From the NCBI GenBank assembly GCA_033065855.1, contig JAVXUO010002686.1, forward strand, positions 1 to 64,000: a DNA stretch of 64,000 bases, read 5' to 3'. Made by a program: the position numbers and the translations under genes. Positions within the stretch are counted from its first letter, which is position 1. Each line of letters begins with the position of its first letter. Shown piece after piece: positions 1 to 64,000 of the stretch. This DNA is from Escallonia rubra (taxonomy: Eukaryota; Streptophyta; Magnoliopsida; Escalloniales; Escalloniaceae). The notes beneath the pieces are model-generated. The model was not told where the DNA came from. It searched no databases and was given only the letters and a program-made list of their open reading frames with translations.

Positions 1-286
1 TCACCGAGCTCATCCAACACCACCATCAACCACTAAACACAGTCACGGTTCCATCACCAACCACTAAGCACACAACCATGGCACCAACTAACACCAGCAT
101 CAACCACCAAGCACAACCACGCCTCCACTACCAACCACCAAGCACAACCACAACACCACCCCGCCCACGCGCACCCTCAATACATATGGATTGAATTCAC
201 CTTAATCACACGCACAGATTAATCGACGCACAATCACACACAAACACATACTGATTATTGCCCAGAACCAGTGGGAGGTGCTTATC

Positions 287-408
287 ATCCTAGCGTTGAA
301 CTATTTTTCCCTAGGACCTCCCCTATAGTATCGTCACCTTAGTAGAGTTTAACCACCAAGTTCGGGATATGATCGGTGTGGTTCATCTACGCCTAGGACA
401 CCAAAATA
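287..408 (-). rRNA. rrn5: plastid-type 5S rRNA, nuclear relic
   Basis: The minus strand reads as a chloroplast 5S rRNA of about 122 nt, including the conserved CCGAACTTGGTGGTTAAACT segment and the GGTGACGATACTATAGGGGAGG segment. It differs at scattered positions from the chloroplast consensus as I know it. It lies inside a nuclear plastid insertion, so it is very unlikely to be expressed as plastid rRNA; treat it as a non-functional copy. Confidence 0.75.
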
Positions 409-569
409 TCGAACCATGAACGAAGAAAGGCGTGAGAGAAAAGCCTATTGGCTAGTGATATCAAGGCCCCAATTCTTGACTGGAAGGGACACCAAAGGCC
501 TCTGCCCTTCCATCTAATGGATAGAGAGGGATGGCATAGCTTTTGATTTTTTTCATGTTGTCAAAGAGT

Positions 570-714
570 TGAACAATGAAAATAGATGGCAAGTGCTTGA
601 TCGAATTGATTGAGTACTGCAGTGCGGGTTATGTAGATGGCAAGTGCCTGATCGAATTGAACAACGAAAATAGATGGCAAGTGCCTGATTGAATTGATCG
701 AACTGATCAAAGTG
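570..714 (-). repeat. short tandem duplication inside the plastid 4.5S-5S spacer copy
   Basis: A unit containing AGATGGCAAGTGC, CTGATCGAATTGA and related words occurs about three times (near 582, 633 and 672). The plastid spacer normally has one such segment, so the extra units probably arose after or during transfer. Boundaries are approximate. Confidence 0.5.
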
Positions 715-735
715 ATCCGGTTATGTAGGAACAAG

Positions 736-838
736 GTTCAAGTCTACCGATCTGTTAGGATGCCTCAAATGCACAAGTCACTGCACTTCCACTTGACACC
801 TATCGTAATGATAAACGGCTCGTCTCGCCGTGACCTTC
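736..838 (-). rRNA. rrn4.5: plastid 4.5S rRNA, nuclear relic
   Basis: The minus strand reads GAAGGTCACGGCGAGACGAG at its 5' end and GGTAGACTTGAAC at its 3' end, exactly 103 nt, the usual length of angiosperm 4.5S rRNA. There are a few substitutions in the middle. A 4.5S rRNA exists only in plastids, so this is the clearest mark that the block came from the plastid genome. Confidence 0.85.
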
Positions 839-892
839 TCTTGAATTCTCAAAACTTCTGTCGCTCCATCCCCGCGGGGGCAGAGAACCTGT

Positions 893-3120
893 AACTAATT
901 AATTGACCATAATCACAAACACGCATGCACACACACTGATTGATTGAATTATTAACTATCGTCAACTTTTGTGGGGGCTATGATGAAGGTGTGGTGGTGG
1001 TAATGGGTGGGTGACGGCTTGGTCATTGTGGTGGTGGGTGGCAAGGCTTGGCTGGGACGGCTACTTGGTTGTAGTGGTGGAGGTGGGTGGTGAGGCCTGG
1101 GTGGGTAGTAGATCGGGCTGTGGGGGTGTGGTGGTGGATTGATGGTGAGAGATGGTAGGTGGCTAGGTGGGTGGAGGGAAGAGCAAAAGAAAAGAAAAAT
1201 TGAAAGTTAACCAAAAACATAAAAAATTAAGAAAGTAACGATTTTGTGCGTTAAGGGAATTAACAGGCCTATGGATGTTTGGAATTGACAGAATGACCCA
1301 ATTGGGGTCATTTGAAGAATTCAATAGTCACTTTCACACAAATCGAAATCACTAAAATGAAATTTGCGTTATAGTTAAGTGGTCGAAGACATATTTAGCT
1401 CTTTTTTTTATTGATTCCTCATCATATTAGATGTGCTATTTTTGATGGCTAATTCTTATTTTGGTTTATTAATCTCCAGCGAAACAGTATGAACCATTCT
1501 CTCAAGGGCGTTCCCCTCAAGGTAATGTGGGTCAACACTCCCGAGTCCTAAGGGACTCTGTCTTAGTAGACTTGGATGGCTATTTCACTTTTGTTCTCCA
1601 TTCCTAAATGATTTGCTTACCACTCTTAATGCCCAATCCGGTGCTTATTCCGCTAATTTCTCAGAGAAGTAATGAATAATTGTTCTGCAGCAGGCTAGGA
1701 GTAAACGTATACAGCAAGTCATATGAAGCCAATTCCATAGGATGTTCTGCGAGTCTGGTTGGGGAGTTTGAATGTATTGGAGATTATACGCTATCTTCTG
1801 TATAATCTTGCAAACTTAGAATCAATCAGTAGAGCAACACTAACGACTGCTACGTTTATTAGTATGTGATAGATAGATTAGCCATGAAAGGATGCAATCT
1901 GGTTTTAGATGCAGACTCCTCGCAAACACTCCCGCCATACAGTTGAAATTTGTTAGTAGTATCATTAATTGCCACTTGGGGGGTCTTGCACCACGAACCT
2001 CCATAGAAGGATACATTCCTTACGGTCCACAAGGCCTGCTCCAGGCCTTCAATAAGCTTATGCCTCGAGCGTGGTGTTGATAATACGTCTGAACGCCTGT
2101 AAAAGGACTGGTAGAAATTGGTCTTCAAATGCGGCCGTAACTTACTAGCACTTTTATTTCTTCTATGGTAATGCATAATGAGTTCTAGAGGACACTACTT
2201 ATATGAGCTATATCAGTATCTATTTTAAGCGCGTTCTAGTGGACCAAATAATATGGCAGTTTGGAGGCACTATCTTGTCTACACCTCAGTTGCAGCTTTG
2301 GTTCAGGGTTAGTTTGGGCCGCTTCTGTACATTTTGTCAATCGAAGGAAACTTTGTTTGTGGTGCCAAACCAAAAGCCGTGGGAGCCAAAGTGCTGGTAT
2401 GCACCAGCGTTACTTCGTAAAAATGGGACCTAGGCGTGGAATTTAGCTTATATTGTTATGAGGGATGATTGGACTTTATTTAGACTTAGGAATAGCATAA
2501 GACTGTAGGGTAATTTAGTCAATCCATAGTACGGCTTTTTTGGTGTTCAAGTAGATCAAGTTTCTTTATGTCCTACATATATTGGATTCCTAGACATACT
2601 GCTACATCTCTTCAGTTACCCAAAGGTCTATGGTAGTCGAGTAGTGTAGAGATTTGAGGTTAGGTTTGGTGTGAGTTGCCCTCTGTGCAGCCGCGCATAC
2701 TTTGCAAGGTTGATGGAACAGCAACAATTTTAATCCCCTTCATCGCACTTAGATTGTACTTCACAAATGCAGTTCCCGAAGCTCTCAATCGTAATGCCAA
2801 ACTGGCTTTAGTCCAAGATATATATTAGGTTTAGAGGATTCTGCATATCAGCTTCCAAATGGGAAGTGATTCCCTAGAGTGGCTTATAATATGTTGGAGT
2901 AAACACATTACATAGCAATCTAGCAAGACTTCTATGACTTGAGTTGATTTCAGCACTCATGGTTGTGGTCGGTCCCTGTTTGTGTACATGTAAAATGCCA
3001 TNATTAAATTGAGCAATGTAACTGTGGAAATGTGTAGCAAGTTGTATACCTCCTGCCTTCAAAGTGTTCAAATTCATAAATGTTGCTGTTGTGCCTCCTC
3101 TAAGATTGAAGCTATTGCAG
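893..3120. other. intergenic, no gene recognised
   Basis: A GGTGG-rich simple stretch covers about 960-1180. The rest is AT-rich and carries short open frames with no recognisable domain. I looked here for the SANT/trihelix exons that should precede the exon at 3121 and did not find them. Confidence 0.5.
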
Positions 3121-3404
3121 GTGCAACACATGAGAAAGCACCTACCTCGAATCCTGAAATAGGAACACCTCATGACGGACGTAAGCGGAAACGATTTACA
3201 GTAGATGGAGATGAGGAAACAAATCTGCAGCATCAGCTAGTCGAAGCCTTGGAAAGAAATGGCAGGTTGCTGACCTCCCAACTTGAAGCTCAGAACACTA
3301 ATTCTGAGTTGGACAGGGAGCAGCGGAAAGATCATGTGAATAGCTTAGTCACAGTTCTTAATAAACTCGCCGATGCTTTTGGGAGAATTGCCGACAAATT
3401 ATAG
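3121..3404 (+). pseudogene. orphan 3'-terminal exon of a trihelix-like transcription factor
   Basis: After a good acceptor (TTGCAG at 3115-3120) an open frame runs 94 codons to TAG at 3402-3404. The protein segment has a basic KRKRF patch, then an amphipathic, coiled-coil-like C-terminus (LVEALERNGRLLTSQLEAQN, ending in LADAFGRIADKL). From memory, this C-terminus belongs to plant trihelix/SANT-type DNA-binding factors, where it mediates oligomerisation. No upstream DNA-binding exons could be found in the 2 kb before it, so it is probably a truncated duplicate. A gene with distant or diverged 5' exons remains possible. One ambiguous base lies nearby at 3002. Confidence 0.45.
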
Positions 3405-4685
3405 TGATGAGCCTCAGATAACAGTGTACATAACCAAAGTTTCGCTCTGTTGTAGTGGAGGCTAAATATGGTCAATATATGGATCACATTTAGGATGGCC
3501 TGCAAAGCAAAACACTAATGGTGTTGCTGCTTTACTTTTTTCCTTTTGTGGCGTATTGCCATTATAGAATTATACACAGATATATACAGTAAGAAAATTC
3601 TGAGAGCTACCGGCTATCTTGACTTGTTTATAGTAGAAGTTGATTGAAGGTTTTGGCTGTACTGACTACTGTAAATATATAATGCTATTTAGTGTTAGTG
3701 TGTTCTCTTTTCATGGATCTCTTAGTTTAGCCTTCTTTGTGCACTTGGGGTGTCAAGTACACTTTGATTTGTTTCTCGCTAACTTGTCTCGCCCCTTGAA
3801 ATATCGGTAAGATTCTAGGCCTTGGCCCCTTCTCTATACAATAAGCTTCTACTGGAATTAATAACTCAACAAGTTTCCAATGGCCAGAGTCCTCTTAAGC
3901 TGCCACTCTCTACACTCACTTTCGCTTGTATTCTTTGAAAGAACGACGACTGACTAAGAAGCTTTTAGCTTGAAGGGAAACAAGTCAAGGCCATTCAACC
4001 GTCACCATCCCAACGTGAGCCATAACAGGCTGACGAGATCACAGCCAAGAACTGAATCTCACCTCCAAAAAGCTGTGGCGTGTTCGGATGTTTCATAAAG
4101 AGAATTTTCTGCCAAGAATCATCTACCATCTGAACACAAAGCCCACTACAGCTTTGACTATTTCCCTTGAGCTCATACTAGACATCTGCAGTCAATATAT
4201 TTGAGTCCCGCTGCACTAAATCATAGATCATTCACCTAGTATTTTCTTGTGTCCTATTGATGCCTCAACACACATACATGCTACGGCAGATAACTAGAGT
4301 CTAGAGATCCTAATACTAGCTAGTATCCTAGAAGAAAAAGATCATGCAACTTGTGTAGAAATCTACTTATAGTGTCGTCACAAAAATAAAAAAACAACTA
4401 AAAAACATCATCCAGGTCTCATGGGTCAACATTCTTTACAAGGAAGATGCTTATTGCTGCAAATAACTTGGTACATTACGAAATATTCAAAACCATGAAC
4501 GCAGAAGTGATAGTATGTACCCCTATAACCAAACCATCAAGAAAATAATTTGAAAACCTTCGCTTTAACTGGGCTGAATCTGTTTCTGGCTCGCATATTC
4601 TTGATCTATCACTTCCACCTTGTTGGACCTCCACAACTGAAATAACAACAACGAAGCCTGCTTGGGTCAAAGACTGCTTATACCA
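3405..4685. other. intergenic between trihelix fragment and TSSC4 3' end
   Basis: AT-rich sequence, convergent downstream regions of the two flanking units. I see no further coding exon or structured repeat. The TSSC4 3' UTR should extend leftwards from 4685. Confidence 0.4.
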
Positions 4686-7122
4686 TCAAGAAACAGTGTC
4701 TTCAGAACTTGGCTTGGTTCGGTAACACCGACCTGGCCTTCTGAAACCCACACTATTACCAGCTGTATCCATTTCTGGATCATCTTCTCCCGTCACACCT
4801 CCATCTTGCTGGACCTCTGCAGCTGCAATGCCAACACCATTGCCTTGGTTTTCCTCTCTGCAATGAACTACTCCTTTAGCTTCGCTCACTTTCTTCCTTG
4901 GTATAAACGATACTGATTTCAGAAGATCAGGCGATGCATCCTTCAAGTTCTCTTCCATCTCGGTGGACTTTGACCTTTTTATAGGCTCAAGAAAGTCTAT
5001 ACAAGCTTGCATGTTCGTATCTTCGTCCATGTCACTAGACGAATCTAAACTATAACGTACATNCTTAGAAGGTCTCAGTAAGTAATCTGGAACCCTATAC
5101 ACCTTATTGGTAGGGATTAAAGGAGCGTCTGTCGACAAATCCTCTTGTTCTTCCGATGCTTCTTCCAAGTAGTCCTTGCAAGCTGGGTCAAACCTGACAC
5201 GTTTTGATGACTTAACTGTTGAATTGTCTTTCCTTTTCAGTATAGACTTTGGCCTAACACCAACTTCAGATTTTGTATCACAAGACATCTCAGCGTCCAA
5301 CATGGCTACGTCACAAGTTTTGCCAGCCTCGAGTTTCTCAGCTGTCGTTTCATCATCCTTAAGCCTCAGTAGTGCAGCATCAGAATCAGCACGTGGGTGT
5401 CTAGGAGCATTGTCGAATGCATCGGGCAGCACATTGTAAGAGTTTAAGTATAGTCCATGATCAGTGACATCGCTCATATACAAGCGATCACCAGCATTCT
5501 CCCTGCCTTCAGCCAATTTATCATACTGATCTTCCTCTTCCTGCAGGAAATATGTTCAATAAAAAATGGAGTATGACAACTGTCAAGTGTAGATAGCAAT
5601 AACGTGATATAAGCTTATAGCTGAACGTTTCATATATGCTATGGACATGAGCTATATCCACCGGAAGCACTCCTGAACTCTTGAGCTTTGATGAAGAGAT
5701 TTAAAAGATTTTGATTAGCTTTCCATTCAAGTTAACGTTTGGAGCTCTATGTTAAAGAGAGCAATAAAAAGTTGATTCCCTTTAATGTTAAGCCTAGTCT
5801 TCTTGTTGTACGATGGTTCCATTCTCCCTCAACGAGAGAAAAAGTAAATAGTTAGGATTGAAGACTTTTAAGTCCCACATCATATCACTAGGATGCCTAA
5901 ATATTTGCATAAAAGGAATTATCTAATCAGAGAGAGTGGACAAAACTTCTTCCATCTGCAACAAATACACAAATCCCATAGAAGAAAGGTAACGTGCCAT
6001 TTTAATCGACATCCAAACATCCGGACAAAGTTGCGGTGATATTTGTTACTCTGTCCAATTCATTGGATTCTCTCGTTTGAGCTTTTGCTAATTCCTAGGA
6101 CAAATTTACTACACGTAAATGTCGGACTTATTTGTTTTTACCCTAGCGCGTAGCTCGACTTACCAACTAATACTTTTTCTAATCGATGACTGGTACTACA
6201 TAAAATCCAATGCAAAGGAGAGAATACTTTTTGCCTAAAATATATTTAACTGAATTGCCATTCATGAACTTATAAGGTTTTAAGAGCAATGGAATTGCTG
6301 TATTAAGCATGATAACATTGTTGAGCCCATTTTCTTATAACTTAAGCTTTTAAAGCATACGGTAACTTAAGTCTGATTTGGCAAGGTCTTGCGTAAGATC
6401 CCTCCCGATTCCATACTCGGACCCCCTTTGTTTCTTTGTACACTTGGTGGTGCAAGGTGCACCTTGATTTGTCGTCTCTTCAGGGCTTTTGCTTTTGCAC
6501 GTGAGTGGGAATATTAAGCATGATTACACTGTCATTTGATAGAATACGCTTCCCCCAGTAATGCTGTGACATGCCTTCTTAACCTAAATAGAACATAAAA
6601 TTACTTCCTTTTCTATCCATTATTATATGAGTTGAGTTGCACGTAAAACACAAATCCGAAAATTACAAAATGAGGGTCTGAAATAACGTAAAATGAATAC
6701 GAAAAGAAATCAGAAAGTTGATTACAAATTACCTCATTATCGAGTGTACAGTCCAAGCCGATCGAAGATCTGATATCCCACTCCTCCCTATCATCGTCAC
6801 CATCGAAGCCAACCGACTTTCCTGGACCGCATCCCGACCGTCCATCTTCCTCCTCATCGTCGTCATCATTTGGATCGTCTTCGAGATGCTTCCGCTTTCT
6901 CCGCGAGTTCCTACCGAGCAATCCGTCGAAGGAAGAGGAACAAGGAATTTCATCGTCGTCCCGACTATGGCTAACGTCGTCGTCCTTGTCTCGCCGCCAC
7001 TCTCGCTTCTCGACCTCCTCGCCTGTGAGGGTCCACGGCGAAGCCTGCGGCGACGGGATGGATCCGAATATCTTCTGGACCCGAGATGTGAAGCTGTTGT
7101 CCACGGATTCTGAAGTCGCCAT
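4686..7122 (-). CDS. TSSC4: TSSC4-family protein (U5 snRNP assembly factor homologue), 2 exons
   Basis: CDS is complement(join(4686..5540, 6733..7122)), 414 aa. Exon 1 has a serine/arginine-rich start followed by SRVQKIFGSIPSPQASPW (about residues 12-30), which I recognise as the N-terminal motif of TSSC4-type proteins, then acidic and basic low-complexity runs. Exon 2 starts with EEEDQYDKLAEG and holds the conserved YMSDVTDHGLYLNSYNVLPD segment, then a charged tail. The intron is GAG|GTAATT to CTGCAG, phase 0. In animals TSSC4 is a chaperone of U5 snRNP assembly; plant homologues have been named midasin-like (from memory). An in-frame ATG at 7227 would add 35 residues, but the family starts near the chosen ATG. 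An ambiguous base at 5063 leaves one residue unknown. Confidence 0.75.
5541..6732 (-). other. TSSC4 intron 1
   Basis: A 1.2-kb AT-rich intron. A short segment near 6423-6480 (TTTGTACACTTGG... CACCTTGATTTGT) resembles one near 3735-3775, suggesting a small dispersed repeat, but neither copy has clear ends. Confidence 0.4.
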
Positions 7123-10100
7123 TGTTGAGCGACTCTGCGTCTTGGAAAGCAGAACAGCAGTGATAACTAGCTTTTCGAACCGCCTTCGGCTGTGGCAGAC
7201 TGGGATAACTAGCTTTTCTTGGGCCATTGAGTTTGGATTTTAAGGACTTTACCAACTGCCACCAGTCATTTTTATAAGTCGGCCCACAAAATGCTTTGTT
7301 TAGTTTGGTTTGGGCCCGAGTAGTACTAATGGTGGTAAACAAGCAAATGGGTGTCGGTACCAACTTATGTCCAGTGCCCTCTGTCAAACCTCGGCCAGTG
7401 GTGTATGGTCTGTAGTTGTTTATCTTGTTAGCTAGTGTTTGTTGGCTTTTCGTGTTATTTGTTGCCGGTATCTATCGAGTGGAGATGTCATCTATGTGTA
7501 TGTGTGTCCAGACTCCAGATCCTTACGCGCTTATAGTAACTTGGCTGCTTACGGTCCTTTCTAAATGTATATATTATCAAACAAATAAAAAATGATAATA
7601 ATACGAGAAATGAGCACTCAGCAGGACGCATCGTATGTCATAGATCATGGAGTCAGGGGCGGAATTGTTGCATGACCAGGGGGGACCCCCCAATTTTTTG
7701 GATTTTTTTTTAGTTATTAGTAATAAATAGTCACATTTCACATATTTATGAAAATGCCATTATATCGTAACTAATTAATTAGGGGTTTCGTTTTGTTGTA
7801 TTATTTATTCTTTGTGTCATCGGCCGTCATAATTTTTTTTGTTCTCATTCTTCAGTCTTCCAAATCTCAAATCTCTGAATTACGAAAAAACACAAATTGA
7901 TCAAGGTGAGTTCTTTTGTTTATAGTTTAATTCTTTGAGTATTAACAAATTCAATAGTTACGCTAATTATAGTATAAACGTATTCGATAGTTTAATTCTT
8001 ATAGTATTAACGTATTCAAGAGTTACGAAAAAATACGAACTGAGTAATTTACTATGGATTTAACGTATTCAATAGTTACGCTAATTATAATATGCTTATT
8101 TTTGTAGATGGGGAAGTTAAAGTCACGCACAATTGATTATTTCTTTCAAATAAAAAATGTTAGCAGTAGTAATATTGATGAACTTAAACCTTCTTCATTC
8201 TTTTATGTTAGTCATCAATTTTTTTTTTTATGTATTTTTTGCTCCCCTTATTAGACTTTCTGGATCCGTCCCTGCATGAAGTGTTCGACAACCAACGTGT
8301 TCAAGACAGATGGTCGGGACACGGGCGGTGATGGATGAGTGCACGCAGTGGAGAGAAGAACATCGATGATGCAAGGAGTCGGGAGAGGCCTGGGTGACCT
8401 CGGCATATCCAGGGCTACCTTCCCTGGCCAGGGGTCGGCCTTCCCTTGTCTTCTTTTTCATGCCTTGGGCATTTTGTAGTAGTTTGCCATTGTGTGTGAG
8501 GCGAATGAGGCTATTCTATTTGATCGAGATGAATTTGTTGACCGATGAGTTTAGTGGCTTGGTGGGGAAAGCGAATTTCAAGTACGGTTATGTGTGGAAT
8601 AAACAAAATGGGTTACAACAAACATACGAAACGTAGCTTATACTAATGTCTACAATATGCTACTTTTGAACATTGGATTCATTAGCTTTAGGCTCCGGCA
8701 AAAATAAGGTGCAATAAACAAACCAATGTCTCTTATCTAGCTTTGCCTGACTTGATAGAAGCTTGGATCGAGGCCAACACCCTGTTTGGATATCATTTTT
8801 ATCGTTTCGTTTTGTGTTTTGAAAAATTATATCTGATTAAAAATGCATTATTCAAAACCCCAAATTCAAACACTATTCACCAACTATTAGCAAATATATT
8901 ATTCAGATACACCCCACTTGTTTTTGACATATAAATGTGTCAAAAAACAATATTCCATCGGCATAAATGTGTTTTCAAAACTCGTAAAACAGTATCTATT
9001 ATATTGTCATTGTTTGTGCAATTTCATAAGTTATTATATCTAAACAAGTAAGTACTTGCTAAAAAAGAATCTTTTTTTTTTTATATATTTTTGAAACACG
9101 AAAACAAAGACAAGGACAAGAAAACGTGACGTGAATAAAGTCTGCACAATTTTACGGGCCCAATTTGTGATTATATTATGTGAAAATGGCTCACCAAGCT
9201 CGATTTGTCCATCCATATCAGTGGAAAGAGTGAAAATTAAATGACAAGTGGTCAAAAAAGTATATAGCGTAGGCCATCGCCATCTTTATAAAGCTTTCTT
9301 CTTCATCTTTGCTTTTCACTTTTCATAGGATTTAGAAATCCCCATCCATCTTTTCTGACTAAATTATGTGTCCATATTCGCTTTTCATCTCTTTGCTGAA
9401 GAAATTGCCATGAAAACTTTTGACGTAGGGATATGCTGTCTGGGCCGAGTGCTTGTCCACTATGCTGAAGAGGGTTTTCTTAAGTTATGTGTGTCCCTTC
9501 CTCTTACATTTAAGTTTGGGAATATCTGTTAATCATGTGCCTCGTGGCCTTTTGGTGGTTGGCACAATTTGACATAAGGAACCATGTTATTACTTGAATG
9601 ATCGCTGCATGATTCGTTCTTTAATCTTTATTACATTATTTTTCATCTCGTCGAACGAGAAAGAGAGCAGATAAAAACGATACATATTCCATATTGAAAG
9701 CTCAAACATGTAAAGAGCCACGATTGTGAATACAGTTATTGACTTGGCATAATTTGGTGACTTTCAAGACACAAATAAGACGGCGTGTTATTATGTTGCA
9801 CTGTATCTATACTTTGCAAGTACACATTTAAGGGCCGAGACATTCATTTTAAGCGTGTTACCGTTCATACTGATTCACAATTCACTAACTATGAGATGAC
9901 AAGTGTTGGACACATCTCGACCATGATGGCTATTATAATTTATGACATTTGTTTAATCTATACAAATTTTCACAGTATTGTAATAAATATAGGCAGGTCC
10001 TTGACGACGCCGAATCCTTGGCCTCATTTGCCTCTTGTGGCGGCATTTAGGACATTTCCTAAAGCTTCATATTCTATCTTTTAGTTCTTCTTGTATATCT

Positions 10101-11407
10101 TGGATGGGCATAAGGCATGATTTCGTCTCTTTTCTTAAATACGGAATTCTTCTATCTAAATCTAAACCAAGAAAAAAGTACACATTTGAATTATAAACCT
10201 ATTTTTCCCGTTTGCTTTCTCTTTCTTGTATTCTCGTTTTTGTTGTACTCTTTTTTTTTTTTTTGGGCATGTTGGACTCGTGTTTTGATCTATAACATAG
10301 GTCAAACTCCACAAACATATCCCCCTCTACAACCAAATTCAATAAAAGAAAGCTAGAAAACTTGTCTCCAAACTTCAATATTCCAAGTGTTGTCTCTAAA
10401 TAGTCCACCTAATTTCGTCCAACAAAAGATGATGATACTCCGATCATAGTGTCTCAAAATTCATCCGTCCAAATCAACAATAAAAAATAAACTACTGACG
10501 AATTTTGCTCATGTTATGTACAATGCTCTTTCATCAAAAAAAAATATTCTTCAAGAGACGGGTAAAGAGCAAAGCAATAACTTTTGTTTACAGAGAGTGA
10601 CTTTCTAATAATAATTCTTTTAATGTTAAAGTCATTAAGAAGAATCAATCGATCGATATAGAATAATTTCTGAATCAGCCAATCTTTTTCTGCAATATTA
10701 TATATATATATATATATAGTGTGAGACATATTTGCAAGAAGTTCCAAAAATTTGTTTGTTATGAACACTTTGATTTGATTTGATGGCCCTTAGTGATGGG
10801 CCTGATGGCCCTGGCAAAAGGCTGCTGTTGTCCTGCTCCGGAATCCGAATAGCTGGAACCCGAATCCGTCCAAGGAAACTTGAACCAAAATGAAAGCAGC
10901 CAAGCCATTTCAGTTTGGTGCTGTAGAAAATTTTAAGGAGAAAAAGGCTCCTCTCTCTCTCCTCTCCTGTGCAACTGTGTTCCACTTTAATCAAAGCCTC
11001 TCTCTCTCTCTGCCTGGCGCCTGCCCTGTCAAACCTCTCTCCTTAACGCACACACAGTCAGTCACACACACACGCACACACATGCCTTCTCGAATTTCAA
11101 ACGTTAATTGAACTTATGATGTCTTAAACACACTTGAATATCACTGCTGCTACTACCAACATTCAATTCCCGAGACTTCCCGTGTTTTCACTACAAAACC
11201 CTATTTTCTCGGCCTGATTAAAGTTTTCCTGTACTTTCTAGGCCTCCTCCACACACTCTCCCTTCTTCTAGGGTTTTGTACCAACAACGGAATCACCTCG
11301 ATCTTTACGAATTCCGAACCTCTCGCTTTATGGAGTTCGTGTGATTAGGGCTCTTGGGTTTCCGAGATCAAACTTAAGAGGCACTAACTGTTGAGATCGA
11401 AGGAAAA
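7123..11407. other. intergenic between TSSC4 and AGD3 (divergent promoters)
   Basis: Apart from the hAT derivative at 7654-8274 I see no gene. It is AT-rich with a (TA)n run at 10699-10718, and CT-rich and CA-rich runs at 10950-11080 just before the presumed AGD3 leader. CT-rich leaders are common in plant promoters, but no transcription start can be fixed from sequence. Confidence 0.4.
7654..8274 (+). mobile_element. non-autonomous hAT-type DNA transposon with transposase N-terminal remnant
   Basis: The element starts CAGGGGCGGA and ends TCCGTCCCTG, imperfect terminal inverted repeats of the kind seen in many plant hAT elements. It is flanked by CATGGAGT (7646-7653) and CATGAAGT (8275-8282), an 8-bp target duplication with one mismatch; 8 bp is the hAT size. 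Inside, an ATG at 8108 opens MGKLKSRTIDYFFQIKN..., resembling the start of zinc-finger-MYM-like hAT transposases, but the frame is cut after about 40 codons. It is thus an internal deletion derivative, about 621 bp long. Confidence 0.75.
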
Positions 11408-11461
11408 ATGAGAGATCTTGTTTGGCTGCGGCAGGATCCAACTGGGAAATCGTCAATGTGA
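11408..11461 (+). promoter_or_regulatory. upstream ORF in the AGD3 5' leader
   Basis: ATG at 11408 opens 17 codons (MRDLVWLRQDPTGKSSM) and stops at TGA 11459-11461, 49 nt before the AGD3 start codon. The A at -3 and the G after the triplet could allow initiation. Whether the leader includes it depends on the unknown transcription start. Confidence 0.4.
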
Positions 11462-11510
11462 CGTTAATAGAGTCTTGTTACGGAGAAGACACCGTATCTC
11501 TGCTGCAAAC

Positions 11511-14500
11511 ATGCCTTTCGCTAAGCTCGATGACTCTCCTATGTTTCGTAAACAGGTGTGTGCGCGCGTGTGTGTGACTTTGCAAATTTAGCTATAGATA
11601 GTAGGCGTGCTTGGTTCATCGCTTCATGCGAGAAAAAGGCTGCGCATTTACGTATCTGTTTACTGTTTAATGTGGTTGGAAACTTTTCAAGTTGAAAGTG
11701 TACTTTGTGAAAGTTTGCGATTTGCGACTAATTTGTTGATACTCGGAGCAAATGGGTGGGGGAGACCAAGGCAGGTAGCGAAGGGAGGACCTTTGAGAGA
11801 GCGTTTGCAAATTGAAGGACGTGATCTTTTTCTAAAGTGATGGCTTATAGAATCTAGTGCTATTGAGTATGTAAGAAGTTAATCCACAGTTCCCCTAGCG
11901 ATGGGACTAATAAGAACAAAGAATGTGGGGAGGCTGTTGTTAGATAGTAGCTCTAAATGGGTACTACTTTTAGCCGGTTAACCGTACCAAAAGGATGTAT
12001 ATTACATCCTTTTGATAGTTAATGGCACATGAGAGAGAACGAGGGAGTGTGAGACAGAGGACTAAGAGTGGTGGATCATGTGTCTTATTCCAGTGATTCA
12101 ATCAACTCCGGGAAAACAGTTGGATGACCTTTTAAGTTGGCTATTGGAGAGAGAGACAGAGAACTAGGTCTGGTGGATCATGTGTCTTATACCAGTGACT
12201 TCGATCAAGTCCTGGGAAACAGTTGAATAACTCCCAAGTTTAACTCAGACAAGCTCCCTGAAGTTGGTTAATGTCCACTATTTGGAAAAGAACTTTGTTA
12301 GTGCTTTGATTTAGCAAGGTCTTCGGTTCAAGTCTTCCTAGTTGCATTTTGCTGCCCCCTATGTCTCTTGGCCAGGTGTGCACATGTGGTTTATTTGCAT
12401 ACATACAACCTGCGATCAAGCGTGATGGTAGTCTTAGGCATGATATGCATAATTCATTGTTGAGCACATCTCAAACGTTAGCCTTCGAAGCAACTGGGAA
12501 CTTAGTATTCGTCTTCATTAGTTCTTCGAACATTTTCATTATCAAAGGAGCCATCAAGCATCTGACATGCAAAGATACTTGCACGCTTTATGTGCCCCTG
12601 GATTTTTTTCCATAGGCAGCTGGTTGCTCCTCGTTGAGAGGAGTCCACCTTGCAATAAGGATAGTTTTGTTTTACGTTTAGCCTGTTGCTCAATCATGTG
12701 CCTGTCTATCAGTACCAGACATCGATTTAACTGAATGTGACCCTCTCATTATTGTTGGGTTGAAATCTTGTTTACGGTGGCAATAGATTTAAAAACGTGC
12801 AATAAATTTAAGACACTTTTTTATGTTGCGAGTGCAAACAACCTGCAAAAGATGAAACATTAGTTGGGTCTGCTCATTGTATGCATTTGTTTCTGCTGAG
12901 GTAGATTGCAGTATTGACGTCTTCTTCTGTGAACAGATGCAGTGCTTGGAGGAAAGTGCCGAGTCTTTGAGGGATCGAAGTTTAAGGTTTTACAAGGGAT
13001 GCCGAAAATACACGTGAGTGTTAGATTCTTTGAAAATTCTTGCCTTCTATATAATTTAACTCTGTTTTCTAGTTAATTTTTTTTTAACATCACATCTAAT
13101 CTGTAATCCTTAAAATTCATCTGTACTGATAATTTCACACACATACGCACGCAAAGCCCTTTTCTCACTTGCTACCCCACCAAAGAATTAGAAAAAACCT
13201 ATACATTATAGAAGTACGGACTCATCGTATACATGTGTATAAATGCATACGCATTTGCACATCTTTGTCAATGTATGCCGATGATTTCATATTCATTTGA
13301 TCGGGCACCACTAATTCATTTGATAGGATTCAATACTCTAGGCAAATGACTTGTCCTTGTTTAGACACTATGTTTTCTAGCATCAAGTTCCTAGGGTGGT
13401 CCAAAGATTTCGATTGCATGTCTAAGTTTCAATGAATTGTTTCACTTGTACCTGGTCATAGTTTCTATCTATCTTTGGCCTCTCAAAGCACAATTCTATC
13501 ATACCGTAGAGCAAAATTGCGTATTAAATTAAGTTTGGGAATTTGAATTTTACTTGCCGATGTATCTATGTTTTTCCCAAAAATTCATTATTCAGGAACT
13601 CGCGTAGAATTTCTTATAGAATTTCTTTTGTGAAGGGTTTCAACATTCCGTCATTTGTTCTTTAACTTGCAGGGAAGGGCTTGGGGAAGGATACGATGGG
13701 GACATCGCTTTTGCTAGTGCCCTAGAAAGTTTTGGTGGAGGTCATAATGATCCAATTAGTGTTGCTTTTGGAGGTATATCTAATTTTTGAATTCTACCAT
13801 GCAAGTTACTTTATCAAAGTGTATACCAAAAGTATGAACTAAGTCATCCTCTAATTCTGGATCATAATTGGTGATGTTGGAAAGCAAATTCATAAAGTGC
13901 ATTACATTTATCTACCAAATTAAGCGAAGGTGTATGTGTGCAAACTCAGGTTTTATCTGGATCGTTTTGGTGGGGGACTTCTTTCATGGTTTAGGCATGA
14001 TGTGTATCCATATTCCGCCATATCTATACTTTGTATTGATTTTAAACTTCGATAGACTTCAGAATAAGGTTGCAATATGGTTGTTGCTTTCATATCCTTT
14101 TTCATGCCATTGACTTACAAATGAAGCCCTCTTCTTTAATGTTATGCGCATGACACTGAATCAGCACCTCGATGCATGGTGTCACTGATCAAGAATGCCA
14201 TTTGCTTTTAGGTCCAGTTATGACAAAGTTCACTATTGCACTGAGGGAAATTGGGACATATAAGGAGGTTCTTCGATCTCAGGTATCCTCATAGTTGGGT
14301 TTCTTGAAGAATAATCATTTTTTCACTTGATATGCTGATTTTGGTGGTCATTCACTGCCTTTACAACCAGCTATTATTTTTATTGGCTGAATTTTTAGTG
14401 AATTTCGTAAAGTATAACTTCTTGTTCAAATATGAGCCTCTTCTGTTCTTGTGTACCTGTCAAAATAAAGTAAAGCAAGTCAACAGGGGTTGTTCCTTTT

Positions 14501-17500
14501 TGTCTTCTCCTCCAACGCTAGAAGATCAACAATTCCGTAAGCCTGGGCTTCTGTTGCTGACATAAAAACATCTCTTTCCATGTCTTCGGATACAACCCAT
14601 AAGGGTTTGCCCGTTCTTTGTACATAAACCCTTGTGAGGGTTTCACGTAGTTTTAGCAGTTCTTCAGCTTCCGGGATAAATTTTCTAGTTTGTGCAGGTT
14701 GATGCCCTGCTACTCTTTTTCACTCTTCACAAATCAGGTCTTTGTTGATAAAATACCTTCCTAGTGAGTACTCACCTGTTTTGTTGTTATAAGCTAACCA
14801 AACTTAACAATCTCAATTTCTCTACAATCTAGAAAGCAATATCGCATTCCTGACTTAGTAAAGCAATGGATGTTCAGCCTTTTTTCAACCTATGTATAAG
14901 TTTCCCTACCTTCCTAGCTATCTCTGGAACATTCTAGGGTACACTACAAAACTCTATATACAATTCTGGTCTCTTTTGACGCACTGAGACTCCATGCAGT
15001 CCAATCTCGCCCAGTCATCTCACCCATGGCAGGTTCTTGTTTTGCTGATCTTCCCTTTTTTTCTTCCTTCTTTTTGGTCTCTTCTATTCTGTGGGTCCTC
15101 CCCACCCCCCTGAGCCACGAGATATCTAAGGAAATGAATTACTTCACTTGACTGGTTGCTTCCTTGTCTGATTCTCTCTATTTTACAGGTTGAGCACATG
15201 CTAAATGACCGATTGCTACAGTTTGTCAACATAGATTTGCATGATGTCAAGGTACCCTATATTTTCGGCATCTCCTGCATTACCACGTCAGCATATACAC
15301 ATGAATTTGCTCATATGCAGTTTTTCCTGTTTCTTCTCTAAGAGATCTTGTCTTAGTGCAGGAAGCGAGGAAGCGTTTTGACAAGGCTAGCCTTCTTTAT
15401 GACCAGGTTGATTTTGTATCTCAGATATTTAGTTTTCTGTTGCCTTTAATTTAAGTTGGTGCATTAAAGGACAACCTCATCATTCTACTATCTAGTGGTG
15501 TTTCTGTGCAATTAGTGTTTGTAAAGCTAGATCTGCTAGCAAATTATATCCACCACAGTATTCACCTTTTATGTCCTCATACTGAATTGACTTTGTAAAG
15601 ACATGTAAAGAATAAAATGGCATCACGTTAGACTTCCGGCAAAGCCTAGAATAAATGCAAAAGCGGAGGAGCGTTGCACAGTCTCCTTTCAGCTAGCAAT
15701 TTTTTCCTGCAATTAAAATTCACATATACGTGGGCGAAAGACAACGTGTTACGGCTTGGAAACACGATTATGGGATAATTAGATATGCATCCATTGGCAC
15801 ATGCAAATTGGACCTGAGTTTGGTCACTAAATGTATGTTAAATTGCAATCTACTTTTATGCTGCAGGCTCGCGAGAGGTTTCTGTCGCTGAGGAAAGGAA
15901 CTAAGAGTGATTTAGCTAGTATTGTTGAGGAGGTAGAATAAATATCGTATCTTTTTTCGACCTTATGTAGAAATTGGTTATATCAAAGGCTTCTTCTATT
16001 TGTTAGTTCCTCATATGTTTTATAACATGTTAGGAGCTTCATAATGCAAGGTCTACTTTTGAGCAAGCTCGCTTCAATCTGGTGAGTAAAGTTCCATGTT
16101 CTCACTGACACAGCTTTTCCAGTCGATTCATAGAACCTTTCATATACTCTGCTAGTAATTAGTAAATCTACTTTTTTATGATGACATGCTCGCATTACAG
16201 GTAACTGCTCTTTCTAATGTTGAGGCAAAGAAAAGGTTTGAATTCTTGGAAGCAGTTAGTGGTACGATGGATGCTCATCTTCGTTACTTCAAGCAGGTAG
16301 ATGACATGACAATACCTAATCACTTTGGTGCTCGTTCATCTTAAGCCTTTCAATCTTTTTTTTTGTGTAGGGTTATGAGCTGTTGCAGCAGATGGAGCCA
16401 TATATCAATCAGGTTTGTAACAATGTAGCGTTTAGTAAAGATGCAAACTCGATTCCACTTCAATGCAGTATGCAAACAGTGGATTGGATTCTCTTGTTAT
16501 CATATAGTGGCCCCAACTAGTTTAGAAGAAGGCTAAGTAGATTTGAGTTGAGTTGCAGTGGTCATGTCTATACGCATGGAAGATAAAGTTGGCTTGCGTT
16601 GGTCAGCAATGTGCATTTAAGTTGTTGGTCAGCAATGTGCATTTAAGTTGTTGGTCAGCAATGTGCATTTAAGTTGTTGCTCAGCAATGTGCATTTAAGT
16701 TGTTGCTCTTGCATGTATGCTTGAGTACTTTACAAACATGGTTGGCCCTGGATTGAACAGAATGTGGAAATGTGTATCAAAAACTAGTTTTGAGAGGCTT
16801 TAGTAAGTGGAGTTCTTGTAGTGTTGTTTATGAGCTTGCATTGATATGCTATTAGGCCCGAACCATTTTCGTGTTTATTCTGTATATTAGGCTGTAGGTA
16901 ATTCTGTCGTTTTTCTTCTTTGACCCGGAGAATAGTGTACGTGCTATTAGGTTCAGAGAGCTTATTTGAGGATGAACTTGAGTTGATGAGCTGAAGATAT
17001 TTGATAGTATCCTTAGTTGGGATTGATTACCTATTTTGCCTTCCGTTTTTCAGGTCTTGACTTATGCGCAACAGTCGAGAGAAAGATCAAATTATGAGCA
17101 AGCTGCCCTTCACGAAAGGATGCAGGACTACAAACGGCAGATTGACCGAGAGAGCAAGTGGTCTTCAAATGGTTCTAATGGATCCCCTAATGGAGATGGT
17201 ATACAAGCCATTGGTAGAAGTTCACATAAAATGATAGAGGCAGTCATGCAATCTGCTGCTAAGGGAAAGGTTAGGAGATCATACCTTACTTTCATTGTCC
17301 TTCCAAATGTCTCTTTTACTTGATCTAGAATCAATATCTAAAACTAAACAAACATTTCAGGTTCAAACGATTCGCCAAGGTTATCTTTCCAAGCGTTCCT
17401 CAAACTTGAGAGGTGACTGGAAGAGAAGGTTTTTTGTCCTTGATAGCCGAGGAATGTTGTACTATTACCGCAAACAAAGCAACAAACCGTCTGTAAGTAA

Positions 17501-20500
17501 TTTGTTGGGAGATAAGTTAGGATGTATAGGGGTTGCATTTTCATACTATTCTTGTTGTCTGGCCCATTCTTTAATTATATCATTAAGATTACTTTCTTTA
17601 GGGGTCTGGCAGTCAACTTTCTGGTCAGAGGAATAGTTCTGAACTAGGTTCTGGGCTTCTGAGTCGGTGGCTTTCTTCCCATTATCATGGTGGTGTGCAC
17701 GACGAGAAATCTGTTGCTCATCACACTGTGAACCTGTTGACTTCAACAATAAAGGTTGATGCGGACCAGTCAGATCTGAGGTTTTGCTTCAGGATTATTT
17801 CCCCAACAAAGAACTATACTTTGCAGGTAGACCTCCTGGATTTGAGTTTAGATTCGCAGATATCCTACGTAAACTATTGTGTTGGTTAAATGCCAGTGCC
17901 ACTTCTCGCAAAAGAATAAAAAGAAGCTAAATCGTTATGCCCGTTGGATAACTTTTTAGGGTAGGAACTTTACATAATGCTTTACTTCTGCTTGTCAGCG
18001 CAGGCAGAAAGTTCCCTGGATCAAATGGATTGGATTGAAAAGATAACAGGGGTTATTGCTTCTTTACTGAGTTCTCAGACTCCTGAGAGGGTAATCTAAG
18101 AGTCAATAACGACAATGTATAATTTGTTCCGTAAAAGGATTTTTTACTATTGGAATCCATTGTTTGTTTCAGTGCTTGTCTGCTAGTCCGATGGGTAGTC
18201 ATCATCGATCTGCCAGTGAGAGTAGTTCTTTTGAAAGTTCTGATTTTGACCACGCAGCAATGGAGGAATACACAATGGATAGGCTTGCCTCTGCACATCA
18301 CGAACGCCCAGCAAGAATTTCACAACATCAGCGGCCTGGTCTAAAAAGTGAGAAGCCGATTGAGATGCTGCGAAGAGTATGTGGAAATGAGAAATGTGCT
18401 GATTGTGGTGCCTCTGACCCAGATTGGGCCTCCTTGAATCTAGGAGTTCTTGTATGCATTGAATGTTCTGGTGTTCACCGTAACCTTGGTGTGCATATAT
18501 CAAAGGTACACTATTCTTTTCACTATGTAATATACAAGCGTTTGGTTCTAAAATATTCTTTCCAATATTTTCCAGTACAAAGAAAAATTGTTGTTACACT
18601 GTTTCTGCAGTAACTAATTGTAGAATAATCATGTTCAGCTTAAGCATTTCTTTCACAAAAGCAGGTTCTTTGAAGGTGGAGTTGAAGTACAGGAAAGTTT
18701 CTTCAAGAGTTTTTTCACTGTAGCATTATGGATAGTCTGTATATCGGTTGTTTAATGTCTTCCAAATAAACAATTTTAATAGGGATTCTATTTGACTTCT
18801 TCACTTTCATATGTTTAACGGGAAGCAAAATACCTCCTGAGGGTTTTTGTTTTCTCCAAATAGTGCTTTTGATCGAGGCACTGTTGGTTGTTATATTTGG
18901 ACAGCAAGAGAAGTTCTAGAACTGGTCTTTGTAGAAACTTGTCCGCTAAAGCTAGCGGATGATTCATTTAGGTACCGCTTCCTATTGCTTTATCATAGAA
19001 AAGTAGTTTTATGTTGCTCTTGGCTTGACTGTTGCAGGTAAGGTCACTGACACTTGATGTTAAAGTGTGGGAGCCTTCTGTTATAACTTTGTTTCAGTCT
19101 TTGGGCAATGCCTTTGCTAACTCGGTCTGGGAGGAATTACTGCAATCTAGAAGTGCCTTTCAGTTTGATCTTGTCCCTACAGGGTAAGTAGTTACCTCTT
19201 TCATTAAACAGCTTTCCTGTCTTCTTACTTGGATTTACTTGCAAGTAGTTTGTCTCAGAATAGTTTATGCCTGTGTGCTATGTTTTTAGTTTTCTTTAAC
19301 TGCCTGTTACTCATATTACCTTGTGGTTCTTTTCCTGAAGCTTTAACAAGTCTGATAAACCGCAGCTGCTCTATATCAGCAAGCCTAGCCATGCCGATCC
19401 AATTGCTGTAAAGGAGAAATTTATTCATGCAAAGGTGAATTTTCGATCCTTTTCTGCTTCCTGATCTTCTCAATATATTATGTCGTCTAAACGACAATTG
19501 CATATGCTGCTTCAAGGATCAGCCACGAGCTATGCAATGCTATATCGCTCGTTTTGGGTCTTCTTTTTCAGTATTAGGTGTAGTCAGACTATAAGCCCGG
19601 GTACTTCAAAAGGGGTGAAGCACCAGGTTTGGGTGCGGGGTGGGTGCGTGTCGCGTCCTGAATTGTTCTTTTATTTTATTTGTTTCCTAAATATTGGGTG
19701 CGGTTAGGATAGGGGTCGGGTGTGTGTATTGGATACTTGTGGGCTGAAAACATAATTTTCGAAAGAATTTTCAGAGGTCAAAACATAGAAAAGAATTTTT
19801 TTGGGTCAAAACATAAATAAAAAAGTAACACCTACCTAATGAACGAAGTCAACGGACATATCTCATCTCTCATCTGAAGACGGGAGAGAGCAGCAGCAGT
19901 GACCAGCCACGACCACCGGCCACTCCGGCGACCAGGTAGCACAGACACGGACACCGTGTCGGACAGCAACACCGACTGGGACGCCAGACATTGCAATTTC
20001 CAAAAATTTAGATTTTGGACACTGCAGGACACTGCTATTTTTTAATATATTTTTATTATGTATATATATGTATATATTTTTAATAAATATCACGTACATT
20101 CCACAATCTAAATAGCAAACAATAATGAATAACCACCAAAACAAGGAATCCAAATACACGTCATACTTAAACGTTAAATCCAACATAGTATATAGTACAT
20201 AACATAAGAAACTTCTTAAGTCTTACGAAGTCATACATGTACATGACAAAATATCAACTCAAATATCAAATATTCAACAAAAAATGTGCCAAGCAGTCTG
20301 AAACATAGTCGTTCGGTTCCACGGATATGCACCACAGAGAAAAAAAAGGAAAGAAATGAGAGAGTTTCAAGCTAAGTATAAAAGAAAAAAGAAAGAGACG
20401 ACGGTACAGAGAGAAGAAGGGCACTTGTTGGTCAGCAACGGCGGCGAGATCTCCGGACAACAGCGATGAGACCTCTGGCGACGGCAACAGTAGCCCTTGA

Positions 20501-23500
20501 TGGGTTCGTTATCTTCGGAGACAGCAGCAGGGAGATCCCTTGGCGACAACAGCGAGGTCTTCTGGCAATAGTGGCGAGAGATCCAACGACAACAACAGGA
20601 GCCCTTGACGATTTCGTTATGGTCGGCAGACATCAGCCGCGAGGAGAGAGAGAGACGGTAATGGCTTCAACAAATTAGGGCATATTTAGTAGTTTTTTTG
20701 TAAAAGAGCCCTATACATTGTATTTATTATAGATTTGCCCCCGGAATTAGTTCAAAAAAATACATATTGGCCCCAAACCGCCCGACACTTCTCTCCATGC
20801 AGTGTCCGACTAGGTGTCGGAAATTAAAAAATAAAAAACTAGTATTAACCCCTTGCGTTGCAAACGGGACCAACAACAGCTAATTAAAAGCTTATACTTA
20901 TATGTTGAATATTAATAACAACTAATGCTATTTTCACCTTTTTATGAGTTTTTTTTACCATTTTTAGTAACAATGTTAAGAACCCATGTACTGACGTTTT
21001 TACTAATAAAACTCACCTAAAACGGTATAAAAAGTTATGCGACATAAAAAAAATATAATATGAGAGATAATTATACGTACATACAGACATATATATAAAA
21101 AATATTTTATATGACTTAATATATAATATAATATAATATAAAAGGAAGGAGATTAATTTTGTTAGATTGTGAAAACATCTTAGAGTTGTGTAAAATATTG
21201 GAAAGTTTTAAGATTTGAATAAGATATTAATTAGAATGAGATATATATTTAAAATTTATGAAAAGAGAGATTTGTTTTTAAGTGGGACATGCTGACGTGA
21301 AAGAGAGAGAAAAATAAAATTTATATGATTGGTTGACTGCCAAATGGCATAAAGAGAGGCATGCCAAGTAGGAAAGAGAATGTTACATTCTCTCAGCTTC
21401 AGCTTTCATATATATATAATTAGATTCGGACACCGATGAGAGGTGTTCGATACGTGTCAGGCGGTGTTCGGAGGGCATCGTGGTGTCAGTAGGTTTAGGA
21501 CACCATACCTCCACCTAGGACAGGTGTCCGTGCTTCCTAGTCCGGCGACCACTTGCGAGCGACTATCTCTGGCAGATCTGTGAAGGTGGGGTAGAGAGAG
21601 AGAGAGGACGACGATCACCACCCGCGACCTCTGGTGACCACCAGAGACGACCTCCGGCAGCGTTTCTCGAAATGTAGGTCGTCTTCTTCCTCTCTTTGCT
21701 CTGTGTTGTACTTCTGTCTTCCTGCTAGGCAGTGTGTTTTATGTGTAATAGATCTTTTAAATTCTCACCGATTAGATTTGTTTGTTTTTCTCAAACATAT
21801 AAAGAGAAGCTCAGAGTTTGTTTGACGCTACCATAAAGAGGCTTTGGTCTCAAAAAGCAAGTCAAGTGTTTTTTCAAAGAATTTCTTTTTGCATTCAAGT
21901 ATAGTAAGTAGGTGGAAAACTTTTGCAATTACCCATAATTACGTGAGAAATGATCATGGCATAGTAACGTTTGCCATAATCTATAGCAAAAGCGATTTTA
22001 GCTCAAGCAATATTGGCTGGGGCCTAAAATAACTCCGAAAAATATGGTACATTGGTTGTCTCCTTGTCTAAGACAATCTAGTTGGATCCCTGGCTTTGTC
22101 TTAATTGTTTTGTGAGTTTTCACCATGCTTGCAATGGTCTCTAGTTTGTCTAGAAATTTAATACTAAGTATATATAGTTAAAAAATATATATATAAAATT
22201 TGCCGTACCCCCGCCGCACCCGTATCCTGATTCTTTTGAAAATGCCGTATCCGTGTATCCGTACCCGTATCGTATTCACACCTGCACCCGTGTCCGTCTA
22301 GGTAGCACGGACACGGACACCGACTGGGACACCGGACACCGCATTTTCCAAATTTTCAGATTTTAGACACCGCATGACACCGCAATTTTATATAATTAAT
22401 TTTTTTGTATATATGCCAAGATATGAAATACAAATGTCATATGCTTCACAAATTTAGCTCTAGAGTTGAATCAATATAACTTTGAGTTGATACCGGACCT
22501 TTGAAATGAAAAAATTTCTTCCTCGAAGGGTTTATTTGAATTAAATGGTAAAAGTTTGGAGTTTAGTAGAAGTATGTAAAGTTATGGGGTCAGTATGAAA
22601 ATTTTATAAAAGATGATGGGTTAAATTGTAATATTCAAACTTTTGTTGATATATAACATTGCTACTGCCGTCGGCAGGATAATTTTTCGATCGGCAAAGA
22701 GGAGGAGCAGTATTCCCCTTCGAAGATGCTAAACAAGGTTCGGATCAGATTCGATCCAGATCTGGGACATAAAGCACACGAATTTGATCAGAACATGTTC
22801 GCTTTTCCAGATCGAAGATCAAGATCTGCTTCTTCTTCTCTCTCTCTTTCTTCTTCTTCTTCTTCTTGGCCTCTTCGGCGTGTCCGGCGGTGTCCATACG
22901 TGTCCGAAATTAATTTTGAGTTAATTTAATTTTCGGACACCGGAAAGCCGTGTCGGACATGTGTCCGGCGGTGTCGAAGGCGTGTCCGTGTCCCAGTAGG
23001 TGTCCGACACCAAACCTTGTCCTCCTAGCTGTGTCGGTGCTTCTTAGGTGTCCGTGCTTCATAGGCTGTAGATATCAAAGCATGTCTTACAGAATATGAA
23101 GGTGCAGTGCAAAGTTGCGGGTCTATATCTTGTTAGAAAAGGTCGATTTTGGTGAAAGAACTACCTTTGGCATTTAGGTTATCTTTTTGTTCCTTGTGCC
23201 GTCAATTTGATGCTATTGTAATGTTCGGCAGAAGGCACCTTTATGTTAAATATAGGGAAGCTGTACTTGTTTCTGCTCTTTCAAAGTTAATGGAAAGTGT
23301 GAGCTTTCATTTCTTCGTAGTTCCTTACACTATTCCCCTTCTAAGCCAGTGGGTTGGAAAATCCTTTTTGGAATGGCGTTAAATTTTTTTGGACCTTTTA
23401 TTAGTTTATTGTGAAAGGAAAGATTCAATAGAAAGTCGAGCACCTTTTTCCCTTCTAAGCAGTGGGTTGGACCGGTTTGTTTTTGTAATTATATAAGAAT

Positions 23501-24799
23501 AGTTTAGGGATAACGAATATGTTGTGATGTCGTAGATAAGTAGTCCAGGGCTTATCTATAACAATGTAGTTTTGATCAAATCATTAATGGAATTATTAGA
23601 ACATCGTTAAATCATAAATGGTATTTATATTATTCTAAACTACGTCGTTTTGGAGCCACGCCTTAGACGACTTTAAGGCATAGCAACATATTTGTTTTTG
23701 CCATAGGTTTAAATTTATTAGAAAATAATGCACAAATGGATATAAATGAGCTCCATGATTATTATATGTAATGTACTACTTTTGGTACTCTCTTTATTGG
23801 AGGAACTGTTGCTTATCTTGTGAAGAAGTCTTAGGAGTTGTTATAGTGCATGATTTTACCTTCTGATTGCAGTATGCAGAGAAGATTTTTGTGCGGAAAC
23901 CAAAAGATTATAGATTGATAGGGCAACAGATCTGGGAAGCTGTTCGTGGTAACGACAAGAAAGCTGTATACAGTCTTATTGTTAACTCTGAAGCAGATGT
24001 GAATTCTGTCTATGAGAAAGTGTCTTGTTCATCTTCTTTGACCCTTGCAAAGGTAATGCTGTTGCAAGAGCAGAAAATCCTTGATCACAAATCATCAGGA
24101 GATTCATCAGGAAAGTCGAACGTAGCAAGTGCTAACGATGGTCATATGATGGAGGATCTTGAGGGGTGCTCCTTGCTTCACCTGGCTTGTGAAACTGCAG
24201 ATATTGGCATGCTGGAGCTCCTCCTACAGTATGGTGCTAACGTAAATGCTCCAGATTCAAGAGGTCAGATGCCACTCCATCATTGTATCCTCAAAGGCAA
24301 AGCTACACTTGCGAAGCTTCTTCTTACAAGGTAACCCGGAGAGTCTCTTGGTACATGGCTACGATTGCATTGTTTGTCGAAGTCATTTTTATATTATCAA
24401 TACAAGGCAATGGTTTATAACATAAAGCAACATTCGAAAAAATAATTGTAGGTCCACTTATCTCCTTATTCGCCATCAGGCTCATAATAGTTTTACCCCA
24501 AGGATGCAAAACCCAATGGCTTCCTTTTGGATTGTTTAGGCAGTACCTTGGGATTATTTAATTGTAGATTGTTATTGGCTTTAGTTAAGCTACTAAATAG
24601 GAACGGACATAGATAATAAGTGCACCTCCTTAATTAGTTATTGGATTTAGTTCAGCCACTCAATGGTTGTCTTTTTTATTTCAGGGGTGCTGATCCACAT
24701 GCTATGAATGGAGCAGGTAAAACCCCCTTTGACCTTGCGGTTCAGTCAAACTTTAATGACAGTGAGGTCCTTGCTTTATTATCAGACTTAAGCCGATAG
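11511..24799 (+). CDS. AGD3: ADP-ribosylation factor GTPase-activating protein AGD3 (VAN3/SCARFACE type), 19 exons
   Basis: Exons: 11511-11555, 12937-13013, 13673-13773, 14212-14282, 15189-15251, 15362-15406, 15867-15932, 16034-16081, 16201-16296, 16371-16412, 17054-17269, 17361-17492, 17602-17826, 18004-18090, 18173-18505, 19038-19183, 19341-19434, 23873-24330, 24685-24799; 819 aa, all frames join, all GT-AG. Domains in order: BAR (about 1-230), PH (about 291-438, opening [13 protein letters not shown]), ArfGAP (from about 500) with the C-x2-C-x16-C-x2-C zinc finger and the arginine finger in SGVHRNLG, and ankyrin repeats (about 724-819). Arabidopsis AGD3/VAN3 is 827 aa with the same order. 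It acts on Arf at the trans-Golgi/plasma membrane in vesicle traffic needed for vein patterning. Everything looks intact; intron 17 has been swollen by transposons. Confidence 0.95.
16598..16706 (+). repeat. 26-bp tandem repeat, 4 copies, in AGD3 intron 10
   Basis: The unit GGTCAGCAATGTGCATTTAA plus a GTTGTT spacer starts at 16601, 16627, 16653 and 16679 (the last as GCTCAGCAAT). Period is exactly 26 bp and copies are nearly identical, so the expansion is recent. It lies within the 641-bp intron. Confidence 0.9.
19935..21540. mobile_element. non-autonomous TIR DNA transposon, possibly Mutator-like
   Basis: Flanked by a perfect 11-bp direct repeat TCCGGCGACCA (19924-19934 and 21541-21551). 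The left end reads GGTAGCACAGACACGGACACC and the right end, on the other strand, CTAGGAAGCACGGACACC, giving imperfect inverted termini. A 9-11 bp duplication and GC-richer ends fit Mutator-like elements, though the family is not proved. No transposase frame is visible; the inside has an AT-rich part and a stretch of GGCGGCGAG-type low complexity (20430-20640). Confidence 0.7.
22297..23060. mobile_element. second CGGACAC-termini element, related to the one at 19935
   Basis: The left part (AGGTAGCACGGACACGGACA, then CCGACTGGGACACC) is repeated inverted near 22980-23060 (CGTGTCCGTGTCCCAGTAGG and GTGTCCGTGCTTCATAG). The termini resemble those of the element at 19935-21540, so both belong to one family. 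I see no convincing target duplication and no coding capacity. The inner 22815-22870 is a CT/TTC simple run. Confidence 0.55.
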
Positions 24800-27022
24800 T
24801 TTGTGAAAGAGTTACTGAAAAGGCCAACTGTGTTGAAGCTGGATAGCCTCGCTTGAAAAGAAACTAGGGTGTCTGTTTTGCGTGTAATTATGTCCCGTAT
24901 ACACGAGGCCAATTGATTTGATCCTCCAGAAAAAGTGAGCGAGCAGAATGAAGGGTCTGGAGGACACAGTTAGCTGCACCAGTGTAGTGTGGTACAGGCA
25001 GTGTTAATTAACGTGGCCTGATGTTGTTGAGGTGAGAACTGCGTGGAAGCTTGGCCAGCCGCCCTGTGCTTCGACATGGTGTCCATCTTGTTTCCTTTTG
25101 TTGATTATTTAGTTTCATTTTTCCAGTGAGAGTTGAGAGTGTTGCGTGCTTGTACATCGTTTATCTGCTTACAAGTTCTGGTAGAATTGTAAGTTTAGCT
25201 TCGAATGCAGTCATTGTATATTCGTGCTAGACTTGGCTGAAAGGTTTTTGCCTCTTATTTTCTCAGTGTATTCTCAATGCATGCATGAATTTGTTGAATT
25301 AACCTACCGTTTAGTTTCCCCGCAACTGAGTTAATCTGGACCGCTTGCCTAATCTTCCGGTGCACCATGCCTTGCTAGTAAAATCTCAATTTGCTCCTCC
25401 AAATTACAGAGATGAAGCTGAAGACATTAATAGAGCCAAAACCAGGAAGTCATGGGGATCTTATTCTTACAGCTTTTGCCCAGAAAAACCTAAAGGGGCA
25501 AGTGCTTCATTCTTAATGCACAATGGGTGCCACCCTCTGCATCCACTAGGTTCTCAGACCTCGACACTGAGAGCAAAAATCAAGATTCTGCATTCACAGT
25601 TCATTTTCTACGTTAGACGATTGATTGAGTTAATGTTTAGTGAGCGGGACCGAGATTACTATCAAACATAATTGACTCAACAGTTTGTCGAACTCTATTC
25701 GAAAATTTCTCACCTTTTCAGTGTGAAAATGTTATGCAAAGTGGGTAATTAAGTAAGAAAAGAAAAAGGCGTATTATTCGATCAAGAAAAGGAGCAACTT
25801 TCCCTCGGACAAATCGGGAGTGGTTCAAGATCGACGGCTCACACTTCATCAGCACAGCGGGGGGGGAGGACATCTTTCTTCCTACTTGTCTCGCTAAACA
25901 CGCGCAGTTCGAGGTTTCGCTTTCGGCCTCAGGACAGCGACACCAGCTGAGTATGCTCCTGCCCCTCCGTGTCAGTGTGGACCCCCCCTCTGTCTGTACC
26001 AAAGGCGCGGGAACTGGAACCCCCCAGTCTTTGTTTGTCATATTGTCATTCGTAGTAAGTAGTACTACAAATGTAAATTAAACCTTTTTTTATTGCTTTT
26101 TCTACTGAGAGAAACAGAGGCACAGAGAGAGAGAGAAGAGGGTATCTCATACCTATCTGAGCAAGACTGGAATGCAGTTTCTGATTCTCTTCCTCTTCCA
26201 CTTCTCCAGTCTACTGATAGTTACCACTATTAACATTTTTGTTTCCTTGAGTTCTCTTCAAGGGCATTATTAGTCTTACTGGGCTTTTTTTTTTTTTGTA
26301 GTTTTCTAGTTTCTCTGTTCATATGCACACCACACTGTTTTGAGTTTCGATCTAGGCAAGTGAAATTAGTACATGGGCAGAGAAAATGATTCTGGGTACT
26401 GACAGTCTGGATTTCTTGAGCTACCTGCTTGTACCAAATCCGTGATTTCCTAATGTTGTGGCCTATCAATCTTTTTGCTTCTGCTCTGAGAAGTGTTCTG
26501 TGGCAATTAGTGGTGTGCCTACTGGTTTGATTCGGGGTGAAATGATTCCCATGTATCTTCCTGGTGAAGATTTTGCTTTATATTCTTGAACTTAAAGCTA
26601 GGTCCTTGGGCAATATTTTGAAAAAAAAGTTCGATCTTGTTGGAGACGTGGATAACAGGATGAGTAGACTTTTTTTATTCCCTTGACAGGTGATGTTCTT
26701 TGAGCAATTTATCAGGAATATTTCGGGGCATCAAGTCCCCTTTGTTTCTTAAGCTGGCTAGAAGTCCAGAACCTTACAACTCATCAGGTGGCTTCTTTCT
26801 TAATTTATTCAAGCTCTTGTGAAGTGCTTCACTGGTTCATTCCTTGGTGTTCAGTTTCTGGGTTCTCGGGCTAAAACATTTTAGCTGGGTTTTGAAGTTA
26901 ACTGCGTTCTCATTTATGGTCCTGATGAGAGCTTAAAGCCCTGCACATTTGTTGGTTGTGTGTTGGTCTTTGATGCGACTTAATATCTCAATTCTCAAGT
27001 TTCTAGTCCTGAGAAGGAATAT
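24800..27022. other. AGD3 3' region and CRN 5' region, no separate gene seen
   Basis: AGD3 3' UTR presumably covers the first few hundred bases. An AG-rich run at 26118-26140 may mark the start of the CRN transcript, whose long leader probably contains introns. A short frame at 25345-25671 has no recognisable domain and was not called. Confidence 0.4.
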
Positions 27023-27125
27023 ATGGGTTCTCGGTTGGCATTGTGACAAGAGAGGGGACTCTGCTAGCTGGTTTTTGAACCCCTAGTGTATCTGTGAAGT
27101 TATGTGGGTTTTGCTTCATCTTTGA
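27023..27125 (+). promoter_or_regulatory. two short upstream ORFs before CRN
   Basis: ATG at 27023 opens MGSRLAL and stops at 27044-27046; ATG at 27102 opens MWVLLHL and stops at 27123-27125, only 25 nt before the CRN start codon. If the transcript leader includes them they could lower or condition CRN translation. This is seen directly; function is inference. Confidence 0.4.
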
Positions 27126-27150
27126 GCTTCCGGTTTCATCTCTAAGATTT

Positions 27151-29002
27151 ATGCCTTCTATGGAGAAGATAGAAGACATTCTCTTCCTTTCTAACAGTAG
27201 CAGTAGAAGCTTGAAATTGGTCTTATTGCTCATTGTCTGCCTACAAGTGCAATGCCAAGAACGAGTAGTCAAGCATATCTCCACCCAGCCTCCATCGCCG
27301 GCTATGGCACCAGAAATCAGGAATAGGTTTGGAAGGATACTCCTGAGCATTTTGTGTGGAGTCATAACAGGATTGTTTTGTGCTCTTATTGTTGCTTGTC
27401 TAGTCCGATGCTTCATTGGATACATGAACAAGACCCCGATTCTTAAGGGCCCTGTTGTATTTTCCCCAAAAATCGATCCTAAGACACTACAATTAGCTCT
27501 GGGAAATGAAAACCAGTTGCTAGGATCTAGCCCGAACGGGAAGTACTACAAAACTGTTCTTGATAACGGCCTCACAATTGCGGTCAAGAGGCTTGAGCCA
27601 ATTGAGGATGATACTCCTGAGGCTCAGAGGAAGTCGGCTAAGAGACGCATACAACAGGAGCTTGAAATGCTTGCTAGCTTAAGGGATCGAAATTTGATGA
27701 GCTTGCGTGCTTATGTTCGTGAGTCTGATAGGTTTTCTCTGGTTTATGATTATGTGGCGAATGGTAGTCTTGAAGATGCAATGAACAGGGTGAGGGAAAT
27801 GCAGTTACAACTTAGCTGGGATGTTCGCCTCCGGATTGCAGTTGGGATTATAAAGGGGCTCCAGTATCTTCACTTTAAGTGTATGCCTAGAGTTTTTCAT
27901 TACAACTTGAAGCCTTCTAATGTGATGCTGGATGCTGAGTTTGAACCAAGACTGGCAGATTGTGGGTTAGCAGTGCTCATACCAAATTTGAATACAGCGG
28001 CGTCCGGCTATAGTGCCCCCGAATGTTTCCAGAACTGCAGGTACTGTAGTAAACATGTACAAGTTTAGATTCTTCATTTTTATTATAGAACCTGCAAGTA
28101 GGATACATGTATAGATCAGTCGTAGTTTTGATGCTTATTCCGAAAAGCATTTGCATAAGAATCGTACTTTGTTATCTATGTCCGAGATAAGGAGCAGATA
28201 TATCTTAATGTAGTAGTGGATTAGGCTTTTTATGTCTTCATGTCGGTCTTGGCATTTGATTGTTATCTTTAGTTGTTCCGCCTTCATGGTATGAAGTTAT
28301 ATATGCACTTTTGAGTGTATAAGGATTCCAATGGTGCTATTTGATTTTAGTTGCGTCCATTGCGCTATGAAAGAATAAGTAACAGTAAGGTGGTCCTCCT
28401 AAACCAACTGTTTTTTTCCCTATTATATGCTGGAGTTTCACCTCTTGAAAATTTTGGGTCCTAGGGCACGCAATTTCGAATTGTTGGAATTTCCTTCAAA
28501 AGCAGAAAGTGAAATTAACCAAACCGATAGGCGTAGTATTAATTTCTGGTCTCTAGTGTTTTTTTATTGGGGAGACTTCAGGAATTTATTGTAGGCATTA
28601 GCGTCTAGCTCACTCTCTTTACTTTGTGCTTGTCTGAGATTTTCTGAATTAATATAATATTGAACTGTCTTCCTGTCTCTTCAATTCTGTAGGTATACCG
28701 ATAAGTGTGACATCTTCAGCTTTGGGGTCATATTGGGTGTTCTATTAACTGGTAGAGACCCAACTGATCCTTTCTTTACGGAAGCAGCCACTGGGGGGAG
28801 TCTGGGACGGTGGCTTCAACATTTACAGGAAGCAGGGGAGGCTCGGGAAGCACTAGATAAGAGTATTCTTGGTGAAGAAGTGGAGGAAGATGAGATGCTA
28901 ATGGCAGTGAGAATTGCTGTTGTATGCCAATCTGATTTGCCCTCAGACCGCCCTTCCAGCGACGAACTTGTCCCTATGCTCACCCAGCTGCACAGTTTCT
29001 GA
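27151..29002 (+). CDS. CRN: CORYNE, membrane-bound receptor-like pseudokinase, 2 exons
   Basis: CDS join(27151..28040, 28693..29002), 399 aa (Arabidopsis CRN is 401). A hydrophobic N-terminal segment (21-35) is followed by a short outer region, a transmembrane helix (about 62-88, ILLSILCGVITGLFCALIVA) and a kinase-like domain (about 120-399). The ATP-lysine is present (AVKRLEP, K146), but the catalytic HRD is HYN (250-252) and DFG is DCG, so it should be catalytically inactive, as is known for CRN. CRN pairs with CLAVATA2 to pass CLE peptide signals that limit shoot and root meristems. The start is the first ATG after an in-frame GTG-led extension that lacks support; a second ATG is 3 codons on. 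It lies directly downstream of AGD3, the same neighbour as in Arabidopsis. Confidence 0.93.
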
Positions 29003-31510
29003 TTGAATGTAAGAAACTATCGATGTGTCAGTTTCTGTACACTTATGGAATTAATATTTTGTGGGGGCAAACGTTGTTGACAGAGCTTTTGGTTGTTCCG
29101 GCGGCTTTAGATGTGCATCCATCCAAAAGGCTGCTTGGATTTGCCGTGGAAGCAACCAAATTGCTTTGACATTTCATCACCTCATTTTTTAGGGGGCTTA
29201 TACCAAGTTTATTTTATTTTGGTAATCAATCCATGTCGATTTGGATTTTGTGGTAGTGCTTTCTAGTTTTGTTGTTCACCACTTCTCTAAATCATTGTGG
29301 CCCATCTACACGAATAATCTGGTTTTCGGAGCTGATAGTATTCAACGAGATTCCCAGTTAAGACAAGCATATTGCCTTCAGATACAAGTGGGAGAGTTGG
29401 GACATTAGCATTGATGTGCTCTCGCCTTCTAATGATCCTCGGTATGGTTGCTGCCTTTTTCTTCAAATCTCAGGTCCGTTACCTTGAGATCAAGTAGGCT
29501 TTACCTTTCTTGGCAGGACGGTTGGGGTATAAGGCATGAAAGCAGAGAATTAGCCCTTAAGCTTTATGGGCATTCTGCGTTTTCTCTACAGCCAACACTA
29601 AATAATCTGAAAACCATAATGGTCGTCTGTCTGTGCAAAAACTCTTTGAATGTAGATGTCACTCTTTATGTGTTGCAAGGCATATTGATATAAGCGTTAG
29701 GTTGAGTCCATTAGACCCACAATATTCTGATACTTCCCTCAATCTGTAGCCGTTGGCCCAAGGTAGGTATATAGATGAAACCAAGGGAATGTTGGATGAT
29801 GGTCAAGATAATAATGTGAGGCCTTGATTGTAGTTTCTGATGTCCAGTTCAGTTCTCAGCAGCCTTCTAGCTAAGAGTTTTCTTTGGTAGAAAAGTCACA
29901 CTCCCCCATCCTCTACTGAGATTCATTGCTCTCTTTCAGGAAGCCATTAATGTCAAGTTTTGTATTTGCTCATGCGCAAGACTCATGCAATGCATATGCT
30001 TTGGGAGCAGGAAAAGTCTGGAAGAAACCATGTGGGTGGTGGGGATATGTTGAGGATGGTACTGAGGCAGAGAGGTCATCCATCTGGGACCAAAACTAGC
30101 ATGCTCCTCCACAACAAAGTACAAAATGCATGACCACCAAATTCAACTAATACTACTCTCTCTCTCTCTTACTCTAACACACACACACACACACACACAG
30201 ATTCTAATTGCGTTACATTAGTCACGTCGACCTCTTTCATTTTAGTAGCACAAGGTTGTGTTTCTAAAATAGGATTTTGTTTACCAATTTGCCGTTGTTA
30301 CAAATAATCGTGAATAAAAGCAACTATTCCAGGCCAGGGTCAGGCTAGGTCCGTTTTAGGGCTGGATTTTGCTCAGGGCCGCCGACGCGGCCCTGGTTCG
30401 GTTTGGCTGGGTTAATTTTAAATTATCAGTTTTTATGTGAAAACTCAAGTAACCCAACCAAGCAAATTTGACTTATAGACAGCCCCTGACCTGGTCAATC
30501 CTTCAACTCCCCAACTCCGCTTACAACCACTGCCAAGCTTCTCTCTCTTCCCTTCTTCCCTAAACTGAACCAACTAGTCAACAAAAATCGTCACTGCGTG
30601 TATACTCTAGTGACAAACTTTATAGTAATACTTGAGCGATTATTATGAAAATTTTGTGGTATCACGTCTTTTCTAGAGATCGATTGGTCGTTTTTAGTGA
30701 GGAAACTCTTGCACCAATTGGATACTTTTTGAGACATAGCTTGCAGCGACTCTACTAAACTTTTCCTTGTGTTCTCTCGACCATGGTAACAAATTTATGT
30801 ACTAGTTCAAAATTTGAGAAATTTACTAAGAATGCGGGTAGTTAATTAGAAAATTTTGGCTGTGATTGAGGTGGTGAGTCTCATGCCAGAATAAGGCCCA
30901 TTCATTACTTGCGCCTTCAACCAACGGCTTTTAACCCCCGCCCTCGAACCATCTCCATGCCCGATTCTTGAACTGTAAGGTCATGCCTGCGTTCCCTGTT
31001 TCCATTGATGTAATCGTCCCTAATCTCCTTCGGTCGCCTTACTTTTCTTTCAGGTCAATAAACTGGGGGTGTGATGGTGGTTGTTGGCGAGTGAAAGGGT
31101 GGTCGGCGGTCAGTGGGGGGTGTGGTTGATGGGTGTAACTCTTTTTTGTGTGGAACCACTTACTTTTTTTTTAGATAATGTATCTTACATAAATTTGGTC
31201 TTTCAATTTGGATTTGCTCGCAGTACTTATTTTGTAATTGACACTTGTTTTTTTTATTTTATATATAGTTATACAATATGAAAAAAAGAAAATTATAGGA
31301 ATAACTCGTCTAACCAAATGTTGTTCTTCATGTTCTTTTTATTTCAAGATGAATGTGATAATCCAAACGAGTTCCATTCTTCTTTTTGGTTCATGTTTTG
31401 GTCCTTGTGTGAGAAAAAAAAAAAAAAAAGGAACAAAAGACTTTACTAAACGAGGCGAAAATTCCAAGCCCCACATGAGCACTGCTTTCATTTTCCTTCC
31501 CTTTCACAAA
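29003..31510. other. intergenic between CRN and LIR1
   Basis: Contains the CRN 3' UTR, a (CT)n(AC)n microsatellite (30155-30199) and AT-rich DNA. A GC-richer, G-rich patch at 30330-30420 has no frame or inverted end that I can follow. A poly-A run is at 31413-31428. No gene recognised. Confidence 0.4.
30155..30199. repeat. (CT)n/(AC)n microsatellite
   Basis: A CT run at about 30157-30169 is followed after ACTCTA by an uninterrupted AC run (30175-30199). Likely length-polymorphic. Confidence 0.9.
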
Positions 31511-31590
31511 GATAAGCAAGCCTTATCTAGTCACAAAAAGATCTAGCACCTTATCTCCACAAGATTTACTGAAGTGAGCCAATAAATAAA
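31511..31590 (+). promoter_or_regulatory. LIR1 proximal promoter with three I-box (GATAAG) motifs and a TATA-like box
   Basis: GATAAG at 31511-31516 and its complement CTTATC at 31522-31527 form a perfect inverted pair with a 5-nt spacer; a third CTTATC is at 31550-31555. A CCAAT-like GCCAAT (31578) leads into a TATA-like AATAAATAAA (31581-31590), 68 nt before the LIR1 ATG. I-boxes are established light-response elements of photosynthesis genes, fitting the gene downstream. Confidence 0.6.
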
Positions 31591-31657
31591 ACCCATTCTT
31601 CTCTAGTGCTTCAGAAAACCAACTTCATAGAACGCCCCCATCAAGTTCCAATTCAAG

Positions 31658-32249
31658 ATGCAGGCAGCTTTGACCTTGAGACCATCTTCCCTTCCCCTGC
31701 TGGCACCCTCCAGAACCATGGCTTCACCAGCGAGATCGCTTCATACGCTACAGACTTCACGATGTCTCCCAAACAAGCAAACTGCCGTGGTCTCTGACAC
31801 TTCAACAGCAGATTACAGCTCAATCACCTCGTAAGGAATCTGTGTATTATCAGCTTCTGCTTTACAGGGTCGCTTTGTTTTTAGTCTTACGTTGCCATGC
31901 CTTTGCAGTGTTTTCCCAGCGGAAGCTTGCGAGACAGTTGGAGGGGAAGCTTGTGATGCCGAAATGTATCCTGAAGTCAAGCTCAAACCAGAAACCAGCA
32001 ACAAGGCCAAGACGGCTCTGGAGTCGGAAGACAGAGATTATCTCGAGTACAACAATCCTAGGACGTAAGATCCTAGCATTTTTTTAACAATTTAGACTGC
32101 AATAATGGCATAAAAACAAGCTTTGCAGGAAAAAGGAATGAGCTTCAACATGTTTTCTTGATATAATTCACAGGGTATTTCCGGGAGAGGCTTGTGATGA
32201 TCTTGGAGGAGAGTTTTGTGAGCCTGAGTATCAGAAAGGAGTTTACTAG
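31658..32249 (+). CDS. LIR1: LIR1 light-regulated thylakoid protein, chloroplast precursor, 3 exons
   Basis: CDS join(31658..31830, 31909..32064, 32174..32249), 134 aa; rice LIR1 is of similar size. Residues 1 to about 45 are rich in Ser, Thr, Arg and Leu with few acids, a chloroplast transit peptide. The mature part has two copies of the LIR1 repeat: VFPAEACETVGGEACD (about 59-74) and VFPGEACDDLGGEFCE (about 110-125), with their paired cysteines. LIR1 binds leaf ferredoxin-NADP reductase and strengthens its attachment to TIC62 and TROL at the thylakoid; it is removed or degraded in light, and its transcript is light- and clock-regulated. Introns are short and GT-AG, and frames join without correction. 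The Arabidopsis relative is CCL. Confidence 0.93.
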
Positions 32250-33234
32250 AAGATAATCTTGCAGATGCTGGCCTTCCAAGCCCCGTGTTCTCTCGCTACC
32301 TTCTGTAATCTGATAAAAGTGTTCACTGCCTGGTAGTGTAAATAAAGTAGTTCTTCGATGGTGTATGCACACTTTAAATGGCTGAATAAAGACTCAATTA
32401 TCTGAAATCTCCCCCCCTAGTGTCCAACCATGTGTCATAGATAGCTCTATCCATCTCAAACAGTGTAATATAAGCCATTTTTGTCGGGGGTCTGCCGGTA
32501 GGTGCACATACTGAGAAATATCAGAGGTCTGCCGGTAGATGCTCATTCTAACAAATAGGGACGAGATTTGTGATCGCTCACCGGAAAGAATGAGGACCAA
32601 AATATTGGGTGTTCAATTGATGCTTGGTGTTACCTCTAATCTATTTTTACAGGACTGCATCTAGTTTGATAAGTATGGACCTAAAAACGGCTACTTTCAT
32701 GAAGAATTTGGGGTTTTATGTTATCGTAAAAATCCTTATGATGGTGGTTGACAGACTTGCAACTTCTTTCGGATTCTTGGCGTTCTACATATTTCCATCA
32801 CAATTTCTCTTGTGCTCTCTTTCGTAGAGCCTCTTTTATGTACAACTCTACTAACAGTACATGTGAATCCTAGTGCGGTATCAGTCACGGACAATTTGAT
32901 TTTAACATATCATGAAATGCGCAAGCAATAATACCTTTGTATCAAAACCAGATATTTTAGCGTCTACAAGAATATCCGGATGAAGATGCCACGTCAAAAT
33001 TTAATTGCCTACAACTTCATAACTGGCTACTCTTAACCCAACCAACCCTGACAAACATTCCACGAAGCACGAGTGAGAAGAGGTTCATTTAGATTTATAC
33101 AGTCCAGACGAGTTTGAATTCACGGAAGTAACATCTTAGTTATTAAGTTTGTTGAGAACACAGTTCATAAACTGAAGAATATCTATTAACATAACCTATA
33201 ACTCAAGACAACATTATGCAAAAAGAAAAGGACA
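32250..33234. other. intergenic between convergent LIR1 and SWSAP1-like genes
   Basis: Both genes point into this stretch, so it should hold both 3' UTRs. A short direct repeat (GGTCTGCCGGTAG near 32488 and 32524) is visible. Nothing else supported. Confidence 0.4.
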
Positions 33235-35567
33235 TCAATGTGCTTTGACAACACTGCAACTGTTCACTTCTTCACTAATACCTTCCAAAATCAGATACTG
33301 AAGAGCTATGGAGTATTTTGCAGTCCTCACCTTCTCTGACTCCAAGCCAGCACTACCTCGGTAGATGTTATTCTTGAGCAGAAATGACCCAACACCGTCA
33401 CCTTCCACCAAAACATTCAATGTATCACTTTGGGATGATCAAGTGAAAATAGGAAATCTAAAACTGTAGGAGATTGCATGATGTCCTATACATCAGATTT
33501 TTTTCAAGCAAGGGAAGATAACAAAGAAAAAACCACGTACAAACATACTTCTTATTGTGTAAATGGACGAGACCCATCTCTTGTATATGTATAACCACCT
33601 CGTTGAGTCACCATGGTATGTATCAGAGAGCAGAAGCTTGCACGGCCCTGTTTCACTGCCATGTAGGACTTTCTATTTAAAGATACATATAAAGGTATTC
33701 ACTACTCATCAGTCATAAGTATGCAGAACAAACACTATACAAATGCCACTTGCTTACTTTGCATGCATAATGGCATTTTGACAGAGCGCTAAAGTGCGAA
33801 CAATTGTCAAGTCTCTTCCCCGTGGATTGCTGTATCTCTCTTGGCAGCTTCTACATGGAATCAAAGTAGAAAAAGTGAAAACACACATATCAAAACAAAT
33901 TAAGGGTTGCTTACGAGATCTGAGAAGGTTCAAATGAGCCGCAAACATGCATTGAAACCAAACACACAAATAGGCCTGCGCGTGCACATAGCAAGGAGCC
34001 ACCTCATGATGAATAGGGGATGTCTTCTCCTGCTTTCCAAGAATGCCTTAGTGTACAGTCTTAAAAATAAGAAGAGCTCGCCGTGATAGCCTGAAAGGTG
34101 AAAAACTAGTATGCTGTTGACATTCAAAATTGCTTTTTGGCGGAGAAAAGCCTATCACAGTTCACATTTATCACAATCAACTATATCAAGCGGATTACAT
34201 GAGAGCTTATTAGGACGCAAATATCGATAACTTGCACCCATCCCTATTACGTTCTGATCATGATATGTGCATGTATCTCAGATACATGTGCAAAAAGCTT
34301 ATATGCCAATCTTTTTGTTGTTAGCGTTATGATCGGACTTCACCTTTGATTGATGAAGTATATGTGATTGATTGTTGCTAAAATGAGTATAGCTCCTCAT
34401 TTTGCATATGCTACACCACTATTGATGTATGTTTAATTTTTTATGTATTGATGGTCACAACTGCAGGCAAATGAATACAATATCAAGCCACAAGGAAAAT
34501 AAATAGTACCTTTCATCAAACAAATCACCAAAGTCATCGATGATAACTGTCACAGGAAATTTATCATGCAGGTGGAAGGCAGCAAAATATTTACTGATCC
34601 CTTCATCATCATCAACATACCTTAAGGAAACATTAGTATTACACCAGCATTAGCCAGCAGAAACAAATTTGACAAACACAAGTGGAAATCCCAACACCTT
34701 AAAGCAAAGTCAAAATGATAGTATTTAACTAACCAGAATGGTTATTCTTACTTCATTTGAATACGCTGAAACACATCAGAAGTTGGATCAATTCCCTGAA
34801 AGGTTGAAATTTTAGAAATTAAAACCAACACGTTTAAGTACTTACATATATGCATATGCAACACCAAAGATACTCCCTCTTGGACTAGTTGCGCATTCCT
34901 AAGTAATATTTAGTACATATAAACATTGACTTCACTCATCGATTACGATAGATTGACCGGCCAAACGATACTTCTTTAATCTTGATTTCTTATTTGAGTC
35001 CAATTCGATGTTACCTCATACCTGATATAAAATCTAAGGAATTGATATCCACGTTCCGCTTTTTATCACTTATCATCCAATTTCGGGGCTAAAGATCTTC
35101 AGGTGATGCTCTTTAGTGACACTTTCGAATCCTAAGCGATGAAATTGTAGCTGGTAAAATGTGTGGTTCAGACATCAACTCCTAAATTAAAGTTTGAAAG
35201 TCCGCAGAAGGTCAAATACGGGAAGACCCAATGTAACGGAGGTAGTAGACGAGGGAGGACGGTTACCTGGGAAAGGTAAGGGGGTTTGGTCTCCAACCTG
35301 CGGCGGTTGCAGATGAACACGACCTCGTTACTGGAGCCGAATGCGGCGTTGAAAGCAAACTGGAAAAGCAAAGATGTCTTGCCACTGCACATGTTAGCAG
35401 CCAAATGTTTAGTTATTGTAGCCTCTGGGACGAATGAGGAAGAAAACCAAACCGGATACAGAAAAGTGATATTACGAGGAAGGAGGGCCAGAAAGAAGCT
35501 CTATAAGATCGGAACCTCCGGTGTTTGGTTGGCTCCTGGTGGTGGTGCTGAAGAATCTTTCCACCAT
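33235..35567 (-). CDS. SWSAP1: SWSAP1-like RecA-family ATPase, 7 exons
   Basis: CDS complement(join(33235..33401, 33549..33655, 33758..33850, 34510..34620, 34752..34795, 35267..35384, 35476..35567)), 243 aa; all introns GT-AG and frames join. The N-terminus MVERFFSTTTRSQ leads into a Walker A P-loop GPPSSGKTS (residues 27-35, split by intron 1) and SLLFQFAFNAA. A hydrophobic strand ending in two aspartates (VTVIIDDFGDLF) is the likely Walker B. Animal SWSAP1 is a RAD51-paralogue-like ATPase that partners SWS1 in homologous recombination; plant homologues are assigned mostly by sequence. The last exon ends in VRTAKYSIALQYLILEGISE, which I recall as conserved. The last acceptor (GGAAG|GTGACG) is the least certain join. 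Confidence 0.8.
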
Positions 35568-37707
35568 GGCTGTCGCCTGCCGGTGGTTTCTGTTACAGAG
35601 GGCCTGGCAAAGCGCGCTGAGAGGTTTTGTTCATTTGTTATCTCACTTTATATATTACAAATTACGGTTAAAAAAGATCATAACAAATGTCATTTAAGTC
35701 ATACACATACCTAATGATGTTTATTAATAATTAATTTTAAAATGTAGAATGCGTTTAGCGAGAGTCAAGTATAAAATATCAAGATTTACGACTTGTTGTA
35801 TGCTTTCTCAACCACCCAACTAGCCCGTTCCCATGAATTTACGGTTATATTTGTTTAACTATGCTTTTTTTCTTTTGCCTTTGGCACTCGGGGTGTTTTT
35901 TTTTCCCTCCATCTGATGAGTTTGTTGCTAGATTATTTTTTTTTAGCTAGAAGATAAACCTTTTGTTGCAATTAGACTATTTATCAACTGAAAAAAAGGT
36001 CCAAAAATTGCAAAAGAGATGTTGATTTTGTTTGTGTGATGTGAAGTAACTCTTTTTTAAAACTTTAACTAGAGCGGACAATGGGCCCAAAACCCGCTTG
36101 TTCAGCCCATTCTTATTAAGGATAAGGGGCGAGAGATCCAGGCTTGGACTAATTTTGAAGCCCAAAATCGATTTTTCGATGTGAATTTTTCTCGACATTC
36201 ATTGAATGGATTAGAGACGGCTAATGTCTCCCGGTCTCTAATATCACCACTCTTGGCCTTCACTCCCCCGCTCCTTTAGTTTTACTGACCAGACAACTTG
36301 GCTATATAGCAGCATCTGGAGAAAAGGTCACGATTATGTTTACCATAAAGTTTCCTCTAAACGACCAACAAAAAAATGTTGTAAGATCAAGGTAATGTTG
36401 CTCGTAATAAACCGAGACTTTGTGTTGCCACGTTTTGCGGGCGATTTCACGCCACATTTGTACACCGAGTTGATCGCGGTGGGTGTGCTTAATCAATAGT
36501 TCTTTGTACTAACGATAGGCTTATTTGATAGGACTAAGCTCAATCATATTAGTGTACTTTACCTCCACCTAGGCTTCGACTGTCCAAGCAAATGATCAAA
36601 CTTCCGATTAGGAATAAATTGCACCCCAGCTTTTGTCGCTGAATGGCCCATGAATGTTGTTAAGATTGAAAGCTGGAGCTTGCAAAGTGCAAATACCAAT
36701 TCCAGTGTTCCTGAGACTTGGCAGCGCATGTACAGTTCTTAGTACTGGATTTGGTTAGTCCCTCTCACGAGCTTTATTGCAAATTAATGTACATGAAATA
36801 TCAACTTCATCGCCTACCCCACCCCCTCCAGGAAGTTGAACCCATGTCCATGTCGGGTGGGTTAGAATCTACAGTCAAACGGCCACCTTCATCTTCTCCC
36901 GCGTCACTAGATCGTCCAACAACAACTGGCGGTAGTAACTTATAGGTAGTTTCTTGGCAAATCAAGGATTCAATTTTCAGAAAGCGAAAAGGCGAAATGA
37001 GAGAGTGATGTTACGAGCGAGGTGGGCCGGATAGCGGACACCTCTGAAGTGTTTATGTTACATTTTTAGCGATAAAAATTCCATCGGTACTAGTTTAGTG
37101 GCATTTAGACACAATTTAGCAACTTCTCTCGTAGAATTAGAGGCAGTACACCGGCAAGCTTTTTCTGACGATTAGGAGGAGAAACAAATCATCTACTGAT
37201 GAAATATTTGAAGGTCTAGTCTGTAAAGGAGAGCATTATCAAACCTATAGTTAGACCTAGGACCGGAAAAACCAGTATAGTACCCTCAGTACTAAACCGA
37301 CAAGAGACATTGTGTGCCGAGGCAAAAGAAATGCCTGTGTCGTTTACATGGTTGAATCTAATTCCGGCGAGTACTCAAGTGACTATGGTGAAGGAGTCCA
37401 GTTCATCCATTTTTATTTTTTTTTGGTAATACAGTTCATCCATTGAATCACACACTTCCCTGAGATGTTGTCCATATTAAGGCACAAATGTCACATACCC
37501 GACGACTATCACTTTTGCATCAAAGATCTGATAAAATTGAACTGGGGTAAACCATGTCTCATGTGAGGAATGTATAGCAACTCATGAACCTCGTGCAGTC
37601 TCATCCTAGCTAAAGGAGGACAAATAGACTGGTAAAACCTGATAACTTGTAGTTTTCTACTCGCTGTCGTCTAATCAAACTAAGCTTTTCTCTTCTTCTC
37701 TCTTTCT
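35568..37707. other. intergenic between SWSAP1-like and NOP58
   Basis: The right-hand 5' flank of the SWSAP1-like gene and the 3' flank of NOP58. AT-rich with poly-T runs near 35860-35945; short frames here have no recognised domain. I see no gene. Confidence 0.4.
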
Positions 37708-40700
37708 TCATTCCTTCTTCTTGCCCCGTTTTTCAGTTTCTTCGTCAAGTCCAGGATGCTTCCTCTTCTTATTCTTCTTGCCATTGGCTTTCAGGCCTTC
37801 ACTCTGCAGATCAACATCCTCAGCTACTGCATGCTGCTTCTTTTTCTTCTTTCTCAGTTTTATCTCAGCATCTTGACTTACAGGTTCTGCAAAGCCAAAC
37901 GCATCATTTTGCAAGCCTGTCTCCTCTGCATCAGCCTTCTTCTTTTTCTTATTTGTCTTTTGGTCTTTCTTCTCGTCATTGGCAACAGGTGCCTCCTTTC
38001 CTGCTACTCCAATCTGAACCTTAATTGGGGTCATTGGTTCTTTTTGTCCGATAACAGAATCTGCTGAAGGATTGTAAGTCTGAAGCACAAATAAGTCAAG
38101 TATTAAAAGAAGATATGAGAGTAACATTGATATGTTTCTTTTTCTTTTTAAGCTAAAACAATCTATAATTACAAGGAGCAAGATGGATATGATATCTATC
38201 CAACGTCAGACATAATACAGACCTTTGCAGGAGTTATCAGTGCTCCCGCTCCCTTTTTGCGGTCCTTGTTGTACAACTCCATCTTAGGTTTGCCTTTCAC
38301 TGACCCAGCAGAACGACCTAGTTCTCTCCCTTCCAGATTCATTAACCGCAACTCGAGCTACAAAATACACAGAAAAATACTTACTGCGAAAGAGAGGATA
38401 AACAATTACAAGAATAGACTTTCCACTTTGTAATGCTCAATACAGTACCTTGGCTCGATTTTCTAACCCCATAGAATTGTCTTGGTCATCTCCAAAAGCG
38501 TCACAACGGACTGCCAATGCAGTTTTGGCAGCAAGAGATCGCGAAATTTTCCCCTTGTGTTTTGCAGAAGCCTGACCTATTAAAGACGCATGGTAGATGA
38601 GCCCAAATTTAGGGGTTGCATGCTTTTGCTTCAGAGCTCTGAAGAGCGCTTTTTCTGCACCAAGAATCTGAGTTGTACTCCCAGGCTGTTTTGCCAGATT
38701 CATCAAGCTGCCGGCATGGGCGATGAGCCGAGCACCAACAAGTTCTCCGACAAGGGCAGTAAGGTTTGGAGCAACAGCATGCATCCTACTTTTCAGATAA
38801 TCATACAGTTCTGCTCTCAACTTTGCAAGAGAAATAACCTGATCGCACTGTTCCACAATAATGTTAAGATCGAGCTCGCAAACTTCAGTTCCCATGGAAG
38901 TCATGGCTGCTTCTTTGAGTTGTATTTCCAACTCCTCTGACATTATCTGGGAATTTGAAATGAGCATCTATAAGCACCAAACACACAAAGCAATCCTTCC
39001 AAAGTAGGAATAAGAAAATTACTTTCTCAAAACCAAGTCTTTGTTATTTTTTACCATGACAAGCAATCCTCCGAAAGTAGGAAGAAGAATAGAAGATATT
39101 CGCATTTCAAGAAATACTTTCTGATAATTATCTTCCCAAAACCAAGTCTTGCTACGTCAAAACAAAAAGAGAAACCCCGCAATTCATGCTGTCTTCTTAA
39201 TTCAAGCCAAAGGATTCTCAAAGATATTTTCATATTTCATTTAATAATGACTAATGTTGCTGTAAGGATAGCTTCCCTGAAAATGGGTCAGAAAATGTAT
39301 CCATTTCCCAAATTGAGATTTTCTAAAGCATAGCGGCAATAAATAATGAAGGAGGACTATTTGGGAACAGAGCAAAGTTAAGGAAATCAGGCGGTGACAT
39401 GCATCCAAAGCCTACTGATAGCTGATATGACAGGCACAATGGAACCTACCTCAGAGAAATCAAGCTTGGCAGCATTTGTACGATCTCTCGTCATTTTCAC
39501 GGTCTTGGCATAAAGAATGTTGTCTTGTAAAATCTTTGCAAGCTCTGGAAAATGCCAACCGTACCATTCTCGAAGCCTCATTGCACTAATGTTGAGCTCT
39601 TTGTCAAGATCATCCATATTGCCAATGGCCTGAATGAGCATAATATCCACCTGGAGTAACATATATCAAATAATAAGAGTCAGAAGCCCAAACGAGAATA
39701 AATGTGGCCAGAAAAAAGAAAAAGAAGTATGATATAACTAGAAAAGTAGTCCACCTTATCAGGACTGAATTTTAACTTGTGTCTGGACATGCTGTGAGAT
39801 AAACCCAAACTCATTGGAGCCAGATCTTGAGGTCCAAGACCAGCTATGAGCTCCATCAATTGATGTCTGACCCCTCTCATCAGTTCCATGACAGCATTGT
39901 TGTGAACGCATTCAATTTTCTGTGAAGCATATGATGATATACATGACAAAACTATTATAGCCAAGGAAAAGAAAGTAGTCAAGCCAACTTGCCAAAATGT
40001 CATACCAGTTTATCCTGGATTGCCTTTCCAAGTTTAGTATCAGCCACAGCTAATGTTTCACCCTCGCAGTGAGCATGCAGAAACTTGCGCAGACCTTTGC
40101 TAGGCTTGCTATCAATCAACAAAGTAGTGGCCGCCAACGCCTCAGTTATGTTCTCGAACTTGGAGAAAGCTTTTAGCGTAACAACCTAAGAGTTAATCTC
40201 GGGCCAACCAATGGTTAGGATAAGGATGTAAGGGGGATCCCAAATGAAATGAGACTAATGACAGGGTGATCAGCCTATAATTAAATAGCATTTTGTTGAG
40301 GATGGAAAATAAGCACTGACCTATATACAAGTAAACTGTAATCGTTGGTCATTTCGTGCCTAGAGATTGGGAAGCCTAAGACGGACATTTTGATATATGA
40401 CAGAAAAGAAGAGAAAGCAGGAGTAAGAGCAGGAGACTGATATAACTTTGCTTTAAATAAGAAATAAAAAACACGTAAAAGCGACACATGCCATCTTTCT
40501 CTTTTTTTTTTTTGGTCCAATGCCATGATACAACTATATCCTTCGTACTTATCAAAAGAAATCTATATTTTGCAATACTCTGCGGGTTGTCCATGATTCA
40601 AATAGCACAACTGATTTTCAAAAGATATGAAAGGACTAGAAGAAGCCCATCAAGAATATATGCACCCCTATCATCATTGACACTTCTCAGAAATGGATGC

Positions 40701-43700
40701 ACAACAGCTTCTCTCCAATTTTATGGCAAAAGAGGAAACCAAGAAGGAAAAGAGAATACTTTGTGTTAATAACTACCAGCATAAAAGTAGATCCACCAAA
40801 AATGACAAAGAGATGCATTTATGGGAACATGTAAAAGCTCTGACCATACACGGTGTGCGTGCATAGCACGGGTGCGTGCTAGTAAAGATATGTAGAAAGT
40901 TAAAGTGAGAACTAAGAACAAAAGAGTGCAAAGATACATAAAATAAGTAGAAGCGTGAGAAAATTGTGTTCTTTCAGATAAGATACACAAATTAATGAAT
41001 GGAAGAAGTCCATTAGGCAACGATTCCCCCTTATCATCATTGACATTCCTCAGAAATTGGTGGACAACCTCTTCCGTCCAGTTTTATGGGAAAAGAGGAA
41101 ACCAAAAAGAAAAAGAAGATAATTTGTATTAATAACTACCTGCATAAAAATTGAAACACCAAAAAGAAGATGTGTTTATTGGAACAAGTAAAAGCTTTGA
41201 CCGTATATGCTATGCGTGCATAGCACAGGCACGAAGCTAGTAAAGATATGTAGCAGATTGAAAACTATTCACCAAACAAGAAGTTCCACGTAAACATTCA
41301 TGTTGGGCCAACGAACTAATGACAAGGTCATCAGCCTATAATTAGATAGCATTTGCTCAGCGCAAAAAATAAGCATTGACATATTTACAAATAATCTGTA
41401 AACAATAAGCAATGCTCTTTTCATGCCAAGAGATTAGGCAGTCTAAGATGTACATTCTGATAAAAATAATACTATAGAAGATAAAGTAGAAGTGAGAACT
41501 GAGAACAAGAGAGTGAAAGTTACTTTGCTGCAAATACGATACATAAAATATGTAACAGCAGGGGGAAATTGCTTTGTTTAAAATAAGAAACACATATTAC
41601 TAAAAGGAAGAAGTCCATTAGGCACAGATGCCCCCGCATCATCATTGAAACTCCTCAGATTTGGGTGCACAACCTGTTCTGTCCAATTTTTAATGGGAAA
41701 AGAAGAAATTGAAAAGGAAAAGAGGATACTTTGTGTTGCTCACTAGAAAGAAAACATGCATCATCATGGATACAACGAAAACAACAGAGGTATATTTATG
41801 GGAAAGTGAAAAACATCATCATGCATGCATGAGTACTAAGCTAGTAAATACATGTAGCACAAACATGAAAACCATTCACCCAAAAAAAGTAGCGCACAAG
41901 AGTATCCATAGCAGTAGAGTACTTGACCTTTCTAGCAGCATCGGACGTAGAAAACTCCTTCCACAAGTCCTGCAACACAGGATCATCACTATTAGTCCAT
42001 TCAAGCACCTTTTCCCTACCAAGATTACTCATGTTTACCCCTTCAATTCATAAATCAATAGATTCAGCCAAATGGCTAGCAGTTGATTGAGAAACAAATT
42101 TCAGAGGGCCAAATTGGCAGTGTAATTTTACAATAACACCACAGGTTACTCTCTTTCCGCATATACTCCTTTCAAATTTCAATGTTCTTGTTCCCCTTCC
42201 TAGAATAGAATTTGAGAATTCAAACGTTGACTTTACTCCATATTTTTACCCTAACTTCACTCGCTTAACAATAGTTGTTCTGTTTATAAGAATTAACTTT
42301 GATTTGATATTTAGGTCTTCGAATTATATCCTAGTACTCCACTTGACAATCAAAGAGGACAAAAATTACAAAACAAAGACTAGCTTTGTAAAGACAGAAT
42401 GCTAACGTAGAGAATACCTCAATTTTGGAGAGCTTGCCTTCATCTAGTAGTAGTTAAAAAAGGGCAAAGCCCGCCAGAGTCTCGAACAATACCAACATTA
42501 TACAGTATTTTTACCAAAAAGAACACCTAAGATGTTCACCTACGTAATTAACCATGGACTAACGTGAGAGTAAATAACAAGGTATTAAGGTTTTAGTAGA
42601 AGGATTTCAGTATATTAGTAGAAGGTTTTAGTAGAAGTTCATGAATGTGCCATCAGATCTCTTCCCTACAACCATGTATGTTCTGTGACATGTTGATTGT
42701 TAATGCACTGGTCAAATACATGAACAATCTAACACACGCAAGCCAATGTCATAGTAGAATATGAGATGGTGCACCGTCGAGTCTTGCCCTCCTTGTATTA
42801 TGTACTAATTAATCTGTGTTAGTGGGACAACCAAGTACATTAAATAAGCAATAGCCTAACAGGAAGCTGGCAAGTAGCTAAGGATCATACTAATGATAAG
42901 CTAATTGGGTTAGGACTAATACAACTATTATACTAATCAGTTTGATCTTTGCATGTAACAAAAAGCTGGCTATAAAAAATGTTTTGCTAAAGAATCATAC
43001 ACATTCCTTATTCAGCTAGCTTCAGCTTGCTTTGGAATATTTAAGTTACGCGTATGAAAATAAACTAATTTACTCCACACTCTTTTTATATAAATAATTA
43101 CTATCGTTTTTCTTGTAGGAGAAATGCTATTTCACGCTTTAGTTCGTAAATCTCACATTCATCTGCGACAAAAAAATTCCGTCACTAGTACATAGTGATA
43201 ACGAATAAGTTTGTTTCAACGCTGTTCCGCTTATAACGATGGTTGATGCTTGAATACCAGATACAACAAACATTCATCTCCTAAATATGTAGAGTAGACA
43301 ATACGTGAGTATTTCTTTGCTTTGCAGCTTTGCAATTATAAAAAGCCATAGAAACTACGCTAAATTACCATGAATTAAAACTGGTGACAGACAAGTAAAA
43401 TCCAGTTTCACTTCTTCACTTTATGGGGTGGTTGTAGCGAGTTGGAGCCAAACCAAAGCTCCAGAGTTCAGAGTATATATGTAACAGAGGGAGGGTAGAC
43501 AAAAGTAGCACACACACCATATTGCTCATACTGGTCCAGTCCAGTTCCATCCATTCATTTGATGCTGATGCCATGACTCGCCAACATCTGCTACTCCTCT
43601 CTCTCATCTTTTTTTCTGATCTTTATCCACCACCAAGATCTGCAACTTCAATTAACCGATTCGTTCCTTAAGCCTACAAGTACCAGCTGTACTTACACAC

Positions 43701-45180
43701 TTGCTACAATCCCACACCATTTCTTTCTGGGTTTGCTATCAAATCTTGTGGAATTTTATCACCAAGCTTTAGTCTCTGTGTGTTTCATGTGTAAGTGTGT
43801 ATACATTGAAGCTTTCATAACTCTTTATGTTCTCTTCACATGTGATCAAAGCACTAAAAGAAAGAACTTGGTATCATACTTTCTTAGTCTCCCTGCAAAT
43901 TCTGATGGGTTCTATATATATCATGACGTTATGTGGGTTATCATCCTCGTGTGTTTCTATGGTATACATATGGATAATATTTCCAATATAGATTAGATGT
44001 CTGTTGATGTTCTTATTCTTGGAATGTGTTCACGGCAGGATAGTTTCCTTTGTGTAGGCATCTCATGAATGAAGCTAGAATCGTATGAATTGGAGTCTCT
44101 TTCGATGACCACTGTTTTTTGAGACCTTGCTGTTGGAGTGACTGTGTTGGTGAAACCTATGGAAGTTGAAGAAAGGAAGTCTCCTTCAGGATATGGCAAA
44201 CTCCCTTGGGTATTCAAAGGCAGACAAATGATTCTTTACTGTCGGACTAACTTACGGTCTTTCCGAGATGACCTGTCTAACTGATTAACTCTTCTAAACA
44301 CAGTCATCTAGTTTTGTATAACGATTTGTTTGCTTTGTCAGGGCCCTATACCAGCTTCATCTCATGAAAGCAGAAACTGCCCGGGTGTTCATCCCCAAAA
44401 AGTTCAGATTGCTTGAAGCTTTTGGGTAGTTATAAACTGTAGTTACCATTTTACGTAATAAGGGGTGTTGGTGATTAGATATTTAGGATACTCATCTTCA
44501 ATTAACTAATAGGAGTTTGTACTTGTACTCTGTAAATACACCCTTAGTGGCGTCATTCTTGCCAGTTATGAACAGTCCAGCTGGAACCTTTGATGAGGTT
44601 GTCCGTTCTACTTTCTTATGTTGAACCACTCAATCAAATCAGTTATTTAAGACAATTGAATAGACTAGTATCATTTGGAACATGCTTGGTACAGAGAAAC
44701 GAGATAAATGTTTTGAGTTTGTTTATCTATCTACAAACATTAGGTGGCTTGATTTTCTTTCCGTTGTATTGTTCAGCTAGTGGTGATTGCAGGAACTGTA
44801 TGGAACTGAACCCTCCTACATCTTGTCCTACATCTTGTGCCTAAGTTTCCACCTGTATCATCTTGTTGTTTACTAAAGTAGTGCAACGTGATAGTGTTTA
44901 TGGGTTATGCTCCTCTCTTTTTTTTCGATTTTTCTGCTACAAAAGATAACCGGAATAACACGTCATTTAGTCAGACAGAACGGATCAGGATCCCGATCCT
45001 GATCCAGACAGAACTACTTGACAATCAAAGAGGACAACAATCACAATCACAAAACAAAGACTAGTTTTTTGTAGGAAAAAAAAATGGTAACATAGAGAAT
45101 ACCTCAACTTTGGAGAGCTTGCCTTCATCTAGTACTTTAAAAAGGGCAAACCCCGCCGGAGTCTCGAACAACACCAACAT
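37708..45180 (-). CDS. NOP58: NOP58 box C/D snoRNP core protein, 8 exons, exon 1 taken from the distal duplicate
   Basis: CDS complement(join(37708..38079, 38223..38357, 38449..38946, 39450..39650, 39755..39919, 40006..40185, 41928..41969, 45103..45180)), 556 aa (Arabidopsis about 533). Exon 1 encodes [20 protein letters not shown], the NOP5 N-terminal domain start; exons 2-4 finish it, exons 5-6 hold the Nop coiled-coil and RNP-binding domain, and exon 8 the lysine-rich KKX tail typical of NOP58/NOP5. With NOP56, fibrillarin and the 15.5K protein it builds box C/D snoRNPs that guide rRNA 2'-O-methylation in the nucleolus. Exons 2-8 are certain. Exon 1 is inferred: a nearer copy (42418-42498) has a stop codon, whereas the copy at 45103-45180 is intact and beside telo-box/site II motifs, giving a 3.1-kb intron 1. 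Confidence 0.85.
40255..41870. repeat. diverged direct repeats inside NOP58 intron 2
   Basis: A segment beginning ATCATCATTGA and containing TTTTATGG(C/G)AAAAGAGGAAACC and GCTAGTAAAGATATGTAG occurs at about 40670-40910, 41032-41260 and 41638-41860. A second segment (ATCAGCCTATAATTA to AAGATGTACATT-like) occurs at about 40268-40390 and 41330-41455. The pattern suggests tandem duplication of about 1.06 kb, followed by divergence. No coding content. Confidence 0.65.
42418..42498 (-). pseudogene. dead duplicate of NOP58 exon 1
   Basis: ATG at 42498 opens [14 protein letters not shown] and then hits TAA; the frame after it ([12 protein letters not shown]) and the donor GAG|GTATTC still match the intact exon at 45103-45180. 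The change is a net 3-bp gain that turns the lysine after FALF into a stop. A second change makes P to L. The exon sits closer to exon 2 than the good copy, so it could still be spliced into dead transcripts. Confidence 0.85.
44159..44843 (+). pseudogene. dead duplicate of NXD1 exons 1-4
   Basis: Exon 1 relic 44159-44223 ([21 protein letters not shown]), exon 2 relic 44342-44425, exon 3 relic 44536-44597 and exon 4 relic from 44777. Compared with the intact gene at 49265: the intron 1 donor GCAAGT is now ACAAAT; the exon 3 acceptor TGTAG is TGTAA; exon 3 has a 2-bp deletion; exon 4 has an insertion making an in-frame TGA-type break and has lost its donor. Exons 5-10 are absent because the duplication ended inside intron 4. 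It lies antisense inside the inferred NOP58 intron 1. Confidence 0.88.
44972..45014. repeat. palindrome between 10-bp direct repeats at the duplication junction
   Basis: CAGACAGAAC occurs at 44972-44981 and 45005-45014. Between them is a near-perfect palindrome with 11-bp arms (GGATCAGGATC at 44982-44992, its complement at 44995-45005). It stands exactly between the inner and outer units, which suggests a repair or insertion footprint at the junction. Confidence 0.75.
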
Positions 45181-45261
45181 TGTACGTTATGCTTTGCCAA
45201 AAGGAAGATGTTCACCAACGTGATTAACCAAGGATTATCGTGAGACTAAGCAACAGAGCAC

Positions 45262-45508
45262 TAGGGTTTTTACCCTCTCTTGCGCAGCGAGGAAATACAG
45301 AAGGGTTTTGGGAGGAATGAAAGATATTCAGGGTAAGAGGGGGTTTGTATATGGGGGGCTACAGAACGCGTGGGCTGCGTGTATTTTAGTAGAAGGGTTT
45401 TAGGTTTTTATTGGGCCGCGGGTCTTAACCGGCGTGCATTTTAGTAAACCCTAACCCTAATATACCCATCTACACAGCCTAAGAAGGGGCATGTTGCCAA
45501 GTGGCCCA
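45262..45508 (-). promoter_or_regulatory. candidate NOP58 promoter: telo-box and site II motifs
   Basis: Telo-box words: AAACCCTAACCCTAA at 45446-45460 and its complement TAGGGTTT at 45262-45269. Site II words (TGGGCC/T): 45371-45376, 45412-45417 and, as GGCCCA, 45503-45508. This combination is an established signature of plant ribosomal-protein and ribosome-biogenesis promoters. It lies 80-330 bp upstream of the intact NOP58 exon 1 and is absent upstream of the dead inner copy. Confidence 0.65.
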
Positions 45509-45529
45509 TGACCCAACCTTAAAAGGCCG

Positions 45530-47885
45530 GGCTTAAATTGGCCCGTGTTATCAGATGGGATCCTAAACCAACGTGCATGGAATCGAAAAAGTAAAGAAGA
45601 GCCAGAAAATTACATGGTTCTAATCGGCCCCAAAGATTTGCAATTAAAGGAATTGATCCGAAGAGTCGGAACCTGTAACCAGTCAATAGCAGAAAGCATC
45701 AGATCCGAGAGACGGTTGATGGGGTTGGAAGATGGTGTTTGTGGCGGTGGCGTCATATAGAGGAAGGCGAGTGCAGCGGCGGCGGAGAGCAAAGGCGGCG
45801 TGGCGATTGCAATATGGGAGCTCGAGGGTGGGAAAAAAGAGAGGTAGGTGAGAGGGTATCCTCCTCTCTCCCCCTCTTGCAGCTGTAGCTTTGGGTTGTG
45901 GCGTAACAGTCGATGTGGAGGTGGCACAAGGAATGCAATTCGAGTCAGATGCCAAGTGTGCTGATGTGGGACACTGCAAAAGATGGAGTAAGGCAGAGAT
46001 CAAGGATTTTCCAGACAAAGCCTGAGGGTGGCAGTGCTACGAGGGCAATGGCGCGAGTAAATACACGACAACAGTTTACGATCCAATGCTTACATCCAGA
46101 GTCTAGGTCATGTATGTTTATCTCTTTAGAATTCTAAGTGAATGTGAGAATGAGTTCTAAAAATATTCAACTTTCTGAATGAATTCTCAAGACCCCCATT
46201 TATAAAGGTTGGGATGATGTTATCAACTGACACGTGGCGCTCCCCGGGAGTGACACGTCACCGAGGGGTCCACAGGTGCCGGTGCTCCACGGACTGTCAT
46301 TCTCAAGACCTGGCAGCGGTGGGGAAGGCCCGGCGCCCAATTGCTAGGCGAACTAGGCACGATGCCCTCCAAAAACCTGCTCTCATCTCAGAGTGACTAG
46401 GGGGGTCATAATACCTAAGGATGTCGATGAAAGCCTCTAGTTCAGGAACACGTAGGCTAGTCACGCAAACACCATGGCAAAAATAATGTTCCGGAAGAGT
46501 CGCATATCCCACTGGTGAGTCATTGTGCTTGAGTACTCAAAGTGCGTCAATGTAGTATCCCAGAGGAGTCACCTACCCCACGGGCCGAGCTATCATCTTG
46601 AAAGAGTCGTCTATCTGGCGAAAAATGAGTTGAAGCACCGTGGTGGAGATAGTGTTTCGGAAGAGTCTTTTATCCTTGTGGGTGAATCCTTGTACTGGAG
46701 CACTCGGAGCACGCCAAGGTAATGTCGCGAAGGAGTTGCCTACCCGACGGGCCGAGGTAGCATCCTGGAAAAGCTGTCTACCTGGCGGAAGATGAGTCTT
46801 CATGCGGGAGCACTTGAGTTCCCTGACAGAGATAGTGTTACGGGGGAGTCCCCTATCCCTGTGGGTGAGTCCTTGTGTCGGAGCACTCGGAAAAATACAC
46901 CAAGGTAGCATCTCGAAGGAGTCGCCTACCCGACAAGCCGAGGTAGCATCCCAGAGAAGCCGTCTACCTGGCGGAAGGGGAGTCTTCATGCCGGAGCACT
47001 TAAAGCTCCCTAGCAGAGATAGTGTCCCGGAAGAGTCGCATATCCACGTGGGATGCTGCACACTCTGAGGAGTGGGTCGAAGCATGTGTCCACGACCTAG
47101 GCAAGATACGCATGATATGGTGAAAGGATGGACCAGTGCGGGGGGCGTGATAGTGTTACAGAGAGCCGAGGGGCGCGACTGTATCAGCGGCGCGACGAAG
47201 TGTGTGCGGAGATGGGCGTCGTGCCGGGGGCATGTGATGTGGAGTCGGCTCGGGCAACGGGGGTCGCGAAGTCGACGCGTAGGCGTGGACGACGGGCGTC
47301 ACAGAGACGTGTTGAGCCGGGGGCAGGTGATGCAGAGACAGCGCGTGGGCGACGGGGGTCACGGGATCAGTACGCGGGCGCGACGATGGGGGTCGCCGAG
47401 TTGGCATGTGGGGGCGGGCGACGGTAAGGCGCGCCGATTGGCGAATGTTTGGCCTCTGTGAGTCGCACCAAAATAAAATTTTAGCCCCAAAATCGTAAAA
47501 AAAAAAAGGCGCAAAACGCATGTAACTTGGGCATGCGCATTTTGACTTGTTGAAGGCGTTGACAAATTGACCGTTGACTGTATCGACATGTTGTGCAAAA
47601 TGGGACCCGGTGTGGGTCCATAGATGCAACCAAGATAAGTTGGGAACAGAGAGAGAAGCCGGAAACAAAACGCCTAAATTTTGGTTTGTGAGAATGACAT
47701 TCAACATTGAAAAAAGTACAGAAGACCATTAACAAGCATCCGTGGCCAATCTAAAGGAGAAAGTGAAAAAGGGTACGGAAGAAGAGGAAAGCTTCCCACT
47801 TTCAAGTCTTAACATACAAATAGACAATCATGGCGTGGGTTGATTAGAAAGGTGGTGGTTTGGTGCGCTTCTGTAACTTTTCTGC
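45530..47885. other. insert-like stretch present only in the outer unit
   Basis: GC-richer than its surroundings. Holds tandem repeats (46495-47035), CACGTG-containing DNA near 46231 and a GC-rich part (47100-47460). A TATA-like TTTATAAAGG at 46199-46208 may belong to a mobile element or LTR, but I could not find matching ends. Open frames across it (for example 170 codons on the minus strand) follow the repeats and were not called as genes. Confidence 0.5.
46495..47035. repeat. about 180-bp tandem repeats, three units
   Basis: Units start near 46497, 46665 and 46848, each with GGGTGAGTCCTTGTG-like, GGAGCACTCGG-like, CCTACCCGACGGGCCGAGGT-like and GTCTACCTGGCGGAAG-like words in the same order. 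Period is about 168-183 bp and copies are clearly diverged. This resembles internal repeats of a transposon or a small satellite; I do not recognise the family. Confidence 0.75.
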
Positions 47886-49264
47886 CCGGAAGAAGTTCAT
47901 GAATGTGCCGTGCCGTGCCGCAAGAACTCTCCCCCAGAACCATGTTTGTTCTGTGACAGTTCGACCGGTTCATGCACTGGCCAAATTCACGAACAACCCA
48001 TCACGTGCAAAGCCAGTTTCCATAGTAGAATAACGAGTTGGTGCACCCTCGAGTGTTGCCCTCCTTGCACTCTGTACTAATTAATCCGTGTTAGTGGGAC
48101 AGCCAAGTACAAAGCAGCTAAGGATCATTTTAATGATAAGTTAATTGGGTCAGGACAAATACAACTACTTTACTGATCAGTTTGGTCTTTGCACCCTAAC
48201 AAAAGCCGGCAATAAATAACTTTTTGTTAAACGTTGCATCATGTCCTAATCCATCAAAAAATGAACTAATTTACGCTATACTTTTTCTATACAAATAACA
48301 CAACCATCATTATATATTACGAAAATGTTAATTTCACATTTATTTGTCATTATTACTTTTCGTTACTGGTACACAGTGACAAGGGATACATAAGCTTCAA
48401 TACTTTAGCCAATATTCGTCTCCTAAATATGTAGAGTAGACACTATGCTGCCTGTACTAATTCTTTGCTTTGCAATCAGAAACAGTAAATAAAACTGTCC
48501 CTGAATTAAACTAGTCTCACAAAAGCAAAATACAGTTTAACTTCTTCACTCGATGGGATGGTTGTAGTGAGTTGGCGCCAAACCAAAGCTCCGGAAATAG
48601 TATATATATATATAGCAGAGGGAGGATAGACACAAGTAGCAAAACACACCATACTGCTCATACTGGTCCAGTCCGGTTCTATCCATTCATTTTGATGCTG
48701 ATGTCATGACTCTCACCAGCATTTCCTACTCCTCTCTCTCGTCATTTTTCTGATTTTTTTATCCACTCCCAAGATCTGCAAACTTATGTAACCGGTTCTC
48801 CTCAAGCCTACGAGTACAACTACTTACACAAATTGCTAAAATCCCACTCCATTTCTTTCTGGGTTTGCTATCAAATCTTGTGGAACTTATCGCCAAGCTT
48901 CAGTCGTCTCTGTAAGTTTCGTGTATTAGTGTAACTTTTAATGTTCTCTTCACATGTGATTGCAGCACTAAAAGATTGAACTTGGTATTGAACTTTATTA
49001 GTCTCCCTGCAAATTCTGATGGGTTTTGTTTATCATGATGGTATGCGGGTTTTAATCCTTATGCGTTTCTATGGTATAGATAATGTTTCCAATTTAGATT
49101 AGGTGTCTGTTGATGTTCCTATCCTGGGAATGTGTTCACGGCAGCGCTGTTTCCTTTGCGTAGGCATCTCATGAATGGAGCTAGAATCATATAAATTGGA
49201 GTCTCTTTCGATGACCATCGTTTTTTGACACCTTGCTGTTGGAGTGACCTTTGTCGGGAAACCT

Positions 49265-52200
49265 ATGGAAGTTGAAGAAAGGAAAACTCCTTCAGGATAT
49301 GACAAACTCCCTTGGGTATTCAAAGGCAGGCAAGTGATTCTTTACTGTGGGACTAACTTATGGTCTTTCCCAGATGACTTGTCTTACTACTTAAATCTTC
49401 TAAACATAGTGCTGTTTTGTATGACAATCTGTGTGCTTTGTCAGTGCCCTATACCAGCTTCATCTCGTGAAAGCAGAAACTGCTCGGGTTTTCATCCCCA
49501 AAGAGTTCAGATTGGTTGAAGCTTTTGGGTAGTTATATTGCTAAAGACTGTAGCTACCATTTACACAATAAGGGGTGTCGGTGATTAGATATTTAAGATA
49601 CGCATCTTCAATTAGTTAATGGGAGTTTGTACTTGTACTCTGTAGATACACCCTTGGTGGCTTCTTTCTTGCCAGTTATGATGACAGTCCAGCGGGAACC
49701 TTTGATGAGGTTGTCTGTTCTACTCTCTTATATTGAAGCGTTCAATCAGTTAGTTATTCAAGACATTATGTAATTGAATAGGATAGTATCTTTTGGAACG
49801 TGCTTGGAACAGAGAAACGAGATAATGTTTTGCGTTTGTTTATCTATCAACTAACATTAGGTGGCTTGGTTTGCTTTCTATTGTATTTTTCAGCTAGTGG
49901 TGATTGCAGGAACTGTATGGAACCCTCCTACATCTTGCGCGTAAGTCTTATCCTATATTATCTTGTTGTGTACTGAAGTAGTGCAACGTGATTGTGTATG
50001 AGTTATGCTCCTTGATTTTTCTGCTACAAAAGATACTGGAATAAAACGTCCACTAGTCAGGCACAACTCCGACATCTCAAAAAACTCTAAACTACGTTCT
50101 TGGAGTTGTGTGCGCATTGCATTTGATGCTAGGAGACGACATTTCTTTGTTCCTTCTTCATCGCTGTTCTTTCATGTTAGGCGTATCTTGACCAGATGAC
50201 ATGCCGCTATACACATCTAGCTGGTAGAGATGCCTGCCACTCGAGACTAGCTCGTCCAATTCTAAAATCGCCTTTATAAGTATTATGACTTTTGCTTTTG
50301 TTTTTTAATTGATTAAACGATCACTTTTTGAATAAATGCAGCTTTACCCTATAACTCTGTCTGCCCAACCTCCAAAGCAATATGCAAAATTGTAAAATAC
50401 TGAGGCTTCCGCGAAACAGCGATAGAACAGAGGCTGATATTAATGCAAATGCATTTTTCTCATTCTTACAAGGCTGCTCTGATTTAAAGAGTCATGAAAT
50501 TTTCATTTTTTATTAATTGTTTCCTTGAAATTAAGAAAAATAGAATATTTTGTCAACAGATGGGCTGCTAGGGTGCTTGTGAGTAGTGAGGAGGCCTGCA
50601 TCCATGGACGAAAGGTTGTAAGCCGCGGAGCCCTAGAGCACAATCCGCACTCACATTTCATCCTGTAGTATAGTCACAAAGAATCTGAATTACCTCTTTC
50701 CTTACTTCGACATCTGGAGAACATCAGATGGAGTATTTTGAAACACGTTTTCTTTGCCTTCGTTGTTGCAGGATGTAGGACTTCCAAGTCAAGTTGCCAG
50801 TTTTTCAAAGGTACTCGACCCTAGCACTTAACTGTTGATGTCATGATACTGCAGACTACAAGCTTTAAATCTTCTTACCAAGCATGGTGTAGAACAACGT
50901 TCACCATTTAAGTTGTCCTGGTTATATGATACATATTGTTCGGTGTCAAATGGTCAACGTTTATCAAAGAGAGGTGCTGTTCTACATATATTGGCTAGGA
51001 TCATCCTTATCCACAAAGGTAAGGACATGGATTCAGATGTACCATACCAAGGCTACCTAAAGTAGGTTTTGCAGATGTTTTTTCAGTGAGAAAGAAAAGT
51101 TAGCAAAGCCTCAATCGTCACACATTCCCGCTATTAAGTACATATTTATTGAACATAATTTGCTGAGGACAAATGATTTTTATTCAAGCAGAGAATAACA
51201 CCAACTCGAAGGCCACACAAAGGTAAAATAGACGGTTTTCTAAACATGATGGGCGTGGATACTACTTCCCACAGACCAAAAAATGGCATGGATATTCAAG
51301 TTTCTGAAGTCAATGGTTCTGCTGCAGCGGATATATTTAATATCAACCTTGCTACTGCTGGTGAGTTTCTTGAAAGACTAGATATGCTATTAATGGGAAA
51401 TGTATTGGTTCTAGGATTTCATTTTTGGATTGGTATATGTATAAAATGTATGTAGGTATGATTGTCTGTCGAGAAAAGACATCATGTCATGAATTACTCG
51501 ACAAAGTGAGATTTTTTTATGTGTTTCTTTTTGCTTGTTTTACGGTTTTGAAAAGTTTTAATTTCTTTTCCTGGTAAGCGAGGTTTCAAAATTTTCATCA
51601 CTAATTTGCAAAAAGTCTTAATATGACGAGAATAACAATTCCACAATGTAAACCTTGTTGTTACGCCTGCCAACATCCTCTTTCAAGTCCAGAAATAAGA
51701 GTGAACGATTACAGTATGTAGCATCCAAATATGACCTTTCGCCTTCTAATTGACCTTTTGACTATATTTTCTTATCATGCTCTTGGCAATGGCAGTACCT
51801 GAGCAGAATTCCAACCATGGGATGGGTCCAATTATCAAAATGTCACTTCCAAGCTTTAGGTAAATTTCATCGATTGCTTAGCGTATCATTTACTAACTCA
51901 AAATCTAATCAAAATAACCAGTTTTAGTGCCATAAAATTGCAGTGGGCGTACAGAGTATAATCAGCACCTTCTCAAGTACTCTTGCCAGATTACGTGCAG
52001 GTTTTCTTCTGTCTCTGAATCTACAGTTTTATGCTTCTAATCCAGTCACAAAATGCCTTCGAGGTTCTCTCCAACTCCAGCTTGATTGAAGATAGACCTA
52101 ATCTTTCTCTTTGGCACAATAGGTTTCGAGATCAAGTTTCACTTTTAAGTGTCAGCATCAATTATAAGTATGTTTTGATTGACATTCTTCATGTAGGGTA

Positions 52201-52449
52201 AGACCGGTGTCACCTGCTAAAGTGTTTGGGCCATCTGCGCTAGTGGAAGACAGTGAACAATCTTGTGAAAGCCGAAGTCTCAATTCCAAGGACTCCACAT
52301 CTGGAAGACTTGGAGACAATAAAAGAAACCTCAGCATATCTGTAATGTTATCCAAGCCAATATTAGCTCTGGAGTTCAATTGTCTAAAAATGCAGGTTCA
52401 TCCTCCTGTTGTAGTTTCTCAGAGAACTCATAACCCTTTGGAAGATTGA
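49265..52449 (+). CDS. NXD1: NEOXANTHIN-DEFICIENT 1, 10 exons
   Basis: CDS join(49265..49329, 49445..49528, 49646..49709, 49894..49940, 50560..50614, 50772..50810, 51192..51360, 51796..51859, 51944..52000, 52197..52449), 298 aa. The protein opens MEVEERKTPSGYDKLPWVFK, continues [20 protein letters not shown] and FGYTLGGFFLASYDDSPAGT, and has VWNPPTSCAWAARVLV and MGPIIKMSLPSFSGRTEYN, all features of plant NXD1. Mutants in Arabidopsis and tomato lack neoxanthin, but the protein's own reaction is not established; it is thought to act with ABA4 in plastids. Intron 1 uses a GC donor (GGCAG|GCAAGT); the rest are GT-AG. It stands head to head with NOP58 and is convergent with SCPL45. Exons 1-4 are the intact members of the duplicated pair. 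Confidence 0.92.
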
Positions 52450-53070
52450 TAATGTCATGAATTACATTATGTCTTTCCCATTCCTATGTTCAGTTATCCT
52501 GCATGTTTTACCAGTGAAAAGAAAGTATTTTGTTAGTATCATATTTTCATTATAGAATTTTCAACTCAGGTTGTAGAGGCATTTTGGGAATTTCACCCAT
52601 TGCGCTACATATTGTGGCGCTTTATCTTTTGGCATTTGGCAAAAAGTCACCTGGGACAGGCGAGGTGGCCAAGGCGGATGGTCCCAAAAGAGCTGGCACT
52701 ATTGGGCAGATCAGATCCCACTGCCTATGTACTGCTGGGTTGCAAGAATTGTCTGATTCAATTTCTTATGGCTGTAGGGGCCCTGAGTTGACTTGAAAGA
52801 TAACAATAAACTTGGTAATTATCTTTTAAAATGTTAACAATGTGGCAACTCTGGATTAAAACTTATGATCAACTATTGATGTTCAAGAAAACAATCTTTC
52901 TTTTTCTGGATATCTCTACAAAAATAATCCTTCTCCGTTGTTCCAGCGGATGGACAAGCTCAACAAACAAATGAATGCGATTTCATCTCAAAAAAATCGA
53001 CAATGATCTGTACTCGTCGAACTCTACTTACAGCCTCTGACTGAATCGATAATGTGACCTGATATGTATA
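52450..53070. other. intergenic between convergent NXD1 and SCPL45
   Basis: Shared 3' flank of two convergent genes. Apart from the open frame at 52570-52791 I see nothing; both 3' UTRs should lie here and may overlap. Confidence 0.4.
52570..52791 (+). other. open frame after a splice acceptor, possible alternative 3' exon of NXD1
   Basis: After CAACTCAG (52562-52569) a frame stays open for 73 codons to a TGA, opening VVEAFWEFHPLRY. It would be in frame with NXD1 if the exon-10 site ATGCAG|GTTCAT were used as a donor. I do not recognise the sequence, and it may simply be 3' UTR. Confidence 0.2.
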
Positions 53071-58089
<5,019 letters not shown>

Positions 58090-58160
58090 GTATTCCCTCC
58101 GTCCCACAAAAATTAATCATATTTTTTTTTTGACCGTCTCACAAAAATTGCTCCCTTTTC
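58090..58160. mobile_element. one end of a Stowaway-like MITE, truncated
   Basis: TATTCCCTCCGTCCCACAAA at 58091-58110 matches the well-known terminal sequence of plant Stowaway elements, with a flanking TA. No inverted partner was found within several hundred bases, so only one end remains, or the other end has decayed. Confidence 0.5.
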
Positions 58161-59055
58161 AAATATAATTGTTGAGTTCTGTAATAGATTATTCTCATAT
58201 TCCTTTATGAAAAATGGAGTTGTCTTTCCAAATTGTGTCAAAGGTTTAAATCTGGTTGAGTTTAATGGGACCTCCAAGTTGGGAATCGTGTTTGCATTGA
58301 TAGCCTTCCTCAAATCTTCAAATGGAAGTAAAGCTTCACTTTTCACTTTCTTCAAAGAAAAATTCATCGTTATATTTTAGATGCACAAAGGAAAAGCCAG
58401 ATATCTTTTGCTCATCTAGTCAATACGATGTGGTCCCTTGCATGTATGAATACTTTGACACTGGGGGAATGCTAGCTTATTGAATGCGTCCACACGAACC
58501 TTTTAATTGCATCACGTTCGTCGTTCGGGACTCACAAAAATATAGTAATAGATATTGTTTATCAGCGAGCAAAATACAAACTTTAGTAATTCATCATCTG
58601 CTCTAAAAAGCTTAATCCAAGCATAAAGTTGCAAAATTATAAAAAGCAAAAGTCTTTGTGCATAAGTGAAGATATTCTAGAACAAGGGTATTGGATGCGC
58701 TTGTTTTCTTCCTGTTATAGCCAAGTAAGATGGTAAGATATGGGGAGGATATATGGCCTGTGATGATTGATGATTTGCAAGGAAGTATAGAAGTACTTGA
58801 CCCCAAAAAGAAGGAAATTTATAAGCTGGAAAAGTGATCTACATGTTAATCAACAGTAGAAACAGCCTTTTCTTGTTCTTTAGAAACTTGATGGGAAGCA
58901 CTCGATTGGGAACTGGGGGGCAACTTGAGCTGGGACAGTGAAAGGGAACATTACATAATGCCTTAAGGAAAAGGAATGAATGAATTCAACAGGGTTTGAG
59001 AAAAGGTGAATTGGAACTTGGGAAGCCGCTAGAGCTGGGTCTCTGGTCTTCAAGA

Positions 59056-59075
59056 GTGATGATGATGATGATGAT
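59056..59075. repeat. (GAT)n microsatellite
   Basis: Six to seven GAT units, followed 85 nt later by a short (GCA)n run at 59157-59173. They make serine- and alanine-rich short frames on the minus strand that I do not regard as genes. Confidence 0.8.
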
Positions 59076-59572
59076 AGTGTCAAAGTAAGTGGGGAGAAAA
59101 TGATTTCCACTTGTGCATGTTCTGGTTTGAAGAGAAACCCATAATTTTCCACTCCTGCAGCAGCAGCAGCAGCAACTCGAATATATGACACTTCTCTGTG
59201 TGTGTGTAGGTTTTTTTTTTTTTAACTGTGTGGACCAAACTATTTGTTTATAGAGACAAAAAGGAAAAACTCGAAAGAAGAAGGTACCGTTGACAGTGGT
59301 GGAAACCACCACATGCCTACTTTTGAGTTTTAGAGTACTTTTACTGAGAATTCATTTTTGAGTAGTACTTTTACTCATTTAAATTTTATTACTTAATTAT
59401 CACTTTATTTTTTCTTAGTTATATAAGCACATATGAAGTTAAAACACTAATTTTTTCTTCCTTAAAATAGTATTTTCTAATTTAAGAGTTTGTTATATTG
59501 ATTGTGTTTTCCCCTTTATATTTTGTGTTAAATATCAAATGAGAGCAATTTCTCTTTCCTTAATAGAGAAAA

Positions 59573-60359
59573 GTGCAAAAACGTATCTTATGATTTTTCT
59601 CGGTTGCAAAAAATATACCTCTGGTTATATTTCTTGTAACCCCTTATTATGCTGACTGTGGTGCATACATTGAAACCGTAATCGAATAGATTAAATATCT
59701 AATTTATCCATGTTCCAGAAAGACCCATATGATATGTCAACCTTATACAGCAGACCTGACCATGAAAACAAGAAATAACAGATCCACGGTGGCCGTGGAT
59801 GGAGTTTGCGTTTTTGGTGGGCATGGGTGGTGGTGTTGGACAGAGCTGGGTTGGTGGTGGGCGGACGAGGGCTGGGTGGACATGGCTACGATTGGTGGTG
59901 GCAATGAGACCTTTAGCTCAGTGAGTCACCGACAATGATAGAGAAGAAGGCACGGTGACAACTAGGTTTTTGACAGTGAGGGGATATGAATTTTGTGGGG
60001 TTGCGGTGGTAAGAAGAGAGAGGGGCTTAGGTGGTGACAGCGGCCAGTGTGGCTGGGGTGGAGGCAGGTGTGCCAAGGGCGGTGATGGTGGATGGGGTTG
60101 GGTTGGTGAGGGTGGCGGCTAGAGTTTTTTAGTTAGAGTCGAGAAAAACTGGGGACATGAGTGGAAGAGAAAAGAAATAGAAGGTATAATAGTAATTTCC
60201 ATATACTAATTTATCAATTACGTACTTTTCAAGAGCGTGTATATCACGTCTTGTTAAACCGAATGATTTTTCTGACGAATACACCACAGTGATTCATTTG
60301 CAACAAATATAACTAGAGGTATCTTTTCGCAACCGAGGCAAACCACAAGGCATGTTTGT
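59573..60359. mobile_element. TIR element with about 100-bp imperfect inverted ends
   Basis: The left end (AAAAACGTATCTTATGATTT, then TCTCGGTTGC and ATACCTCTGGTTATATTTCT) is matched inverted at the right (complement reads ACATGCCTTGTGGTTTGCCT, CTCGGTTGCG, ATACCTCTAGTTATATTTGT, and later CACTGTGGTG against GACTGTGGTG). The inside is GGTGG-rich (59790-60120). No transposase frame. Possible weak target duplication CTCTTTCCT / CTCTTCCCT. It is a long-TIR MITE or Mutator-like derivative. Confidence 0.7.
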
Positions 60360-61112
60360 ATCCTCTTCCCTTCTTATTATTCCCTTCACCCCTTTTGATG
60401 GTTCACATATTGTTTGAAGATTTATTCCACGCGAGAGCATAAAACAAGAGAAAGTGGTAAACTGTTTGTTAGGGGTATTGGGGCTTAAAATTTGCCTTTC
60501 CTAGGAGTCATTTATTTCTTATTTATTAAGACCTTTCTCTTCTTTCCCCATGCGCACCTTTTCACCAAAAGAGTGCCTCCTATTCCTTTATCCAGCGGCT
60601 TCACCGAGAAGGCCGTGCCAACTATAGTAACCACGACGTGCGAGTATTATTTTCTTTTCTGGCTCGCCATGCCCCATCTGGCCCATGCTCTTGCCACACT
60701 AATATCGTGGACAAAGTTAGCTTCAGTTTGTGGACTTGGTTAACCCCTGTATATTACAGTCAAATTACTCAAATATATATTAATATAGTGTTACCATTAA
60801 CTTTTGGGTTTAGGGTTTATGACCTATGGTTTATAAAAGTCATTTGAATCTAGTTATCTAACAGAGGCAGTCCTCCTCCTCCTCCTCTCCCCCAATTCCC
60901 ACAACTTTTCTAACCCTTTGATGGAGACAAGCAGGTACTTAGATTTTCTGAAGAGACATCTAACGGAACTAACTGTTGTACACAATGTTCATCCATCTAT
61001 CGTTACTCAAATTTTCATTAGCTTCGAAATAACTGAACTTAGTGATTGACTAAACTCAAAGAGTTGAGTAAACATTATTTGACCAGTCAGACCACTAAAA
61101 AGAATGGCGAGT
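60360..61112. other. no gene seen
   Basis: AT-rich sequence with short frames lacking domains; nothing supported. Confidence 0.4.
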
Positions 61113-61120
61113 GAACCAAC

Positions 61121-61590
61121 TAGGGGTGAGCATGGTTCGATTTGAAGGTCAAACCGTAAACTGAACCGTTATCCCTCGATTTGAAAGATTTTAAACGAAA
61201 CCGAATCAAACACTAAAGTTTTTAACGGTTCGGTTTAATTGTTTTAAACAGTTCAGTTTGATCGGTTCGGATCAGTGTGTCCATTTTTAAAAGTAGTTCA
61301 TTTGCACATCTATTCAAAACTCAAATTATATTTTTTCTAAATTGCACATAATCTTCTTACATACAATACCCAAGACCCAAGTGCTTGCTTTAACATCATA
61401 TATAAGTATTATTCCAGATACATGTTACAATAAAAACTCAACTATACCGTGAATCGAATCGAATCGTATCGTATCGTACCGAAGTCGGTTTGAGAAATGT
61501 GAAATTGAACCGTTCAGATTTTTGAACGGTTCAAATTAGATCGGTTTGAACGGCTAGAATAAGTTTGAGCGGTTCCGTGCTCACCCTTTA
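61121..61590. mobile_element. hAT-type MITE
   Basis: Ends TAGGGGTGAGCATGGTTCG and, inverted, TAAAGGGTGAGCACGGAACC; subterminal GAACGGTTC-type words (AACCGTT, AACGGTTCGGTTT, TTGAACGGTTC) abound at both sides. Flanks GAACCAAC (61113-61120) and GAGCCAAC (61591-61598) form an 8-bp target duplication with one mismatch. About 470 bp, no coding capacity. This type of GGGTGAGCACGG end is common among plant hAT MITEs. Confidence 0.8.
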
Positions 61591-61599
61591 GAGCCAACC

Positions 61600-63820
61600 A
61601 ATGTCTGTTCTGTTCTTCATATCCGAAATCTAAGAATTTGAACCCTACTTAATTGGAAGGAGCAGCAGCAGCTGGATAGAAAAACAAAAACCTGCAAACG
61701 CATGCAGATGGCTAAGGGGCCGCGTGAAGTTGAACTGGTCCATTGCCCACATGTACAAGTAGATCTTGGCAGGGGAAAAACAGAGAAGAAAAGTCGAAGC
61801 TTCAAAGCCATTTTACAACATTCCACCAGAAAAATGACAATATTTTCTTCCCCACCTTTTGTTGTGTCTCCCTTCCCTCTTAAGTCGTTTTCTCTGTACC
61901 TTTGTACCGCCTGCCTAGTAAATAGTAATAGCCTTGCTGGGTTTCCTCTACAGTAGAGTACATGAATATAAAAACATTAAAATTTCTTCCACTAACCCCA
62001 AAAGTTACATTATTCAAGCAGTTGATTCATACTTCTTTTCGTGCCACCCACGTGGAATCCAAATCATTCACGGATAGTTTTTTTTTTTTTTCCCCCTTCT
62101 CTATTTTGATAAACAAGTGAGATTTTATTGAGATTTGGGAGGGAGAGGAATCGTGTAGAATGATTGGCGTTACAAAATTTCGTGCGCCTTCCATTGAAGT
62201 CAGCTAGTCATTAATTAGAAATGTGCGTTGTGCAAATTTTTGAGCTGTTACATATTCTATTCACTTTACCTAATTTACCTCATAATGACTAAACTTGGTA
62301 TTACCTAAAGTTTTAACCACGTTTGCTGAGTTGCCTTCTAGTTTTACGCTTGTAAGCATCTTTTTCTACGCTCAGAGCATCTTTTATGTTGGTTTTTTGA
62401 AATAAGTACCTTCATTGACACGTGAACAAAATTACATCCATTAGCTAAGGCTTTTCTTACTTGAACAAAATTACATCCATTAGCTAAGGCTTTTCTTACT
62501 TGTTTTTTTTTTTTTTGGTTCAAGGCTTTTCTTACTTGTTCATGAGCCTTGGGTAGCTGATGTCAGGGTACATAGTGCCAGATATTAATCTTTGAAGAAA
62601 AATAAGTTGTGGGCAAGCTTATGCTGACGTAAATATAGACATCCTCAGAGTTTTTTTTTTCCTTTTTTTTTTCTTCCCCTGTTTTGAGTAAGTTGATCCC
62701 CGACCAGCCTCCATGAATTCAGTCCAACTACTGCCACTACCATTAACTTACTACAAAAGGGGTATCTCACCACCCAAAAAAGGTCAATTACGGACAAACT
62801 TAACAGGCAACTTATCTTACGCTCCCACAGCATTACAGTCCATACGCATATCCTCGAGTTTAGCACCTATTTTGCTTGAAAATGGCAGGCAGTAATGCTT
62901 GATCCGTATCCCGACTCAGATATTTGTCACGGCCACCAAGCCTTTTTCTGGATTTCGCAATGACAACTGAGCAATTCCTTCGTGTCAGCTGAAAGCTTCA
63001 CCCATCTGAAATAAATGAAGGCTGATCACAAAATATCTTGTTTCTCAAGAACATATTTCGATAAGTATTGGAACTGGCAATGCTGACAAGCTTAATGAGC
63101 ACAATCTAATTGATAATACTANTGTAGAAGAAAAACTCCATTGGTTAGAGACTTGCAGGGTTTCAACTATAGTACAACAAACGTCTGAATCTGTATAACA
63201 TGGGCTAAATTGTGTTCTTTGGTGTCTTAGGCATTTGTTGCATCAAATATACAAGAACACCTTACGAGGATCAAGGGACTTGAGAATGGGCCCAGACCTA
63301 CGGACTTTTACCAAGCGTTGATGGTATGGCCGCTGCTACGTGGATTTAGCCCCCTCGTACAGTTGTGGAAGCCATAATACAAAACGTGGAAGTGGCAGAA
63401 GCTATGAAGCAGAACTCTAACAATTTGCAGCAAATTTCCTGCAGCAGAGTTGGAGGAGTCCTGCTCAATTTCCTTGCGAGTTGCGAGATGCTTCCCAAAG
63501 ACGTTGCTCAATACCCAATTCTTTTAGCTCCACTAGACCTTGCTCAACTGAAATGCAAAACTTACGGTAAAGTAACACTTAAATTCTCTAACATTTAGAA
63601 GACATATATCTTCATGTAAAAGAACACAAAGTAAGGAACTGCCAGAAAAAAAGTGAAGTGCCAAAACGATGTCGGTTAAGGCCATAAAATGACATAATAA
63701 TTTTATGATTAACTTACAATTAGGTTTTACAAAGAGCTATTACCAAAATGAAATAGAAATAAATTTACTGCCAAGAATTTTAAGTTAACAGTGAGCTTTA
63801 ATGCAACAGAGGTAGCTCCT
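61600..63820. other. gene-poor DNA at the right of the window
   Basis: Frames at 62905-62990 (minus; ends WVKLSADTKELLS...) and 63480-63560 (minus; EQGLVELKELGIEQRLWEAS) look somewhat gene-like after possible acceptors, but they do not join in a frame I can follow and are not recognised. They could be worn exons of a gene that continues beyond the window. Confidence 0.25.
62423..62538. repeat. 39-bp tandem duplication plus partial third copy
   Basis: TGAACAAAATTACATCCATT followed by AGCTAAGGCTTTTCTTACT occurs at 62423-62461 and 62462-62500 without change; a third partial copy (AAGGCTTTTCTTACTTG) follows a poly-T run at about 62522-62538. The perfect identity means it is recent. Confidence 0.9.
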
Positions 63821-63827
63821 CGACAGG

Positions 63828-63940
63828 TTGGAAACATGGAAACAGCCTCTCCAAAGTCGGGGAGGTAAGGCTGCATATAACAACCCTTCCAAGACCTGCA
63901 ATGGTGGGACTCGGGAGCCTTGTCCACGGGCACCACCTCA
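63828..63940 (+). mobile_element. tRNA-derived SINE, body/3' part
   Basis: GGAAACATGGAAACAGCCTC, then GGGGAGGTAAGGCTGCATAT, and AGACCTGCAATGGTGGGACT-type words follow the order of the body of plant tRNA-derived SINEs (Au/TS-like: GGAAACAGCCTCT ... GGTAAGGCTGCGTA ... AGACC...GGGA). The tRNA-like head with A and B boxes is not clear, so the copy is 5'-truncated or decayed. Confidence 0.6.
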
Positions 63941-64000
63941 ATTATATGGTTTCAGATTGACAACTAACTTAATAATAAAGTCCGCCTCACAATTTAACAC

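Follow-up and report, generated by a model that had tools for sequence, protein, structure and literature searches.

The window analysed here covers the initial 64 kb of Escallonia rubra contig C1434 (assembly GCA_033065855.1, JAVXUO010002686.1), in which a NOP58 gene on the minus strand and NXD1 on the plus strand stand head to head. Self-BLAST of the window and alignment show that the block with NOP58 intron 1 at one end and NXD1 intron 4 at the other is present twice, in direct order. Copy A (42341-44981; self-BLAST and alignment to copy B) is a decayed duplicate of this divergent block and is the inner copy for NOP58. Copy B (45016-50067; self-BLAST, alignment and exon reading) has intact exons and is outer for NOP58 and inner for NXD1. 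An earlier note on this DNA had recognized the twofold block and correctly placed the left end of copy A at 42341, but its right end, given as 44971, should be about 44981.

Three pairs of self-matches, all direct and collinear, make up the duplication: 43269-44981 with 48411-50067 (81.5% with gaps), 42633-42991 with 47891-48231 and 42341-42594 with 45016-45270. The segment 48411-50067, used as a DNA query against the 566 Mb genome, finds two places, which are copies A and B (2 of 2 candidates scored). With collinear self-matches and only two genomic places, the block is real and above chance, and a dispersed repeat is rejected as its nature. Between the two copies, 14.9% of the aligned bases are different and there are 35 indels; the base differences are too many for alleles, and a recent or allelic duplication is therefore also rejected.

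The joint between the copies (44982-45015), as read from the sequence, is filler with an 11-bp inverted repeat and has CAGACAGAA on both sides; it may be the product of end joining with templated filler. Palindromic filler at such a joint is unusual, and the assembly consists of Nanopore/Canu contigs, deduplicated with Purge Haplotigs and at contig level only (PMC10759652), which could raise the suspicion that two haplotypes or homoeologous loci have been wrongly joined in tandem. That suspicion is scarcely credible in the face of the A/B divergence, the return of only these two copies from the genome search, an arrangement in which both lie between the single gene bodies, ordered as after a tandem duplication, and nanopore reads of E. 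rubra that at 9.4 kb on average (PMC10759652) are longer than the 7.7 kb array.

Exons inside and outside the block

NXD1 coding exons 1-4 are intact in copy B (49265-49940, plus strand, with intron 1 a GC-AG intron). Exons 5-10 (50560-52449, plus strand, assigned by homology) lie to the right of both copies and NOP58 exons 2-8 to the left of both, as the earlier note had said. Among the matches listed, the NXD1 (NEOXANTHIN-DEFICIENT 1) product is up to 94% identical, over its whole length, to proteins named NXD1 by their sources. It scores 19.9 bits against Pfam ADC (PF06314), for which the cut-off is 29.8; Pfam lists this domain for part of the NXD1 relatives, and many of the listed relatives are likewise without a Pfam domain. 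In copy A the corresponding pseudo-exons (44159-44840, plus strand, by alignment to B) have suffered frameshifts, a stop and the loss of two donors: the donor of pseudo-exon 1 is changed from GC to AC, pseudo-exon 3 has lost two bases, and pseudo-exon 4 is 17 nt longer, with a TGA in frame and its donor changed from GT to CT.

NOP58 exon 1 of copy B (45103-45180, minus strand) is open for 26 codons and ends in the donor GAG/GTATTC. Its counterpart in copy A (42418-42498, minus strand) retains that donor and is one codon longer, with an in-frame TAA at codon 15 that accompanies a 3-nt gain and with further changes at codons 8 and 25 (B numbering). Thus, the inner copy is dead for both genes, as had been proposed. 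Exons 2-8 (37708-41969 as one span, minus strand) are at 41969-41928, 40185-40006, 39919-39755, 39650-39450, 38946-38449, 38357-38223 and 38079-37708. Joined to exon 1 of copy B, they form a frame that is open for 556 codons, with seven GT-AG introns, those of exons 2-8 being in phase 0; the joined model scores 65 bits for NOP5NT (PF08156, cut-off 27) and 266 bits for Nop (PF01798, cut-off 25.4). A snoRNA host gene was also considered and rejected: at Rfam gathering scores the window has one match, which is 5S-like (288-405).

The jump from 45103 to 41969 appears to be the only intact NOP58 reading to be found. Omitting exon 1 costs the NOP5NT domain (residues 2-65), since the first in-frame ATG is then M111, and a start on exon 1 of copy A followed by restarting further on is ruled out because there is no in-frame ATG before that residue of the model. 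The preferred reading, to which we assign a probability of about 0.83, is that the block was tandemly duplicated, that A has decayed and B is intact, and that NOP58 starts in B, splicing from 45103 to 41969 across A. Since only the outer copy is intact, NOP58 is predicted to begin some 3 kb from its other exons, with a first intron (41970-45102, minus strand, 3,133 nt) that would span copy A, antisense to the NXD1 pseudo-exons. The names of the two genes and a NOP58 jump of about 3.1 kb, both already put forward, are borne out at the sequence level; the idea that the duplication rewired both genes is supported for NOP58, but NXD1 itself was not rewired.

A promoter-like cluster in copy B

In the predicted NOP58 promoter of copy B (45262-45510), two telo-boxes precede the ATG by 82 and 266 bp and three site II motifs precede it by 191, 232 and 323 bp. 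The spacing is that described for plant ribosomal protein genes, with telo-boxes 0-280 bp and site II motifs 80-400 bp from the start codon (PMC3022908). With the limits set at 280 bp upstream of the ATG for a telo-box and at 80-400 bp for two or more site II motifs, copy B has both, while the search of copy A for these motifs returned 0 telo-boxes and 0 site II motifs. We reject the cluster as stand-alone proof, since 36 of 300 random sequences of 64 kb also contain, at some position, a telo-box with two site II motifs within 200 bp. It is position alone that makes the cluster notable: the published spacing is satisfied at one cluster in the window, within which the B ATG falls and which takes up 556 of 127,200 position-strand choices. 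On the A side of the missing promoter stretch there are three 12-16 nt matches to B 45381-45396, which fit a loss from A better than a gain in B.

The canonical NOP58 gene, on contig C934, has one telo-box and four site II matches (two of them overlapping) within 400 bp of its ATG. The 860 bp before exon 1 of a paralogue on C734 contain no telo-box and one site II motif, and the NOP58 family therefore does not share the cluster throughout. Head-to-head genes with a compact bidirectional promoter share an interval of less than about 1 kb. The start codons of copy B, at 4,084 bp from each other, are too far apart for that; about 1.7 kb of the interval is a high-copy dispersed repeat (45907-47648, from a DNA search of the species' own genome, with edges set from 5 copies).

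Drift, constraint and the NOP58 family

K2P distances between A and B are 0.065 for the NXD1 coding exons, 0.081 for NOP58 exon 1, 0.145 for the NXD1 introns, 0.187 for all noncoding sequence and 0.302 for the NXD1 upstream sequence, the most diverged part. Coding divergence, at about half of noncoding (introns), fits the expectation that A has been drifting and B has been constrained, for both genes. When the exon 1 changes are polarised by eye on an alignment with the C934 and C734 paralogues, B has one change of its own, which is synonymous, one site is ambiguous, and the stop and amino-acid changes belong to A. Under free drift, 3.9 amino-acid changes would be expected in B exon 1 (P(0)=0.014), a signal that is weak by itself because the exon is just 78 bp long. 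For exons 2-8 (1,593 bp), free drift since the duplication predicts 9.4 frameshifts and 3.8 stops; none of either kind occurs.

It could be argued that both NOP58 first exons are transcribed and that copy A is a regulatory or antisense element rather than inert: it retains the NOP58 donor and alignable NXD1 upstream sequence, and the predicted NOP58 intron 1 runs antisense to NXD1 and matches it exactly over stretches of up to 37 nt. Yet A has neither telo-box nor site II motifs, its exon divergence fits free drift, its NXD1 upstream sequence has diverged most of all, and only 18 of 180 21-mers of NXD1 coding exons 1-4 are matched perfectly, all of which makes activity of A decidedly improbable. 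The proposal that NOP58 intron 1 serves as built-in antisense to NXD1 exons 1-4, its transcripts lowering NXD1 by way of small RNAs, is more doubtful still; if true, it would tie a nucleolar gene to carotenoid synthesis.

Among solved structures, the window gene is closest to NOP58 (best chain 519.5 bits, as against 311.8 bits for the best NOP56 chain). It is not the sole NOP58 copy, for the genome also has the complete C934 gene, the C734 paralogue and a partial copy on C2494. A midpoint-rooted tree of 26 rows (the window gene, C734 and 24 proteins hand-picked across taxa from the best 120 of 7,994) groups it with E. herrerae and C734, apart from C934; 12 of 23 inner forks are open and only this grouping is used. 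By its place there the window gene is a diverged paralogue of NOP58, and the canonical gene is complete on another contig; the core snoRNP gene of the earlier note was thus too strong a description. The A/B split is younger than the separation from C734 (dS 0.52) and from C934 (dS 0.79), the noncoding K2P between A and B being 0.187. For exons 1-7, dN/dS is 0.187 when C734 is the comparison (excluding a 14-codon insertion) and 0.134 when it is C934, values that cover a branch mostly older than the duplication.

A diverged paralogue, with the canonical C934 gene complete, might be dying in E. rubra, starting in or near copy A or not at all and yielding truncated protein or none, while the C934 gene would do the work. 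The exon 4 donor (AAG/GTGGAC) looks weak to us, and there is no E. rubra NOP58 protein model for this locus among the matches listed (306-973 aa, 120 of 7,994; about 128-406 aa, E up to 1e-80, 120 of 194). No Escallonia transcript appears among these proteins or among those listed for NXD1. The annotation, for which transcripts and proteins served as evidence (PMC10759652), therefore seems to have left the locus unmodelled; a short fragment could have escaped the protein listings. Against decay are the intact frame and splice borders of exons 2-8, the retention of B exon 1, the dN/dS of 0.19 and the orthologue in E. herrerae (P0121), which is annotated at full length with an identical exon 1 (26/26 residues); in a second E. 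herrerae model (P0241), exon 1 matches at 25/26 residues and exon 2 is absent. Decay of the gene is, on balance, unlikely.

If NOP58 does start in copy B, a plausible history is that end joining duplicated the block, with the first NOP58 exon and the first four NXD1 coding exons, and gave each gene two possible starts. Copy A would then have lost its NOP58 promoter through a deletion, while point changes and indels ruined its exons. B probably survived for both genes because a start from A would make NXD1 skip four full exons, whereas NOP58 skips only a first exon, which, lacking a 3' splice site, is readily bypassed within an intron. NOP58 would thereby have come to depend entirely on a distal promoter and first exon, with NXD1 unchanged.

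Precedents and implications

The locus offers a clean natural case of a tandem-copied divergent promoter, with a near and a far start for each gene, in which the far start seems to have gone to the gene that needs to bypass just a single first exon. One step of this kind could produce long first introns and displaced promoters, and gene annotation can miss the genes concerned. As NOP58 is here a backed-up paralogue, any effect on ribosome biogenesis is probably small.

A displaced first exon and promoter, as first suggested, is predicted by the sequence, but is less unusual than was thought, since PEP1 of Arabis alpina is already a known case of a distal first exon in a partial tandem duplication. 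There (PMC3527215), exon 1 of PEP1 and parts of its promoter and intron 1 are partially tandem-duplicated, the exon 1 copies are 6.3 kb apart, and cDNA and 5' RACE show the distal exon 1 spliced to the single exon 2. Both cases have exon 1, with promoter and intron 1 sequence, present twice in direct orientation ahead of one gene body. They differ in that PEP1, a single gene, uses both exon 1 copies, while here the block covers two genes placed head to head, neither of which can use the inner copy, where NOP58 exon 1 has a stop in frame, and use of the distal exon is a prediction. The gene has the NOP5NT and Nop domains of plant NOP58 (nucleolar protein 5) genes and a C934-like layout of eight exons, but it belongs, unlike the canonical genes, to a diverged clade with C734, and its first exon is predicted to be displaced by 3.1 kb, compared with an intron 1 of 131 nt in C934. 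The telo-box/site II spacing described from promoters of plant genes for ribosome biogenesis (PMC3022908) recurs upstream of this rRNA-processing-type gene, with the difference that the cluster is found in only one of two tandem copies.

The duplicated block and its inner copy

The divergent block that runs from intron 1 of NOP58 to intron 4 of NXD1 is present twice in direct order, as the earlier note had proposed: copy A occupies 42341-44981 and copy B 45016-50067. A genome-wide search with 48411-50067 as query (566 Mb in 3,222 contigs, the window being bases 1-64,000 of C1434, 164,606 bp long, in the draft Escallonia rubra assembly of PMC10759652) returned two places, which are copies A and B, and no other. 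Over three aligned pieces the copies differ at 329 of 2,207 compared bases (14.9%), with 35 indel events besides. About 34 bp of filler separate the right end of A from the left end of B; an 11-bp inverted repeat lies within this filler, and a short direct repeat occurs at both flanks. We infer that the joint formed by end joining with templated filler.

Copy A has decayed on both sides. Its NOP58 exon 1 (left end 42418) is interrupted by a TAA at codon 15 and also carries a 3-nt gain and two more amino-acid changes; the donor still reads GAG/GTATTC. In its NXD1 part the donors of coding exons 1 and 4 are gone, exon 3 is two bases short, and exon 4, lengthened by 17 nt, contains a TGA in frame. 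Neither a telo-box (AAACCCTA) nor a site II motif (TGGGCY), both of them marks of plant ribosome-biogenesis gene promoters, occurs on either strand of copy A. To judge from its sequence, the inner copy is dead for NOP58 and NXD1 alike, and on this point also the original proposal holds. The tandem duplication is real, old and partial; it took in the start of two head-to-head genes, and its inner copy has decayed.

Gene models and constraint on copy B

NOP58 exon 1 of copy B (45180-45103, minus strand) joins exons 2-8 (41969 to 37708, minus strand) in phase 0 and with GT-AG borders in a model of 556 residues that has the Pfam NOP5NT and Nop domains; its best solved relative is a NOP58 chain. 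The first intron would then be 3,133 nt long and span the whole of copy A, and the distal first exon is predicted to be obligate for this NOP58 paralogue. Against this prediction, the donor of exon 4 looks weak, and no E. rubra protein model for this locus is found among the 120 of 7,994 matches listed in one protein search, or among the 120 of 194 listed in a second (E up to 1e-80), which a short fragment could escape. Both annotated E. herrerae models of this paralogue that were seen begin with an open exon 1, one of them lacking exon 2. Intron 2 of the window gene holds several mutually similar direct repeats (40254-41745; 72-79% identity, spacing ~360-1,060 bp).

NXD1 has ten coding exons (49265 to 52449, plus strand; 298 residues, one GC-AG intron). 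Its relatives carry the name NEOXANTHIN-DEFICIENT 1, its match to Pfam ADC (19.9 bits) is below the cut-off of 29.8, and the published E. rubra protein RJ640_011781, an NXD1 model, has residues specific to the window. Downstream lie open frames on the minus strand (54199-55955), which we take to resemble a serine carboxypeptidase-like gene, and a 49-bp palindrome-like stretch (56445-56493; 88% self-complementary) whose core of 32 bp, at 56457-56488, is perfect. Only one Rfam match in the whole window passes its gathering score, a 5S rRNA-like one (288-405, minus strand; 42.1 bits, gathering 38).

As read from the alignments, NOP58 and NXD1 have both retained copy B. The A/B distance (K2P) is 0.065 in NXD1 coding exons (16/258 sites) and 0.081 in NOP58 exon 1 (6/78), against 0.145 in NXD1 introns (69/528) and 0.187 in all noncoding sequence (307/1,871); coding divergence at about half of noncoding is the pattern expected from one drifting and one constrained copy. 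When exon 1 changes are assigned by eye on an alignment with the paralogues on two other E. rubra contigs, C934 and C734, copy B has one change of its own, which is synonymous, and the rest fall to A, except for one ambiguous site. Simulated free drift in B exon 1 predicts 3.9 amino-acid changes where none is observed (P = 0.014), a signal that depends on 78 bases. Equal free drift in exons 2-8 would have brought 9.4 frameshifts and 3.8 stops; there are none. For exons 1-7, comparison with C734 gives a dN/dS of 0.187 and comparison with C934 one of 0.134, most of the time covered predating the A/B duplication.

The promoter region

Two telo-boxes precede the copy B NOP58 ATG, at 82 and 266 bp upstream, as do three site II motifs, at 191, 232 and 323 bp. 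According to PMC3022908, the telo-boxes of ribosomal protein genes stand 0-280 bp and their site II motifs 80-400 bp from the start codon, and rRNA-processing genes show similar associations. In the window this layout is seen at a single cluster, which takes up 556 of 127,200 position-strand choices and contains the copy B ATG. The canonical NOP58 on C934 has one telo-box and four site II matches (two overlapping) no more than 400 bp from its ATG; for the C734 gene, 860 bp hold a single site II motif and not one telo-box. Of 300 random sequences with the composition of the window, 36 contain at some point a telo-box with two site II motifs within 200 bp, so the weight lies on the position of the cluster and not on its presence.

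Where copy A lacks this stretch, its sequence still shows three matches, 12-16 nt long, to B 45381-45396, which suggests that the region was deleted from A. Within copy B, 45907-47648 is part of a high-copy dispersed repeat (at least 114 matches; 40 of 6,305 first-look candidates scored, edges taken from five copies), so that the former divergent promoter is split; 4,084 bp separate the start codons of NOP58 and NXD1.

Paralogues, probable order of events and precedent

The label of core snoRNP gene, given to the window NOP58 in the earlier note, is too strong, because a complete and compact NOP58 is present elsewhere in E. rubra, on C934 (58,414 bp, also the contig size given for RJ640_005091, P0160), and a tree places the window gene with the C734 gene and with P0121, its orthologue in E. 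herrerae, apart from the canonical copies. It is a diverged, backed-up family member. There is also a partial copy on contig C2494. The C734 gene (57858-66155) has an intron 2 of ~5.5 kb and a 14-codon near-tandem insertion in exon 5, and further broken Nop-domain pieces lie at 47642-50314 of that contig. Partial NXD1-like stretches (about residues 188-298 only) occur at C1792:37735-38035 and C2973:111758-112055. E. herrerae NXD1 (P0002) and P0121 are both listed on contigs of size 310,286, which suggests that the two are linked there too; judged by eye, the two Actinidia eriantha counterparts (P0005, P0176) likewise share one contig size.

In the order of events that we infer, each gene most likely had two starts at first, the near one being B for NXD1 and A for NOP58. 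To use A, NXD1 would have had to skip four exons, whereas NOP58 starting from B would have had to pass only one first exon, without a 3' splice site; B could thus have served both genes, leaving A free to decay. In PEP1 of Arabis alpina, whose exon 1 is tandemly duplicated, the distal exon 1 can be spliced to the single exon 2. PEP1 is to that extent a precedent for a distal duplicated first exon joined to one exon 2, an arrangement that is predicted for NOP58 here.
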